From positions 62,001 to 126,000 of the forward strand of contig NZ_BMZE01000001.1 in NCBI RefSeq assembly GCF_014652635.1: a stretch of 64,000 bases of DNA, read 5' to 3'. The DNA is from Devosia pacifica. Its GTDB lineage: Bacteria > Pseudomonadota > Alphaproteobacteria > Rhizobiales > Devosiaceae. The notes under the pieces were generated by a model. That model was not told the origin of the DNA and did not search any database. It was given only the letters and a program-made list of their open reading frames with translations. Made by a program: the position numbers and the translations under genes. Shown piece by piece: positions 1-64,000 of the stretch (position 1 is its first letter; each line of letters starts with the position of its first letter).

Positions 1-53
1 ATCAATTCCATGTCGGCCTGCATCGCCTGCAGGATATCGTCTATGCCCAGCAT
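1..53 (-). CDS. Possible 5' end of an unidentified minus-strand gene (partial)
   Basis: An ATG at 53-51 on the minus strand opens a frame that runs off the left edge of the window. It encodes about 17 residues beginning MLGIDDILQAMQADM. An in-frame TGA lies seven codons upstream, so this ATG is the first usable start. There is no clear Shine-Dalgarno sequence before it. The gene would follow the diguanylate cyclase gene in the same direction, about 80 bases after its stop. Too little is visible to name a family. Confidence 0.3.
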   Translation of the reverse strand, partial: MLGIDDILQAMQADMEL

Positions 54-134
54 CAGCTTGAGATAGACAATTCAGCGACGCGTGTCGAATGAATGCGATG
101 TCGCATCAAGCGCCGCGAAAACGATGGCGATCGC

Positions 135-1178
135 CTACGCTGCCACCGTTTTTCTCAGAGTATCCTCGCCGATGACACAGTCTCGGCCCGCGCCCTTTGC
201 CGCATAAAGGCATTGGTCCGCTCTCTCGACGATAGACTGAGGAGTATCGTCGCGCCGCAGGGTGGCAACACCGATGGACACGGTAATGCGACCGAGCTTC
301 TCCTGGGTGGAGCGTTTGAGCAATTCCTTGCCATGAACCGCCATACGCAGCTGCTCTGCCAAAGCTTTCGCACCCCGCAAATTCGTTGCAGGAAGGATCG
401 CGGCGAACTCTTCGCCGCCGTAGCGGGCGGCAGTGTCACGGTTTTTGACATTAGCCTTGAGAGTCATCGCCACCAGCCGGAGCACTTGGTCACCTGTCTG
501 ATGGCCATAGGTGTCGTTGAACTTCTTGAAGTGATCGATATCGATGAGCAGCAGTGCCAGCGGCCGCTCCTCCAGGTGTGCCCGCTTGACCGCAGCGTCG
601 AGCGTGTTGTCGAAGTTTTTGCGGTTGGCAATATTCGTTAGCTGATCTGTAAGCGACTCGCGTCGAACATCGTCGAGGTCGCGCTGCAGCACAGCGATAT
701 CCTCACGCGAGACCTGCAGTTGGCTCTCGAGCCTCATGTTCACGCTCTGCATGTCGCGCGTTTCTGCCATCAGCTTGACGACAAGGCTTTGCAGTTCTTG
801 TGGTGACAAATCGCTTTGCAGATCTCCGCTCGCTGCCGCCAACGAACCGGAGTAAGAGCTGGCATTGCTCATTGCGTCGTCGATTGCCTGGTGAACGGCA
901 TCGAGCCGCTCATTCATCTGCGCTGAAACCTTGGAAATTCGGTCGCTTGCGTCGACCTTGGCGAATTCCGCGCAGAGCTGATCGGCCAGAGACATGCCCG
1001 GCATGTCACCGCGCCGGAAAATCTCGTTGATACGAGCGTTCAAATGAGGATTTGTGCCCGATGCGTAGGTGTAGAGCACTTCGTAGTACTGCGGAAGTGG
1101 CGGAATTCCGCCACGTTTAAGCAAACCTATAGCCGCTTCCGAATAATCGAAAGCGCGCTTTACGTCATCATCCGGCAC
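135..1178 (-). CDS. GGDEF-domain diguanylate cyclase
   Basis: Predicted to make cyclic di-GMP from two GTP in the cytoplasm. With the start chosen here the protein has 347 residues. The N-terminal half is an uncharacterised helical region common in alphaproteobacterial GGDEF proteins, with a coiled-coil-like stretch before the LTDQLTNIANRK entry motif. The C-terminal half is a GGDEF domain with a GGEEF active-site loop (RYGGEEFAAILP). The inhibitory-site position reads KNRD rather than RxxD, so product inhibition may be weak. I chose the GTG at 1178 because GAGAGGG lies four bases upstream; a frame nine codons longer exists but lacks such a site. There is no signal peptide or membrane segment. 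A TTAA-N7-TTAA box lies 56-70 bases upstream. Confidence 0.88.
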   Translation of the reverse strand: MPDDDVKRAFDYSEAAIGLLKRGGIPPLPQYYEVLYTYASGTNPHLNARINEIFRRGDMPGMSLADQLCAEFAKVDASDRISKVSAQMNERLDAVHQAIDDAMSNASSYSGSLAAASGDLQSDLSPQELQSLVVKLMAETRDMQSVNMRLESQLQVSREDIAVLQRDLDDVRRESLTDQLTNIANRKNFDNTLDAAVKRAHLEERPLALLLIDIDHFKKFNDTYGHQTGDQVLRLVAMTLKANVKNRDTAARYGGEEFAAILPATNLRGAKALAEQLRMAVHGKELLKRSTQEKLGRITVSIGVATLRRDDTPQSIVERADQCLYAAKGAGRDCVIGEDTLRKTVAA

Positions 1179-1233
1179 GTGACCCTCTCTTGCCCTAACC
1201 CCCAAAGGCTGCGGGAGTCTGACCCCCGCAATG

Positions 1234-1248
1234 TTAACACCCGGTTAA
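1234..1248. promoter_or_regulatory. CtrA-type binding box upstream of the GGDEF gene
   Basis: The sequence reads TTAA, seven bases (CACCCGG), TTAA, an exact match to the alphaproteobacterial CtrA consensus TTAA-N7-TTAA as I know it. It sits within an 11-bp-spaced direct repeat of GTTAACAC (1233-1240 and 1244-1251). It lies between the rhlE stop and the GTG start of the diguanylate cyclase, where a promoter for the latter is expected. The match is seen; the regulation is inferred. Confidence 0.5.
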
Positions 1249-1314
1249 CACGCGCCACTTGTTCACGGGTTTCACTTGCCTGCTTCAGTCACGAACTGCT
1301 GACGTAAATAAAAC

Positions 1315-2724
1315 CTAGGTTCTATCCGCCACTGAACGCAGCAAAAATGCCGGAACAGGGCTATCCGGACCAAAAGGCGAGTTGGCAGGAATTTCGGCTG
1401 CGGCCTCGTTTTTATTTGATCGGCTCGCGGAACGCTTGCGGCCTCTGGAACGCTTCGGCTTCTCCTCGTCCGATACAGACGGCGAAGTGTCCGATGCGGC
1501 AGGGGCATTGTCCGCCTCCTGCTTCGAGGTCTTCCTGCGTGACCGGCGGGATGGCGCCGGCGCGGCTTCGGTCGCCTCGTCAGATTGCGCGGCGCCAGTC
1601 TGCTCCGTCCAAGGTATTTCGCGCTGTATCAGCTTCATGATGGCGTCGAGATACTTGCGGTCGGCTGGCGCAACAAGCGTAAAGGCGCGTCCGGACCGAC
1701 CAGCGCGGCCAGTCCGGCCGATACGATGCACATAATCTTCCGCATGCACCGGCACATCGAAGTTGAAGACATGGCTGACCGCCGGGATATCGAGGCCACG
1801 AGCCGCAACGTCACTCGCGATCAAAAGCTTCAGGCGATCGGACTTGAATGCATCAAGCGTTTCGGTCCGGCTTTTTTGGTCCATATCGCCATGCAAGGCG
1901 CCGGCGCTGAAGCCGTGCCGCTGCAGTGAACGCGCAAGCGTTGCAACATCGCGTTTGCGATTGCAGAAGATGATCGCGTTGGTGAGACCGTCTTCAGCGC
2001 GGATCTGCCGGCGCAGAGCGTCGCGCTTTTCCTGCGGTGTCGCGCTTACCTGGATAAGACGCTGATCAATTGTTTCGGCCGTCGAGTTCTGTCGGGCGAC
2101 TTCGACCTTGACGGGATCGCGCAAGAACTTGCGCGTCAGCTTTTCAATTTCCGGCGGCATGGTGGCCGAGAAGAACAGCGTCTGGCGGCGTGGCGGAAGC
2201 AGCGAACAGATACGCTCGATATCGGGAACGAACCCCATATCCAGCATGCGGTCCGCTTCGTCGATTACGAGAATCTCAACGCCGTTCAACAAAATCCGCC
2301 CGCGCTCGAACTGGTCGAGCATGCGCCCTGGCGTCGCAATCAAAACATCGGCGCCGCGATCGAGGATCTTGTTTTGCTCATCGAACGAAACGCCCCCGAT
2401 CAGCAGGGCAACAGACAGCTTGTGGTTCTTTCCGTACTTCTCGAAGTTCTCGTGAACTTGTGCCGCGAGCTCTCGCGTGGGCTCGAGAATCAGCGTTCTC
2501 GGCATGCGCGCGCGGGCCCGGCCGCTTTCGAGCTGCGTCAGCATCGGCAGCACAAATGAAGCAGTCTTGCCAGTGCCGGTCTGTGCGATCCCGATGACAT
2601 CCTGGTGTTCGAGCACCAGTGGGATCGCCTTCGCTTGTATATCCGTCGGCTGGGTGTATCCAGCCGCTACGACCGCATCGGTGACTTTGCGTGACAGGCC
2701 GAGGCCGGTGAAATCTAGTGTCAA
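1315..2724 (-). CDS. rhlE: DEAD-box ATP-dependent RNA helicase, RhlE-like
   Basis: Cytoplasmic RNA helicase of 469 residues, probably acting in RNA decay, ribosome assembly or cold adaptation. Motifs in order: Q motif (GYTQPTDIQAKAIP), Walker A AQTGTGKTASF, PTRELAAQV, DEAD as VIDEADRMLDMGF, SAT as FFSATMP, and in the second RecA domain ARGLDIP and HRIGRTGRAGRSG. After about residue 375 comes a low-complexity basic tail rich in Arg, Lys, Ser and Ala. It ends with VPAFLLR, an ending I recall from alphaproteobacterial RhlE proteins. The only in-frame start is TTG at 2724, with a weak AGGA some 13 bases upstream, so the start is uncertain. It is transcribed away from parE, 252 bases downstream of it. 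Confidence 0.9.
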   Translation of the reverse strand: MTLDFTGLGLSRKVTDAVVAAGYTQPTDIQAKAIPLVLEHQDVIGIAQTGTGKTASFVLPMLTQLESGRARARMPRTLILEPTRELAAQVHENFEKYGKNHKLSVALLIGGVSFDEQNKILDRGADVLIATPGRMLDQFERGRILLNGVEILVIDEADRMLDMGFVPDIERICSLLPPRRQTLFFSATMPPEIEKLTRKFLRDPVKVEVARQNSTAETIDQRLIQVSATPQEKRDALRRQIRAEDGLTNAIIFCNRKRDVATLARSLQRHGFSAGALHGDMDQKSRTETLDAFKSDRLKLLIASDVAARGLDIPAVSHVFNFDVPVHAEDYVHRIGRTGRAGRSGRAFTLVAPADRKYLDAIMKLIQREIPWTEQTGAAQSDEATEAAPAPSRRSRRKTSKQEADNAPAASDTSPSVSDEEKPKRSRGRKRSASRSNKNEAAAEIPANSPFGPDSPVPAFLLRSVADRT

Positions 2725-2976
2725 AACGTGTGTCCAGTCCTACGTCTCGGCTTCGCGGGGCGATGGCTCGAGGATTCGCATGATGGTGGTGCCGGAGGGC
2801 GGGCAGGGGTCATACTGGCCCCAAAGCCGCTAAACAGGCAATGTTTCAGACTGAGCCAAAGCAGGCAAAACAATGCACTGCCCAGGACGCAATCGTAGGT
2901 GCCGCGACTGCGCGGACCATAGCGTAAAGACGTTTCAAGTCAACGATATTTCAAGTCTTGGATAATGAGACAGCGC

Positions 2977-5004
2977 CTATATGTCGAGGTCGGTAACGAA
3001 CGCTGCATTCTCCTGAATGAAGGCGAAACGAGATTCCGGCTTATTTCCCATCAGCCTGTCGACCGTGATCTTGGTCTCGTCGCGATCGTCCAGTATTCGC
3101 ACCTGCTGAAGCACACGAGTCTTCGGTGACATGGTTGTTTCGCGCAGATGCGCGAATGGCATTTCGCCCAGACCCTTGAACCGCGTGACTTCAACCTTGC
3201 TCTTGCCTGTGAATTCGGTGCGCATGAGTTCTTCGCGATGCTTGTCATCATGCGCATACAAGGTCTTGCCGCCCTGCGAAATTCTGTAGAGCGGAGGCAT
3301 TGCGAGGTAGAGGTGCCCCTGATCGACCAGTTTCGGCATCTCCTGGAAAAAGAACGTGATGAGCAAAGACGCAATGTGCGCCCCGTCGACATCAGCGTCG
3401 GTCATGATGATGATCTTGTCGTAGCGCAGATCCTCTTCGCGATAGCGATCGCGCGTGCCGCACCCCAATGCCTGGACCATGTCCGAAATAAGCTGGTTGG
3501 CCGCGAGCTTCTCCCGGCTCGCACCAGCCACGTTCAGGATCTTTCCGCGCAGGGGCAGAACTGCCTGATTGGAACGGTTACGGGCCTGCTTTGCACTGCC
3601 GCCAGCGCTGTCACCCTCAACGATGAAAAGCTCAGCGCCTCCCGCTGCCGTCTGCGTGCAGTCGGCGAGCTTGCCGGGAAGGCGAAGCTTTCGGGTGGCG
3701 CTGGCGCGATCAATTTCGCGCTCCTTGCGGCGGCGCTGACGCTCCTCTGCCCGCTCTACGGCCCAATCGAGCAGCTTGCCGGCCTGATGCGGAGATGCGG
3801 CAAGCCAGTGGTCGAACGCATCACGAAGCGCCGTGTCAACGATACGGGTAGCTTCACTCGATGCCAGCTTGTCCTTGGTCTGGCCGACGAACTCAGGCTC
3901 GCGGACGAAAACGGAAAGCATGACGCTGCAATTGGCCAGGACGTCGTCCGCGGTCAGAAGCGAGGCGGCCTTGGTCTTGGTGAGTTCGGCGTAGTTTTTC
4001 AGCCCCCGCAGCAGGGCGGAGCGCATACCCGTTTCGTGCGTGCCGCCATCCTGCGTGGGGATGGTGTTGCAGTATGAAGAAACGCCTCCATCTCCGAGCG
4101 TCCAGGCTATGGCCCATTCGACCGCTCCGTGTGACCCTGGACGACCTGCCTTCCCCGCGAAAATATCGTCTACAATGCGGGTCTCGCCTTCGATGCGATT
4201 GGCGACGAAATCCTTAAGACCGTCCGGGTAGTGGAAGACCGCTTTGGCCGGAACATCGTTTGTTGCAAGGCTTTCGTCGCAGCTCCAGCGCAGTTCCACG
4301 CCGCCAAACAGATACGCCTTGGCACGCGTCATCCGGAACAACCGCAAGGGCGACAGGTGCGCCTGCGCCCCGAAAATATCTGCGTCAGGGTGAAACTTCA
4401 CCATGGTACCGCGCCGATTGTTGACCCGGCCCACCGTTTCGACGTCGCCCTTTGGCTTCCCGCGAGAAAAGCTCTGGCGGTAAAGCATCTGGTCGCGAGC
4501 GACTTCGATGATGAGATCGTCAGACAGCGCATTGACGACGGAGATGCCGACGCCATGCAGCCCGCCGGATGTTTCATAGGCCTTGGAGTCGAACTTTCCT
4601 CCAGCATGCAACGTCGTCAGAATGATCTCGAGGGTGGAGCGCCCGGGAAATTTCGGATGCTCTTCCACCGGGATGCCCCGGCCATTGTCTGTAACGGACA
4701 CGTAGCCGTCGGCCCCAAGATGCACCTCGATCCGGCTGGCATGGCCGCCAATCGCCTCGTCCATACAATTGTCGATGACTTCTGCGAAAAGGTGGTGCAG
4801 CGCGGTGGCATCGGTGCCCCCCACATACATGCCGGGACGTCGGCGGACCGGTTCCAGCCCCTCCAGCACCTCGATATCCATGGCCGAATACCCCGAAGGG
4901 GCGGTCGCGTTAGGCGCAGAACTTGCCTTTCGACGGGGCGTGCTGACCTCTTCTGCAGCCTTTGCGGCCGGGTTCTCTCCGAAAAGATCGTCTGCGTTGG
5001 ACAT
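2977..5004 (-). CDS. parE: DNA topoisomerase IV subunit B (ParE)
   Basis: The ATPase subunit of topoisomerase IV, which works with ParC to unlink replicated chromosomes. The 675-residue length is usual for alphaproteobacterial ParE and much shorter than GyrB. The GHKL ATPase domain shows EVIDNCMDEA (about residues 75-84), DNGRGIP (106-112) and GGLHGVGISV (147-156); the switch motif QTKDKL is at 375-380. The TOPRIM domain carries EGDSAGGS (463-470) and DADVDGAH (536-543). The first 40 residues are a low-complexity extension. The ATG follows TAACC without a strong ribosome site, but no better start exists. A dyad symmetry overlaps a TATACT -10 candidate upstream. It is divergent from the small secreted-protein gene at 5208. 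Confidence 0.95.
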   Translation of the reverse strand: MSNADDLFGENPAAKAAEEVSTPRRKASSAPNATAPSGYSAMDIEVLEGLEPVRRRPGMYVGGTDATALHHLFAEVIDNCMDEAIGGHASRIEVHLGADGYVSVTDNGRGIPVEEHPKFPGRSTLEIILTTLHAGGKFDSKAYETSGGLHGVGISVVNALSDDLIIEVARDQMLYRQSFSRGKPKGDVETVGRVNNRRGTMVKFHPDADIFGAQAHLSPLRLFRMTRAKAYLFGGVELRWSCDESLATNDVPAKAVFHYPDGLKDFVANRIEGETRIVDDIFAGKAGRPGSHGAVEWAIAWTLGDGGVSSYCNTIPTQDGGTHETGMRSALLRGLKNYAELTKTKAASLLTADDVLANCSVMLSVFVREPEFVGQTKDKLASSEATRIVDTALRDAFDHWLAASPHQAGKLLDWAVERAEERQRRRKEREIDRASATRKLRLPGKLADCTQTAAGGAELFIVEGDSAGGSAKQARNRSNQAVLPLRGKILNVAGASREKLAANQLISDMVQALGCGTRDRYREEDLRYDKIIIMTDADVDGAHIASLLITFFFQEMPKLVDQGHLYLAMPPLYRISQGGKTLYAHDDKHREELMRTEFTGKSKVEVTRFKGLGEMPFAHLRETTMSPKTRVLQQVRILDDRDETKITVDRLMGNKPESRFAFIQENAAFVTDLDI

Positions 5005-5030
5005 GGTTATCCTGTGTTGATGACGAATCG

Positions 5031-5064
5031 CTGCGTGTCGCGTTGTCAGTATAACAGCACGCAG
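5031..5064 (-). promoter_or_regulatory. Candidate parE promoter inside a dyad symmetry
   Basis: Read on the minus strand, TATACT (5053-5048) is a good -10 element about 45 bases before the parE ATG. It lies at the centre of an inverted repeat, CTGCGTG (5031-5037) and CACGCAG (5058-5064). The -35 region is poor. The arrangement suits an operator or a promoter with a weak -35 element, but no specific regulator can be named. Confidence 0.35.
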
Positions 5065-5207
5065 TGTCGCAACTTGACCGGAAGTGAAACTGGTGGGTCA
5101 ATGCCGAGGTGAACGGCGGATGAACGGAGTGCTACGGCTGTGTTCAAGTGGCTTGCGGCATTGCTTGCTAATGACAGGCAGCTTCGCCCTTCTCAATGGA
5201 GACATAC

Positions 5208-5660
5208 ATGCCAATCCTAGGTTCCGCTTTCAAGCGTTTCGGTCTCGGTGCCGCCGGTGCGGCAATTTTGGCGATCGGGTTGGCCGGCCCTGTGGCGGCG
5301 CAGCCCTCTTTCAACTTCGAGCTCACGCTGCCAGGGGATCTTCGAGGGGCGGGCCCAGGCGTTTCGGTACAATCGGGCAGGGGTGGCGATTGGCAAGCGG
5401 ACCGTGGCCAGTCGCATCGCCGGGATCGGTCAGGTTACACCATGCGTTGCCTGACCGACTGGGAGATCGTCGACGGGGTATCCCGAAACGGCTTTTATCG
5501 CGTTGAGATCATTCGTGAGCACCGGCGCGATCATGTTGAGGTGACAGGGGTGCAGAATGGCTGGCTTATCGGGATGACTGTCGATCGGTGCACAGGCGAG
5601 GTATGGGATCTTCAGCGCCTTCACCGTGTTGAGCGCGGTGGTTACCGGCGTCGTTGGTAG
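5208..5660 (+). CDS. Small secreted protein, CLTD/CTGE family, paralogue 1
   Basis: A 150-residue protein with a clear Sec signal peptide: basic start (KRFGLG), Ala/Gly/Ile/Leu-rich core and an AQ cleavage site near residue 32. The mature part has an Arg/Gly-rich linker, then a compact region beginning MRCLTDWEIVDGVSRNGF and ending DRCTGEVWDL. The two cysteines could form a disulfide in the periplasm. The same pattern recurs in the next gene. I have seen similar CLTD-x-x-x-x-x-I-x-x-x-GY proteins of unknown function in Rhizobiales. The ATG at 5208 is preferred over 5196 because GGAG lies seven bases before it. No function is assigned. Confidence 0.75.
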   Translation: MPILGSAFKRFGLGAAGAAILAIGLAGPVAAQPSFNFELTLPGDLRGAGPGVSVQSGRGGDWQADRGQSHRRDRSGYTMRCLTDWEIVDGVSRNGFYRVEIIREHRRDHVEVTGVQNGWLIGMTVDRCTGEVWDLQRLHRVERGGYRRRW

Positions 5661-5676
5661 GAGAGGGGCCCAGGTA

Positions 5677-6027
5677 ATGCTCATCTCCACTCGATTACGT
5701 TCGGCGGTTGGAATGGCTGGTATGCTGGTGCTGATTGCTGCCACCGTTCCTTCTATGGCCCAGGGCCCACGCGCCTTTGGCCTCCAGTTCGGTTGGGACG
5801 ATGATCGACGGACTGTCGAGCCGAGAGGGCCAGAACGGGCGCTATGTCTGACCGATCATCAGATCCGCGAAGCAATCAGCCAGCGCGGCTACACGAACAT
5901 CTCGCTTAACGCGCCGAGCGGAGACGTCATCCAGGTCAGGGCACAGCTGAGCGGACAACTTTTTTTGCTGCAGTATAACCGCTGCACAGACACGATCGAG
6001 GGCGAGCAGCGCCTAGGCCAGCGCTGA
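5677..6027 (+). CDS. Small secreted protein, CLTD/CTD family, paralogue 2
   Basis: A 116-residue protein with a signal peptide (basic STRLR, hydrophobic core, cleavage near SMAQ). The mature region contains ALCLTDHQIREAISQRGY and later LLQYNRCTDTIEG, matching the spacing of the two cysteines and flanking residues in the gene 16 bases upstream. The pair are therefore tandem paralogues, probably co-transcribed and exported to the periplasm. AGGAGAGG lies about ten bases before the ATG at 5677, which supports that start over an in-frame ATG at 5626 inside the preceding gene. In related proteins the second half looks like a PepSY-type beta fold, but that is only an impression. The function is unknown. 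Confidence 0.75.
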   Translation: MLISTRLRSAVGMAGMLVLIAATVPSMAQGPRAFGLQFGWDDDRRTVEPRGPERALCLTDHQIREAISQRGYTNISLNAPSGDVIQVRAQLSGQLFLLQYNRCTDTIEGEQRLGQR

Positions 6028-6102
6028 GTGTCCCGAGATCGATCGACGCATTTACCAACCGTTTGCTTTCTCGAAGCACTTTTTTAAGGGCGGCTGGCTA
6101 TA

Positions 6103-6140
6103 ACTCCAAACATACGGTGTGTGTTTGGAGTAACCGTATG
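6103..6140 (+). repeat. Two interleaved inverted repeats (mutually exclusive hairpins)
   Basis: ACTCCAAACA (6103-6112) is the exact reverse complement of TGTTTGGAGT (6122-6131). CATACGG (6111-6117) is the exact reverse complement of CCGTATG (6134-6140). The arms are in the order A-B-A'-B', so as RNA only one of the two hairpins, or a strained pseudoknot, can form at a time. As DNA this could be an operator. Confidence 0.55.
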
Positions 6141-6201
6141 CGAAGCGGCAAAGACGGCAGTTCTGCGTATATAACGTCTTCGGCGTTTCTTCCTGTTTCG
6201 A

Positions 6202-6255
6202 TGAGATGGGCGTCAGCCGGATTTCCTGGTATTGCGTACCGGCTTGCCCATCTCA
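6202..6255 (+). repeat. 54-nt imperfect hairpin
   Basis: TGAGATGGGC (6202-6211) pairs with GCCCATCTCA (6246-6255), and inside it AGCCGG (6215-6220) pairs with CCGGCT (6239-6244). The two helices are separated by a 3/1 internal loop and closed by an 18-nt apical loop. There is no T tract, so it is not an intrinsic terminator. It could be a structured RNA or a regulatory leader element. Confidence 0.5.
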
Positions 6256-6378
6256 CGGCAGCACGGCCCCTGGTTCTTGGGGTGCTCACCACGATCTTCT
6301 ACTTTACCTGAAGTCTTGCTCGCCGATGTTTGGCGCGGTAAATACATTTCAGCAGTCACGCTAGCTGAGGAGGCGGCA

Positions 6379-6448
6379 TTGACATACCTGATGCTGCAGC
6401 ATCGTCAGCGTGGACCTGTCCATGCCCCACGGAGCTACACCGTGGGGC
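6379..6448 (+). promoter_or_regulatory. Candidate promoter/palindrome/hairpin cluster before the ABC-F gene
   Basis: TTGACA (6379-6384) is an exact -35 hexamer, but the -10 at the expected spacing is poor. It is followed by the 14-bp perfect palindrome GATGCTGCAGCATC (6390-6403). Then GCCCCACGG (6424-6432) and CCGTGGGGC (6440-6448) form a 9-bp GC-rich stem with a 7-nt loop. A 25-codon frame from the ATG at 6391 to the TGA ending at 6468 spans this hairpin but has no ribosome site at a usable distance. Confidence 0.35.
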
Positions 6449-6555
6449 TGGTCACTCGCGGATCCTGATACACACGATTTCCCGAACTGACTGGCCTGTC
6501 CTGCGCGCTCTGCCGCGCACCAGCGCAGCCTAGCTGCGGTTCGAAAGTCGTTATC

Positions 6556-8067
6556 ATGGGAACCATTACACTTCGCGAAGTAGGCCTTACAGTCGGCACT
6601 CCGCTGTTTTCGCATCTTAATCTCTCAATCGGCTCCGGCGATCGCGTCGGCCTCATTGCCGGCAATGGCCGTGGAAAGACCAGCCTTCTACGTATGTTGG
6701 CGGGGGATGCCGAGCCCAGCGCGGGCGACATCGTCAGGTCACGAGGCCTTAAAGCTGTGCTGGTGGATCAGGAGGTTTCGCCTGAATTTAGGGAGAGGAA
6801 CGCGCGCGACGTCGTTCTATCCGGACTGGATCCGATACACCGCGACTTCGACTCTTGGCGCGTGGACGTTGTTCTCGAAAGCCTTTCAGTGCCGGAGGCC
6901 TCCCGGGATCTGCCGTTGTCGGCCCTAAGCGGCGGTTGGCAACGCATGGTGCTGATCGCTCGGGCGATGGTCTCGGAGCCCGATGTGCTACTGCTGGACG
7001 AGCCCACAAATCATCTCGACCTCGAGCGTATGCTGGATCTCGAAAACTGGATCCTGAATGTCGAACCGACGCTCCCAATGGTGATCTCGAGTCATGATCG
7101 CCGCTTTCTCGATAGCGTGACCAATCGCACGATGTTCCTTCGGCCTGAAACGTCACACGTGTTCTCCCTGCCATACTCGCCTGCACGCGCAGCGCTTGAC
7201 GAGTTGGACCGGGCCGAGGAGGCGAAGCAGCAAAAGGACCTGAAGGCGGCCAAGAAGCTGCGCCGTTCCGCAGCCGATCTCTACAATGTTGGCGTCAACA
7301 GTGGCTCTGATCTGTTGCTGACCAAGGCGAAGCAGCTAAAGGCGAGAGCGGGTGCCATTGAGGCAGCGCAGAAGTCGCTGCATCAGGAGCGCGCTGGCGA
7401 TATCAAGCTGACCAATAGCGGCACGCAGGCCAAAGTGCTTCTGGCGCTTGAAAATGTCGTAGTAGACAACGGTGTGGGTGACGCGCTTTTCCGTGTGCCG
7501 AAACTTCACGTTTTCCAATCAGACCGCATCGTCCTGCTTGGCCGCAACGGCGCTGGAAAGACGCGGCTGGTGACAAGGATCTCGCAAGCCATAGGCGGCG
7601 CTGATCTGCCTGGCTTCTGGGTCACGCCAAGCCTTGTTCTCGGCTATGCCGACCAGGCAATGTCGCAACTGCCGACGGGCCAGAAATGCTTCGACTGGCT
7701 CAATCGAAACTTCGACGTTGCGGACCAGAAAGGACGTGCATTGCTCGCTGCGGCCGGGCTTTCCGTAGAGCAGCAAAACCGGCCTATCGGAGAGCTCTCT
7801 CCGGGTCAGCGGGCGCGGCTCGGCCTGCTCGGACTGCGCCTGAAGGCACCAAACTTTTACGTGCTCGACGAGCCGACCAACCACGTGGACATAGCGGGAT
7901 GCGAGCGCCTCGAGGAAGAGATTATCGAGAGCCAGGCTGGCTGCATTCTCATTTCGCACGATCGCGCTTTCGTCGAGGCGGTCGGCACGCGCTTTCTGAT
8001 GATCGAGAGAGGGCGCCTTGTCGAGTGCGAAAGCCCGAAGCGTTTCTACGACAGCCTCGGAAGATAG
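6556..8067 (+). CDS. ABC-F family ATPase (two ATP-binding cassettes, no membrane domain)
   Basis: A 503-residue cytosolic protein with two ABC domains. ABC-F proteins bind the ribosomal E/P region and act as translation factors or antibiotic-protection proteins. Cassette 1: Walker A GNGRGKTS (about 36-43, slightly unusual), signature LSGGW, Walker B VLLLDEPTNHLDL, switch SSHDRRF. A charged helical linker follows, roughly residues 210-260. Cassette 2: Walker A GRNGAGKT, signature LSPGQR, Walker B FYVLDEPTNHVD, switch ISHDRAF. The spacing of the motifs fits the family, but it matches none of the housekeeping types (Uup, EttA, YheS) that I can recall well, so a resistance-type role is open. The ribosome site before the ATG is weak, and a long hairpin-rich leader precedes it. 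Confidence 0.85.
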   Translation: MGTITLREVGLTVGTPLFSHLNLSIGSGDRVGLIAGNGRGKTSLLRMLAGDAEPSAGDIVRSRGLKAVLVDQEVSPEFRERNARDVVLSGLDPIHRDFDSWRVDVVLESLSVPEASRDLPLSALSGGWQRMVLIARAMVSEPDVLLLDEPTNHLDLERMLDLENWILNVEPTLPMVISSHDRRFLDSVTNRTMFLRPETSHVFSLPYSPARAALDELDRAEEAKQQKDLKAAKKLRRSAADLYNVGVNSGSDLLLTKAKQLKARAGAIEAAQKSLHQERAGDIKLTNSGTQAKVLLALENVVVDNGVGDALFRVPKLHVFQSDRIVLLGRNGAGKTRLVTRISQAIGGADLPGFWVTPSLVLGYADQAMSQLPTGQKCFDWLNRNFDVADQKGRALLAAAGLSVEQQNRPIGELSPGQRARLGLLGLRLKAPNFYVLDEPTNHVDIAGCERLEEEIIESQAGCILISHDRAFVEAVGTRFLMIERGRLVECESPKRFYDSLGR

Positions 8068-8074
8068 GTGCAAT

Positions 8075-8104
8075 CAAAAAAGGGCCGCCCAGTGGGCGGC
8101 CCTT
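8075..8104 (-). terminator. Intrinsic terminator of glnA
   Basis: AAGGGCCGCCC (8080-8090) and GGGCGGCCCTT (8094-8104) form an 11-bp stem with a three-base loop. Read on the minus strand it is followed by a run of six T (8080-8075), a classic terminator for glnA. It lies between the convergent ABC-F and glnA genes and may also slow plus-strand transcription. Confidence 0.9.
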
Positions 8105-8122
8105 CGCAACTTCCGTGTCCGC

Positions 8123-9532
8123 TTAGGCGGAGTAGTACATCTCGTACTCGACCGGGTGCGGGGTGTGCTCGAACTTGATGACTTCTTCCATCTTGAGGCT
8201 GATGTAAGCGTCGATGAAGTCGTCATCCATCACGCCGCCAGCCTTGAGGAAGTCACGGTCGGCGTCGAGGTTTCCAAGTGCTTCACGCAGCGACGCGGAA
8301 ACGGTCGGGATGTCCTTGAGCTCTTCCGGCGGCAGTTCGTAAAGATCCTTGTCCATCGGGTCGCCGGGATTGATCTTGTTCTTGATGCCGTCGAGGCCCG
8401 CCATCAGCAGTGCTGTAAAGGCGAGGTAGGGGTTGGCCATCGGATCCGGGAAACGCACTTCGACGCGCTTCGATTTCGGCGACTGGCCGAACGGGATACG
8501 GCAGGATGCGGAGCGGTTGCGCGCCGAGTAGGCCAGCAGAACCGGAGCCTCGAAGCCCGGCACCAGACGCTTGTAGGAGTTGGTCGACGGGTTGGTGAAG
8601 GCGTTGATGGCACGAGCGTGCTTGATCACGCCGCCGATATACCAAAGGCATTCCTGCGAAAGGCCAGCATACTGGTCGCCCGCGAAGAGCGGCTTGCCGT
8701 CGCGCCAGATCGACTGGTGGCAATGCATGCCGGAGCCGTTGTCGCCATAAACCGGCTTCGGCATGAACGTCGCGGTCTTGCCGTACGCGTTGGCGACCTG
8801 GTGAGCGACGTACTTGTAGATCAGCACATGGTCGGCGGCGGCAATCATCGGCGCGAACTTGATGCCAAGCTCATGCTGCGCCGAGGCCACTTCGTGGTGA
8901 TGCTTTTCGACATTGACGCCCATCGAGGCCATCGCTTCGAGCATCTCACCACGGATATCCTGTCCGCTGTCGAGCGGCGGCACGGGGAAGTAGCCCTTCT
9001 TGAGACCGATATGGTGGCCGGTATTGCCGGCTTCGTACTCAGCGTCGGAGTTGGTGCCGAGTTCGGTCGAATCAACCTGGAAACCGACCTTGTAGGTGCT
9101 GGCCGAGTACTTCACGTCATCAAACAGGAAGAATTCCGGTTCCGGACCGAACACAACCGAGTCGCCGATTCCGCTCGATCCGACATAGGCTTCCGCCTTC
9201 TTGGCGATCGAACGCGGGTCGCGGTTATAGGGCTGGTAGGTGGCAGGCTCGAGAATGTCGCAGTTCACCGCCAGGGTGGCAGCGCCGAAAAACGGATCGA
9301 TATAAGCTGAATCGGCATCCGGCATCAGCACCATGTCGGATTCATTGATGGCTTTCCAGCCGGCAATGGAAGAGCCATCGAACATGATGCCTTCTTCGAA
9401 GGTGTCCGCTTCGATGGCCGTGGAATCCATCGTCACGTGCTGCAGCTTGCCGCGCATGTCCGTGAACCGCAGATCCACGTACTTGATGTTCTCGTCTTTG
9501 ATCCGGCTGATTATTTCGTTTCCGGTTGCCAT
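8123..9532 (-). CDS. glnA: Glutamine synthetase, type I (GlnA)
   Basis: Makes glutamine from glutamate, ammonia and ATP; a dodecameric cytosolic enzyme of 469 residues, the normal GSI length. Visible family motifs include [10 protein letters not shown] near the N terminus, [11 protein letters not shown], the glutamate/ATP-site region [12 protein letters not shown], the [18 protein letters not shown] loop, [11 protein letters not shown], and the adenylylation-site region [10 protein letters not shown] with its tyrosine. It should therefore be controlled by GlnE adenylylation. AAGGGGA lies seven bases before the ATG. It is the second gene of a glnB-glnA operon and ends at a strong terminator. 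Confidence 0.97.
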
Positions 9533-9600
9533 ATGTTTCCCCTTGAATGTCGGAGGTTGTTTTAGTGCTTGTGGAGCGCCGCGTCGCCTAGGTCACTAGC

Positions 9601-9978
<378 letters not shown>

Positions 9979-9980
9979 TT

Positions 9981-9997
9981 ATGCATGGTGCATGCCA
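9981..9997 (-). promoter_or_regulatory. Sigma-54 (-24/-12) promoter of glnBA
   Basis: On the minus strand the sequence TGGCATGCACCATGCAT matches TGGCAYR-N4-TTGCW with one mismatch (ATGC for TTGC). The GG and GC dinucleotides are separated by exactly 10 bases as required. Transcription would begin near 9971, leaving a leader of about 32 bases before the glnB ATG. This agrees with known NtrC/RpoN control of glnBA. Confidence 0.65.
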
Positions 9998-10207
9998 CAC
10001 CATTGTCGGTAAGGTTTTCATCTGAGATATCATGCAATTAGGCGTAGTTGGCCACCTCAATGGCATGTTGTATAGCACCTTCGCTGGTTAAAAAGTAGGC
10101 TCTGAGGCTAATTATAGAGCAGGATGTTTGCGGTGCGAATGTGGGGCTGCCTGAGGATTAGGCGCTGCCCAGGATGGCAAGCGCAGCCGCCGCCTTGCAA
10201 TCAAGCT

Positions 10208-10236
10208 TTGACTGGCCCGAAAACTTCGTTTAGACC
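10208..10236 (+). promoter_or_regulatory. Promoter of tRNA-Leu
   Basis: TTGACT (10208-10213) and TAGACC (10231-10236) are separated by 17 bases, with transcription expected about 23 bases before the tRNA. The same TTGACN-N17-TA arrangement precedes the two other tRNA genes of the window. The rest of 10,000-10,265 shows nothing else recognisable. Confidence 0.6.
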
Positions 10237-10265
10237 CTCGCGCAACCCGGCCGACGGGCACACTT

Positions 10266-10350
10266 GCGGGTGTGGCGGAACTGGTAGACGCACTGGATTT
10301 AGGTTCCAGCGCCGCAAGGCGTGGAGGTTCGATTCCTCTCACCCGCACCA
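10266..10350 (+). tRNA. tRNA-Leu (anticodon UAG)
   Basis: An 85-nt class II tRNA. The acceptor arms GCGGGTG and CACCCGC pair, the anticodon stem is CTGGA/TCCAG with loop TTTAGGT (anticodon TAG), the long variable arm is CGCCGCAAGGCG-like, the T loop is GTTCGATTC, and CCA is encoded. Trigger factor begins 45 bases downstream, so read-through into tig is possible. Confidence 0.97.
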
Positions 10351-10394
10351 TTACCTGGCCGAAACCGAGTAGAACAAAACGGGACAAGCACCGA

Positions 10395-11789
10395 ATGCAG
10401 GTAAACGAGACCCTGAACGAGGGCCTGAAGCGCAAACTAAGTGTGACCATTCCGGCCACCGACCTTACGACGCGCCTGGATGCCAAGCTCGATGAACTCA
10501 AGGGCAAGGCGAACCTCAAGGGGTTCCGTCCGGGCAAGGTGCCGGTTTCGCACCTGCGCAAGATGTACGGTCGTTCGGCCATGTCCGAGGTGATGCAGGA
10601 GGCAATCAACTCCTCCGTCTCTGACACGCTCGAGCAGCGCGAAGAGCGTGCAGCCGCGCAGCCCAAGGTCGATCTGCCGGACGATCAGGCGGTGATCAAT
10701 CAGGTGCTCGAAGGCAAGGCCGATCTCGCATTCGAGGTGGAGTACGAAGTGCTCCCGCCTGTCGAAATCATGTCCTTCGACGGCATCGAGGTCACCAAGC
10801 CGGTGGTCGAGATCGACGAGGCCGAAGTCGACAAGGAAGTCCAGCGCGTCTTTCGCCAGAACCGTGGCTACGAGAGCAAGGGCGATGACGCCGTCGTTGA
10901 GGACGGCGACAGCATTGGTCTGAGCTTTGAAGGCAAGATCGACGGCGAGGCTTTTGAGGGCGGCTCGTCCGACCATGCGCACCTCGTTATCGGCTCCGGC
11001 GATTTCATCCCGGGCTTCGAAGAGCAGCTTGTTGGCGCCAAGAAGGGCGAGACCAAGACGGTCGATGTGACCTTCCCTGATGACTACCAGAATGAAGAAC
11101 TGGCCGGTAAGAAGGCCACCTTCGAGGTAAACATCCTGCATGTGGATGCTCCTGCTGCTGGTGAGCTCGACGAAGACTTCGCCAAGAAACTTGGCCTCGA
11201 GAGCGTCGACAAGCTTCGTGAAGCCGTACGTGGCCAGATGGAGAATGCTCTGTCGTCCATGAGCCGCCAGCACATGAAGCGCCAGATCCTCGACCTGCTC
11301 GATGAAGGGCACAAATTCGAGGTTCCGCAGCAGCTGGTTGAAGCAGAATTCAACCAGATCTGGCAGCGCGTGACCCATGAGATCGAGCATCACGGCCGCA
11401 GCTTCGAGGACGAAGGCACGACCGAGGAAGAAGCGCGCGAGCAATATCAGCGCATTGCTGAGCGTCGCGTGCGTCTCGGTCTGGTTGTCGCCGAAATCGG
11501 CAACAAGAACGAAATCCAGGTCAGCGAGCAGGAGCACCAGCAGGCGCTCATCGCCGAAGTTCGCCGCTTCCCTGGCCAGGAGCAGCAGGTTTACGACTAC
11601 TACCGTCAGAACCCGCAGGCTCTCGCTTCCCTGCGCGCACCCGTGTTTGAGAACAAGGTTGTGGATTTCGTAGCCGATAAGGCCAAGCAGAACGAAAAGA
11701 CCATGACGCGCGAAGAGCTGGCCAAGCTCATCCAGTCGGATGAGGAGTATGAGGCCGCTGAGCACGACCACGACCATCACGACCACTAA
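10395..11789 (+). CDS. tig: Trigger factor (ribosome-bound chaperone)
   Basis: A 464-residue chaperone with prolyl-isomerase activity that binds nascent chains at the ribosome exit tunnel. The N-terminal ribosome-binding domain has the signature GFRPGKVP (about residues 44-51). The FKBP-like domain follows (GDSIGLSFEGKIDGEAFEGG region, about 170-250), then the helical C-terminal chaperone arms. The protein ends in a His/Asp-rich tail (EHDHDHHDH) that could bind metal. The ATG at 10395 starts the conserved MQVNETLNEGLKR; an upstream frame overlaps the tRNA and is rejected. A strong terminator follows. Confidence 0.96.
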   Translation: MQVNETLNEGLKRKLSVTIPATDLTTRLDAKLDELKGKANLKGFRPGKVPVSHLRKMYGRSAMSEVMQEAINSSVSDTLEQREERAAAQPKVDLPDDQAVINQVLEGKADLAFEVEYEVLPPVEIMSFDGIEVTKPVVEIDEAEVDKEVQRVFRQNRGYESKGDDAVVEDGDSIGLSFEGKIDGEAFEGGSSDHAHLVIGSGDFIPGFEEQLVGAKKGETKTVDVTFPDDYQNEELAGKKATFEVNILHVDAPAAGELDEDFAKKLGLESVDKLREAVRGQMENALSSMSRQHMKRQILDLLDEGHKFEVPQQLVEAEFNQIWQRVTHEIEHHGRSFEDEGTTEEEAREQYQRIAERRVRLGLVVAEIGNKNEIQVSEQEHQQALIAEVRRFPGQEQQVYDYYRQNPQALASLRAPVFENKVVDFVADKAKQNEKTMTREELAKLIQSDEEYEAAEHDHDHHDH

Positions 11790-11808
11790 GGGTCGGTCGA
11801 TCTACAGG

Positions 11809-11834
11809 GGGCCGCGTTAGCGCGGCCCTTTTTT
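11809..11834 (+). terminator. Intrinsic terminator of tig
   Basis: GGGCCGCG (11809-11816) pairs with CGCGGCCC (11821-11828) around a four-base loop and is followed directly by six T. Confidence 0.92.
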
Positions 11835-11876
11835 GTTTTCTGAGGGAGCTGTCGTCATTAGCGGCAGCATTGGTGT

Positions 11877-13364
11877 ATGGCGCAGGAACGCGCAGCGTCG
11901 GTCCTGCTGACGCCGGATCAGATGCGTGAAGCTGACAAGCTCGCGGGCGAGCGTCTCGGTCGCTCCTACGTACTCATGGAGAACGCCGGACGCACCGTCG
12001 CCGATGTGGTAATCGAGCGATACTACCAGCGTTCGGTGCTGGTACTGTGCGGGCCCGGCAACAACGGTGGCGATGGCTTCGTCGTCGCTCGCTTGCTGAA
12101 AGAACGCGGCTGGCCCGTTCAGGTGAGGCTGTTTGGCGATCGATCGATGCTGAAAGGCGACGCTGCACTGGCCGCCGCCGCCTGGGGTGGTCGCTGCGAC
12201 CATCCACAGGCAGAAGATCTCGACGATGCCGACCTGATAATCGACTCTCTATTAGGCGCTGGGCTTGATCGGCCAATCGAAGGGGGACTGGCCGGTCTCG
12301 TTCAGGCGGTCAATCACACGAAGAAGCCGGTTGTCAGTATCGATGTGCCGAGTGGTATCGATGGGTTGACCGGCGAGGTGCGCGGCGTCGCGATCGAGGC
12401 CGAATTGACGGTAACGTTCTTCCGCAAGAAGCCGGGGCATCTGCTGCTCCCCGGAAGGCAGCACTGCGGCGCCGTTGTCTGCACCGATATCGGGATTCTT
12501 GATGAGGTTCTCGACCGGATCGGATCGCAGGTCACCGAGAATGGTCCGGAGTTGTGGCGCATTCCGGTACCCTCCCTTGGCGGGCATAAATATGATCGTG
12601 GGCACGCCGTGGTCTTGAGCGGTGGGCCGCTGGAGACTGGCGGATCGAGGCTTGCAGCATCTGCGGCGCTGCGGTCCGGTACCGGGCTGGTTTCGCTTGC
12701 GGGGCGCCATGATGCTCTGTTGGTCCAGGCGGCGCATGTGACTGCGGTGATGCTCAAGCCCATCGATGATGGAGGACTTGAAGGGCTTCTGAATGACACT
12801 CGCCTCAACGCGGTAGTGATCGGTCCTGCGGCCGGTGTGGGGCAGGAGACCCGCAAGAATGTTCATGCCGCGCTACAATCGGGCGCGGCGGTGGTTCTCG
12901 ACGCCGATGCGCTGACGAGCTTCAAGGACGATCCCGAAGAGCTGTTCGGTGCCATCCGGGGGCGGTCTGCTCCGGTCGTTCTTACGCCGCACGAGGGCGA
13001 GTTCTCGAGAATTTTCGATCTCGATGGCTCGAAGTTGGACAGAGCGCGCGCGGCGGCCAAGCATTCCGGCGCTACCGTTCTGTTGAAGGGCAGTGATACC
13101 GTGATTGCCGACCCCGATGGCCGGGCCACTATTAATGCCAACGCGCCGGCAATACTCGGGACAGCAGGGGCGGGCGATGTGCTTGCCGGCATTATTGCCG
13201 GGCTTCTGGCGCAAGGCATGCCGGGCTTTGAGGGTACTTCGGCTGCTGCCTGGATTCATGCCGAAGCAGCAAACGCCTACGGGCATCAGGGCCTGACGAG
13301 CGAAGATCTGCCGGAGCTGATCCCGGAGGTGCTGGCATCGTTATCCTTGGACGATTACCTCTAG
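11877..13364 (+). CDS. nnr: Bifunctional NAD(P)H-hydrate epimerase / ADP-dependent NAD(P)HX dehydratase
   Basis: Repairs damaged NADH and NADPH hydrates. The 495-residue protein has two domains. The N-terminal YjeF_N epimerase domain (about 1-215) shows [22 protein letters not shown] and DVPSGIDG. The C-terminal ribokinase-like dehydratase domain (about 225-495) shows [46 protein letters not shown] and [15 protein letters not shown]. The length and order match E. coli YjeF/NnrD. The ribosome site is not obvious. In Rhizobiales this gene commonly sits near glnB and glnA, as here. Its stop lies ten bases from the stop of the convergent P450 gene, with no terminator between them. Confidence 0.94.
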
Positions 13365-13374
13365 AGCCGATGCT

Positions 13375-14631
13375 TCACCACGCCACCATAAGCCGCTTGA
13401 GGCCGTGGAAGTGAAAGACGTCAGCATATTCGGGCGCTTCTGAAAGGCTTAGTGCCGGCAGGCGCTCGAACAGCACGCGCATCGCTTCCTGCAGTTCAAT
13501 TCTTGCCAGCGGCGCCCCTATGCAGAAATGGATGCCTGCGCCGAAGCTCACATTCTGATTGTTCTCGCGGAAGGGATCAAACGCATCAGGTGCTGTAAAG
13601 CGTTTCGGATCGCGGTTCGCGGCTCCAAGCAGTAACCCGATGACGTCGCCCTTTTGCAGGACGATGCCGTGATCGAGTTCCATGTTTTCCAGCGCGTATC
13701 GTGTGAACATATGCAGAGGCGCGTCGAAGCGAAGGCATTCTTCGACGGTCGCTGCCGTCTGCGCCTGATCGGCGAACAGCCGTGCCGGGCTGAGACCGCT
13801 TTCAAGAATGGCCTTAACGCCATTGCCGGTGGTGTGAACGGTCGCCTCGTGGCCGGCATTGAGCAGAAGGATGGCGGTCGAGACAATTTCATCGTCGCTC
13901 AGCGTCTGCTCGGTGCCCGCATTTGCCAGCATATGAGACAGAAGATCTTCCTGGGGCGCCCGGCGCCGATCGGCCATCAGGCTTTTCAGATAGCCGATGA
14001 ATGCGATGGCCGCTGCGTTAGCGTCCCGTTCCGTCTCCTCACTGACACCGAACATGTACATGCGTACCATCCGGTTTGACCACTCCAGAAGCTGTGGCGC
14101 CATGTCCCGCGGCACCCCGATCAGTTCGGCGATGACGATCGCAGGTAGCGGAGCGGCGAAAGCGGAGATCAGGTCGACTTCCCGATGCGTTTCGAAGCCA
14201 TCGATAAGCTCGTGTGCCAGCTCTGCGATGCGTGGACGCAGCCGCTCCACCTGTCTTGAGACGAATGCACGATTGACGAGAGTGCGGAGGCGCGTGTGGT
14301 CCGGCGGTTCGAGATTGAGCAGTGAATGAAGCTCGGCCTTGTCGAAATCGCGCGTGTGCGCCTTCGGCTCCGGCAGGCCGATCTCCTGACGACTGGCGCG
14401 ATGCAGAATCTCTCTGCCGAACCGCTTGTCGCGAAAAAGGCGATTGACCTGATCGAAGCCGGCGAAACACCAATGGCCATAGTCCGTCCAGAAAAATCCA
14501 TCCCGGTCTGCGTGCCGTTCCGCATAAAACGGGTAGGGATTCTGATAGAATTGCGCGTTGCGCGGATTGGCACTTGTACATCGATCCGGCGGGATATCGG
14601 TAATCGGTCGAACCTGTACGATTGCTGCCAT
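13375..14631 (-). CDS. Cytochrome P450
   Basis: A soluble haem-thiolate monooxygenase of 418 residues; the substrate is unknown. The I helix has AGHEATVHTTGNG, the K helix has the ExxR motif as ECLR, and the haem loop is FGAGIHFCIGAPLARIEL with the axial cysteine near residue 370. Bacterial class I P450s of this kind need a ferredoxin and reductase, and none is encoded nearby. I chose the ATG at 14631, nine bases after AGGGG; a GTG ten codons upstream (14661) lacks a ribosome site. It is a single minus-strand gene interrupting an otherwise conserved neighbourhood between nnr and clpP, so acquisition is possible, although its codon use does not look foreign. Confidence 0.92.
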   Translation of the reverse strand: MAAIVQVRPITDIPPDRCTSANPRNAQFYQNPYPFYAERHADRDGFFWTDYGHWCFAGFDQVNRLFRDKRFGREILHRASRQEIGLPEPKAHTRDFDKAELHSLLNLEPPDHTRLRTLVNRAFVSRQVERLRPRIAELAHELIDGFETHREVDLISAFAAPLPAIVIAELIGVPRDMAPQLLEWSNRMVRMYMFGVSEETERDANAAAIAFIGYLKSLMADRRRAPQEDLLSHMLANAGTEQTLSDDEIVSTAILLLNAGHEATVHTTGNGVKAILESGLSPARLFADQAQTAATVEECLRFDAPLHMFTRYALENMELDHGIVLQKGDVIGLLLGAANRDPKRFTAPDAFDPFRENNQNVSFGAGIHFCIGAPLARIELQEAMRVLFERLPALSLSEAPEYADVFHFHGLKRLMVAW

Positions 14632-14773
14632 TTCCACGCGCCCCTTTTTGACACGCGACACTTTAGGTGCTTGATCAGCGTTCGCAATATCGGCGGCATC
14701 GGCATGCGATTAACGCGGTATAAAGTCGTGCATGTTCGGTTGCGCACCGCCGAACCATCAGAGGAGAGGGCCG

Positions 14774-15004
14774 TTGGCCGAACCCACCTTGAACCAGGCA
14801 ATCGAGAACATCTATGCCTCGTTGCACGACGATAATCGTGAGCTTGATATGCGTATAGCCGAGCTGAAGGCTGCCATGGCGCGCGAAGGTGTCAGCGAAG
14901 CGGTGTTCGACCCCTCGAAGCTGGCGCAAAACAACCGGCAGGGCCGCAAGCTCATGCAATCGCATTTTCGCAAGCGCGGCGTAGCGGTTTCGTTCGCGAG
15001 CTGA
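14774..15004 (+). CDS. Conserved small protein of unknown function (76 aa)
   Basis: A small soluble protein with heptad-like acidic and basic helices: an N-terminal coiled-coil-like segment (LNQAIENIYASLHDDNRELDM in part) and a basic C terminus ending in RQGRKLMQSHFRKRGV. I recall proteins with this QGRKLMQS-x-F-x-KRG ending in Rhizobiales without a known function. The likely start is TTG at 14774, four bases after GGAGAGGG; a longer frame from 14732 lacks a site. It is divergent from the P450 gene, and nothing else is in its transcription unit. There is no signal peptide or membrane segment. Confidence 0.65.
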   Translation: MAEPTLNQAIENIYASLHDDNRELDMRIAELKAAMAREGVSEAVFDPSKLAQNNRQGRKLMQSHFRKRGVAVSFAS

Positions 15005-15036
15005 GCGATTGTCTCAATTTGCCCGGATCTGCCGGC

Positions 15037-15065
15037 CTTGCGAAGCAGCGGACCGCGTCCTATTG
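15037..15065 (+). promoter_or_regulatory. Candidate heat-shock (RpoH) promoter of clpP
   Basis: CTTGCG (15037-15042), 16 bases, then CCTATTG (15059-15065). This resembles the alphaproteobacterial sigma-32 pattern CTTG...CYTATNT as I remember it. It lies about 185 bases before clpP. The rest of the 244-bp gap shows nothing else. Confidence 0.4.
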
Positions 15066-15248
15066 AATGCGGTCATATTCCCGCCTATCTCTCGCTCGAT
15101 GCGTTGCGGTAGCTTCACCGACCGGAACACTCCGGCGCAAACGTCACATCTGGTCAGCGCTATGGCTCCGGCTTCTGGTGCGCTTTCCGAGTATTCACAT
15201 CTTGATGGCCGTAAATCCTAGTCACGGCCGCGAAGGGGCATCTACACA

Positions 15249-15875
15249 ATGAAGGATCCGCACGATCTTTACATGAACACGCTCGTGCCAATGGTGGTCG
15301 AGCAGTCGAACCGCGGTGAGCGGGCCTTCGACATCTATTCACGCCTGCTGCGTGAGCGCATCATCTTCGTGACCGGCGTTGTCGAGGACAACATGGCTTC
15401 GTTGATTGTCGCGCAGCTGCTGTACCTCGAGTCCGAGAATCCGAAAAAGGAAATCTCGATGTACATCAACTCGCCCGGCGGCGTGGTGACAGCGGGCCTG
15501 TCGATCTACGACACGATGCAGTTCATCCGTCCACAGGTGCAGACGCTGTGCATGGGGCAGGCTGCCTCCATGGGCTCGCTGCTTCTTGCTGCCGGCGAGC
15601 CGGGAATGCGCGGCGCGTTGAGCAACGCACGCGTGATGGTGCACCAGCCTTCCGGCGGTTATCAGGGGCAGGTCACCGACATCCTGATTCACGCCAAGGA
15701 AGTGGAAGGCCTGAAGCGCCGTCTCAATCAAATCTATGAGAAGCACACCGGCCGCACCTACGAGGAAATCGAGACAGCGCTCGAACGTGATCGCTTCATG
15801 AGCCCCGAAGAAGCAAAGACTTTCGGGCTTATCGACAGCGTGTTCGAAAAGCGCGCGGCCCCCGAAGCCCCCTGA
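15249..15875 (+). CDS. clpP: ATP-dependent Clp protease proteolytic subunit
   Basis: A 208-residue serine protease forming the tetradecameric chamber that works with ClpX or ClpA. The catalytic triad is visible: Ser107 in GQAASMGS, His132 in MVHQPSGG and Asp181 in ERDRFMS. The start [20 protein letters not shown] is typical for Rhizobiales. clpX follows after 171 bases. In alphaproteobacteria ClpXP degrades cell-cycle regulators such as CtrA, which is of interest given the CtrA-type box at 1234. Confidence 0.97.
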
Positions 15876-16046
15876 TCGCGAGCGCGTTAACGCTTTCGCG
15901 TTCATGATTGGACTGTGGCCACACTGGAATTGCGTCATGCCGGATCGGCCATTAAGGTCGATTCGGCTTAGACTTTCTTAGTCCTCGAACGTTACCGTTT
16001 GAAGTTAGCGTTCTGAACGTGGGGTTAGCCCCTCAGGAGTAACTGG

Positions 16047-17324
16047 ATGTCCAAAGACACAACAAGCGGCGAGACCTCGAAGAATACGCTGTATTGCTCG
16101 TTTTGCGGCAAGTCGCAGCACGAGGTTCGCAAACTGATTGCGGGCCCAACTGTGTTCATATGTGATGAATGCGTCGAGCTCTGCATGGACATCATCCGCG
16201 AAGAGAACAAGACCTCGATGGTCAAGTCGTCGGATGGCGTGCCGACGCCCGCGGAAATCTGCAAGGTCCTCGACGACTATGTAATCGGGCAGGGACGTGC
16301 GAAGCGTGTTCTCTCTGTCGCCGTGCACAACCATTACAAGCGTCTGCATCACGCGGCGAAGAACCAGGATGTGGAACTCTCCAAATCCAACATCCTGCTG
16401 ATCGGTCCGACCGGTTCGGGTAAGACGCTGCTCGCGCAGACGCTGGCCCGCATCCTCGATGTGCCCTTCACCATGGCGGACGCCACCACCCTGACCGAAG
16501 CAGGTTATGTGGGTGAGGATGTCGAAAACATCATTCTCAAGCTGTTGCAGTCCGCCGACTACAACGTTGAGAAGGCACAGCGCGGCATTGTCTATATCGA
16601 CGAGGTCGACAAGATCTCCCGCAAGTCGGACAATCCTTCAATTACCCGTGACGTTTCCGGCGAGGGTGTCCAGCAGGCGCTGCTGAAGATCATGGAAGGC
16701 ACTGTCGCCTCCGTGCCGCCGCAGGGCGGGCGCAAGCATCCGCAGCAGGAATTCCTGCAGGTCGATACCACCAATATCCTGTTCATTTGCGGTGGCGCGT
16801 TTGCCGGGCTGGAGAAAATCATCGCTGCGCGCGGCGAGGGGACGTCTATCGGCTTCTCGGCGATGGTCAAAGATCCGCAGGATCGCCGCGTTGGCGATGT
16901 GCTGAAGGACGTAGAGCCGGAAGATATGGTCAAGTTTGGCCTTATCCCGGAGTTCATCGGTCGTCTGCCGGTACTCGCCACGCTCGAAGATCTCGATGAG
17001 GCGGCATTGGTCCAGATCCTGACCGAGCCGAAGAACGCTCTGGTTCGCCAGTATCAGCGTCTGTTCAATATGGAGGAGGTCGAACTGACCTTCCATGACG
17101 ATGCTCTCAAGGCGATTGCACAGAAGGCTATCGAACGCCGGACCGGTGCGCGCGGCCTCCGCTCCATCATGGAAGCGATCCTTCTCGACACCATGTACGA
17201 TCTTCCGTCGCTGGAAGGTGTGCAGGAAGTCGTGATTTCGGAAGAGATCGTCAACGGCAAGGACGCCCGGCCGCTCTACATCTATTCCGAGCGCAAGCAG
17301 GAAGACATGCCTGCCGGGGCTTAG
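16047..17324 (+). CDS. clpX: ClpX, ATP-dependent Clp protease ATPase subunit
   Basis: The AAA+ unfoldase (425 residues) that feeds substrates to ClpP. The N-terminal zinc-binding domain has Cys17-x2-Cys20 and Cys39-x2-Cys42. The AAA+ module has Walker A GPTGSGKT (about 120-127), Walker [11 protein letters not shown], the ClpP-docking loop region with IGFSAMV, and sensor 2 GARGLR. The stop is followed 24 bases later by an Rsm22-like gene on the same strand. Confidence 0.97.
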
Positions 17325-17348
17325 CCGGCAGCGCATCGACGAACGTTA

Positions 17349-18392
17349 TTGCGGGGAGGGCCATGGGCTCTCCCCGATGCATTTCTGGATGATGATTTGA
17401 GCGCACTGCCTGCAGAACTCGAAAACGCCTTACGCACATTGGCTGACAGCGCCAACAGACGCGTCCTGGCGGATGCCTCGGCCGGTTTGTCCCAGGGATA
17501 TCGAGAGAACATCGCGTCTTCGAGCACCGTCACGTCAGCAACCGATGCCCTGGCGTATGCGATGAGCCGCATGCCTGCGACATTTGCAGCCGCGCGCTAC
17601 GTGCTTGAAGAGATTGCAGAGCTACTGCCGGATTTTCAACCCGCAACGGTTCTTGACGCCGCGAGCGGCCCCGGAACCGCTTCATGGGCAGCGCTCGATT
17701 CCTGGCCAGGCATTGAGGAGGTGCTGGCGCTAGACCATAACCCGCATTTCCTCGAGGCGGGACGGTTACTATCGCTCGATGGTCCCGAAGCGCTGCGATC
17801 TGCACGGCGGCTCGCCGGGGATCTGCGAGACCCGGGCAGACTCCCTGACGGACAGCGGGATCTGACGATACTCAGCTATGGGCTGACGGAGCTCAGTGCG
17901 GCCGATGTACTGCCATTGGTGGAGGCGCTTTGGCAGAGAACATCGGGCGTCCTAGTCCTGGTCGAGCCGGGACGTCCGCACGATTACAGGCGCCTGATGC
18001 AAGCGCGCGACCACCTTCTGCAACTCGGCGCGGCTCTGATTGCGCCCTGTCCGCACGCCCGCGAATGCCCGCTACGAGAGCCTGATTGGTGTCATTTTTC
18101 AGTTCGCCTGCCGCGCAGTCGCGACCACCGTTTGCTCAAGAGCGGCACGCTGGGCTTCGAGGACGAAAAGTTCTCCTACATTGCGGTCGCACGGCCCGAA
18201 CATGAACCGGCGCGGGAGTGGCAACGTATCATCAAACCAGTCGAGAGAACCAAGTTCTCAACCCGGCTCTCGCTTTGCTGCCGGGATGGCAAGGAGCATA
18301 ACCTGGAAATACTGAAGCGGGACAAGCCCCGTTTCAGGCAGGTGTCTCGGCTAGAATGGGGGGATAGGGCGCCGGTTACGCCCGAAGGCTGA
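17349..18392 (+). CDS. Rsm22-like methyltransferase-fold protein (small-subunit ribosome biogenesis)
   Basis: A 347-residue protein of the Rsm22/METTL17 family. It has an S-adenosylmethionine-type Rossmann motif, VLDAASGPGTASWAAL (about 101-116). The family hallmark follows: CPHARECPLREPDWCHF (Cys234, Cys240, Cys248) and LRYLK-like EDEKFSY, with a Cys pair at 310-311. In mitochondrial METTL17 four cysteines bind an iron-sulfur cluster and the protein assists small-subunit assembly; transferring that role here is an inference. The start is uncertain: the longest frame begins with TTG at 17349, and GGGGAGGG at 17353-17360 does not serve a normal start codon in frame. It sits between clpX and lon, where Rhizobiales usually have no gene. 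Confidence 0.75.
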   Translation: MRGGPWALPDAFLDDDLSALPAELENALRTLADSANRRVLADASAGLSQGYRENIASSSTVTSATDALAYAMSRMPATFAAARYVLEEIAELLPDFQPATVLDAASGPGTASWAALDSWPGIEEVLALDHNPHFLEAGRLLSLDGPEALRSARRLAGDLRDPGRLPDGQRDLTILSYGLTELSAADVLPLVEALWQRTSGVLVLVEPGRPHDYRRLMQARDHLLQLGAALIAPCPHARECPLREPDWCHFSVRLPRSRDHRLLKSGTLGFEDEKFSYIAVARPEHEPAREWQRIIKPVERTKFSTRLSLCCRDGKEHNLEILKRDKPRFRQVSRLEWGDRAPVTPEG

Positions 18393-18420
18393 TCCCTCAA
18401 CAGTTTCATTGAGACGTTGA

Positions 18421-18448
18421 CTTGTCTCGTGCGTCAGGGAACCTATTT
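18421..18448 (+). promoter_or_regulatory. Candidate heat-shock (RpoH) promoter of lon
   Basis: CTTGTC (18421-18426), 15 bases, then CCTATTT (18442-18448), about 90 bases before the lon ATG. The -10 part agrees well with the sigma-32 pattern CYTATNT, and lon is a classic heat-shock gene. Confidence 0.5.
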
Positions 18449-18536
18449 ATTAACCGGAATCGAGCCCAATGTTCATTCGGGCTCAATCAGAACGGGCGCC
18501 GCTTGCATCCCACCGGGCGCTCGGAAAGGATAAGAG

Positions 18537-20963
18537 ATGTCGGAAGCAAAACCTACCGGCGGTGAACACAGCCGGGATCGGGTTTACCCGGTTCTGCCCT
18601 TGCGGGACATCGTTGTGTTCCCGGGCATGATCGTACCCCTCTTCGTTGGCCGCGAAAAATCTGTCAAAGCCCTCGAAGAAGTGATGCGTGACGACAAGCA
18701 TATTCTGGTGGTCACGCAGAAAAACGCTCAGGACGACGATCCGGCTCCGGACGAGATCTACGAGACCGGCACGATCGCCACGGTGCTGCAGCTGCTCAAG
18801 CTGCCCGATGGCACCGTAAAGGTTCTGGTGGAAGGCCTGAAGCGTTCGACGATCGATCGCTATCTTCAGACTGAAGAGTACTTCGAGGCCGAGGCGAGTG
18901 CGCTCGAGGAACCGGAGCAGGATCCTGTCGAGATCGAGGCGCTGGCCCGCTCGGCGCAGAGCGAATTCGAGAACTATGTAAAGCTCAACAAGAAGATCTC
19001 GTCGGAGGTCGTCTCGGCCGTCCAGCAGATCGAAGAGCCGTCAAAGCTTGCGGATACGATTGCCAGCCACTTGGTGATCAAGATCAGCGAGAAGGAAGAC
19101 CTTCTGGCGACCGTTTCGGTCATCGACCGGTTCACGAAGATTCTCGGCCTCATGGAAGGCGAGATCGGTGTGCTGCAGGTTGAAAAGCGTATCCGCAGCC
19201 GGGTGAAACGGCAGATGGAGAAGACGCAGCGCGAGTACTATCTCAACGAGCAGATGAAGGCCATCCAGCGCGAGCTGGGCGACGGCGAAGAAGGCTCGAA
19301 CGAGGTTGCAGAGCTCGAAGAGCGTATCAAAAAGACCAAGCTTTCCAAGGAAGCGCGGCAAAAGGCCGAGGCTGAGCTGAAAAAGCTCAAGGCCATGAGC
19401 CCGATGTCGGCGGAAGCCACAGTGGTGCGCAACTATCTCGATACGCTGCTGGGTCTGCCTTGGGGCAAGAAGTCGAAAACCAAGCGCGATCTCGGACACG
19501 CTGAAGCTGTGCTCGATGCGGACCATTATGGCCTTGAGAAGGTCAAGGAACGTATCCTCGAGTATCTCGCGGTGCAGTCGCGTACCGGCAAACTCAAGGG
19601 GCCGATCCTGTGCCTTGTCGGACCTCCGGGTGTCGGCAAGACATCGCTGGGCAAGTCGATTGCAAAGGCGACCGGACGCGAATTCGTGCGCATGGCGCTT
19701 GGCGGCGTGCGGGACGAAGCCGAAATTCGTGGTCACCGCCGCACCTATATCGGCTCCATGCCGGGCAAGGTGATTCAGTCGCTGCGCAAGGCCGGCAAGT
19801 CCAATCCGCTCTTCCTGCTCGACGAGATCGACAAGATGGGCCAGGACTTCCGTGGCGATCCGTCCTCCGCGCTTCTTGAAGTGCTGGATCCGGAGCAGAA
19901 CCACACTTTCAGCGATCACTATCTCGAGGTCGACTATGACCTCAGCGATGTGATGTTCGTCACGACGTCCAACACGCTCAACATTCCCGAGCCGCTGATG
20001 GACCGCATGGAGATTATCCGGCTGTCGGGCTACACCGAACAGGAAAAGCACGAAATTGCCTTGCGCCATCTGATCCCCGAAACGCTCGGGGAGAATGGGC
20101 TGGACGCCAAGGAGTTTGAGCTGCCGGATGAGATGCTGACAAAGCTGATCCAGCAGTACACGCGTGAGGCAGGTGTTCGTAACCTGAAACGTGAGCTTTC
20201 CAAGCTCATGCGGAAGGCTGTCGCGGAAATTCTGCGCACCAAGGCCGAGAAGATCGTTATCGACGAAGAAAAGCTGGCCGCATATCTCGGCCCGGCTGTC
20301 TTCAAGCATGGCGAGATCGAAGCCGAGGCGCGCGTGGGCCTTGTGACCGGGTTGGCATGGACATCGGTGGGTGGCGAAATTCTCACCATCGAAGGTGTGA
20401 TGACGCCGGGCAAGGGCCGCATGACGGTGACCGGCAACCTGAAGGACGTGATGAAGGAATCGATCACAGCCGCCATGGCCTATGTGCGGTCGCGCTCGAT
20501 CGACTTTGGCATCAAACCGCCGACCTTCGAAACGCGTGACGTGCACGTGCACGTACCGGAAGGTGCTACACCGAAAGACGGTCCATCAGCCGGTATCGGC
20601 ATGGCAACCGCCATTATCTCGGTGATGACCGGCATTCCGGTTCGCAATGACGTGGCGATGACCGGCGAAATCACGCTTCGCGGTCGTGTGCTACCGATTG
20701 GCGGTCTCAAGGAGAAGCTGCTTGCGGCGCTTCGGGGCGGCATCAAGACTGTGCTGATTCCCGAGGAGAACGTCCGCGATCTTCCCGAGATTCCCGATAT
20801 CGTGAAAGAAGGGCTCGAGATTATCCCGGTCTCGGTGATGGACGATGTGGTCAAGCGCGCGCTGGTGCGTGAGCCGGAAGCAATCGAATGGAACTTCGAT
20901 GAACAGCCGGCGGTCTCGACGAATGTCGAGCCGGACGATGCGACAACCGGCCTGCCACACTGA
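18537..20963 (+). CDS. lon: ATP-dependent protease Lon
   Basis: A hexameric AAA+ serine protease of 808 residues that removes misfolded and regulatory proteins. The N-terminal LON substrate-binding domain starts [16 protein letters not shown]. The AAA+ module has Walker A GPPGVGKT (about residue 361) and Walker [11 protein letters not shown]. The protease domain has the catalytic serine in KDGPSAGIG (Ser684) and the catalytic lysine in the [13 protein letters not shown] region. Length and organisation are standard for LonA. Upstream is a heat-shock-like promoter, downstream a strong terminator, so it is probably monocistronic. Confidence 0.97.
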
Positions 20964-20966
20964 GCC

Positions 20967-20994
20967 AAATGGCGCCCCTTGGGGCGCCATTTTT
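20967..20994 (+). terminator. Intrinsic terminator of lon
   Basis: AAATGGCGCCCC (20967-20978) and GGGGCGCCATTT (20981-20992) are perfectly complementary and run into a T tract. The innermost pairs must open to leave a loop. Confidence 0.9.
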
Positions 20995-21207
20995 GTTTCT
21001 GAGCCAGAATCACAAGATTGTCCGGAAAGCGCGGAGAACCCGCTGATTCTGACTTGCAGGCGATAACTTTCCCGTTCATTAACAGAATTGCGCCGTTCGG
21101 CAGCCGGAGACGCCCGGAAAACCTTGCCTTTGGGTTAGAATCGCCAAAGGGTTGGCGGCATCCTGGTTCGCCATTGAGGGCGGGCAACTACTTTGAGGAA
21201 CGCTGCT

Positions 21208-21480
21208 ATGAACAAAAACGATCTCGTTGGCGTCGTTGCCGACAAGGCCACAATCACCAAGGCACAGGCTGCTGAAGCTGTCGACGCGGTATTCGACGCG
21301 ATCACAAGCTCGCTGAAGTCGGGCGAAGAAGTACGTTTGGTTGGCTTCGGCACCTTCGCGGTGTCGCAGCGCAAGGCAAGCACGGGTCGTAACCCTGCCA
21401 CTGGCGCTGAGATCCAGATCCCGGCCTCGAATCAGGCCAAGTTCAAGCCCGGCAAGGGCCTGAAGGACGCCATCAACTAA
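21208..21480 (+). CDS. hup: HU family DNA-binding protein
   Basis: A 90-residue nucleoid protein that bends DNA as a dimer. It has the HU fold signature: MNKNDLVGVVADKA at the start, EEVRLVGFGTFAVSQRKAS with the beta-arm, and GRNPATGAEIQIPASNQAKFKPGK at the end. The ATG at 21208 has GAGGAA seven bases upstream; a frame five codons longer is rejected. The lon-hup order is conserved in Rhizobiales. A terminator follows 24 bases after the stop. Confidence 0.96.
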   Translation: MNKNDLVGVVADKATITKAQAAEAVDAVFDAITSSLKSGEEVRLVGFGTFAVSQRKASTGRNPATGAEIQIPASNQAKFKPGKGLKDAIN

Positions 21481-21504
21481 GACGCGCAGTCTCTGATAGC
21501 ATTC

Positions 21505-21544
21505 ATACGACCCCGCCACCTGAGTGCCGGGGTCGTATTTTTTT
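21505..21544 (+). terminator. Intrinsic terminator of hup
   Basis: ATACGACCCCG (21505-21515) pairs with CGGGGTCGTAT (21528-21538) and is followed by an uninterrupted T run to 21544. Confidence 0.92.
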
Positions 21545-21553
21545 GACTGGGAG

Positions 21554-21582
21554 TTGACGCGCGTCGGCCGACGCCCTAATCA
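21554..21582 (+). promoter_or_regulatory. Promoter of tRNA-Val
   Basis: TTGACG (21554-21559), 17 bases, TAATCA (21577-21582); transcription is expected about 25 bases before the tRNA. Confidence 0.65.
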
Positions 21583-21615
21583 GAGCCCCACCTGCTTGGG
21601 ATGTATTCCTGAAGA

Positions 21616-21691
21616 GGGCGATTAGCTCAGTTGGTAGAGCGCCTCGTTTACACCGAGGATGTCGGCAGTTCGAGCCTGTCATCGCCCACCA
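21616..21691 (+). tRNA. tRNA-Val (anticodon UAC)
   Basis: A 76-nt tRNA. Acceptor arms GGGCGAT/ATCGCCC, D arm GCTCAGTTGGTAGAGC, anticodon stem CCTCG/CGAGG with loop TTTACAC (anticodon TAC), T loop AGTTCGAGCC, and encoded CCA. Confidence 0.97.
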
Positions 21692-21822
21692 AGCCCTTGC
21701 GTTTCCATTATTTTTGACGTTGCCCGGTGTGCGAAAGCAATTCGCCGCGTCAGCTTTTCACGTACAAATTCAAGTGCGCTGGTGAGCTGCTTGAGAAATG
21801 TCATGAAATCGTATTTTGGGCG

Positions 21823-21851
21823 TTGACTTGGCCCAGTGTGACCAGTAAACG
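21823..21851 (+). promoter_or_regulatory. Promoter of tRNA-Asp
   Basis: TTGACT (21823-21828), 17 bases, TAAACG (21846-21851). It shows that tRNA-Asp has its own promoter rather than relying on read-through from tRNA-Val. Confidence 0.6.
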
Positions 21852-21885
21852 AAGCCCACCTCAGCGGGGCACACGCTTCCGCCTC

Positions 21886-21962
<77 letters not shown>

Positions 21963-22375
21963 TTCTCTCTTTAAAATTACTGTACTGTTTCTGTCGTCGC
22001 AGGGCTTTCGCCGTCGACGGCCGGTCCGTCTGGTAGCGGCGTTGCGATGTCGGTTTCCATGTACGGCAGATGCGCCGGCTTTGGTGGCAAGCGAAGTTTT
22101 CGACGAGTCATGTGGCCTCCGTGAGTTGTACCCTCACAACTCTGCTCGAACGCCGGTGTTGCCGTGCGAACCCGTACAGGCCACCGCCAGAACAGAGGCG
22201 GCTCTTCAGCCCCACCGCCACGGTATTGCCCCGCCGCGATCTAAATTCCTCCATCGACCGTTGAAACACTTTATTGCCGCGCGGGGTAATAGCCGCCGGT
22301 GTCTGCGGAACTTTGGAAATGAGCACTACGTTCTGCGGACATACCTCGTGCACTCTACGATCAAGGAGAACGCGC
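21963..22375 (+). other. 413-bp region before the first outer-membrane protein gene
   Basis: No gene is supported here; the frames that cross it are arginine-rich and lack ribosome sites. It contains one inverted repeat, GAGTTGT (22123-22129) with ACAACTC (22136-22142), and must hold the promoter and leader of the gene at 22376, whose AAGGAGA ribosome site is clear. No convincing -35/-10 pair stands out. Confidence 0.4.
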
Positions 22376-22921
22376 ATGCGCATCCTGAGCCGTGTCGTCA
22401 TAGCCGCGCTTACGGCGTCTGTTCCAGCAGCAGTTCATGCGGCTGATCTCAATACGGTTGCGATTTCTGCCCCTAGCGCAGAGCTGCCAGTCTATGATGA
22501 TCCGGCGTTCGACTGGTCGGGATTTTATGCCGGGGTCTTTACGGGCGTTCAGAACAGCGATGACCGAGACACGGAGTTGGCGCTTGGATTGAACGCGGGT
22601 GTCAACGCTCAGTTTGACTTCTACCTTCTCGGTGCGGAAGTCGCAGTGCAGGGATTGACCGGGGACATAGGAGAATCGGTCCAGGGGCAGATACTTGGCC
22701 GCGCGGGACTGGTGGTGACAGACAATGTCGCTGTGTATGGTGCCGGTGGCTATGGACTCGACCTCGACGACACCGATGAAGGCGAGTACCTGCTCGGCGG
22801 CGGCGTCGAGCTGGCCGTCAACGAGGACGTCTCGGTCCGCGCGCAATACCTGCATGGCTTCGACACTGACGGCGGCGGCGACAGCAACCAGGTAACGATC
22901 GGCGCAGCCTACCACTTCTGA
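22376..22921 (+). CDS. Small acidic outer-membrane beta-barrel protein, tandem copy 1
   Basis: A 181-residue exported protein with a signal peptide ending near VHAAD. The mature part begins with the linker and WSGFYAGVFTG motif typical of Rhizobiales Omp31/Omp25-type barrels, then alternates glycine-rich amphipathic strands and ends in AYHF, a C-terminal aromatic suited to BamA-mediated insertion. The predicted barrel is small, about eight strands. The mature protein is strongly acidic, with few lysines or arginines. AAGGAGA precedes the ATG at 22376. It is a paralogue of the next gene and ends at its own terminator. Possible roles are envelope stability or a small pore. Confidence 0.8.
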   Translation: MRILSRVVIAALTASVPAAVHAADLNTVAISAPSAELPVYDDPAFDWSGFYAGVFTGVQNSDDRDTELALGLNAGVNAQFDFYLLGAEVAVQGLTGDIGESVQGQILGRAGLVVTDNVAVYGAGGYGLDLDDTDEGEYLLGGGVELAVNEDVSVRAQYLHGFDTDGGGDSNQVTIGAAYHF

Positions 22922-22945
22922 TTCTGGCTAGAGCCGCAGTTTGAG

Positions 22946-22975
22946 AGGGCGTCCTGTTCGGGCGCCCTTCTTTTT
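22946..22975 (+). terminator. Intrinsic terminator after outer-membrane protein copy 1
   Basis: AGGGCG (22946-22951) pairs with CGCCCT (22963-22968), extended inward by three pairs (one G-T), and is followed by TTCTTTTT. From here to 23237 I see no gene, only the leader of copy 2. Confidence 0.75.
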
Positions 22976-23237
22976 GCCCAGTTGGCCGGGTGAAAAACCA
23001 GCCTGCACGAGGGCCGCAAGAATCGCTGAATGCGCCCTAACACCAGGGCCTAGCGGGAGCGCAAGAGGTTATGTTGTGCCAATGTGGGTCAATACCGCGA
23101 CCTTCTGGCAACACCTGCCTCCAAATGGTCACCGAATGTTAGCCGCAGCGCCAAATTCGGCGTTGTACCGCTTGCCAGGCGAGAACGCGTCGGGCATTTA
23201 TCGGTCGACTACGGTTAACTCTATGGGAGTGCAAGAT

Positions 23238-23789
23238 ATGTTTGTACGGTCTCTGTCCATCGGCGTTGCTGCCGCTGCTCTTATGGTTTCGGGTGCTCAG
23301 GCTGCCGACCTCATCATTCCGACGACCCCCGAGCCGATCTATGAGCCGGCCGGCTTCAGCTGGGATGGCCTTTATGCTGGTGTTGAAGCCGGCGGAATCT
23401 TCACCGACGGCATCGATGACGATGTCGGTGGCGTGATCGGTGGTGTTGTTGGTGTCAACTTCACTGTTGCTGATCCGTTCCTCCTCGGTGCTGAACTCCA
23501 GGGCGACTATGTCTGGATGGACGGCGATGACGCCGGCCTGTTCCTGGCCCTCGCTCGCGTTGGCGCTGTCGTGACCGACGAAGTCCTCGTCTATGGTTCG
23601 GCCGGTGTTGGCGTTTCCGTCACTGACGGCGATGACGATGGCGTCTTCGCTCTCGGCGGTGGTGTTGAAGTTGCCGTTACCGAGAACGTCTCGGTTCGCG
23701 GCGAAGTGCTCGGCCTCGGCACCCTGGACGACGGTGATGACTTCTTCACCGGCGCGAAGGCTACCGTTGGTGTCTTCTACCACTTCTAA
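23238..23789 (+). CDS. Small, very acidic outer-membrane beta-barrel protein, tandem copy 2
   Basis: A 183-residue exported protein: signal peptide to GAQAAD, then a proline-rich linker and FSWDGLYAGVEAG, and a glycine/valine-rich barrel ending in VFYHF. The domain order and the motif GGGVE(L/V)AV(N/T)E(D/N)VSVR are shared with copy 1 (GGGVELAVNEDVSVR versus GGGVEVAVTENVSVR), so the two are tandem duplicates. The mature part contains only a handful of basic residues and many Asp, including DGDDDG and DDGDD runs that look like calcium-binding or halophilic surface loops. The ATG at 23238 follows GGGAG; a frame of 99 extra codons upstream overlaps the preceding terminator and is rejected. Confidence 0.8.
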   Translation: MFVRSLSIGVAAAALMVSGAQAADLIIPTTPEPIYEPAGFSWDGLYAGVEAGGIFTDGIDDDVGGVIGGVVGVNFTVADPFLLGAELQGDYVWMDGDDAGLFLALARVGAVVTDEVLVYGSAGVGVSVTDGDDDGVFALGGGVEVAVTENVSVRGEVLGLGTLDDGDDFFTGAKATVGVFYHF

Positions 23790-23854
23790 GATATAGTATT
23801 GCAAGCGACGCAGACGGTTACGCCTGCGTCCAAGAATGTCTTGCAGACCCAATG

Positions 23855-23883
23855 CGGCGAACCGGCGACGGTTCGCCGTTTTT
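23855..23883 (+). terminator. Intrinsic terminator after outer-membrane protein copy 2
   Basis: CGGCGAACC (23855-23863) pairs with GGTTCGCCG (23870-23878), followed by five T. A further hairpin, GACGCAG/CTGCGTC (23807-23830), lies just upstream. Confidence 0.9.
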
Positions 23884-23948
23884 GGTTTCTGGAGCCGGAT
23901 TCCAGCCAAAGTCATTAAGTGGACAAAAAACGTCCATGTTTCTTTCCC

Positions 23949-24004
23949 TTGAATCGACGGGGGCGAAGGTATAGGCCCTAACCATCAACCGGCACGCCGG
24001 TTTT
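23949..24004 (+). promoter_or_regulatory. Candidate nuo operon promoter and leader hairpin
   Basis: TTGAAT (23949-23954) and TATAGG (23970-23975) are 15 bases apart, a plausible but short-spaced promoter. Just downstream AACCGGC (23987-23993) and GCCGGTT (23996-24002) form a hairpin followed by TTT, resembling a weak terminator inside the leader about 70 bases before nuoA. This is suggestive of attenuation only. Confidence 0.3.
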
Positions 24005-24074
24005 TCGGGCCCCAATCGCCCGTCTTGCAGCGTGCCAACCGTCCGCCAGGTCGGTCTCAAACACAGGCTGCCGC

Positions 24075-24440
24075 ATGACTGATTTGCTCAGCGAATATCT
24101 CCCGATCGTCGTCTTCATAGGACTTGCAGGCGTGATCGGACTGGCCCTGCTGGTCGCGCCGTTCATCGTCTCCATAAAGAATCCCGACCCGGAAAAGGTG
24201 TCGGCGTTCGAGTGTGGTTTCGATGCCTTCGATGATGCGCGCATGAAGTTCGATGTTCGATTCTATTTGGTGTCGATTCTCTTCATCATTTTCGATCTCG
24301 AGGTCGCATTCCTGTTCCCATGGGCTGTAGCGTTTCACGACGTCGGCTGGTTCGGCTTCTGGTCGATGATTGCATTCCTCGGCGTGCTGACTGTCGGTTT
24401 CGTCTACGAGTGGCGCAAAGGAGCACTTGAATGGGATTGA
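24075..24440 (+). CDS. nuoA: NADH-quinone oxidoreductase subunit A
   Basis: The first gene of the complex I operon. NuoA is a membrane subunit near the quinone cavity; here it has 121 residues with three predicted transmembrane helices. The conserved loop [12 protein letters not shown] between helices 1 and 2 and the segment [21 protein letters not shown] are diagnostic. The last ten bases overlap nuoB, so the two are translationally coupled. Confidence 0.97.
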
Positions 24441-24988
24441 GCCCAAACCCTTCGACCCCCAGCGCAGGATCTGCGCCGCAAGCCACGGGCACGACCGATC
24501 CGTTTTTTACCGGCCTGTCTGACGAGTTGGCTGACAAGGGATTCCTGGTTACCGCGACAGACGAACTGATCAACTGGGCGCGCACCGGATCGCTGATGTG
24601 GATGCAGACCGGCCTTGCCTGCTGCGCCGTCGAGATGATGCAGATGTCGATGCCGCGCTACGACATCGAGCGTTTCGGCACCGCGCCACGCGCGTCGCCA
24701 CGTCAGTCTGATGTTCTGATTGTGGCCGGTACGCTGACCAACAAGATGGCGCCAGCTCTGCGCAAGGTCTACGACCAGATGCCAGAGCCGCGTTACGTGA
24801 TCTCCATGGGCAGCTGCGCCAATGGCGGTGGGTACTACCACTACTCCTATTCGGTCGTGCGCGGATGTGATCGCGTGTTGCCGGTAGATGTGTATGTGCC
24901 GGGCTGTCCGCCGACAGCCGAGGCGCTACTTTATGGCATTCTGCTGTTGCAGAAGAAGATTCGGCGTACCGGTACAATCGAACGATAG
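24431..24988 (+). CDS. nuoB: NADH-quinone oxidoreductase subunit B
   Basis: A peripheral-arm subunit carrying the terminal [4Fe-4S] cluster N2 that reduces quinone. The 185 residues include a 25-residue N-terminal low-complexity extension, then [10 protein letters not shown] with the unusual tandem cysteines, GSCANGGG, and [14 protein letters not shown] providing the remaining ligands. The start overlaps the end of nuoA. nuoC follows after 12 bases. Confidence 0.97.
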
Positions 24989-25000
24989 GCATTGCTTCGC

Positions 25001-25618
25001 ATGGATGAAGCTCCGCAAAAGCACCCGCTCGAGCAATTGAGTGAGCATATTTCCGCAGGCATCGGCGACGCGGTCGTGGCGTCGTACTTTGCATTCGGTG
25101 AGCTGACGCTGATCGTGGCACGTGAGTCGTGGGTGGAGGCTGTTCGCTTCCTCCGCGATGATCCGGAGTGCAAGTTCATCAATTTCATCGATCTGTGCGG
25201 GGCGGACTATCCCGAACGCGAAGACAGGTTCGATGTTGTTCTGCATTTGATGAATCCGCATCGCAACACGCGTATCCGCATCAAGACCGAAGCCAACGAC
25301 ATGGACCCGGTTCCCAGCATCTCCGAGCTGTTCGCTGGTGCGGATTGGTTCGAGCGCGAAGCTTATGATCTCTACGGAATTCTGTTCTCGGGTCACGCCG
25401 ATCTGCGCCGTATCCTGACTGACTACGGCTTTGACGGTCATCCGCTGCGCAAGGATTTCCCGCTGACGGGGTTTGTCGAAGTGCGCTACGACGAAGAGCG
25501 CCGTCGCGTCGTCTACGAGCCTGTGCGGTTGCCGCAGGAGTTTCGTTCGTTCGATTACCTGTCTCCATGGGAAGGCACGGACTATGTGCTGCCGGGGGAC
25601 GAGAAGGCGAAGTCATGA
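25001..25618 (+). CDS. nuoC: NADH-quinone oxidoreductase subunit C
   Basis: A 30-kDa-type subunit of the peripheral arm, 205 residues from the ATG at 25001 (a TTG three codons earlier is possible). The family signature is [19 protein letters not shown], here with [10 protein letters not shown], followed by [17 protein letters not shown]. It is separate from NuoD, unlike the NuoCD fusion of E. coli. Its stop overlaps the nuoD start (ATGA). Confidence 0.96.
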
Positions 25619-26826
25619 CCATCGAAGCGCAAGAAGCCAATGAAGCCGATGTCCGCACGTTCAATCTGAACTTCGGGCCGGTCCACCCCTCAGCACACGG
25701 CGTGTTGCGGCTCGTTCTCGAGCTTGATGGTGAAGTGGTGACGCGGGTCGATCCGCATGTCGGCCTGCTGCATCGCGGGACCGAAAAGCTCATCGAGTAC
25801 AAGACCTATCTGCAGGCTGTGCCGTATTTCGATCGGCTCGATTACGTCGCTCCGATGAATCAGGAGCATGCATTTGCTCTGGCAGTCGAAAAGCTCCTCG
25901 ATATCGAGGTGCCGCGTCGTGGTCAGCTCATTCGGGTGCTGTACTCGGAAATCGGCAGACTGCTGTCGCATCTGATGAACGTCACCACTCAGGCGATGGA
26001 TATCGGTGCGCTCACCCCGCCGCTGTGGGGCTTCGAGCAGCGCGAAAAGCTGATGGTGTTTTACGAGCGGGCGTCCGGAAGCCGCATGCACGCTGCGTAT
26101 TTCCGCCCTGGCGGGGTGCATCAGGACCTTCCGCAGGATCTGATCGATGATATTGCCGATTTTGCCGAGCAGTTCCCGAAGGCCCTGGAAGATATCGGTG
26201 GTCTTTTGACCGAAAGCCGCATTTTCAAGCAACGCAACGTCGATATCGGCGTCGTCAAGCTTGAGGATGCCTGGAGCTGGGGCTTTTCCGGCGTCATGGT
26301 GCGCGGCTCCGGTGCTGCCTGGGATTTGCGCAAGTCCCAGCCCTACGAATGTTATGACGAATTCGACTTCGACATTCCGGTGGGCAAGAACGGTGACTGC
26401 TACGATCGCTACTTGATCCGCATGGAAGAGATGCGTCAGTCGAACCGCATCATCAAGCAGTGTATCGAAAAGCTCAATGCGCCTGAGGGCCGGGGACCAG
26501 TCTCGTCAGAGGACGGCAAGGTCGTGCCGCCCAAGCGCGGCGAGATGAAGCAATCGATGGAAGCGCTGATCCATCACTTCAAGCTCTACACCGAGGGCTA
26601 CAAGGTGCCTGCTGGCGAGGTCTATGCCTGCGTCGAGGCGCCGAAGGGCGAATTTGGCGTCTATCTCGTGTCGGATGGCACCAACAAGCCTTACCGGTGC
26701 AAGATTCGCGCTCCCGGGTTTGCGCATTTGCAAGCCATGGATACCTTGTGCCAGGGCCACATGCTCGCTGACGTTGCGGCCATTCTCGGGTCGCTTGATA
26801 TCGTGTTCGGGGAGGTCGATCGCTGA
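25615..26826 (+). CDS. nuoD: NADH-quinone oxidoreductase subunit D
   Basis: The 49-kDa subunit, 403 residues, which shapes the quinone pocket together with NuoB. Diagnostic parts are [14 protein letters not shown] near the N terminus, [30 protein letters not shown], and the C-terminal PSFAHLQ-type segment (here [21 protein letters not shown]) with DIVFGEVDR at the end. The ATG at 25615 overlaps the nuoC stop, and the TGA overlaps the nuoE ATG by one base. Confidence 0.97.
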
Positions 26827-28187
26827 TGGTAGCGCGTCGTCTCGCAGACGAGTCGGTCCAGCCGACAGACTTTGCATTCAATAATGACAATTCCGCGTGG
26901 GCAGAAAAGCGTATCGGGCTTTACCCGCCTGGTCGTCAGCAGTCTGCGGTCATCCCGCTACTCATGCGGGCGCAAGAGCAGGAAGGCTGGATCAGTCGGT
27001 CCGCGATCGAGACGATCGCAGAGATGCTGGACATGCCATATATCCGCGTGCTCGAAGTTGCGACCTTCTACACGCAGTTTCAGCTGCAGCCGGTGGGGAC
27101 TAATGCGCATATTCAGGTTTGCGGCACCACACCGTGCATGTTGCGTGGCGCTGAAGACATCCGTGCAGTCTGCCAGAAGAAGATCCACCCAGACCCGCAC
27201 CATACCAACGCCGCCGGCACTCTGAGCTGGGAAGAAGTTGAATGCATGGGTGCGTGTGTCAACGCACCCATGATCGCCATTGGCCAGGACACATATGAAG
27301 ACCTGACGCCGGAGCGTATGGAAGAAATCATTGATGCCTTTGCTGAGGGCCGCGGTGATTCCATCCCGCCGGGCACTCAGATTGATCGGGTATTTGCGGC
27401 ACCTGTCGAAGGTCGTACCACGCTGCTCGAGGAGCCAACGGCCGAGCGTCAGAAGTTTGTGCCGCCAGAGCCGGAAGGCGAGGAACAGGCCCCGCCTGCC
27501 GAGCCGCAAAAGCCGGCCGCCAAGACTGAGCCGAAGAAGGACGAGGTAAAGCCTGCCAAGGAGCAGGAACCGACTACGGCCGCGCGGCCGCATGACGTTA
27601 CGGCGGAATCAGCGCCGGCGGTCAAAGGGCCCTCGGCTGAAGCCAAAGTCTCCGAGGCGGAAGCCGAGGAAGAGCGTGAAGAGGCTGACGACGAAGCCGG
27701 CGCGGATGGCACGACGAGCGAGACCATGCGTGAGGGTGCGCACGGATCTGAGGAGCCTGGCGGAAAGGCTGATACCGGACGCGCTGTCGGCAAGCCGACG
27801 CACGGTGAGCCTGCAGAGGGTGGCTCTTCTGCTGGGGTCGGAAGCTCTGTGCCTTCGCAAGCACCCGTCGAAGGGACACCTGAAGTCGACCCGGTTGCTG
27901 AAGAGGGCGGCAATCGGCAGCTGTTTACGCCGCCGCAGGGGCCAGCTGATGACCTAAAGCTGATCAATGGCATCGGACCTGCCATCGAAACCAAACTGAA
28001 TGAGACGGGTATAACCCGTTTCAGCCAGATCGCGGCCTTGAGTGATGACGATGTCGGAACGCTGAACAAGGCTCTATCGGTTCAGGGTCGCATTGAGCGC
28101 GACAACTGGATAGAGCAGGCGAAGGTGCTGGAATCCGGTGGTGCCGAAGAACATCGCAGGGTATTCGGGAAGGACACCAAGTCATGA
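26826..28187 (+). CDS. nuoE: NADH-quinone oxidoreductase subunit E, with long C-terminal extension
   Basis: The 24-kDa subunit that carries the [2Fe-2S] cluster N1a. The thioredoxin-like NuoE domain occupies residues 1 to about 190, with ligands Cys99, Cys104, Cys140 and Cys144 (CGTTPC and CMGAC). At 453 residues it is more than twice the E. coli length. Residues about 200-370 are low complexity, rich in Pro, Glu, Ala and Lys. Residues about 374-436 form a helix-hairpin-helix-like module (LKLINGIGPAIETKLNETGI and onward) of the kind seen in nuclease and L21-associated proteins. Such extended NuoE proteins occur in Rhizobiales; the function of the extension is unknown to me. Confidence 0.95.
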   Translation: MVARRLADESVQPTDFAFNNDNSAWAEKRIGLYPPGRQQSAVIPLLMRAQEQEGWISRSAIETIAEMLDMPYIRVLEVATFYTQFQLQPVGTNAHIQVCGTTPCMLRGAEDIRAVCQKKIHPDPHHTNAAGTLSWEEVECMGACVNAPMIAIGQDTYEDLTPERMEEIIDAFAEGRGDSIPPGTQIDRVFAAPVEGRTTLLEEPTAERQKFVPPEPEGEEQAPPAEPQKPAAKTEPKKDEVKPAKEQEPTTAARPHDVTAESAPAVKGPSAEAKVSEAEAEEEREEADDEAGADGTTSETMREGAHGSEEPGGKADTGRAVGKPTHGEPAEGGSSAGVGSSVPSQAPVEGTPEVDPVAEEGGNRQLFTPPQGPADDLKLINGIGPAIETKLNETGITRFSQIAALSDDDVGTLNKALSVQGRIERDNWIEQAKVLESGGAEEHRRVFGKDTKS

Positions 28188-28282
28188 CTGAAAGCCTCGC
28201 CATGAAGGCTGCCACCGGGGCAGCCGCCGCCATTAACCTCTCCAATTGCGCAAGAGGGACGACAGATCATGCTGGCCGATAA
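28184..28282 (+). CDS. Possible 32-aa ORF bridging nuoE and nuoF
   Basis: The ATG overlaps the nuoE stop (ATGA), and the frame ends with TAA inside nuoF, 14 bases past the nuoF ATG. The predicted peptide begins [16 protein letters not shown] and ends in DHAGR. It fills an otherwise unusual 81-base gap in an operon where the neighbours overlap or nearly touch. I recall that some Rhizobiales have an extra small gene at this place; this could be its shortened remnant, or simply a bridge that couples translation. There is no strong ribosome site of its own. Confidence 0.35.
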
Positions 28283-29576
28283 GGATCGCATTTTCACCAA
28301 TCTCTATGGTCAGGGCGACTGGCGGCTCGAAGGCGCACGCAAGCGTGGCGCCTGGAGTGGCACCAAGGAGTTCGTCGAGCAGGGGCGTGACTGGATCACC
28401 AACGAGGTGAAGGCCTCGGGTCTGCGTGGGCGTGGCGGTGCCGGCTTCCCGACTGCGCTTAAATGGACATTCATGCCGAAGCAGAGTGACGGACGGCCGC
28501 ACTATCTGCTGGTGAATGCCGATGAGTCGGAGCCCGGCACCTGCAAGGACCGCGAGATCATGCGTCATGATCCGCATCATCTGGTCGAAGGTTGCCTGCT
28601 GGCGGCGCGGGCCATGGATGCGCATCTTGCGTTCATCTATGTGCGTGGTGAGTTCATTCGCGAACGCCAGCATCTCGAGCACGCGGTTCAGGAAGCCTAC
28701 GACGCCAAGCTGATCGGCAAGGACAATATCCACGGCTGGGATCTCGATATCATCGTGCATCACGGCGCCGGCGCCTATATCTGCGGCGAAGAAACGGCGT
28801 TGATGGAATCGCTCGAGGGCAAGAAGGGCCAGCCAAGGCTGAAGCCGCCGTTCCCGGCAGGCATGGGCGTCTACGGCAATCCGACAACGGTCAACAATGT
28901 TGAGTCGATTGCGGTCGTCCCAGAAATCCTGCGTCGTTCCGGTGCCTGGTTCGCGTCAATTGGCCGGCAGAATAACACAGGCACCAAGCTGTTTTGCGTT
29001 TCCGGGCACGTCAATCAGCCAGCCACGTTCGAAGAAGCCATGGGTGTCACCTTTGGCGAGATCATCGACAAGCATTGCGGCGGTGTTCGCGGTGGTTGGG
29101 ACAACCTGCTGGCGGTGATCCCTGGGGGATCGTCCGTTCCGTGCGTGCCCGGCGAAAAGATGCGTGATGCGGTGATGGATTTCGACGGGCTGCGCGAAGT
29201 CGGCTCGTCGCTTGGCACGGCTGCCGTCATTGTGATGGACAAGTCTACAGACATCATCAAGGCGATCTGGCGTTTGTCTGCCTTCTACAAGCACGAGAGC
29301 TGCGGACAGTGCACGCCCTGCCGCGAAGGTACGGGCTGGATGATGCGCGTGATGGAACGCATGGTCGAAGGACGTGCCCAAAAGCGCGAAATCGACATGC
29401 TGTTCGAGGTCACCAAGCAAGTCGAAGGGCACACGATCTGCGCTCTAGGCGATGCGGCTGCGTGGCCAATCCAAGGTTTGATCCGCAATTTCCGGCCAAC
29501 GATTGAGGCGCGCATTGACGCCTATACCTACAATTCGACTTCCGAAGGCGCTGTACCTTCGGTTGCCGCGGAGTAG
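28269..29576 (+). CDS. nuoF: NADH-quinone oxidoreductase subunit F
   Basis: The 51-kDa subunit, 435 residues, which binds NADH, FMN and [4Fe-4S] cluster N3. The FMN/NADH region contains [16 protein letters not shown] and [19 protein letters not shown]. The cluster ligands are in [15 protein letters not shown], with the fourth cysteine in [23 protein letters not shown] precedes the ATG. It acts as the electron entry point together with NuoE and NuoG. Confidence 0.97.
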
Positions 29577-29590
29577 GACGGAGACTGAGC

Positions 29591-31672
29591 ATGGCAAATA
29601 TCAAGGTAGACGGGCAGCTCATCGAGGTACCCGATCACTACACGCTGATGCAGGCCGCCGAAGCCGCCGGCGCCGAAATACCTCGCTTTTGTTACCACGA
29701 GCGCCTGTCGGTCGCCGGTAACTGCCGAATGTGCCTTGTGGAGGTAAAAGGCGGCCCACCAAAGCCCCAGGCATCGTGCGCGATGTCGGTGAAGGATCTG
29801 CGGCCCGGGCCGAATGGCGAAGCACCGGAAATGTTCACCAACACGCCGATGGTCAAGAAGGCCCGCGAAGGCGTGATGGAGTTCCTGCTGATCAACCACC
29901 CGCTCGATTGCCCGATTTGCGATCAGGGCGGTGAGTGCGACCTGCAGGACCAGGCGATGGCCTATGGCGTTGATGCCTCCCGCTATCACGAGAACAAGCG
30001 CGCCGTTGAGGACAAGTATCTCGGGCCGCTGGTGAAGACCACGATGACGCGCTGCATTCACTGCACGCGCTGCGTACGCTTCACGACCGAAGTGGCCGGT
30101 ATCTCGGAAATGGGGCTGCTGGGTCGTGGCGAGGACGCAGAGATCACATCCTACCTCGAGCGCGCGCTGACCAGCGAATTGCAGGGCAACGTCATTGATT
30201 TGTGCCCGGTCGGCGCGCTGACCAGCAAGCCTTATGCGTTCGCCGCCCGTCCATGGGAACTCAACAAGACCGAATCCATCGATGTCATGGATGCCGTCGG
30301 CTCGAGCATCCGCGTCGATAGCCGTGGCCGTGAGGTCATGCGCTTCCTGCCGCGTGTGAATGAGGCCATCAACGAAGAGTGGATCTCGGACAAGACCCGC
30401 TTTGTCTGGGATGGACTGCGCAGCCAGCGTCTTGATCGGCCTTATGTGCGCCGCGGCGGCAAGCTTGCTGCAAGCACCTGGGACGAGGCATTCGGAGCAA
30501 TTGCAGAAGCAGTGAAGCGCCCGGGGGCAAAGGTTGGCGCCATTGCCGGCGACCTTTCGGGGGTTGAGGAACTCTACGCTCTCAAGAAGCTGATGGGCGA
30601 ACTTGGTTCTGGCAATATCGATTGCCGCCCGGCGGGATCGACACTCGATCCTTCTGCAGGCCGTGCCGGTTATATTTTCAATCCGACCATTGCCGGTATC
30701 GAGCAGGCCGATGCAATTCTTATCGTGGGTTCCAACCCGCGCCTGGAAGCCGCAGTGCTCAATGCGCGCATTCGTAAGGTCTGGCGCGCAACTGGTCTGC
30801 CGATTGGTGTGATCGGTGAGCAGGCGGATTTGAACTACGGGTACACCTATCTCGGTGCGGGCACCGAAACCCTGGCAGAGCTAGCTTCCGGCACAGGCGA
30901 CTTCGCCGAAATCTGGAGCAAGGCGACGCATCCGATTGTCATCGTTGGTGAATCCGCAATCGCTGGCGATGCAGGTCAAGATACATTGGCGATGGCCGCG
31001 CATCTTGCCGGCAGCCCCGCTGAAGTTGTCTCCGGCTGGAACGGCCTTGCGGTGCTTCATAATGCGGCCGGGCGCGTTGGCGCTCTCGATATCGGATTTG
31101 TGCCGCAGCAGGGTGGTCTCGATACAGCGTCGATGTTGTCCGGCGGTGTCGATGTCCTGTTCCTGATGGGCGCAGACGAGGTCGATCTGTCGCAGCTTGG
31201 TGACGAGACGCTGGTCGTCTATATCGGCACCCACGGCGATGCTGGTGCGCATAAGGCAGACGTCATTTTGCCGGCGGCGGCCTATACCGAAAAGAATGCG
31301 ACTTACGTGAACACTGAAGGCCGCGTCCAACTTGCGGCGCGTGCAGTGTTCCCGCCGGGAGATGCCAAGGAAGATTGGGCGATCATTCGTGCCCTATCTG
31401 CCGTTGTCGGCAAGACACTGCCGTTCAACTCCTTGACGCAGCTAAGAGCGGCGCTCTATGCGGAGGTGCCGCATATGGCCCGAGTCGATCTCGTCGAGCC
31501 AGGCAAGGCTGACGATGTGGCAAGGATTGCCAAGGTTTCGGCAAATCCGAAGAAGGCGAGCTACGCTTCGCCGATAAGCGAATACTATCTCACAAACCCC
31601 ATCGCCAGGTCGTCGGCGGTGATGGGTGAGTGCGCGGCGCTTGCTGCCGGGCAGCGGCAGGCAGCGGAGTAG
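29591..31672 (+). CDS. nuoG: NADH-quinone oxidoreductase subunit G
   Basis: The 75-kDa subunit, 693 residues, carrying several iron-sulfur clusters. An N-terminal ferredoxin-like [2Fe-2S] domain has [15 protein letters not shown] and the later SCAMSV. The His/Cys cluster region has [16 protein letters not shown], and a further [4Fe-4S] site has [10 protein letters not shown]. The rest is a molybdopterin-oxidoreductase-like fold that no longer needs a cofactor in complex I. The ribosome site is GACGGAGA. It is followed nine bases later by nuoH. Confidence 0.97.
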
Positions 31673-31681
31673 GGGAGCGAC

Positions 31682-32776
31682 ATGGACTTCATTCTTGCTG
31701 CTCTCGACTATCTGCTGGGCATTCCGGGGCTCGGGGGCACTCAGGTCGGCTTTATCTATAAGGCGCTGCTGCTGCTGGTGGCGTTGCTGGTCTTTACCGC
31801 CTTCATTCTTCTCGCAGACCGCAAGGTTTGGGCTGCCGTGCAGATCCGCCGCGGCCCAAACGTGGTCGGGCCATTCGGCCTTCTGCAGTCGTTCGCCGAT
31901 CTGCTCAAGTTCGTGCTCAAGGAACCGCTGATCCCGGCTGGCGCCGACAAGACTGTGTTCTTGCTGGCTCCTCTGGTGACGGTGCTACTGGCACTTGCCG
32001 CTTGGGCCGTCGTCCCACTCGATTTCGGCTGGGCGATGGCCGATATCAATGTCGGTATCCTCTACATCTTCGCCGTCTCTTCGCTCAGCGTTTACGGCGT
32101 GATCATGGCGGGGTGGGCGTCCAACTCGAAGTACCCTTTTCTCGGTGCATTGCGTTCTGCTGCACAAATGGTGTCATACGAAGTCTCGATTGGCTTCGTG
32201 ATCGTCACTGTGCTGCTCTGCGTCGGGTCTCTGAACCTGACCGATATCGTCATTGCTCAGCATGAGATGGGGCTTGCCCACACCATTGGGCTTCCCTGGC
32301 TGTCGTTCCTCAACTGGTTCTGGCTGCCGCTGTTCCCGATGTTCGTCATCTTCTACATTTCTGCCCTCGCCGAGACGAACCGCCCGCCCTTCGACCTGCC
32401 GGAAGGCGAGTCGGAACTGGTGGCTGGTTTCATGGTGGAATACTCCTCGACCCAGTACATGATGTTCATGTTGGGCGAGTATGTCTCGATCCTGTTGATG
32501 TGCGCGTTGACCACCATCCTGTTCCTTGGTGGATGGGCCTCGCCGCTGGATATTCCGCCGTTCAACTGGGTGCCGGGAGTCGTCTGGTTCGTACTCAAAC
32601 TCTCGCTGGTCTTCTTCATGATCGCGATGGCGAAGGCCATGGTTCCACGCTACCGCTATGATCAGCTGATGCGTCTTGGCTGGAAAGTATTCCTGCCGAT
32701 CTCGCTGGTAATGATCTTTGTGGTGGCTTTTGTTCTCCAGCTTACCGGCTGGGGCTGGCACGGAGGAGTTGCCTGA
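31682..32776 (+). CDS. nuoH: NADH-quinone oxidoreductase subunit H
   Basis: A membrane subunit of 364 residues with about eight transmembrane helices, joining the quinone site to the proton-pumping arm. The conserved loops [21 protein letters not shown] and [15 protein letters not shown] (the latter after [20 protein letters not shown] in part) are intact, including the glutamates of the E channel. The TGA overlaps the nuoI ATG by one base. Confidence 0.97.
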
Positions 32777-33264
32777 TGCGTGCCGCACAGTTTCTCAATT
32801 CGCTTCTGTTGAAGGAGTTCGTATCGTCGTTCTTTCTGGCGATGCGGTACTTCTTCAGCCCAAAGCCCACCATCAACTACCCCTTCGAAAAGGGCGCAGT
32901 GAGCCCGCGCTTCCGTGGTGAGCACGCTCTTCGCCGCTATCCGAACGGCGAGGAACGCTGCATTGCCTGCAAGCTCTGCGAGGCAATCTGTCCGGCGCAG
33001 GCGATCACCATCGAAGCCGGACCGCGTCAGAACGATGGCACGCGCCGCACCGTGCGCTACGACATCGATATGGTGAAGTGCATCTATTGCGGCTTCTGCC
33101 AGGAAGCCTGTCCGGTGGACGCCATCGTCGAAGGGCCGAATTTCGAGTTCGCGACAGAAACCCGCGAGGAGTTGTACTTCTCCAAGGACCGTCTGTTGGC
33201 GAACGGGGACCGTTGGGAACGCGAGATCGCGGCGAATATCGCTGCCGACTCGCCGTACCGTTGA
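32776..33264 (+). CDS. nuoI: NADH-quinone oxidoreductase subunit I
   Basis: A 162-residue ferredoxin-type subunit with clusters N6a and N6b. Two CxxCxxCxxxCP motifs are visible: [12 protein letters not shown] and [12 protein letters not shown]. The N terminus has an amphipathic anchor ([22 protein letters not shown] in two parts) that contacts the membrane. It is translationally coupled to nuoH. Confidence 0.97.
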
Positions 33265-33274
33265 GAGGGCTCGG

Positions 33275-33883
33275 ATGACGCTTCCGCTCTTCTTTTTCTA
33301 CGTATTTGGCACCATCACGGTGGCTTCAGCCCTGATGGTCATTGCATCGCGCAATCCGGTGCATTCCGTCCTGTTCCTGATCCTGTGCTTCGTGAATTCG
33401 GCAGGCCTGTTCATGTTGGCCGGCGCTGAGTTTCTCGCGCTGATCCTGGTTGTCGTCTATGTCGGCGCCGTTGCTGTACTGTTCCTGTTCGTCGTAATGA
33501 TGCTCGACGTGGATTTCGGCAGCATGCGGCAGGGTATTCTGCAGTACGCGCCAATCGGCCTAGTAGTCGGGATCATTCTTTTGCTGGAGCTGCTTCTTGT
33601 TGCCGGCAGCTTCGTCATATCGCCGGAAATCGCGGCGTCGCCAGCTGTGCCTATGGGCATCGGCATTGATAATACGCGCGCGCTCGGTCAGATCCTTTAC
33701 ACACGCTACATCTATGTCTTCCAGGGCGCCGGGGCGGTGCTACTGGTTGCGATGATCGGGGCGATCGTCCTGACGCTCCGGCACAAGCCGAACGTCAAGC
33801 GGCAGGATCCGGCGACGCAGGTTGCGCGGCGCGCGAGCGAGACCATGGAAGTGGTCAAGGTCAAGAGCGGGCAAGGATTGTAA
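33275..33883 (+). CDS. nuoJ: NADH-quinone oxidoreductase subunit J
   Basis: A membrane subunit of 202 residues with five predicted transmembrane helices. It starts [20 protein letters not shown] and carries the conserved [20 protein letters not shown] and [20 protein letters not shown] segments, the latter containing the pi-bulge glycine region. It is followed ten bases later by nuoK. Confidence 0.96.
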
Positions 33884-33893
33884 GGGGACTGAA

Positions 33894-34208
33894 ATGGGCT
33901 TGGAGATCGGGCTCGGTCATTATCTGACCGTGGCAGCAATCCTGTTCACGCTAGGGGTGTTCGGCATCTTCCTCAATCGGAAGAACGTCATCATCATCCT
34001 GATGTCGGTGGAACTGATCCTTTTGGCAGTGAACCTCAACCTCGTGGCGTTTTCTGCTCACTTGGGGGATCTGCAAGGGCAGGTGTTCGCACTGCTCATT
34101 CTGACTGTCGCCGCGGCCGAGGCCGCGATCGGTCTGGCGATCCTCGTGATCTTTTATCGCAACCGCGGGTCCATCGCGGTCGATGACATCAACATGATGA
34201 AGGGCTAG
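33894..34208 (+). CDS. nuoK: NADH-quinone oxidoreductase subunit K
   Basis: A three-helix membrane subunit of 104 residues, related to MrpC antiporter subunits. The two buried glutamates of the proton path are visible in [13 protein letters not shown] and [13 protein letters not shown]. The ATG at 33894 follows AAGGGGA; a frame that begins inside nuoJ is rejected. Spacing to nuoL is 11 bases. Confidence 0.97.
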
Positions 34209-34219
34209 GGGCGTCGGAC

Positions 34220-36325
34220 ATGATTCAGGCGATTGTCTTTCTGCCCCTCATCGGGGCGCTCGTTGCGGGTTTGCTTGGCCGCACCATCGGGCACCGGCCG
34301 AGTGAACTCATCACGACGACGCTGCTGCTCGTGGCAGCGGTTCTGTCTTGGGTCGTTTTCATTCCGGTGGCGTTCGGCGATGGTCTCGCCGGCGCCGTCG
34401 TGGAAGAGGGCGGTCACGGCGCGGTCCTCAAGGTCGAGATCATGCGCTGGATCCAGGTCGGCGACATGGATCTTCGCTGGATTCTGCGTGTCGATACGCT
34501 GACTGCGATCATGCTGGTGGTGGTCACCACCGTGTCGAGCCTCGTCCACATCTATTCCATCGGCTATATGGAAGAGGATCCGCATCGCAGCCGCTTCTTC
34601 GCTTATCTGTCGCTGTTCACTTTCGCCATGCTCATGCTGGTGACTGCGGACAACTTCCTGCAGATGTTCTTCGGCTGGGAAGGCGTGGGTCTCGCGTCCT
34701 ACCTGTTGATCGGCTTCTGGTACACGCGTCCGGCCGCCAATGCGGCTGCGATGAAGGCATTTGTTGTCAACCGCGTCGGTGACTTCGGCTTCGCTCTCGG
34801 CATTTTCGGCGCCTTCATGGTGCTTGGACACATCGATTTCGATGGCGCGTTCCATGCTGTTTCGGAACTCGGTGAAGAGCTTCCGACCATGCAGTTCCTG
34901 GCATGGAACCTCGATGCGATGACCGTGATCTGTCTGCTGCTGTTTATGGGCGCCATGGGTAAGTCAGCGCAGTTCCTTCTCCACACCTGGCTCCCAGACG
35001 CCATGGAAGGGCCCACCCCGGTTTCCGCGCTCATTCACGCCGCAACAATGGTGACGGCGGGCGTCTTCATGGTTGCCCGTTTGTCGCCGCTGTTCGAGAC
35101 TTCGCCATTTGCCCTGGCCGTGGTCATCACCATCGGTGCCATCACCGCGTTCTTTGCGGCCACCATTGGCCTCGTCCAGAACGACATCAAGCGTGTCATT
35201 GCTTACTCTACGTGTTCTCAGCTGGGCTACATGTTCGTGGCGCTCGGCGTCGGTGCCTATTCCGCCGGCATGTTCCATTTGTTCACGCATGCCTTCTTCA
35301 AGGCGCTGTTGTTCCTCGGCGCCGGCTCGGTCATTCACGCGATGCACCATGAGCAGGACATGCGCCATATGGGCGGCTTGCGAAAAAAGATCCCGATTAC
35401 GTACGCGATGATGATGATCGGTACGCTTGCACTTACGGGTGTCGGTATTCCGGGCACGAGCATCGGTTTCGCCGGCTTCTTCTCGAAGGACGCGATCATT
35501 GAATCCGCCTATGCCTATGGCGGCACGTTGGGCAGTTTCGCCTTCTGGATGCTGGTTGTTGCCGCGCTGTTCACGAGCTTCTACTCGTGGCGCCTGGTGC
35601 ATCTCACCTTCCACGGCAGCCCGCGTGATGCGCAGCACGGTCACTCCGAGCACCCGGACCCGCAGCATGCCGCTCTAGAGACGCATCACGAGCCGGTCGA
35701 TGATGACAACGCCGACGATCATGGCCACGCTCATCACGGCAGCGCCTATGACAACGCGCATGAGAGTCCGGCTGTAATGCTCTGGCCGCTTTATGTTCTC
35801 GCGATTGGCGCTGTTCTCTCGGGCGTCGTCTTCTACGGCATGTTCTTCCATGAGGTTGAGCACATCGAGCACTTCTTCGCGGGCTCGATCTATGTCGATC
35901 ATGAGTTGATCGAGGCAGCGCATCACGTGCCCTTGTGGGTGAAGTGGTCCGCGACGATTGCCATGATCCTCGGCTTTGTGACCGCCTGGTTCATGTATAT
36001 CCGCTCGCCCGAGACCCCGCGTGGTCTGGCCGAGCGCAATCCGGGGCTCTACAGCTTCCTGCTCAACAAGTGGTACTTTGACGAATTGTACAACGTCATC
36101 TTCGTCCGTCCCGCCCTATGGATCGGACGCGCCTTCTGGCGCGGATTCGATGACTGGCTGATTGACGGCAAGCTCACTGAAGGTCTCGGCCGCCGCGTAC
36201 AGAACGTCACGTCCTGGGTCGTGCGGCTTCAGTCCGGCTACTTGTATCACTACGCCTTCGCCATGCTTATCGGGGTCGCGGCCATCTTGACCTGGGCGAT
36301 CGCGGCCGGGGGACTGCTTCAATGA
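34220..36325 (+). CDS. nuoL: NADH-quinone oxidoreductase subunit L
   Basis: The distal proton-pumping subunit, 701 residues, with about 16 transmembrane helices and a long lateral helix. The antiporter signature is seen in [16 protein letters not shown], the key lysine segment in [35 protein letters not shown] (two parts), and [19 protein letters not shown]. Between about residues 467 and 517 there is a strikingly His/Asp-rich loop (for example DDHGHAHHG) before the last helices. Its end overlaps nuoM by four bases (ATGA). Confidence 0.97.
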
Positions 36326-37839
36326 CGTTCGAGAACTCCATTCTCTCCATCATCACCTTCCTGCCTCTTCTCGGGGCAGTGGCGGTGCTGTTCGTCCCCG
36401 GTCGCGGCGGGGCGAGCGACAACACTGTGCGCAGCATCGCGCTGTTGACGACGCTTGTCACCTTCGCGCTGTCGCTCGTGATGTGGGCAGCCTTCGATCC
36501 GTCAAACGCGGGCTTCCAGTTTGTCGTCGACAGCGCCTGGATCGGCGACAATATCGGTTATCGCGTCGGTGTTGATGGCATCTCGGTCCTGTTCGTGGTG
36601 CTGACGGCGCTGTTAATGCCCTTCTGCATCCTGTCGAGCTGGGACTCGGTGGGGACGCGCGTCCGCGAATACATGCTGGTGTTCCTCGTTCTGGAGACGC
36701 TGATGCTCGGCGTGTTCGTCACGCTCGATCTCGCGATGTTCTACGTGTTCTTCGAAGGCACGTTGCTGCCGATGTTCCTGATCATCGGTATCTGGGGCGG
36801 CAAACGGCGTATCCAGGCGAGCTACAAGTTCTTCTTTTATACGTTCGTCGGCTCGGTGCTGATGCTGCTCGCCATGATGGCGATGTACTGGGATGCCGGG
36901 ACAACGGATATCCAGCAATTGCTGACGCACAGCTTCCCGACGGGTATGCAGACATGGCTGTGGCTGGCGTTCTTTGCGTCGTTCGCCGTCAAGATGCCTA
37001 TGTGGCCCTTCCACCGCTGGCTACCGGAAGCACACGTCGAGGCGCCGACTGCTGGTTCGGTCATCCTTGCCGCGATCCTGTTGAAGCTTGGCGGCTACGG
37101 TTTCCTGCGCTTCTCGCTGCCAATGTTCCCGGATGCCTCGGCACAGCTTGCGAACTTCGTCTTCATCCTCTCCGTCGCCGCGATCATTGTCACGTCGCTG
37201 GTGGCGCTCGTTCAGGAAGACATGAAGAAGCTCATTGCCTATTCGTCCGTCGCACACATGGGCTTCGTGACCATGGGCATCTTTGCCGGCAATGAACTGG
37301 GTATCCAGGGCGCGATCTTCCAGATGCTGTCGCACGGCCTGATCTCTGGCGCACTGTTCCTGTGCGTCGGTGTGGTCTACGACCGTATGCATACGCGTGA
37401 AATCTCGGCCTATGGCGGGCTCGTCGACAACATGCCGCGCTACGCTTTTGCCTTCATGGTCTTCACAATGGCCAATGTCGGATTGCCGGGTACGTCCGGA
37501 TTCGTCGGTGAATTCCTGACCTTGATCGGCGTCTTTCAGGTTAACACGTGGGTAGCATTTGGCGCGGCCTTTGGCGTCATCTTCTCAGCCGCGTACGCGC
37601 TGTGGCTCTATCGCCGCATCATCTTCGGTGCGCTGACCAAGGACGCTTTGAAGGGCATGCTCGATCTGTCCTTGAAAGAGAAGGTCGTGCTGTATCCGCT
37701 CATCGTCATGGTCATCGCATTCGGATTCTATCCCGCGCCGATCCTCGATACGACGGCAGGTGCCGTTGAAGCACTGGTCGCTCACTATTCCAGCTCCGTC
37801 GGTCTTGAGACCGCGACGGTCGCTGCTGCCGCCCACTAG
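36322..37839 (+). CDS. nuoM: NADH-quinone oxidoreductase subunit M
   Basis: A proton-pumping antiporter-like subunit of 505 residues with about 14 transmembrane helices. Conserved parts include [17 protein letters not shown], the lysine segment [20 protein letters not shown], and [19 protein letters not shown]. The start overlaps the end of nuoL, and nuoN follows after eight bases. Confidence 0.97.
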
Positions 37840-37847
37840 GAGTTGTC

Positions 37848-39293
37848 ATGAACTCGGATATCGTCAGCTTCGCGAGCCTTGCCCCGGCCTATCCTGAGCT
37901 GGTTCTGGCCGTCGCCTCGCTGGTCCTCTTGCTGGTAGGCGCGATCATCAACAAAGAGCGCGTAATCGGCATTACCTATGCCGCAATCGTGCTCCTGCTG
38001 GGTCTGGCGGTATACGTCGCCATCACGCCCAGCGAAGGCATCCTGTTCAACGGCGTGTTCATCGCCGATGGGTTCACGCGCTACATGAAGACGCTTGTGC
38101 TCGGGGCCTCGGCATTTGCGCTCATGCTGTCGCTGCCGCATGCTGAAGAAAACGGGACGCACAAGTACGAATACGCCGTGCTTGCGCTGCTTTCGACCCT
38201 GGGCATGTGCACCATGGTCTCGGCCAACGACCTGATGACGCTCTATCTCGGCATCGAACTGCAGTCGCTTGCGGTTTACGTGCTCGCCGCTATCAAACGC
38301 GATAGCGGCCGTGCGACGGAAGCGGGCCTCAAGTATTTCGTGCTCGGTGCACTGTCATCGGGCATGCTGCTTTATGGTGCTTCGCTGATCTACGGTTTTA
38401 CCGGGAACACCAATCTGCAGCTGATCGTGGCTGCGATCGCAATCGAGGGCCGTTCGATCGGCTTGATCTTCGGCATCGTGTTCCTGCTGGCCGGCGTGGC
38501 CTTCAAGCTGTCCGCAGTGCCGTTCCACATGTGGACGCCTGACGTGTACGAGGGCGCGCCGACGCCGGTCACTGCTTTCCTGGCCACTGCACCCAAAGTC
38601 GCAGCGATGGCGTTGCTCATCCGCCTGGTGATGGATGCCTTACAACCGGTCACGGGTGATTGGCAGCAGATCATTATCTTCCTGTCGATCGCTTCGATGG
38701 TGCTTGCCGCGTTCGCCGCCATCGGGCAGCGGTCCATCAAGCGGCTCGTGGCGTACTCGTCGATTGGCCATGTGGGCTTCGCACTCGTCGGTCTGTCTTC
38801 TGGTACCGCAGTGGGTGTCGAGGGTGTCGCGATCTATATGGCGATCTATGTCACCATGACGGTCGGGCTCTTTGCATTCGTCCTTTCGGTGCGGACAGAT
38901 GCCGGACCGGTTGAGACTATCGACGGGCTTGCAGGACTTTCGCGGGAACGCCCGTTCGCAGCGGCGATTATGGCAATTTTGATGTTCTCGCTCATCGGCC
39001 TGCCACCGCTCGCGGGCTTCTTTGCCAAGTGGCACGTCTTTCTTGCCGCCGTCGAAGCGCAACTCTTCGTTCTCGCGGTCATCGGTGTTTTGGCATCCGC
39101 AGTTTCGGCCTTTTATTACCTGCGGGTGGTCAAGGTGATGTACTTCGATGATCCGGTGGCCCGTTTCGAGAAGGTGCCGGGCGAACTGACGGCGATCATG
39201 GCGATCAGCGGCTTTCTGCTTGTGACCTACTATTTCACGGTTGGTGGCCCGCTTGCGAGCGTCGCCCACGCGGCTGCGGGAAGCCTTCTCTAG
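37848..39293 (+). CDS. nuoN: NADH-quinone oxidoreductase subunit N
   Basis: The third antiporter-like subunit, 481 residues, about 14 transmembrane helices. Conserved parts are YLGIELQSLAVYVLAA, the lysine segment GVAFKLSAVPFHMWTPDVYEG, and GQRSIKRLVAYSSIGHVGF. GGAG precedes the ATG. It ends directly before the GTG of birA with no spacer. Confidence 0.97.
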   Translation: MNSDIVSFASLAPAYPELVLAVASLVLLLVGAIINKERVIGITYAAIVLLLGLAVYVAITPSEGILFNGVFIADGFTRYMKTLVLGASAFALMLSLPHAEENGTHKYEYAVLALLSTLGMCTMVSANDLMTLYLGIELQSLAVYVLAAIKRDSGRATEAGLKYFVLGALSSGMLLYGASLIYGFTGNTNLQLIVAAIAIEGRSIGLIFGIVFLLAGVAFKLSAVPFHMWTPDVYEGAPTPVTAFLATAPKVAAMALLIRLVMDALQPVTGDWQQIIIFLSIASMVLAAFAAIGQRSIKRLVAYSSIGHVGFALVGLSSGTAVGVEGVAIYMAIYVTMTVGLFAFVLSVRTDAGPVETIDGLAGLSRERPFAAAIMAILMFSLIGLPPLAGFFAKWHVFLAAVEAQLFVLAVIGVLASAVSAFYYLRVVKVMYFDDPVARFEKVPGELTAIMAISGFLLVTYYFTVGGPLASVAHAAAGSLL

Positions 39294-40124
39294 GTGAGTG
39301 GTTTCGCCCTTGGTGCCAAAGCTCGCGCTGCCGGCTATCGGTTGCGCGCGTTCGATACCATCGGGTCGACAAATAACGAGGCCCTGGAGGCTGCGCGCGC
39401 AGGTGATCCAGGCGGATTGTGGTTCGCGGCACTGCAGCAGACCAACGGCCGGGGGCGTCGTGGACGACCATGGGCGTCCCCATATGGCAATCTTGCCGCG
39501 AGCCTGTTGATTATCCCTGATGCCGCTCCAGAGACCCTAGGTACTATCGGGTTTGTCGCAGGTGTAGCTCTCAACACTGCGCTTTCGCAAAGCGTGCCGG
39601 GCGCAGGAGTCCAACTCGGGCTTGATGCCGCCGCTATAGCTGACGGGCAGGGCCGGTTCGCGCTGAAATGGCCCAATGATGTGCTGGCCGATGGCGCAAA
39701 GCTAGCCGGCATTCTGCTTGAGGCGCAGGCATTGCCCGATGGTCGCCGCGCCATCGTCATTGGTATCGGGGTGAATGTCGTCGCTGCCCCTGCGGGAACG
39801 CCATATCCCGCAACCAGTCTGGCGGAGCTCGGGGCAACGGTGACGGCACAAGACGTATTTGCCGCGCTGAGTGAAGCGTGGGTCGCCATGTTCGCGCTTT
39901 GGCGAGATGGGCACGGGACCGCAGACGTTCTGGCGCGCTGGCGCAGCTGCGCAGCCGGGCTTGGGGCGCCGGTCGCTGTGCAGCGCGACGGCGAAGTCAT
40001 TCGCGGAATTTTCGAATCGATAGACGACGACGGACGGCTCATCGTTCGTGACGGAAACAACGCTCGCATCGCCATCACGGCGGGTGACGTGCATTTTGGG
40101 GCAACGGCCAGCGCCCGAAGCTGA
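39294..40124 (+). CDS. birA: Biotin--[acetyl-CoA-carboxylase] ligase (BirA, no DNA-binding domain)
   Basis: Attaches biotin to carboxylase carrier proteins via biotinyl-AMP. The 276 residues contain only the catalytic and C-terminal domains: GSTNNEA, the ATP/biotin loop GRGRRGRPWASPYGNLAASL, KWPNDVLADGAKLAGILLE, and GIGVNV. The helix-turn-helix domain of E. coli BirA is absent, so it is not a repressor. The start is GTG, directly after the nuoN stop. Location after nuoN and before rnj is the normal Rhizobiales order. Confidence 0.93.
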   Translation: MSGFALGAKARAAGYRLRAFDTIGSTNNEALEAARAGDPGGLWFAALQQTNGRGRRGRPWASPYGNLAASLLIIPDAAPETLGTIGFVAGVALNTALSQSVPGAGVQLGLDAAAIADGQGRFALKWPNDVLADGAKLAGILLEAQALPDGRRAIVIGIGVNVVAAPAGTPYPATSLAELGATVTAQDVFAALSEAWVAMFALWRDGHGTADVLARWRSCAAGLGAPVAVQRDGEVIRGIFESIDDDGRLIVRDGNNARIAITAGDVHFGATASARS

Positions 40125-40197
40125 CCGACAAAGCGATGCGCAAGCTGCCCGCCGCGGTGCGGCGGAGACGTGCTTGCCTATGGAAGAAAGTGCAGTA

Positions 40198-41874
40198 ATG
40201 GCAAGAGAACAGCAGCAGGAGCTGGTCTTCGTTCCTCTGGGGGGCGTAGGCGAAATCGGCATGAACATGGCCGCGTACGGCTTCGGTCCGGAGCACAGCC
40301 GTAAATGGTTGGTCGTGGATTGCGGCGTGACCTTTGGTGATCCGAGCCTTCCGGGAATCGAGCTGATCATGGCCGACCCGGCTTTTCTTGAGGACCATAT
40401 CGAGGACGTTGTTGGCCTCATGCTCACCCACAGCCACGAAGACCACTATGGCGCCGTGCTCGATCTGTGGCCAGCTTTCGACAAGCCGGTGTTCTGCACC
40501 CCGTTTACTGCTGCAATGCTGGCCGCAAAACGCGCGGGCGACGGGATCGTCGAGAATGTAGACATTACCATCATGCGCCCGGGCAAAGCGTTCGAGATCG
40601 GGCCATATACGGTCGAGCCCATCAATGTGGCTCACTCGATCCCAGAGTCGAACGCGCTGCTGATCACCACTCCTATCGGTCGTATTCTGCATACTGGCGA
40701 CTGGAAGCTTGATCCAACGCCTGTAGCCTCTCCGGCCACTGATATGGCTGGCCTCGAGCAGATCGGCGACGACACCGATCTGCCGCTTGCCCTCGTCTGC
40801 GACTCGACCAATGCGCTCAAGGAAGGGCAGTCGCCTTCGGAAACCGAAATTGCCGCGACGCTCGCCAAACTCGTGGCCGAAGCGCCGCACCGGATCGCCT
40901 TCACAACCTTTGCTTCGAATGTCGGTCGGGTGGTCTCGATCGTCCGCGCGGCGCAGCAGGCTGGGCGGGAAGTGGTGATGTCAGGGCGGTCATTGCACCG
41001 GATTATGGGCATCGCCCATGAGCTGGGGATGCTCGAAGGCCTGCCGAAGCTGCACGACCAGGACGCCTTCAAGTCTATCGCTCGCGACAAGACGGTGCTC
41101 ATCTGCACTGGCAGTCAGGGCGAGCCGCGTGCGGCCATCGCCCGTATTGCTCGTGGTGAGCATCCCGTCATCGATCTCAATGCCGGTGACCGCGTGGTCT
41201 TCTCGTCCTGGGCGATCCCCGGCAACGAGCGGGAAGTCATCGATATCCAGAACATGCTGATTGATCGCGGGATCGACGTGATCACGCAGAACAACGAACT
41301 GGTTCACGTCACTGGTCACCCGCGGCGCGATGAGTTGCGCAAGCTCTACAGTCTGGTGAAGCCTGAGGTGTTGGTGCCGGTCCACGGTGAGGCCATGCAC
41401 CTGCACGCGCACGCGGCGCTTGGCCGGGAGGCTGGTATTCCCAACGTCATGGAAGCGCGCAACGGCGATCTGGTTCGGCTTTTCCCGAATTCAATGGCGT
41501 TCCCTGGCGAGGTGCCGACGGGCGAACTTTATCTCGACGGACTTGTGTTGTGCACACCTGAGGAGAGTGGCGTTCGTAGCAGACGGCGGCTTTCGTTTGG
41601 TGGCCACATCGTTCTGTCGATCTGCGTTGACAGGCAGGGACAGGTCGCCTCCGGCCCTGACCTTGTCGTCGAGGGCCTGCCAGAGACCGAGGACGAGCCA
41701 ATTGGCGACCTGATCGAGGACACGATCGCGAATGTTCTCAAGAGCTTTGCGCCGAAGCGCCGGGCGTCGGATCCCGACGGCCTGCAATCGGCTTTGTTCA
41801 AGGCAATTCGGGGCGAGGTCAATTCCTACTGGGGCCGCAAGCCGAACGTCACTGTATTCGTTCACAAGGTCTGA
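40198..41874 (+). CDS. rnj: Ribonuclease J
   Basis: A metallo-beta-lactamase/beta-CASP RNase with 5' exonuclease and endonuclease activity in RNA maturation and decay, 558 residues. The metal-binding motif is THSHEDHYGA (His78, His80, Asp82, His83), with GDWKLDPTP, the beta-CASP motifs including SGRSLHRI and TGSQGEPRAA, and the HVTGHPRRDEL and VPVHGEAMHLHAHA segments. I chose the ATG at 40198, preceded by GGAAGAAAG; longer frames reach into birA. A DUF1467 gene follows after two bases. Confidence 0.94.
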   Translation: MAREQQQELVFVPLGGVGEIGMNMAAYGFGPEHSRKWLVVDCGVTFGDPSLPGIELIMADPAFLEDHIEDVVGLMLTHSHEDHYGAVLDLWPAFDKPVFCTPFTAAMLAAKRAGDGIVENVDITIMRPGKAFEIGPYTVEPINVAHSIPESNALLITTPIGRILHTGDWKLDPTPVASPATDMAGLEQIGDDTDLPLALVCDSTNALKEGQSPSETEIAATLAKLVAEAPHRIAFTTFASNVGRVVSIVRAAQQAGREVVMSGRSLHRIMGIAHELGMLEGLPKLHDQDAFKSIARDKTVLICTGSQGEPRAAIARIARGEHPVIDLNAGDRVVFSSWAIPGNEREVIDIQNMLIDRGIDVITQNNELVHVTGHPRRDELRKLYSLVKPEVLVPVHGEAMHLHAHAALGREAGIPNVMEARNGDLVRLFPNSMAFPGEVPTGELYLDGLVLCTPEESGVRSRRRLSFGGHIVLSICVDRQGQVASGPDLVVEGLPETEDEPIGDLIEDTIANVLKSFAPKRRASDPDGLQSALFKAIRGEVNSYWGRKPNVTVFVHKV

Positions 41875-41876
41875 CA

Positions 41877-42122
41877 ATGCAGATCGGGTCGATCATCGCG
41901 ATCTATTTCGTCGTCTGGTGGCTGTGCCTCTTCATGGTTCTCCCATGGGGCGCCCGCAGCCAGAGTGACGCGGGAGAGGTTACCCCCGGCACGGAGCCGG
42001 GGGCCCCGGCGCTGTTCCGGATCTGGCGCAAGCTGCTGATCACCTCTGTGCTCGCTGCGTTGCTCTCCGTGCTGCTGGTATGGGCTTTAGGTAATCCGAC
42101 CTTGCGAGAGTACTGGCGCTGA
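41877..42122 (+). CDS. DUF1467 family small membrane protein
   Basis: An 81-residue inner-membrane protein with two predicted transmembrane helices (about 5-22 and 55-72). The N-terminal segment FVVWWLCLFMVLPWGARSQ and the linking region GTEPGAPA are the DUF1467 hallmarks known from alphaproteobacteria. The function is unknown. It sits in the usual place between rnj and proS, though the methylmalonyl-CoA epimerase gene I expect beside it is absent. Its TGA overlaps the ATG of the phosphotransferase gene by one base. Confidence 0.88.
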   Translation: MQIGSIIAIYFVVWWLCLFMVLPWGARSQSDAGEVTPGTEPGAPALFRIWRKLLITSVLAALLSVLLVWALGNPTLREYWR

Positions 42123-43015
42123 TGGCTGTGCCGGACGTAGACGTAGCGGCACTGCAGCTGTTTCTGAGCGAGTTTCTGAGCGCTGATCTTCGGTTGAACC
42201 GGCTCAACGGGGGCGACGAAAGCGCGGTCTTTCTGGCGGAAACACCAAGCCAGCGTCTCGTGGTCCGCGTTGCCCTAGAGGCAGAAGGGTATCGCAAGGA
42301 CAGCCTTGTCGCAAACTGGCTGGCCGGGACCGCGGTTCCGGTTCCGGCAGTCCTACGAATCGGCGCGTGGGGCGGGTTTCACGTCTGCATCACCGAATAT
42401 ATCGATGGAGACACGGTGCAATCACTCGACGCCGAGGGTCTGTCACCGGTGGTGCGCAGCGTAGCCGAGACTCTCCAGGACTTGCGACGTTTCTCACCGC
42501 CCGTTCCCGATAGCGCCGGCCCTCTGGACAGCGAAGGGAGATGCAGGTTCCGCAGTTGGCCCGAATACCTGGCTGAGAGCACGAGTGCGGCTCGCCAGAC
42601 CCGCTGGGGCGATAGCCTCAATCCGAAGGCATGGATGCTGGTCGCTCGGCTGTCTGAACTTGCGCCGGACCGTCGTGGCCTCGTTCATGGCGACTTCGGC
42701 TCGAACAACCTTCTCACGGACGGCAAAAGAATTACGGGTGTTCTGGATTGGTCCGAGGCGATGATCGGTGACCCGCTCTACGATGTAGCCAACCAGTTCT
42801 TCTGGCGCACCTGGCTCGCATGTATGGAGGCTCAGGCACGCTTGTTCGAAGAGGATGACCAATTCTGCCTTTCCGAAAGGGATATGGCACTGGTTCATGC
42901 CTACCAGCTTCACATCGGGTTGCGGCAGTTGCTGGCATACCAGAAAGCGGACGATCAGCAGATGTGCACATGGACCGTCGGGCGCATCAACCAATTGCTG
43001 TCGTCGGCGTCATAA
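42122..43015 (+). CDS. Hygromycin B phosphotransferase (APH(4)-like) homologue
   Basis: A 297-residue aminoglycoside-phosphotransferase-fold kinase. The catalytic loop is LVHGDFGSNNLLTDGKRITG (His189, Asp191, Asn196) and the magnesium loop VLDWSEAMIGD (Asp209). Compared by eye with the APH(4)-Ia (Hph) sequence I remember, the region 187-243 is largely identical, including DWSEAM, FFWR and WLACME. The N-terminal half (GGDESAVF, GYRKD, VPVPAVLRIG) aligns as well. This points to phosphorylation of hygromycin B or a related compound; only a biochemical test can confirm it. It is coupled to the DUF1467 gene by a TGATG overlap and is the last gene of the nuo-birA-rnj run. I do not know this gene from this locus in other Rhizobiales. 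Confidence 0.85.
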   Translation: MAVPDVDVAALQLFLSEFLSADLRLNRLNGGDESAVFLAETPSQRLVVRVALEAEGYRKDSLVANWLAGTAVPVPAVLRIGAWGGFHVCITEYIDGDTVQSLDAEGLSPVVRSVAETLQDLRRFSPPVPDSAGPLDSEGRCRFRSWPEYLAESTSAARQTRWGDSLNPKAWMLVARLSELAPDRRGLVHGDFGSNNLLTDGKRITGVLDWSEAMIGDPLYDVANQFFWRTWLACMEAQARLFEEDDQFCLSERDMALVHAYQLHIGLRQLLAYQKADDQQMCTWTVGRINQLLSSAS

Positions 43016-43316
43016 ATCAGTCCGCAAAGAACCGTACAAATAAAAAAGCAGGGCACGAGGCCCTGCTATTTTAGGTGGCACGACAAGACGTTGGTCTTAG
43101 GCCTGCAATTTCTGCGGCGGCCAACGCTCCTCCCTTGACGTTGTCGGCGATAAGCGGTTTTGACCGCCTTCGTCTTATTGAGCCGGACCCTAACAACTTG
43201 CCATAAAGCTGTCACGCAAATTCTGCATGGCTTCCATGCTTGCAACGGTTGGACGAGTCCGATTTTATCGTGCGCTGATCGAGCCCTTGAGTCGGCGCTC
43301 AAAAGTCGGAGTATTC
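43016..43316 (+). other. Intergenic region between the phosphotransferase gene and proS
   Basis: This 301-bp gap contains the terminator at 43047-43073 and presumably the proS promoter. TTGACG at 43135-43140 is a possible -35 element, but no clear -10 follows. No gene is supported; the in-frame upstream extension of proS (from 43227) has no ribosome site. Confidence 0.4.
43047..43073 (+). terminator. Intrinsic terminator of the nuo-birA-rnj-phosphotransferase run
   Basis: AGCAGGGC (43047-43054) pairs with GCCCTGCT (43060-43067) around a five-base loop, followed by ATTTT. A run of six A lies on the other side, so it can work in both directions. Confidence 0.8.
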
Positions 43317-44666
43317 ATGCGTCTTTCCCGTTACTTCCTTCCGGTCCTGCGCGAAGTACCTAAAGAGGCGGAGATTGTCTCACACCGGCTGATGCTGCGC
43401 GCCGGCATGATCAGGCAGCAGGCATCCGGCCTCTATTCCTGGCTGCCGCTTGGCTACAAGGTGCTGATGAAGGTTCAGCGCATCATCGAGGAAGAGCAGA
43501 ACCGCGCCGGTGCGATCGAACTGCTGATGCCCACGATCCAATCGGCCGATCTCTGGCGTGAGAGCGGGCGTTACGACGCCTATGGCAAGGAAATGCTGAG
43601 GATCGAGGACCGGCACGAACGCGAGTTCCTTTATGGCCCGACCAACGAGGAGATGATCACCGACATCTTCAGGTCCTATGTGCGCTCCTACAAGGACCTG
43701 CCGCTCAACCTTTACCACATTCAATGGAAGTTCCGCGACGAGGTGCGTCCGCGCTTCGGCACCATGCGAAGCCGCGAATTTCTGATGAAGGATGCGTATT
43801 CCTTCGATGAAGATAAGGATTCTGCGGTAAAGGCTTATCGCCGGATGTTCGTGTCCTACCTGCGCACGTTCCGTCGCATGGGCCTCACTGCCATTCCGAT
43901 GCGTGCCGAGACCGGTCCGATCGGGGGCGATCTCAGCCATGAGTTCATCGTGCTGGCCGATACCGGCGAAAGCGCGGTATTCTGCCATGCCGACCTTCTC
44001 GACAAGCCCATTCCCGGTATCGATACCGATTACGAGGGTGATCTGCAGCCGATCGTAGACGACTGGACATCGCTCTATGCGGCGACCGAGGACATCGTCG
44101 ACATGGCTGAGTATGAACAGGCAGTGCCCGAGGAAAAGCGTGTCTCCGCCCGCGGGATCGAGGTTGGGCAGACCTTCTATTTCGGCACCAAGTATTCCGA
44201 ACCGATGAAAGCCAATGTCACCGGCGCGGACGGCAAGGATACGCCTGTGCACATGGGCTCCTACGGTATCGGACTGACGCGCGTCTTGCCGGCGATCATC
44301 GAGGCCAGTCATGACGATGATGGAATTATCTGGCCCGTCAGCGTCGCGCCGTTCGAGGCTGTGCTGATCAATCTCAAGGCCGGCGACGATGCCTGCAACT
44401 CTGCCTGCGAAGAGCTCTATGCGGAGTTGGCTGATGCCGGGATTGATATACTCTACGACGATCGCGACCAGGCTGCCGGAGCGAAGTTCGCGACCGCGGA
44501 TCTCGTTGGCATCCCATATCAGCTGATCGTTGGCCCGCGCGGGCTCAAGTCCGGTGAGGTGGAGCTGAAGCATCGAAAGAGCGGCGAGCGCGAGGCTGTG
44601 CCGCTGGCGGAGGCAGTCAGCCGCTTGAAGTCGCTGATCGTCCCGCAAAGAATGGACCAGGTTTGA
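43317..44666 (+). CDS. proS: Prolyl-tRNA synthetase
   Basis: A class II aminoacyl-tRNA synthetase, 449 residues. The short form, without the editing insertion domain, is typical of alphaproteobacteria. Motif 1 is in the region [12 protein letters not shown], motif 2 is [21 protein letters not shown], motif 3 is [14 protein letters not shown]. The anticodon-binding domain ends with [16 protein letters not shown]. The ATG at 43317 has CGGAG seven bases upstream. Its TGA overlaps the TTG start of the next gene. Confidence 0.95.
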
Positions 44667-46033
44667 GCACGACCACGCAAACAGACAAAAGAGCAGGGGC
44701 CGGGCCCTTCTCGAAATTCGAGTGGATGGTAGCTGGTCGGTATCTGCGGGCTCGGCGCAAGGACACATTCATCTCGGTGATCGCGGCGCTGACCCTCGTC
44801 GGCGTTGCCATTGGCGTTGCGACCCTGATCGTCGTCATGTCTGTAATGAACGGTTTCCGGGAGGAGCTGTTGAGCAAGATCCTCGGGCTCAACGGGCACT
44901 TCACCGCATTCCCGATTGAAGAGCAGTTCACAGACTACCAGCAGGTGGTCCAGCAGATCGAAACCGTCGACGGTGTCGAGTTCGCGGTCTACTTTGTCGA
45001 AGGACAGGCACTTGCATCGGGCGACAACCAATCGACCGGCGTATCGGTGCGCGGCATGGATTCCGAGAATATCGCAAAGCTTCCGCTTCTCAGAAACAGC
45101 GCCATCCAGGGCGGCTGGGACGAATGGGATGGCAGTTCCGGTGTCGCAATTGGCTATCGTCTTGCGCAACGGCTTGGGGTGGGCCTGGGAGATCCGGTCA
45201 CGATTATCAATCCGGATGGCGCCACAACACCGTTCGGCACGACCCCACAGATCCGGTCGTATCCGGTTACGGTGATTTTTGACCTCGGCATGGTGGAATT
45301 CGATTCGCTCTTCCTGTTCATGCCTCTGCAGCAGGCGCAGGAGTATTTCCGGCTCTATGACGATGTGCTGCGAGAGGGGCAGGAGCCGCTCGATCCGATG
45401 GCGACCGATGAGGAAATCGACGCTGCCTATGAGCGAATTTATCAGGCCACCGCAGCGGAGATTTTCATATCTGATCCGGATGCCGTCGGCATAATGCGGC
45501 AGCGCATCCAGGCCGCCCAGATCGATCAGCCATTGGTGCTGACGGATTGGCAGCAACGTAACGAGACCTTCTTTTCGGCCCTGCAGGTAGAACGGGTGGT
45601 GATGTTCACGATCCTGTCGATGATCATCGTCGTCGCCGCGTTCAACATCATCTCCAGCCTGGTGATGCTGGTGAAGGACAAGGCGGCAGACATCGCCGTG
45701 CTGCGTACCATGGGCGCGACGCGCGGTGCGATCATGCGCATATTCTCCATCACTGGAACGGCGATTGGCGTAGCGGGCACGCTGGTGGGGCTGGTGCTCG
45801 GGCTGATCATCGCGGCCAATGCGGAGCCGCTGCGTGCTTTCGTGTCGCGCACCCTCGGCGTCGCGATTTTCCCGCCCGAGGTGTTTTTCCTCTCGTCCCT
45901 GCCGTCCCGCACAGACCCGGCTGAAGTTATGACTGTCGTGTGCCTTGCGCTGGGCCTGAGCTTCCTCGCAACGCTCTACCCGGCATGGCGGGCCGCGCAA
46001 TACGACCCGGTCGAGGCTTTGCGCTATGAGTGA
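44663..46033 (+). CDS. lolC: Lipoprotein-releasing ABC transporter permease, LolC/E family
   Basis: An inner-membrane permease of 456 residues that, with LolD, releases lipoproteins to the periplasmic carrier LolA. It has a transmembrane helix near residues 38-60 ([20 protein letters not shown] in part), a large periplasmic domain, and three C-terminal helices ending in the FtsX-type segment [18 protein letters not shown]. Only one LolC/E gene is present, as in many alphaproteobacteria, where it forms a homodimer. The start is TTG at 44663, overlapping the proS stop. Its end overlaps lolD by eight bases. Confidence 0.92.
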
Positions 46034-46730
46034 TGTGCATCTGATCCTCGAGAATGTGCATCGCCATTATGGGGTTGGCGACAAGAAGGTGCATGTCCTG
46101 GAAGCGGCGAGCCTGACGGTTCACAGCGGTGAGCTCGTGGCTCTTGTCGCGCCGTCGGGCGCCGGCAAATCGACCCTTCTGCACCTGTGCGGATTGCTGG
46201 AGCGGGCGCAATCGGGCGAGATCGAGATTACCGGCACCAAAACCAGTGCACTCAGTGACCGTGGCCGTACGCTGTTGCGCCGCTCCGCAGTGGGCTATGT
46301 CTACCAATTTCATCATCTCCTGCCCGAATTCTCGGCACGCGAAAATGTCACCCTGCCGCAGATGATCGCCGGCTATGCCGGTCCGGAGGCAAACAGGCGC
46401 GCGATGGAGCTGCTCGACCTGTTAGGCGTAGCGCATCGTGCGGATCACCGCCCGGCAGAATTGTCCGGTGGGGAACAGCAGCGCGTGGCCATTGCCCGGG
46501 CAGCTGCGAACCGTCCTCGTGTGATTCTCGCGGACGAGCCGACCGGCAACCTCGACCCGGCAACAAGCGATCTGGTGTTTGAAGCGCTTGCTGGCCTTAT
46601 CCGGAATGAGGGGGCCGCCGCACTGATCGCGACTCACAATCACGATCTGGCGCGCAAAGCCGACCGAATCGTCACTCTGCGTGACGGCCTAGTGGTCGAT
46701 CACCAGCTACCGTTGGTAACGAACGCTTAA
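46026..46730 (+). CDS. lolD: Lipoprotein-releasing system ATP-binding protein LolD
   Basis: The ATPase of the lipoprotein-release machine, 234 residues. Walker A is [11 protein letters not shown] (about 42-52), the Q loop [12 protein letters not shown], the signature [14 protein letters not shown], Walker [13 protein letters not shown], and the switch histidine ATHNHDLA. It overlaps the permease gene and ends 98 bases before a small peptide gene with an SOS-type promoter. Confidence 0.95.
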
Positions 46731-46770
46731 GCACAGACGCTCCCTGTGAACATCGGGGAGAACACGAGCG

Positions 46771-46799
46771 TAGACGTGAACAAAAAGGGAACATATAAG
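46771..46799 (+). promoter_or_regulatory. SOS promoter: LexA box inside a -35/-10 spacer
   Basis: TAGACG (46771-46776), exactly 17 bases, TATAAG (46794-46799). In the spacer lies GAAC-N7-GAAC (46778-46792), the direct-repeat LexA box of alphaproteobacteria (equivalently GTTC-N7-GTTC). LexA bound here would block RNA polymerase. Transcription would begin about 20-25 bases before the peptide ATG at 46829. An additional GAAC pair at 46748-46763 has a spacing of eight and is probably not a LexA site. Confidence 0.7.
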
Positions 46800-46828
46800 A
46801 CCAAAAGGGAAACACGGGAGATTATCTC

Positions 46829-46927
46829 ATGCTCGCTTTTGTCAAAGACCTTGCAGCCTTCGTCACCCTTTGCGTCTTCACGATCGGCTCGATCGCCTGG
46901 ATGGATGTGCTTTCCAGTTTTCTGTGA
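46829..46927 (+). CDS. 32-aa single-span membrane peptide, SidA-like SOS division-inhibitor candidate
   Basis: The peptide begins MLAFVKDLAAF and ends AWMDVLSSFL. Residues about 8-25 form a single hydrophobic, probably transmembrane, helix. GGGAG lies nine bases before the ATG, a good ribosome site. The gene lies between lolD and dnaE behind a LexA-box promoter. In Caulobacter the SOS-induced inhibitor SidA is a 29-residue inner-membrane peptide that acts on FtsW, and I recall it being encoded next to dnaE. Size, membrane span, SOS control and position all agree; sequence homology cannot be tested here. dnaE may be read from the same promoter. Confidence 0.65.
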   Translation: MLAFVKDLAAFVTLCVFTIGSIAWMDVLSSFL

Positions 46928-47006
46928 CTGTGATGTGGATTGATCGCGTGTCGGGTTGTCTGCGCCCCCGTTGCTGGTGGATACCGGATCAAGACGAGGG
47001 ACCACG

Positions 47007-50000
47007 ATGAACTCACCCGGCTTCATTCACCTGCATGTTCATTCTGCATTCTCGCTGCTTGAGGGCGCGCTGCAGTTGGAGGCGATTCTGTCGCTCGCCA
47101 AGGAGGACATGCAGCCGGCTCTAGGCATCGCCGACACCGGGAATCTGTTCGGAGCGCTCGAATTCTCGGAAAAGGCGGCGAAGAAGGGTATCCAGCCCCT
47201 GATCGGTTGCGAACTGCCGGTCGACTTCGCGGCCGCCGAAGAGCGGACCAATGAGCGTGGCTTTCAGGGCTGGCGCGGGAAATCGAGCGTCGTCCTGATG
47301 GCGGCAACCGAAACCGGCTTCCGGAATCTGTCTGACCTGGTCAGCAAGTCCTATCTAGAAGGTGACGATGGGCTTGCGCAGGCGAGGTTGGACTGGATGA
47401 CCCCCCAGGCGCTCGAAGGCATCATTTGTCTGAGCGGTGGACCGGAGGGCGCAGTCGACGCCGCGTTTGCCGCGGGGCACGAGATTAATGCCGGCAAGCG
47501 CCTGGACCGACTGCGCGAGCTATTCGGGGACCGCTTCTATATCGAACTGCAGCGCCACGGACGGCCGCAGGAAGCAACTGTCGAGCCGCGACTGATCGAC
47601 TATGCCTATCGTCACGGCATCCCGCTGGTCGCGACGAACGAACCGTTTTTCAAGAAGTCAGATGATTACGAAGCGCACGATGCATTGCTGGCCATAGCTG
47701 GCGGCACCGTGCTGGCGCAAACCGAGAGGCGCAAGCTGAGCGATCAGCATCATTTCAAGACGCGCGCTGAAATGATGGAGCTGTTCTCGGACCTGCCGGA
47801 AGCGCTCGAGAACACTGTCGAGATTGCGCGCAGGGTGAGCTATCGGCCGCGCACGAGGGGGCCAATACTTCCGAAGTTCGCCGCAGCGGTTGATGTCGGC
47901 GAGGACGAGGCGGTGGCCGCCGAGGCCGCGGCCCTTCGCGAGATGGCCGAGGAGGGGCTGGCGCGACGGCTGGAGACCGTTGGACCGGCGCCAGGCAAGT
48001 CCATCGAAGAGTATCGCGAGCGCCTTGCGATGGAACTCGACATTATCCAGAGCATGAAGTTTCCCGGCTACTTCCTGATCGTCGCCGACTTCATTCAGTG
48101 GGCCAAGTCCCGTGATATTCCGGTGGGGCCGGGGCGTGGCTCCGGCGCGGGGTCTCTCGTGGCCTACAGCACCACAATCACCGACCTCGACCCGTTGCGC
48201 TATAATCTGCTGTTCGAACGCTTCCTCAACCCGGAACGCGTTTCGATGCCCGACTTCGACATCGATTTCTGCCAGGACCGCCGCGAAGAGGTGATTCGCT
48301 ACGTCCAAGACAAGTACGGCACGAAGCAGGTCGCGCAGATCATCACGTTCGGAACATTGCAGGCGCGGGCCGTCCTGCGTGACGTCGGTCGTGTGCTGCA
48401 AATGCCGTATGGGCAGGTGGACCGCATCTGCAAACTCGTGCCCGCGAACCCAGCGGACCCTTGGTCGATCGAGCGCACGATGAAAGAGGAGCCGCAGTTC
48501 CGCATGATGGCGGAACGTGACGAGACTGTTGGCTATTTGGTCTCGATTGCGCGCAAGCTCGAGGGGCTATATCGCCACGCTTCGACTCACGCCGCCGGCA
48601 TCGTCATTGGCGACCGACCGCTGGAAGAGCTGGTGCCGCTTTATCGCGATCCGCGCTCTGACATGCCGGTTACCCAATACAATCTGAAGTGGGTGGAGCC
48701 TGCCGGCCTCGTCAAATTCGACTTTCTTGGTCTCAAGACCCTGACGACCATCAAATACGCCGTCGAGATGGTGAAAGCTGCCGGCACAGATCTCGATATC
48801 GATGCCATTCCCATTGATGACGCTGAGACCTATCAGCTTTATGCACGCGGCGACACGTACGGCATATTCCAGTTCGAAAGTGCCGGCATGCGCCGCGCCC
48901 TCATGGATCTGAAGCCCGACCGGATTGAAGACCTGATTGCGATGAACGCCCTCTATCGGCCCGGTCCGATGGATAATATCCCCAGCTTCATCGACCGTAA
49001 GCATGGCCGCGAACCGGTAGAGTATCCGCACGCGACGCTGAGTGAGGTGCTCGACGAGACGTACGGCATCATTGTCTACCAGGAACAGGTGATGCAGATC
49101 GCGCAGCTGCTATCCGGTTATTCGCTCGGCGAAGCGGACATGCTGCGACGAGCGATGGGCAAGAAGATCAAGGCGGAGATGGACAAGCAACGTGTCCGTT
49201 TCCGTGAAGGGGCGCTCAAGAACGAACTGAGCGAAAACCTGGCCGACACCATTTTTGACCTGCTGGCCAAGTTTGCCAATTATGGCTTCAACAAGAGCCA
49301 CGCTGCAGCCTACGCCTGGGTCTCTTATCAAACGGCTTATCTCAAGCAGCACCACCCGCATGAGTTTTACGCCGCGTCGATGACGCTCGACATGGGCAAT
49401 ACCGACAAGCTCTCGGACTACCGGCGCGAAGCGATGAAAAAGGGCATCGAAGTCGTCCCGCCTTGTATCAATCGCTCCGAGACGTTGTTCTCCGTCAAGC
49501 GCAAGTGCATCTACTATGCGCTCAGTGCCGTGAAGGGCGTCGGGCGGCAGGTTGCCGAGCATATCGTCGAGGCGCGGGGCGACGTCCCGTTCAAGGACCT
49601 GGCGGATTTTGCCGGCCGGGTCGATCCGAAGGTGCTCAACAAGCGCACGCTCGAGACGCTGATCAATGCCGGTGCGTTCGACGCGATGGTGGAGCGCAGG
49701 GAGCAGGCTGTGGCTGTGATCGACACGATCATCGGCACTGCCCAGCGCAATGCCTCGGATCGCAGCGATGGCATCATCGATATGTTTGCTGCCGATGTGC
49801 CCGAGCCGATTGTAGTTCCACCGAATGTGCCGGCGTGGCCGATGGCCGAACGCGCAGACCGCGAGCGCAACGCTATTGGTTTTCACCTTTCTGCTCATCC
49901 TCTCGATGCGTATTCGGATGTCTTCGATCGGCTGCGCGTACAGCAATGGACGGAGTTCGAGCGCGCGGTGAAGGAGGGGGCATCGGCCGGGCGGCTGGCG

Positions 50001-50462
50001 GGAACTGTCTCCGCCCGACAGGACCGGCGAACCCGCAAGGGGACCCCGATGATGATCGTGACGTTGTCGGACCAGAGCGGCAGTTACGAATGCATCGGCT
50101 TTTCCGAGCAGATCGACCAGTTCGGTTCGTTGTTGCAGACTGGACGCTCGGTCATCCTGCAGGTGTCCGGAGAAGAACGGGCTGAAGGTGTCAGCCTCAG
50201 ATTGATTTCGGCGGAGCCGCTCGATGCCGTGGCTGAGAAAGTAGATCGCCGCCTGACCGTCTTCGCGGCCGACGTCAAGTGCTTGTCGCCAATTCGTGCG
50301 CAGCTCAAGAGCGGGGGCGAAGGGCAGGTCAGCTTCGTGGTGATCCGTGACGGCGGTGCGCGCGAATACGAGATCGAGCTGCCTGGTGGCTTCAAGGTCT
50401 CGGCAGAAGTGGCGGGCGGGATCAAGGCACTCGAGGGTGTCACAGATGTCAGGCTGCACTAG
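47007..50462 (+). CDS. dnaE: DNA polymerase III subunit alpha
   Basis: The replicative polymerase, 1151 residues. The N-terminal PHP domain starts HLHVHSAFSLLEGA. The catalytic aspartates are in MPDFDIDFC. Other family parts are GPGRGSGAGSLVAY, the finger segment FNKSHAAAYAWVSYQTAYLK, a helix-hairpin-helix region near ALSAVKGVG, and the C-terminal OB fold (GTVSARQDRRTRKGTPMMIV in two parts). It is the housekeeping DnaE1 rather than the SOS polymerase DnaE2, judged by length and context after lolD. The ATG at 47007 is preceded by GAGGGA; a frame starting at 46956 is rejected. Confidence 0.96.
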   Translation: MNSPGFIHLHVHSAFSLLEGALQLEAILSLAKEDMQPALGIADTGNLFGALEFSEKAAKKGIQPLIGCELPVDFAAAEERTNERGFQGWRGKSSVVLMAATETGFRNLSDLVSKSYLEGDDGLAQARLDWMTPQALEGIICLSGGPEGAVDAAFAAGHEINAGKRLDRLRELFGDRFYIELQRHGRPQEATVEPRLIDYAYRHGIPLVATNEPFFKKSDDYEAHDALLAIAGGTVLAQTERRKLSDQHHFKTRAEMMELFSDLPEALENTVEIARRVSYRPRTRGPILPKFAAAVDVGEDEAVAAEAAALREMAEEGLARRLETVGPAPGKSIEEYRERLAMELDIIQSMKFPGYFLIVADFIQWAKSRDIPVGPGRGSGAGSLVAYSTTITDLDPLRYNLLFERFLNPERVSMPDFDIDFCQDRREEVIRYVQDKYGTKQVAQIITFGTLQARAVLRDVGRVLQMPYGQVDRICKLVPANPADPWSIERTMKEEPQFRMMAERDETVGYLVSIARKLEGLYRHASTHAAGIVIGDRPLEELVPLYRDPRSDMPVTQYNLKWVEPAGLVKFDFLGLKTLTTIKYAVEMVKAAGTDLDIDAIPIDDAETYQLYARGDTYGIFQFESAGMRRALMDLKPDRIEDLIAMNALYRPGPMDNIPSFIDRKHGREPVEYPHATLSEVLDETYGIIVYQEQVMQIAQLLSGYSLGEADMLRRAMGKKIKAEMDKQRVRFREGALKNELSENLADTIFDLLAKFANYGFNKSHAAAYAWVSYQTAYLKQHHPHEFYAASMTLDMGNTDKLSDYRREAMKKGIEVVPPCINRSETLFSVKRKCIYYALSAVKGVGRQVAEHIVEARGDVPFKDLADFAGRVDPKVLNKRTLETLINAGAFDAMVERREQAVAVIDTIIGTAQRNASDRSDGIIDMFAADVPEPIVVPPNVPAWPMAERADRERNAIGFHLSAHPLDAYSDVFDRLRVQQWTEFERAVKEGASAGRLAGTVSARQDRRTRKGTPMMIVTLSDQSGSYECIGFSEQIDQFGSLLQTGRSVILQVSGEERAEGVSLRLISAEPLDAVAEKVDRRLTVFAADVKCLSPIRAQLKSGGEGQVSFVVIRDGGAREYEIELPGGFKVSAEVAGGIKALEGVTDVRLH

Positions 50463-50480
50463 CATTGGGCAGGCGGCGGG

Positions 50481-50509
50481 TTGCGCTTGCGGACAGACTG
50501 AGATATAGC
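50481..50509 (+). promoter_or_regulatory. Candidate promoter of rpsB-tsf
   Basis: TTGCGC (50481-50486), 17 bases, TATAGC (50504-50509), leaving a leader of about 120 bases before rpsB. This is a moderate match only; an rpsB leader with autoregulation would fit, but no structure was established. Confidence 0.35.
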
Positions 50510-50636
50510 GCGCACGCGGTCAAATGCGACCGTATCTCACACACGAGGCAGGCTCGCTTGATTGCGATCCATCCGGTGGCGGAGTGTTCCGTCGCAAGGC
50601 CTCGTGGCGGCATAACCGGTAAAGGAGTTTGCCCCA

Positions 50637-51422
50637 ATGGCAATGCCCGATTTTTCTATGCGTCAGCTGCTCGAAGCCGGCGTTCACTTCGGCCACCAGA
50701 AGCACCGCTGGAACCCGAAGATGGAACGCTTCATCTTCGGCGTGCGCAACGATGTGCACATCATTGATCTGAGCCAGACCGTTCCGATGCTGAGCCGCGC
50801 GCTGCAGCTTGTCAGCGACACCGTCGCCGATGGCGGCCGCGTTCTGTTCGTTGGCACCAAGCGCCAGGCTGCCCCGCTGGTGGCCGATGCTGCCCGCCAG
50901 TCGGCTCAGTATTTCGTCAATTCCCGCTGGCTGGGCGGCATGCTCACCAACTGGCAGACCATTTCGCACTCCATCGCGCGCCTGCGCGAACTCGAAGCGA
51001 TCGAGGCGGAAGGCATGGAAGGGCGCACCAAGAAGGAGCGCCTGATGATGAGCCGTGAAATGGAGCGCCTTGAGCGTGACCTCGGCGGCATCAAGGACAT
51101 GGGCAATGTGCCCAACCTGCTGTTTGTCATCGACACCAACAAGGAAGCGATCGCGATCAAGGAAGCGCGCCGCCTGGGCATCCCTGTCGTGGCCATCGTT
51201 GACACCAATTGCGATCCGGACCTCGTCGATTACCCGATCCCCGGCAATGACGACGCAAGCCGCGCGCTCGAGCTGTACGTCTCGCTGATCTCGCGCGCCG
51301 CGATCGACGGGATCGGCCGCTCCTCGAGCGATCTTGGTGTCGATCTCGGAGCGTCCGAGGAAGCCCCGGCGGAAGAGGCTCTTGAAGCCGAATCCGGTTC
51401 GGAAGCTGCTGCCGCGAACTGA
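50637..51422 (+). CDS. rpsB: 30S ribosomal protein S2
   Basis: A 261-residue primary ribosomal protein. Signatures are [19 protein letters not shown] near the N terminus, [13 protein letters not shown], and [25 protein letters not shown] in two parts. It ends in a 30-residue acidic Ala/Glu tail, common in alphaproteobacteria. AAAGGAG precedes the ATG. tsf follows after 77 bases, the universal rpsB-tsf order. Confidence 0.97.
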
Positions 51423-51499
51423 TCCCGTCATACGGGCTACATTCATTTGCTGAAACATGCGGCCCGTCTGTTCGGGCCGCAGCCACGAGGTGAGAACTC

Positions 51500-52423
51500 A
51501 TGGAAATCACTGCTGCAATGGTCAAGCAACTTCGCGAGGCCACCGGCGTCGGGATGATGGACTGCAAGAAGGCGCTGGCCGAAACCAATGGCGATATCGA
51601 CGCTGCGGTTGACTGGCTGCGGACGCGCGGCCTTGCAAAGGCTGCAAAGAAGGCCGATCGCGTTGCTGCTGAAGGTCTTGTCGGTGTCGCAACCGATGGC
51701 ACGCGCTCTGCGATCGTCGAAATCAATTCTGAAACCGACTTCGTTGCCCGCAACGAACAGTTCCAGACGATCGTGAGCGACGTTGCAAAGCTGGCGCTCG
51801 ACAGCGATGGCGACGTCGTCAAGCTTGGCGAAATGCCCTATCCGGGCAGCGGCCACTCGGTTTCTGCCGAACTGACCGAAGCAATCGCCAAGATTGGCGA
51901 GAACATGAACCTGCGCCGCACCGAGACTGTCTCGGTCAGCGATGGTGTCGTGTCGAGCTATGTTCACTCCGCGGTCAAGGACGGCCTCGGCAAGATCGGC
52001 ATCCTCGTCGCGCTGGAATCGACCGGCGACAAGGACAAGCTGAATGCGCTTGGCCGTCAGATCGCCATGCACATCGCAGCCACCAATCCGCTCTCGATCT
52101 CCCCTGACGACCTCGATCAGGCTGCCGTGGAGCGCGAGCGCGCTATCTTCTCTGAACAGGCGCGCGAATCCGGCAAGCCTGCCGAAATCGTCGAGAAGAT
52201 GGTCGAAGGCCGTATCCGCAAGTACTACGAAGAAGTCACGCTTCTGGCGCAGACCTTCGTTATCGACGGCGAGACCAAGGTCGGCGATGTGATCAAGAAC
52301 GCTGAGAAGGACGCAGGCGCTCCGATCAAGCTGACGCGGTTCGTGCGCTATGCGCTCGGCGAAGGCATCGAGAAGCAGGAATCGGATTTTGCTGCTGAAG
52401 TTGCAGCGACTGCCGGTAACTGA
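51500..52423 (+). CDS. tsf: Translation elongation factor Ts
   Basis: The nucleotide-exchange factor of EF-Tu, 307 residues. It begins with the signature [20 protein letters not shown] and contains [28 protein letters not shown] in two parts, the EF-Tu contact region. GAGGTGAGAA lies before the ATG. A strong terminator follows 24 bases after the stop. Confidence 0.97.
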
Positions 52424-52446
52424 TCGGCAGAGCGCGTAGATGAAGG

Positions 52447-52471
52447 GGCGGGCCTTGGGCCCGCCTTTTTT
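52447..52471 (+). terminator. Intrinsic terminator of rpsB-tsf
   Basis: GGCGGGCC (52447-52454) pairs with GGCCCGCC (52458-52465) around TTG, followed by six T. pyrH may be expressed by partial read-through or from its own promoter. Confidence 0.92.
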
Positions 52472-52570
52472 GTGTTTGAGTTGTCACATGCGGCTGTTTG
52501 CAAAGCGGCCCGATCGTGCGATATCGGCGTCCGATCCATTTCGACCCGCAAGAATACTGAAGGACTGTTC

Positions 52571-53287
52571 ATGTCGCCTGCCTACAAGCGGATCCTGCTG
52601 AAAGTTTCCGGTGAGGCCCTGGCGGGCGACAAGAGCTTTGGAATCGAGACCGATTTCCTTCAGGCGATTGCCAAGCAGGTCGCGCAGCTTGCTCAGCAAG
52701 GCATGCAGGTGGCCATCGTGGTCGGCGGTGGCAACATCTTTCGCGGCATGGCAGGCGCGGCCGATGGCACAGACCGAGTGACCGCTGATCTGATGGGTAT
52801 GCTCGGCACCATTATCAATGCTTTGGCGCTCTCGAATGCCATTAGCCGTCAGGGCGCCAAGTCGAAGGTGTATAGCGCCGTCACCATGCCTGCCGTCGCC
52901 GAAAACTTCACGGCCCGCGAAGCAAAGCAGGCACTTGATGACGGCTACGTCGTCGTGTGTGGCGGCGGAACCGGCAATCCTTTCTTCACGACCGACACTG
53001 CTGCTGCCCTCAAGGCCATCGAGCTCGAGTGTGACGTGATGCTGAAAGGGACGAAGGTCGACGGTGTTTACACTGCCGATCCGATGACCGATCCCTCGGC
53101 CGAGCGATACGACACGGTCAGCTATGAGGAAGTCATTAGCCGGGATCTGCGGGTCATGGACACGGCGGCCTTTGCCCTTGCCCGTGACAACGGCTTGCCC
53201 ATAATTGTCTATGCATTGGACGACAAGGCAGGCGTTGTCGGTGTATTGAACGGCGATACGCGGAGTACCCGCGTTGGCCCGGTATAG
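52571..53287 (+). CDS. pyrH: Uridylate kinase
   Basis: Phosphorylates UMP to UDP; a hexameric amino-acid-kinase-fold enzyme of 238 residues. Motifs are LLKVSGEALAG at the start, VVGGGNIFRG, GGGTGNPFFTTDTAAALRA-type segment (here ending AAALKA), and KGTKVDGVYTADP. The ATG at 52571 has AAGGA upstream; a 33-codon longer frame is rejected. frr follows after 15 bases. Confidence 0.96.
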   Translation: MSPAYKRILLKVSGEALAGDKSFGIETDFLQAIAKQVAQLAQQGMQVAIVVGGGNIFRGMAGAADGTDRVTADLMGMLGTIINALALSNAISRQGAKSKVYSAVTMPAVAENFTAREAKQALDDGYVVVCGGGTGNPFFTTDTAAALKAIELECDVMLKGTKVDGVYTADPMTDPSAERYDTVSYEEVISRDLRVMDTAAFALARDNGLPIIVYALDDKAGVVGVLNGDTRSTRVGPV

Positions 53288-53302
53288 AGAGGACCAAACC
53301 TT

Positions 53303-53863
53303 ATGGCTGAAGAGTTTTCACTCGCCGATCTCAAGTCGCGCATGAACAAGTCAATCGTCTCGCTAAAAGATGAATTGGCGGGTCTGCGCACGGGGCGCGC
53401 CAGCGCCAGCCTGCTCGAGCCGGTTCAGGTCGAGGCCTATGGCTCGCGCATGCCTTTGAATCAGGTGGCGACAGTTACGGTGCCGGAGGCGCGCATGCTC
53501 TCCGTGCAAGTTTGGGATCGTTCGATGGCCAGCGCGGTGGAAAAAGCTATCCGCGACAGTGGACTTGGGCTGAACCCCGCTGCAGAGGGGCAGGTCATTC
53601 GCGTACCGCTGCCAGAACTCAATGAAGAGCGGCGGCGCGAGCTGACAAAGGTCGCCCACAACTATGCAGAGCAGGCACGCGTTGCAGTGCGGCACGTGCG
53701 TCGCGATGGGATGGATCTGCTGAAGAAGGCAGAAAAGGATGGCGATATGGGCCAGGACGAAGCCCGAAGCCAGTCCGAGTTGGTTCAGAAGGCTACAGAC
53801 GAAGCGGTGTCCGAGATCGATACGATCGTGGCTACCAAGGAAAAAGAAATCATGCAGGTGTAG
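53303..53863 (+). CDS. frr: Ribosome recycling factor
   Basis: Splits the post-termination ribosome with EF-G. The 186 residues show the tRNA-like helical protein pattern: [23 protein letters not shown] in two parts, [16 protein letters not shown], and the C-terminal helix with [18 protein letters not shown]. Length is exactly the family norm. It is in a pyrH-frr-uppS-cdsA-rseP run. Confidence 0.97.
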
Positions 53864-53896
53864 AGCACGCCCTCAGCTGCTCGGGAGCGCCACAGC

Positions 53897-54655
53897 ATGC
53901 AATCGGACCCAGCACTTACGACCACATCCCCGCGCCAACGTTTGCGCGTGCCCCGTCATTTGGGCGTCATCATGGACGGCAATGGGCGCTGGGCGGCAGC
54001 TCGTGGCAAGCGTCGGACAGAAGGTCACGTCGCTGGGGTCAAGGCGCTGCGTGGTCTTGTCGAACTGTGTATTTCCTACGGTGTGAAGCACCTTACTGTA
54101 TTCAGTTTCTCCTCGGAAAACTGGTCGCGTCCCGCAGAGGAAGTGTCATTCATCTTCAACCTGTTGCGTCGCTTCGTTGCATCGGACCTTCAGCGCTTGA
54201 TCCGCAACAATGTGCGCGTGCGCATCATCGGGTCTCGTCGCGGGCTCGAGCCGTCGCTTGTCAGGATTATCGATGATGTCGAAGCTCAGACAGCAGGCAA
54301 TACCGGCCTAACGCTGATCGTTGCTTTCAACTATGGCGGCAAGGCGGAGCTTACCGAAGCGACGCGGCAGATAGCCGAAGCCGTCGCACGCGGCGACTTG
54401 AAGCCCTCCGACATCACAGAAGAGACCGTGTCGTCGGCCCTGTTTACCTCGGGGCTGCCCGACCCCGATGTGATCGTGCGCACCAGCGGTGAACAGCGGA
54501 TATCGAACTTTCTGCTTTGGCAGTCTGCCTATTCGGAATTCATCTTTGTCGACGAATGCTGGCCCGATTTTGGCGAAGAGGCATTCCTGCGCGTGCTTGA
54601 GACCTATGCGCTCCGTGAGCGACGCTATGGTGGCGTCGAGGCGCAAGAGCCTTGA
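53897..54655 (+). CDS. uppS: Undecaprenyl diphosphate synthase
   Basis: Makes the C55 lipid carrier for peptidoglycan and polysaccharides; 252 residues of the cis-prenyltransferase family. Signatures are GVIMDGNGRWAAARGKRRTEGH with the catalytic Asp, FSSENWSRP, and the C-terminal DPDVIVRTSGEQRISNFLLWQ and EFIFVDECWPDF. The TGA overlaps the TTG start of cdsA. Confidence 0.96.
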   Translation: MQSDPALTTTSPRQRLRVPRHLGVIMDGNGRWAAARGKRRTEGHVAGVKALRGLVELCISYGVKHLTVFSFSSENWSRPAEEVSFIFNLLRRFVASDLQRLIRNNVRVRIIGSRRGLEPSLVRIIDDVEAQTAGNTGLTLIVAFNYGGKAELTEATRQIAEAVARGDLKPSDITEETVSSALFTSGLPDPDVIVRTSGEQRISNFLLWQSAYSEFIFVDECWPDFGEEAFLRVLETYALRERRYGGVEAQEP

Positions 54656-55503
54656 ACGACGAGAATAAATCCGCGCAATCGGCCTCCGGTCGCAGTTGGG
54701 GAGATCTGGGCCCACGGCTGGGCTCAGCTGCTGTGCTCATCGCCGTAACCCTGGGTTGTGTGGTCGCTGGCGGCTGGTTTTTCTCAGGGTTTGTCGCGGT
54801 TCTGTTCGCCGGCCTGTTTCGTGAGTGGGAGACAATGGTCACCCGATCGCAAATGCGTCCGCGGGCCTATCTCTACCTGACACTCATCGCGCTTGCCGCT
54901 GTTCTTTACCCACTGCTTGGTTGGCTGGGAACATTTGGGTTGATGGCGGCGACGGCGCTGATTGCCGCTGCCACGGACGGTAAGTATCGCTGGTGGCGCC
55001 TGGCCGGACTGGCATTCCTTTGCGTTTTCATGCTCGCCTTGCTGATGTTGAGAGGATCAACAGGCGCAGGTATTCTCGTGGCTGTTTACGTTCTCAGCGT
55101 GGTCTGGGTTACGGACTCAGCGGCCTTTTTCACCGGCCGCCAGATCGGGGGAGAAAAGCTTGCCCCTGGAATATCTCCTTCGAAGACATGGTCCGGGGCT
55201 CTTGGTGGCCTGGCGCTCGGAACGATTGCTGGAACCGTTGCCTGGTTCTTCCTGGCGGAGGGGCCACTTTGGTTGGGTGCCTTGTTCTCCGCCATCATCA
55301 GCGTTCTGGGGCAGGGCGGCGACCTGGCGGAAAGTGCCATCAAGCGCCACTTCAAGATCAAGGATAGTGGAGACATTATCCCCGGTCACGGTGGACTTAT
55401 GGACCGCCTCGACAGCCTAACATTGGGCGCAATTTTTGTTGCTATTGTGGGGCTGATACACGGCGGGACTGCTTCGATTCCGCATGGGTTTCTGTATTGG
55501 TGA
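54652..55503 (+). CDS. cdsA: Phosphatidate cytidylyltransferase
   Basis: Makes CDP-diacylglycerol at the inner membrane; 283 residues with about eight transmembrane helices. The family signature is SAIKRHFKIKDSGDIIPGHGG followed by LMDRLDSL, and an earlier conserved stretch is GISPSKTWSGALGG. The start is TTG at 54652, overlapping uppS. In several Rhizobiales dxr lies between cdsA and rseP; here rseP follows 33 bases after the stop and dxr is absent. Confidence 0.95.
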   Translation: MNDENKSAQSASGRSWGDLGPRLGSAAVLIAVTLGCVVAGGWFFSGFVAVLFAGLFREWETMVTRSQMRPRAYLYLTLIALAAVLYPLLGWLGTFGLMAATALIAAATDGKYRWWRLAGLAFLCVFMLALLMLRGSTGAGILVAVYVLSVVWVTDSAAFFTGRQIGGEKLAPGISPSKTWSGALGGLALGTIAGTVAWFFLAEGPLWLGALFSAIISVLGQGGDLAESAIKRHFKIKDSGDIIPGHGGLMDRLDSLTLGAIFVAIVGLIHGGTASIPHGFLYW

Positions 55504-55536
55504 GCCGTCGCGCGGCACAAAGATCAAGGTGTTGAT

Positions 55537-56673
55537 ATGTTCGATTTCGCGTTCTGGCTGTTCTCTTACATAATCCCGTTTCTCGCAATTCTGACAGTTA
55601 TCGTCTTTGTCCATGAGATGGGTCACTATCTCGTCGCCCGCTGGAATGGCGTTGCGATCGATGCGTTCTCGATCGGGTTCGGACCAGAGCTGTTCGGCTG
55701 GAACGATAAGGCAGGGACCAGATGGCGGGTCGCGGCGATCCCGCTTGGCGGCTATGTGAAGTTCACCGGTGACGCGAACGCAGCCAGTGTGCCTGATCCG
55801 AGCGCTTCACAAAACGTGCCGCCTGAGCTCGCGCCACGGCTGTTCGCCAACAAATCGGTCTGGCGCCGGATTGCCATTGTGGTCGCGGGGCCGGCCGCCA
55901 ATGTGCTCCTGACCTTCGTGATTCTCTACGGCATGCTGGTCGGATATGGGCGTTACACGATCCCGCCGGTTGTAGGCGAAGTCGTCGCCGAATCGGCGGC
56001 CGCCGAAGCCGGACTTCAGACAGGCGACGAGATTCTTAGCGTTGACGGATATTCGGTGCGCGGATTCTCGGATTTTCAGCGGCTGATCGCCACGAGCCCG
56101 GAACGGCCGGTGAGCATTCAGTTTGAGCGAGACGGCGCGACGCAGACAGTTGTCGCGACGCCCGATCCCGTCGAGGTTGAAGACCGATTCGGTAACAGAC
56201 AGAGAATCGGCCAGCTCGGCGTGTCGCGCGATGTCGCCGAAGAAGACATGACGCTCTACCGCCCGGGCCCCATAGAAGCTGTGGGGATGACGTTCGAGGA
56301 AATAGTCTTCATCGTCGACAGGACGGCGGCGTTCCTTGGAGACTTCTTTGTGGGGCGCGGCGATGTCGAGCAACTTGGTGGGCCGGTCAAGATCGCCAAG
56401 GTTTCCGGCGAGATGGCGACGCTAGGCATTCTGGCTCTGGTTAACCTGACCGCGCTGTTGTCGCTGAACATCGGAATTATCAACCTGCTGCCGATCCCCA
56501 TGCTGGACGGGGGACATCTTCTGTACTACCTGATCGAAGCGGTTCGGGGGCGGCCGCTCAGCATGAGGGTGCAGGAACTGGGGTACCGGTTCGGCTTCGC
56601 TCTCGTGCTGGCGTTGATGGTATTTACACTGGTCAACGATACGCTGCTGGCATACCTTCGCGCAGCTGGGTAA
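55537..56673 (+). CDS. rseP: Site-2 zinc metalloprotease RseP
   Basis: An intramembrane protease of 378 residues that cuts transmembrane segments of regulatory proteins and signal peptides. The zinc motif is FVHEMGHYLVARW (His26, Glu27, His30), with a further metal ligand in PIPMLDGGHLLYY. One PDZ domain is visible around residues 140-215 (AEAGLQTGDEILSVDGYSV). About four transmembrane helices are expected. The gene precedes bamA, as usual. Confidence 0.95.
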   Translation: MFDFAFWLFSYIIPFLAILTVIVFVHEMGHYLVARWNGVAIDAFSIGFGPELFGWNDKAGTRWRVAAIPLGGYVKFTGDANAASVPDPSASQNVPPELAPRLFANKSVWRRIAIVVAGPAANVLLTFVILYGMLVGYGRYTIPPVVGEVVAESAAAEAGLQTGDEILSVDGYSVRGFSDFQRLIATSPERPVSIQFERDGATQTVVATPDPVEVEDRFGNRQRIGQLGVSRDVAEEDMTLYRPGPIEAVGMTFEEIVFIVDRTAAFLGDFFVGRGDVEQLGGPVKIAKVSGEMATLGILALVNLTALLSLNIGIINLLPIPMLDGGHLLYYLIEAVRGRPLSMRVQELGYRFGFALVLALMVFTLVNDTLLAYLRAAG

Positions 56674-56870
56674 CAGGCCTGTTAAGGCCCTGTTTACCTA
56701 GGTTCGCAAGGTGTTGCACGAATACAAGACGGCGAATGATTTGCTAACCTCGCGCAGGCTCTTGCCTTGCCCTTGGTTAAAAGATCAGTAAAACCGTTGA
56801 TGGAGTATGCTTGGGGGAGCGCTGCGATTAGCGGGTCCCGAAGCCTAGGTCGCAGAAGGCAAGAGAGAAC

Positions 56871-58985
56871 ATGATTCAACTCACCAAGCTGACGCGAGGG
56901 GCGCTTCTGGCAGTCGCCGTGTTGGCCGCCGCACCGTTCGCGGGGGCGAACGTTGCAATTGTTGGCGTCCAGTCCGTTCAGGCCCAGGAGCAGCTTGTTG
57001 CCTCTGTGCTTTTCGAGGGCAATCGGCGGTTTTCCGACGCTCAACTGCTCGATATGGTCGATGTCAGCGCGACCGGGTTGTACACCCAGCAGCGGCTGAA
57101 TTCCGACATCGAGAGTATCCGCCGAGCCTATGACGACGACGGCTTTACCCGGGTGAACGTTTCGGCACGCACCGAGGCGGTCGCCGATGGTCGCGTTCGA
57201 GTAATCTTTCAAGTCGAGGAGGGTGATCGCGCTGGCGTGGCGGCGATTAATTTCACCGGCAACAATTCAATCAGCTCGGGTAACCTCAAGGGCGCTATCC
57301 GTACCAAGGAAACCGGTATTCTCAGCTGGCTGGTGCGCGACGACACCTATAGCGATCAGCAGATCGGTATCGATCGCGAACTCATCCGTCTGTACTACGC
57401 CAACCGCGGCTTTCCTGATACCCAGGTGAACTCGGTGGGTGAATACGACCCGCAGCGCAATGCCTACTTCATCAATTTCACCATCGATGAGGGCCAGCGC
57501 TACCAGTTTGGCCAGGTCGGCATCGAGACCAGCATTTCCGGGCTGAACACGGATGTTCTTCGCAATGTGGTGGAGACACGGGAAGGTACGACCTACTCGA
57601 TCTCCGACTTGCAGGAGACGGTTCAGGACATGGCCTATGAGGCGACGGCCCAGGGCTATGCTTTCGCAGATGTGCGTCCGCGGATCGATCGGAACCCGCA
57701 GACCGGAACCTTCGACATCACGTATCTCGTTGACGAAGGCCCGCGTGTTTATGTCGAGCGCATCAACATCACCGGCAACGAGAAGACCCGTGATTATGTG
57801 ATCCGGCGTGAGCTTGAGTTCGGTGAAGGCGACCCCTTCAACCGCTCGATGGTAATCCGTGGCCGGCAGAACATTCGCGATCTAGGGTTCTTCTCCGACG
57901 TGAACGTGACCACCCAGCGCGGTAGCGCTGCGGATCAGGTGGTGCTGAACGTTGCAGTGGTTGAGCAGTCGACCGGCCAGTACGGCGCGACCGCCGGTTA
58001 CTCGACGACTGACGGCATTCTGGGCGAGGTTTCGCTGACGGAGCGCAACTTCCTTGGCCGCGGACAGTATCTCCGCGTTGCACTTGGTGCTTCTGAGAGC
58101 GGTCGGACGTTCGACTTCTCCTTCACCGAGCCGCGCTTCATGGGGCTGCGCGTGTCGAGCGGCGTCGATGTCTATCACCGGATCAAGGATGAGACGGACT
58201 CGAGCGTTTATGGCTACGAGGCAACAGGCGGGCGTCTGCGGTTCGGCGTGCCGATCACCGATACGCTCAGCGCAACTGCTTTCGTCTCCGGCGAACGCAA
58301 GCTGATCGTTGATGAGGATCCGGACAATTCGCTGCTCGTCGACGATGGCGAAGAGTTCTATAAGGCCAGCATCGGCTACACCCTGACCTATGATGGTGTG
58401 GACAATGTCGAAGATCCGACCGAGGGTCTCTATGCGACCTTCAGCCAGGAATATATCGGCATCGATCACAGCCTGATCAAAAGCGAAGCTCGTGCGCGTT
58501 ATTTCATGCCGCTGCTCGACGACAGCGGGATCGTGGCAAGCGTTCGCGGCCAGGCTGGCGTGATCAACGACCTCAGTGGCGACGGTGTTCATGTTGTCGA
58601 GGCCTTCAACCCAGGGTCGTCTTTGATCCGTGGTTTCCAGTCTCGTGGCCTTGGCCCGCGTCTGGCGAATGGCGAGTATGTTGGCTCGACCATGTATGCG
58701 GGCCTGTCGGCCGAGGTCGAATTCCCGATCCCGGCTCTGCCGGAAAACTACGGGCTGAGTGGCGCCGTTTGGGGCGATGTGGCCTGGGTAGGCGGTACAC
58801 CGGATCTGCAGGGCAATATCCTCGATCCGGGTAGCGACAACGAGCCGGTCCGCACGTCCGTAGGCGCCTCGCTGATTTGGGACTCGCCTTTCGGTCCGTT
58901 GCGCGGCGACTTCGCCCACGTGCTGAACAAGTCCGACTCGGACCGCACGCAGGTCTTCCAGCTCAGCTTGCAGACGCTGCTCTAA
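56871..58985 (+). CDS. bamA: Outer-membrane protein assembly factor BamA, four POTRA domains
   Basis: The central outer-membrane protein insertase. A signal peptide (about 1-39, ending VQAQ) is followed by four POTRA repeats: about 42-119 (FEGNRRFSDAQLLDMV), 122-211 (INFTGNNSISSGNLKG), 212-292 and 293-366 (INITGNEKTRDYVIRREL), then the 16-strand barrel with the L6 motif IRGFQSRGLGPR and GDFAHVLNK near the end. At 704 residues it is about 70-80 shorter than the five-POTRA proteins I know. By motif comparison the missing one is POTRA1; the 197-base gap upstream cannot hold it. AAGAGAGAA precedes the ATG. Confidence 0.93.
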   Translation: MIQLTKLTRGALLAVAVLAAAPFAGANVAIVGVQSVQAQEQLVASVLFEGNRRFSDAQLLDMVDVSATGLYTQQRLNSDIESIRRAYDDDGFTRVNVSARTEAVADGRVRVIFQVEEGDRAGVAAINFTGNNSISSGNLKGAIRTKETGILSWLVRDDTYSDQQIGIDRELIRLYYANRGFPDTQVNSVGEYDPQRNAYFINFTIDEGQRYQFGQVGIETSISGLNTDVLRNVVETREGTTYSISDLQETVQDMAYEATAQGYAFADVRPRIDRNPQTGTFDITYLVDEGPRVYVERINITGNEKTRDYVIRRELEFGEGDPFNRSMVIRGRQNIRDLGFFSDVNVTTQRGSAADQVVLNVAVVEQSTGQYGATAGYSTTDGILGEVSLTERNFLGRGQYLRVALGASESGRTFDFSFTEPRFMGLRVSSGVDVYHRIKDETDSSVYGYEATGGRLRFGVPITDTLSATAFVSGERKLIVDEDPDNSLLVDDGEEFYKASIGYTLTYDGVDNVEDPTEGLYATFSQEYIGIDHSLIKSEARARYFMPLLDDSGIVASVRGQAGVINDLSGDGVHVVEAFNPGSSLIRGFQSRGLGPRLANGEYVGSTMYAGLSAEVEFPIPALPENYGLSGAVWGDVAWVGGTPDLQGNILDPGSDNEPVRTSVGASLIWDSPFGPLRGDFAHVLNKSDSDRTQVFQLSLQTLL

Positions 58986-59010
58986 GCGGAAAACCGGCGG
59001 CAAACAGTAA

Positions 59011-59037
59011 AGGCCGCGGTGCTCAGCACCGCGGCCT
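59011..59037 (+). repeat. Perfect 12-bp hairpin between bamA and lpxD
   Basis: AGGCCGCGGTGC (59011-59022) and GCACCGCGGCCT (59026-59037) are exact complements around TCA. No T run follows, so it should not be a standard terminator. It lies 16 bases before the lpxD ATG and could block or delay translation or stabilise the bamA mRNA. Confidence 0.7.
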
Positions 59038-59053
59038 CATTCATGAGTGGCAC

Positions 59054-60076
59054 ATGGTCGATACGCGCTTTTATATTTCGCCATCCCCGGTCGGACTCCT
59101 GCACCTGCTCGACGAGTGTGGTGGTGAGGCGCCCGAGGACCCGAGAGGAGAGACTCTCGTTATCTCTGGCGCGGATGAGCTGGGAACCGCCGATCACAGC
59201 CAGGTCGCACTGGCAGCATCGAAGGCTTACGCGGCGGATCTGCCGCGGACGCGAGCCGGCGCTGTGATTGTCTCAGCTGCTCTTCGTGATCTCGTTCCGG
59301 CACATTGCGTGGCAGTCGTGTCTTCGCGCCCCCATGAGCTGTTCGTCGACATTCTCGAGCATCTGTACCCCGCCAGCCTGAAATCGGTGGTAACGGCAGA
59401 GCGCCCAGATCTGGCCGAGCCGCTTATCGAGGCGGATGTCCATCTCGGTCCGAATGTCATCATAGGACGTGGCGCGGAAATCGGGCGCAATACGGTGATC
59501 GGCCCCAACACCGTCATCGGCGCCGGGGTCACCATAGGCCGGGATTCAATCATCGGCGCGAACTGCACGATCCATTGTAGCCATCTCGGTAATCGGGTCA
59601 CGGTGCACCCGGGCGCACGCCTTGGAACGGAAGGATTCGGCTGGCTGGGCCATGGCACAACCAACCGCAAGATCCCTCAGCTTGGCAGGCTGATCGTTCA
59701 GGACGCCTGCGAGATCGGCCCTAATGCCACGCTCGACCGTGGCGCGCTTGGCGACACCGTCATCGGCGAAGGGACCAAGCTCGGTAATGGCGTCGTCATC
59801 GGGCACAATTCGCGCCTCGGTCGAAATTGCCTTCTGGCCCCGACAACCGGCCTCGCCGGCACCACAGTGCTCGGCGATGGCGTGGTCATGGGAGCCGGGG
59901 TCGGCACCTCCGGACATCTGTCAATTGGCGATGGCGCGATCGTTTACGCGCGTGCCGCTGTGACCAAGGACTGGCCTGCCGGCGTGAAGCTTGCCGGAGC
60001 TCCCGCTCAGGATATAAAGGACTTCTGGAGGGAGATTGCGACCGTGCGACGACTGACCAAAGGGGACCAGCGCTGA
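59054..60076 (+). CDS. lpxD: UDP-3-O-acylglucosamine N-acyltransferase
   Basis: The third step of lipid A synthesis, adding a hydroxyacyl chain to UDP-3-O-acyl-glucosamine; 340 residues. A short N-terminal uridine-binding domain is followed by a left-handed beta helix of hexapeptide repeats ([20 protein letters not shown] and onward), the catalytic region [14 protein letters not shown], and a C-terminal helix. The ATG at 59054 is preceded by GAGTGG; a frame that starts inside bamA is rejected. No skp/ompH gene lies between bamA and lpxD. The stop overlaps fabZ. Confidence 0.95.
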
Positions 60077-60555
60077 TGGAACTTGAGACTAGCGACGTGC
60101 CGCCGAAGGCGCTTTCCACCCTCGACATCTTGAAGATCCTGGAGTGTCTGCCGCACAGGTATCCATTCTTGATGATTGACCGGATCATCGACATCGATGG
60201 CGATGAGTCGGCGACCGGCATCAAGAACGTCACGTACAACGAGCCGATCTTTCAGGGGCACTTTCCGGGCAAACCGATTTTCCCCGGTGTCCTTATCATC
60301 GAGGGCATGGCGCAAACCGCGGGCGCCATTGTGATCGCCAACGATTCGATGTCAGGCAAGAAGAACATCGTTCTCATGCTGACGATCGATAAGGCGAAGT
60401 TCCGCCGTCCTGCTGAGCCGGGCGACAAGCTCGAATACAGGATCAAGAAGATCCAGCGGCGTCGCAACGTCGGTCGCTATGAAGCCAAGGCTGTTGTGGA
60501 CGGTGTCGTGGTTGCCGAAGCAGAAATCGGCGCCATGATGGTCGAGGCGGAATAG
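60076..60555 (+). CDS. fabZ: 3-hydroxyacyl-ACP dehydratase FabZ
   Basis: A hot-dog-fold dehydratase of fatty acid synthesis, 159 residues. The signature [13 protein letters not shown], the active-site [22 protein letters not shown] (two parts; His and Glu catalytic) and the C-terminal AEAEIGAMM are present. It is coupled to lpxD by TGATG and to lpxA by a one-base overlap, a classical cluster that balances fatty acid and lipid A synthesis. Confidence 0.96.
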
Positions 60556-61358
60556 TGGCTGATATTCATCCCACCGCGATCGTCGCGCCGGGCGCAAGTC
60601 TGGCTGATGGTGTGAAGATAGGGCCTTTCTGCATCGTTGGTGAACACGTCACGCTCGGTCGCGATGTCGAGCTGATTTCCCACGTATCGATCGACGGGCA
60701 TACCGATATCGGTTCCGGGTCGCGACTATTCCCTTTTGCATCCATCGGCCATCAGCCGCAGGATCTCAAATATGAGGGAGAGGCATCGCGCGTGGTGATC
60801 GGCGAGCGCTGCATGATCCGCGAAGCCGTGACGATCAATCCCGGCACCAAAGGTGGCGGCATGCTCACCCAGGTGGGCAATGACTGTCTGATCATGGCCA
60901 ACGCCCATGTCGCGCATGACAGCATATTGGGCGACAACGTCATCCTGGCAAACTATGTCGGCATTGCGGGGCACTGTGTTGTCGGAAACAATGTCACGTT
61001 CGGTGGTATCGTGGTGGTGCACCAGCGCACGCGCATTGGCGATCACGCATTCATTGGCGCGCAAAGCATGATCGATGGTGATGTGATTCCGTACGGGATG
61101 GCACTCGGCAACCGCGCGAATCTTGCAGGGCTTAACATCGTCGGCCTCAAGCGGCGCGGGTTCGAACGTGAGGAAATCCATAGGCTGCGCGCGGCCTATA
61201 GAATGATCTTCTCCGCTGAAGGAACGCTGCGCGAGCGCGTCGATGACGCTGCAGAGTTCTTCAAGGGCGATCGGCTTGTGATGAACGTCGTCAACTTCGT
61301 TCTCGAGGCGTCGGAACGGCCGATCCTCATGCCGCGCAACGGCCACAGCGAATCCTGA
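60555..61358 (+). CDS. lpxA: Acyl-ACP--UDP-N-acetylglucosamine O-acyltransferase
   Basis: The first step of lipid A synthesis; 267 residues. It starts MADIHPTAIVAPGASLADGV with hexapeptide repeats of the left-handed beta helix, contains the catalytic HVAHD segment (NAHVAHDSILGDNV), GIAGHCVVGNNVTFGG, and GLNIVGLKRRGFEREEI. The start codon is GTG, overlapping the fabZ TAG. The stop overlaps the lpxI ATG by one base. Confidence 0.96.
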   Translation: MADIHPTAIVAPGASLADGVKIGPFCIVGEHVTLGRDVELISHVSIDGHTDIGSGSRLFPFASIGHQPQDLKYEGEASRVVIGERCMIREAVTINPGTKGGGMLTQVGNDCLIMANAHVAHDSILGDNVILANYVGIAGHCVVGNNVTFGGIVVVHQRTRIGDHAFIGAQSMIDGDVIPYGMALGNRANLAGLNIVGLKRRGFEREEIHRLRAAYRMIFSAEGTLRERVDDAAEFFKGDRLVMNVVNFVLEASERPILMPRNGHSES

Positions 61359-62203
61359 TGGCGCGCAGGCTCTCGATCCTCGCGGGTTCGGGGGACTTGG
61401 TGGGCCAGGTTGTCGAAGCCGCCAAACGGGCTGGTGACCGTATACAGGTTCTGGCCCTTGCCACGAGATCTCCGATTGAGGGCACGAAGCATGTGACCGC
61501 GGATATCGGCAATCCGCTGGGAATACTGTTCTCTTTGCGCATGTTCCGTACCACTCATATCGTCATGGCCGGGGGCGTTGTCCTGCCGGACACTGCTCGG
61601 GAAGGCCTTTTACGCTTTGCCAATCGCAATACTTCGGAAAAGGCAGCTGCGCCGCCGGAACGCACGGTCGGTGATGGGGCTCTGTCCGGTATCGGCAAGA
61701 CAATAAAGACGCTCACTGGAGCTGAATTGATCGGCGTGCAGGACCTTTGTCCGGACCTTCTGGCGCCCGCAGGGCATATTGCCGGACCACAACTATCTGC
61801 TCAGAGTAGTGAGGATTGCCGCTGGGCCTTATCGCGAGCGCGGGAAGCAGGGCGGCTTGATCTCGGGCAGGCCCTGGTGACATGCGGGCGCCGCATGATA
61901 GCCGTTGAGGACATCGGTGGCACGGACGACCTCATTCGACGCTGCGGCAGCTTGAAGCGTGATGGGCGCGCGGGTGACGGTCGCGATGCCCTTATACTGG
62001 CAAAGGCGCCCAAGCCGGATCAGCCGCTCTATATCGACCTGCCTGCTATCGGACCAGATACCATCCGCAATTGCGCCGATGCAGGAATCGGTCTTGTCGT
62101 CGTTCAGGCGGGACGGTCGCTGGTGATCGAGCGCTCGAGCGTCGAGGCCGAAGCCGTGAGGGCAGGGATTTCAATCGTCGGTATCGAGCTGAGTGATGAC
62201 TGA
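61358..62203 (+). CDS. lpxI: UDP-2,3-diacylglucosamine pyrophosphatase LpxI
   Basis: Hydrolyses UDP-2,3-diacylglucosamine to lipid X; 281 residues. It is the alphaproteobacterial alternative to LpxH, formerly DUF1009. Family parts are LSILAGSGDLVGQVVEAA, GGVV and VGDGALSGIGKTIK in the middle, and the C-terminal domain with LILAKAPKPDQPLYIDLPAIGPDTI (two parts) followed by ADAGIGLVVVQAGRSLV. Location between lpxA and lpxB is standard. Confidence 0.94.
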   Translation: MARRLSILAGSGDLVGQVVEAAKRAGDRIQVLALATRSPIEGTKHVTADIGNPLGILFSLRMFRTTHIVMAGGVVLPDTAREGLLRFANRNTSEKAAAPPERTVGDGALSGIGKTIKTLTGAELIGVQDLCPDLLAPAGHIAGPQLSAQSSEDCRWALSRAREAGRLDLGQALVTCGRRMIAVEDIGGTDDLIRRCGSLKRDGRAGDGRDALILAKAPKPDQPLYIDLPAIGPDTIRNCADAGIGLVVVQAGRSLVIERSSVEAEAVRAGISIVGIELSDD

Positions 62204-63323
62204 CCCACTACGTCTTTTCATCGTAGCGGGTGAGGCGTCAGGAGACAGGCTTGCCGCCGATCTCGTCCAGGGGCTGAAGGCGCGTATGCCGGTCGAGGTC
62301 TCCGGTGTCGGTGGCGAGGAACTGGCGGAGCAGGGGCTGCGGCCGCTGTTTCCGATGGAAGATCTTGCAGTCATGGGTCTCGTGGATGTGCTCGGCCGTC
62401 TGCCGCTGCTGCTCTGGCGGGTGCGGCAAACAGCACGCGCAATCGCGGAACAGAAGCCCGACATCGCCGTGCTTGTAGACTCTCAGGAGTTCTCGCGAAT
62501 GGTCGCAAAGCGTCTGCGATCAATGGGTTATACGGGAAAGTTGATTCTCTATGTCGCACCTTCGGTTTGGGCGCGGTCGCCCGGCCGCGCGGCGCGTTTG
62601 GCGCCGCTATTTGATGAGGTGCTCGCGGTTCTGCCATTCGAGCCGAAAGTAATGCGGCAGCTAGGCGGCCCACATACCAGCTATGTCGGCCATCCCTCTC
62701 TGAAAGAAGTGTCTGGTTTCACTCGTAGCCCAGCCCCGCAACGTATAGCCCTCTTGCCAGGAAGCCGGGCGGGAGAACTACGCAGGCATCTGCCGATGTT
62801 TCGTGCCGCCGTGGCCGAAATCGCAGCGTACGACCCCTCAATGCAGTTCTACATACCCACGCTCGCGCGCACTCGAGAGACGGTTGCTGCGGCCACGGCC
62901 GATTGGCCGGTCTCGGTCGAGCGCGTGTCGGATCGGTCGCAGCGGGCGCAACTCTATGCCGAAACGCGAATGGCGCTTTGTGCGGCGGGTACAGCAACGC
63001 TGGAGGTGGCGCTTGCAGGCGTCCCGATGGTGATCGTTTACGTGATGGATCGCCCGCAGGCAGTGGTGTACCGGCGCCTCGGCCGGCCGACTGTCGGCCT
63101 TCCGAATATTCTGCTGGGCAGAAACGCCGCACCCGAACTGGTGCTCGCGCGGCCCGACGCTCGTCGCGTTGCGAAAGAAGCAGCGGCGCTGGCCAGTGAT
63201 GCCACGGCCCTCTCGGCCCAGGCAGAGGCGTTCAAGACGCTACGCCAGCTGATGGAGGATGGTGTTGAAGGAGCAGAGCGCCAAGACCCCGCAGAGCGGG
63301 TCCTGGCGCATGTGAACCGCTAG
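62196..63323 (+). CDS. lpxB: Lipid-A-disaccharide synthase
   Basis: A GT-B-fold glycosyltransferase (375 residues) that joins lipid X and UDP-diacylglucosamine. Motifs are IVAGEASGDRLAADLV, LVDSQEFSRMVAKRL, YVAPSVWARSPGRA, GHPSLKE, ALLPGSRAGELRRHLP and ALCAAGTATLEVALAGVPMVIVY in two parts. The ATG at 62196 overlaps lpxI by eight bases; a GTG one codon earlier is also possible. It ends only three bases before the stop of the convergent gltA. Confidence 0.95.
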   Translation: MTDPLRLFIVAGEASGDRLAADLVQGLKARMPVEVSGVGGEELAEQGLRPLFPMEDLAVMGLVDVLGRLPLLLWRVRQTARAIAEQKPDIAVLVDSQEFSRMVAKRLRSMGYTGKLILYVAPSVWARSPGRAARLAPLFDEVLAVLPFEPKVMRQLGGPHTSYVGHPSLKEVSGFTRSPAPQRIALLPGSRAGELRRHLPMFRAAVAEIAAYDPSMQFYIPTLARTRETVAAATADWPVSVERVSDRSQRAQLYAETRMALCAAGTATLEVALAGVPMVIVYVMDRPQAVVYRRLGRPTVGLPNILLGRNAAPELVLARPDARRVAKEAAALASDATALSAQAEAFKTLRQLMEDGVEGAERQDPAERVLAHVNR

Positions 63324-63326
63324 CCG

Positions 63327-64000
63327 TCAGCGGTCGGTGATCGGCTTGTAGTCGCGAGCCGGCGAGCCGTTATAGAGCTGACGCGGGCGGCCAATCTTCT
63401 TCTGCGGGTCGCCGATCATTTCCTTCCACTGCGCAATCCAGCCAACCGTGCGCGACATTGCGAAAATCACGGTGAACATGGACGTGGGGAAACCAATCGC
63501 GTCGAGGATGATGCCGGAATAGAAATCGACATTGGGATAGAGCTTGCGGTCGACGAAGTAGGGATCTTCGAGTGCGATGCGCTCAAGCTCCTGGGCCACC
63601 TGCAGGGTCGGGTTGTTCTCGACACCGAGCAGATCCAGCACTTCCTTGGCCGTCTGCTGCATGACCTTGGCCCGCGGGTCGTAGTTCTTGTAGACGCGGT
63701 GGCCGAACCCCATCAGCCGGAACGGATCATTCTTGTCCTTGGCCCGGGCGATGAACTCGGGGATGCGGTCAACGCTGCCGATCTGGCGAAGCATGTTCAG
63801 CGCCGCTTCATTCGCTCCGCCGTGAGCCGGTCCCCACAGGCACGCGACACCGGCGGCGATGCAGGCAAACGGGTTGGCATCGGACGAGCCGGACAGACGA
63901 ACAGTTGAGGTCGAGGCGTTCTGTTCGTGATCGGCATGCAGCGTGAAGATCAGGTCCATTGCGCGGGCAATGGTCGGGTTGATCTTGTATTCTTCTGCCG
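63327..64000 (-). CDS. gltA: Citrate synthase, C-terminal part (runs off the window)
   Basis: Condenses oxaloacetate and acetyl-CoA in the TCA cycle. About 224 residues are visible and the frame stays open to the right edge of the window, so the N-terminal half is outside. The active-site regions [41 protein letters not shown] and [14 protein letters not shown] are intact, matching the hexameric bacterial type II enzyme. It is the usual neighbour of lpxB in Rhizobiales. Confidence 0.96.

What the first reader, a model, noticed from the sequence alone, without database searches (positions are those of the whole stretch)
46771..46927. SOS-controlled 32-aa membrane peptide between lolD and dnaE: a SidA-like division inhibitor
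Seen: TAGACG-N17-TATAAG with GAAC-N7-GAAC exactly in the spacer, then GGGAG and a 32-codon frame with one hydrophobic helix. Known: alphaproteobacterial LexA recognises this direct repeat; Caulobacter SidA is a 29-aa SOS-induced inner-membrane peptide that inhibits division through FtsW, and I recall it lying beside dnaE. Inferred: this is the Hyphomicrobiales counterpart, usually missed because of its size, and dnaE may gain SOS-induced transcription.
Basis: partly seen in the sequence, partly recalled or inferred. Interest (0 to 1): 0.78.

Follow-up and report, generated by a model that had tools for sequence, protein, structure and literature searches.

The report
SOS division-checkpoint micropeptide beside dnaE
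A tiny membrane protein that current annotation overlooks, predicted to be switched on by DNA damage, sits just before the main DNA polymerase gene, and it is related to the Caulobacter protein SidA that stops damaged cells from dividing, which suggests that this safety brake is shared by many alphaproteobacteria rather than being a Caulobacter speciality.

Summary
A LexA direct repeat lies inside a promoter, followed by a 32-codon single-helix ORF between lolD and dnaE. The peptide occurs in 37 of 37 same-genus genomes, the window's included; the 30 loci read are all ATG, 32 aa and under purifying selection (dN/dS about 0.14). An exact GAAC-N7-GAAC lies within 600 nt upstream of dnaE in 41 of 72 order regions, against 0-5 for nine control patterns; 37 also have SD and membrane ORF. 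Genome-wide, 38 of 42 profile hits at E<=1e-4 lie within 700 nt upstream of dnaE. In Caulobacter vibrioides that slot holds SidA itself (NCBIfam NF033228, E=2e-20). A profile from order relatives without the window's family finds both the window peptide and SidA, while shuffled copies fail. NF033228 misses the window peptide, and the link runs through intermediates. So this is a divergent member of a dnaE-linked SidA family. Induction, division arrest and FtsW binding are inferred, not shown.

The parts
46771..46776 (+). -35 hexamer TAGACG
   Evidence: Sequence; aligned position reads T[AGC]GAC[ACG] in the 30 same-genus loci
46778..46792 (+). LexA operator GAACAAAAAGGGAAC (GAAC-N7-GAAC) inside the promoter spacer
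   Evidence: same place in 30 of 30 same-genus loci with 0 or 1 mismatch; same motif before this genome's lexA
46794..46799 (+). -10 hexamer TATAAG
   Evidence: Sequence; aligned in the same-genus loci
46799..46813 (+). Degenerate second operator GACCAAAAGGGAAAC (2 mismatches), 21 nt after the first; 28 of 30 same-genus loci have a second box with at most 1 mismatch at this spacing
46816..46820 (+). Shine-Dalgarno GGGAG, 8 nt before ATG
   Evidence: GGAG-type sequence at the aligned place
46829..46927 (+). sidA-like gene: 32-aa peptide, one predicted helix (residues 2-31)
47007..50462 (+). dnaE, DNA polymerase III alpha subunit; 79 nt after the peptide's stop codon, no terminator-like site between
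   Evidence: NCBIfam NF004226, 1436 bits
46026..46730 (+). lolD, upstream neighbour
   Evidence: Best hit TIGR02211 LolD, 241 bits, below that model's cut-off of 307.75; lolCE permease upstream at 44663-46033
46716..46731 (+). GTAACGAACGCTTAAG, a degenerate counterpart of a CtrA-type site found at this distance in 29 of 30 same-genus loci (not in the window under the same pattern); overlaps the lolD stop
   Evidence: factor inferred

Best explanation
The ORF is a divergent homologue of Caulobacter SidA: a LexA-repressed, single-helix inner-membrane micropeptide encoded directly upstream of dnaE. After DNA damage RecA triggers LexA self-cleavage, the operators in and just after the promoter are freed, the peptide is made and inserts in the inner membrane, and it holds the FtsW/FtsI/FtsN septal synthase inactive until repair is done. 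Because no terminator-like site separates it from dnaE, read-through probably raises dnaE transcription at the same time. Shown here by sequence: gene, operator, promoter, coding selection, synteny, homology to SidA. Inferred: LexA binding, induction, membrane insertion, FtsW target, division arrest, effect on dnaE.
For: Found in 37 of 37 same-genus genomes, the window's included. 30 of 30 loci read have ATG and exactly 32 aa; mean dN 0.112, dS 0.793, a pattern seen only in this frame. Operator in the same place in 30 of 30; this genome's lexA has the same box. Order: exact box within 600 nt upstream of dnaE in 41 of 72 regions, against 0-5 of 72 for nine control patterns; box+SD+membrane ORF in 37 of 72 (controls 0-3); rest of class 16 and 14 of 107 (controls 0-8 and 0-2). 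Genome-wide profile over 91 genomes: 40 of 42 hits at E<=1e-4 lie within 3 kb upstream of dnaE on its strand, 38 within 700 nt; the profile was trained partly on these peptides. Order profile without the window's family, against 10,228 ORFs: window peptide E=0.027 (next window ORF 2.8), the peptide in the 29 other same-genus loci, C. vibrioides SidA E=0.0015; rest-of-class profile: window peptide E=0.0015. At E<=0.01 the order profile hits 57 of 62 Caulobacteraceae and 29 of 30 same-genus peptides, 0 of 1240 and 0 of 600 shuffled, 0 of 92 reversed. The C. vibrioides peptide is SidA by NF033228, and LexA boxes precede the Caulobacteraceae peptides. hhalign probability 91.6 over 21 columns. FtsW A31, where A31K strongly suppresses SidA but not DidA (PMC4211646 passage), is Ala and F145 is Phe in the window genome's FtsW.
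Against: NCBI's SidA model does not hit the window peptide and is over cut-off in 0 of 192 class genomes, with two weaker matches. A Caulobacteraceae profile alone does not find the window peptide and a same-genus profile alone finds no Caulobacteraceae peptide. The rest-of-class profile reaches Caulobacteraceae only weakly: 0 of 62 at E<=0.01 while 1 of 1240 shuffles passes; 21 of 62 against 10 of 1240 at E<=1. So the link runs through order intermediates. In 35 of 72 order and 93 of 107 other class dnaE regions the box+ORF rule finds nothing. At E<=0.1, 11 of 58 genome-wide profile hits lie elsewhere than upstream of dnaE. FtsW: A246 is Ser in the window; F145 is Met in congener G016, which has the peptide; A31 is Ser in order genome G322, which has no profile hit. 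No expression, binding or phenotype data.
Confidence: 0.84

Rival explanations
1. It is an SOS-induced membrane-depolarising peptide toxin of the TisB type (dormancy or persistence) rather than a divisome inhibitor.
For: Same size class (recalled), single predicted helix, LexA box; membrane peptides of this size can be toxic when overproduced (general knowledge).
Against: Homology to SidA, whose division role is published; charged residues K6/D7 and D26 flank the hydrophobic stretch instead of running along one face (sequence); no Rfam match above its gathering score at the locus (one sub-threshold ilvH match inside dnaE); dnaE-linked conservation across the order. The TisB comparison is recalled, not tested.
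Confidence: 0.07
2. It is a regulatory leader ORF for dnaE: the purpose of the unit is SOS-induced dnaE and the peptide matters only in cis.
For: Just upstream of dnaE on the same strand in 40 of 42 strong genome-wide hits; no terminator-like site between.
Against: dN/dS about 0.14 and an amino-acid motif shared across families; distance to dnaE varies from tens to hundreds of nt; RNA fold weaker than shuffles (z +1.95); the Caulobacter member acts on division through FtsW (PMC4211646 passages).
Confidence: 0.06
3. Box and ORF are chance features of an intergenic gap.
For: Box count in the window alone is not above chance.
Against: Conserved box, promoter and ORF in all 30 same-genus loci read, and box+SD+ORF in 37 of 72 order regions.
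Confidence: 0.005

Closest known systems
SidA of Caulobacter crescentus/vibrioides (CCNA_02004; NCBIfam NF033228)
   Same: LexA direct-repeat operators, about 30 aa, single hydrophobic helix, position directly upstream of dnaE, aligned core with [RK][DE] before the hydrophobic stretch and F17
   Different: 32 aa against 29; not detected by NF033228; one exact and one decayed operator in the window against one exact and two one-mismatch boxes in C. vibrioides; function untested
DidA of C. crescentus
   Same: Small damage-induced single-TM inhibitor acting on the FtsW/FtsI/FtsN complex (PMC4211646 passages)
   Different: 71 aa, SOS-independent (DriD), binds FtsN; homology not tested here
YneA (Bacillus), SosA (Staphylococcus), SulA (gammaproteobacteria)
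   Same: SOS-induced division inhibitors
   Different: Different proteins of other phyla or, for SulA, an FtsZ inhibitor (search listing, passages); homology not tested here
TisB (E. coli)
   Same: SOS-induced peptide of similar length (recalled)
   Different: Membrane toxin with a different charge pattern (recalled); homology not tested here

Membership tests
SidA family (by descent) | Sequence homology to C. crescentus SidA | tested here: met
   Order profile without the window's family finds both the window peptide and C. vibrioides SidA; shuffled controls 0 at E<=0.01. Link is through intermediates; direct profile-to-peptide tests between the genus and Caulobacteraceae fail.
SidA equivalog NF033228 (NCBIfam) | Score at or above 35 bits | tested here: not met
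   No hit for the window peptide; C. vibrioides 72.4 bits, a Caulobacteraceae relative (G112) 20.5 bits; 0 of 192 class genomes over cut-off. I therefore call it a SidA-family homologue, not this equivalog.
SidA family | LexA operator at the promoter | tested here: met
   own lexA carries the same box. Binding itself not tested.
SidA family | About 29 aa, single transmembrane helix | tested here: met
   32 aa; 17-residue Kyte-Doolittle maximum 2.06; one helix 2-31, pLDDT 94.8. Membrane insertion not tested.
SidA family | Gene directly upstream of dnaE | tested here: met
   Window; C. vibrioides; order genomes
SidA family | SOS-induced expression | not testable with these tools
   Needs RNA or protein data after damage
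SidA family | Binds FtsW/FtsN and blocks constriction | not testable with these tools
   FtsW A31 and F145 equivalents kept, A246 is Ser; consistent only
TisB-type SOS toxin | Amphipathic charged helix and antisense RNA control (recalled) | tested here: inconclusive
   Charges flank the hydrophobic stretch (sequence); no Rfam match above its gathering score

The most novel reading that the evidence does not exclude
A sidA-dnaE unit is the ancestral alphaproteobacterial SOS checkpoint: one LexA promoter couples arrest of septation with supply of replicative polymerase, and in this genus a CtrA-type site upstream also ties it to the cell-cycle master regulator.
Probability: 0.4. Interest if true: 0.76.

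Novelty: new member of a known kind. Interest (0 to 1): 0.62.

Why it matters
In the passages I could read SidA is described only in Caulobacter, and NCBI's model is over its cut-off in C. vibrioides alone among 14 control genomes and in 0 of 192 class genomes. None of 12 peptides tested from outside Caulobacteraceae matched NCBIfam, and none reached a Pfam cut-off. Yet the box+ORF rule finds the gene before dnaE in 37 of 72 regions from 23 families of this order (families counted by hand). It gives a named, testable candidate for how damaged cells of this order stop dividing, supplies natural sequence variation for mapping the SidA-FtsW contact, and raises the question whether replicative polymerase is SOS-induced with it.

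Tried and rejected
Direct protein search outside the window's family gave weak matches in 4 of 24 genomes; two of them (G052, G039) turned out to lie just upstream of dnaE, two (G038, G057) do not. Pfam and NCBIfam do not know the window peptide. A structured RNA leader was rejected: the fold is weaker than shuffles and the only Rfam match is below its gathering score and inside dnaE. The generic promoter and terminator scan found nothing in 46600-47200; its -10 rule excludes TATAAG. My first FtsW extraction returned nothing, and in the second several rows were antisense frames (G112, G308, G302, G272, G225, G002); I dropped these and used the C. vibrioides, window, G016, G360 and G322 rows. 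My Caulobacteraceae ORF picker chose wrongly in five loci (L178, L179, L213, L238, L243) that the profile recovered. The expression that defined the Caulobacteraceae training set kept 62 of 80. Class survey: 148 of 192 genomes had a dnaE match and I read 110 upstream regions; the 38 unread are genomes of 0.8-3.0 Mb, so the class figure leaves out small genomes. Order survey: 90 of 91 had a match and I read 72, leaving 18. For the LexA regulon I fetched 18 regions picked by eye from the 100 listed boxes. Literature searches for SidA outside Caulobacter found nothing in the held library; the original SidA paper is not held.

Full report
Observation. The feature is exactly as described. On the + strand TAGACG (46771-46776), 17 nt and TATAAG (46794-46799) form a promoter; GAACAAAAAGGGAAC (46778-46792) sits within its spacer; GGGAG precedes ATG 46829 by 8 nt; the ORF of 32 codons ends at 46927; dnaE starts at 47007. 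lolD lies upstream (best hit TIGR02211 with 241 bits, under that model's cut-off) and dnaE downstream (NF004226, 1436 bits). By itself the box is not rare in the window (3 found, 1.95 expected). Genome-wide it is in excess (138 against 92 for the reversed pattern). Of 18 regions that I picked from the 100 listed boxes, one box begins 63 nt before the start codon of the genome's own lexA, and others lie before ssb and a repair-related radical SAM gene; several of the other picked boxes had no recognisable SOS gene.

It is a real gene. The peptide is found in 37 of 37 same-genus genomes, the window's included, at E<=2.1e-6. The 30 loci fetched all start with ATG and are exactly 32 codons; mean dN is 0.112 and mean dS 0.793 (428 of 435 pairs), third codon positions vary most, and the other two frames show no such pattern. 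The LexA box is in the same place in 30 of 30 loci, exact in 23 and with one mismatch in 7; a second box 21 nt downstream has at most one mismatch in 28 of 30, while in the window it has two. The alignment also shows the -35, -10 and a GGAG-type SD at the same places.

It is widespread and tied to dnaE. In the window's order 90 of 91 genomes had a dnaE N-terminal match and I read 72 upstream regions. An exact GAAC-N7-GAAC on the dnaE strand within 600 nt occurs in 41 of 72, against 0-5 of 72 for nine control patterns (other spacer lengths, the opposite strand, unrelated direct repeats); with SD and a hydrophobic ORF of 24-55 aa it is 37 of 72, from 23 families, against 0-3. In the rest of the class it is 16 of 107 (controls 0-8) and 14 of 107 (controls 0-2); the class sample leaves out 38 small genomes. 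A profile of 34 peptides run over the 91 whole genomes gave 42 hits at E<=1e-4, of which 40 lie within 3 kb and 38 within 700 nt upstream of dnaE on the same strand; at E<=0.1 it is 47 of 58 within 3 kb and 11 elsewhere. Many of these peptides were in the profile, so the independent tests below carry the homology claim. The two strong hits away from dnaE were G350 and a second one in G363.

It is related to SidA. The C. vibrioides DSM 9893 peptide (L224) scores 72.4 bits, E=2e-20, with NCBIfam NF033228 'cell division inhibitor SidA'. Papers give sidA = CCNA_02004 (PMC10769358, one passage) and dnaE = CC1926 (PMC1839093, table passage). A profile from order peptides, leaving out the window's family, searched against 10,228 ORFs, ranks the window peptide first in the window (E=0.027, next 2.8), finds the peptide in the 29 other same-genus loci, and finds C. 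vibrioides SidA at E=0.0015 with 71 of 80 named loci (59 of them below 0.01), plus five more where my ORF picker had chosen wrongly. A profile from the rest of the class finds the window peptide at E=0.0015. At E<=0.01 the order profile hits 57 of 62 Caulobacteraceae and 29 of 30 same-genus peptides, 0 of 1240 and 0 of 600 composition-matched shuffles and no reversed copy. hhalign of 16 against 12 peptides gives probability 91.6 over 21 columns. Against this: NF033228 misses the window peptide; profiles built from the genus or from Caulobacteraceae alone do not see each other; the rest-of-class profile hits 0 of 62 Caulobacteraceae peptides at E<=0.01, where 1 of 1240 shuffles passes; and NF033228 is over cut-off in 0 of 192 class genomes and in 1 of 14 controls, C. 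vibrioides. So it is a divergent homologue and not NCBI's equivalog.

Mechanism. [quoted passage not shown] two-hybrid data show contact with FtsW and FtsN, and FtsW A31K strongly suppresses SidA but not DidA (PMC4211646, passages). The window peptide has one predicted helix (residues 2-31, pLDDT 94.8, no alignment), with K6/D7 and D26 flanking the hydrophobic stretch. The window genome's FtsW has Ala at the A31 position, Phe at F145 and Ser at A246; congener G016 has Met at F145. The simplest reading is a LexA-controlled brake on the FtsW/FtsI/FtsN complex. No terminator-like site lies between peptide and dnaE, so SOS read-through into dnaE is plausible but untested; 'dnaE' does not occur in the main text of the 2025 Caulobacter SOS transcriptome paper (PMC12700426; passages seen).

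An extra control element. In 29 of 30 same-genus loci, all but the window, a [CT]TAA-N7-[CT]TAAC motif lies at -109 to -112 from the ATG, about 60 nt upstream of the LexA box; the pattern occurs 0 times in 173,512 nt, both strands counted, of the rest of those loci. Genome-wide matches to YTAAC-N6-YTAACC lie beside genes whose proteins I recognise as CcrM and FlgB, textbook CtrA targets (recognition and textbook status recalled), but also beside other genes and in a dispersed repeat. Near the peptide it is nearly absent from other groups (1 of 51 order and class loci, 0 of 80 Caulobacteraceae). The window keeps a degenerate version across the lolD stop. CtrA control is an inference.

Rivals. 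A TisB-like toxin, a dnaE leader ORF and chance were considered; homology to SidA, coding selection and the lack of RNA structure leave the first two unlikely and the third excluded.

Novelty. The kind is known; its presence, position and operator in this order, and its absence from Pfam and NCBIfam for the 12 peptides tested from outside Caulobacteraceae, appear undescribed in the library I could search (the founding paper is not held).

Noticed in passing
L002-L030, -109 to -112 from the peptide ATG; window 46716-46731: CtrA-type direct repeat [CT]TAA-N7-[CT]TAAC at fixed distance in 29 of 30 same-genus loci, degenerate in the window; may tie the SOS peptide to the cell cycle in this genus.
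   Followed up: partly
genomes G016 and G010: Dispersed element CTAACAGTCTGCTAACC: 15 copies in G016, 5 in G010, none in the other four genomes searched.
   Followed up: no
L280, L281, L282, L283, L285, L286, L288 (window genome): Probable LexA targets: lexA, ssb with two boxes, an rSAM_link_UDG repair protein; also an SRAP-like protein and a PrmA-like methyltransferase (named by eye) and two small proteins of unknown role.
   Followed up: partly
G350:C16:19515-19607 and G363:C4:407405-407485: Profile hits of the peptide family away from dnaE (the G350 hit has an in-frame TGA); possible second copies or chance.
   Followed up: no
L044 and L059 (family f34): Longer 47-aa versions with a charged N-terminal extension before the conserved core.
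   Followed up: no
window 46748-46763: GAAC-N8-GAAC, one base off the LexA spacing, upstream of the promoter; not seen in the aligned same-genus loci.
   Followed up: partly
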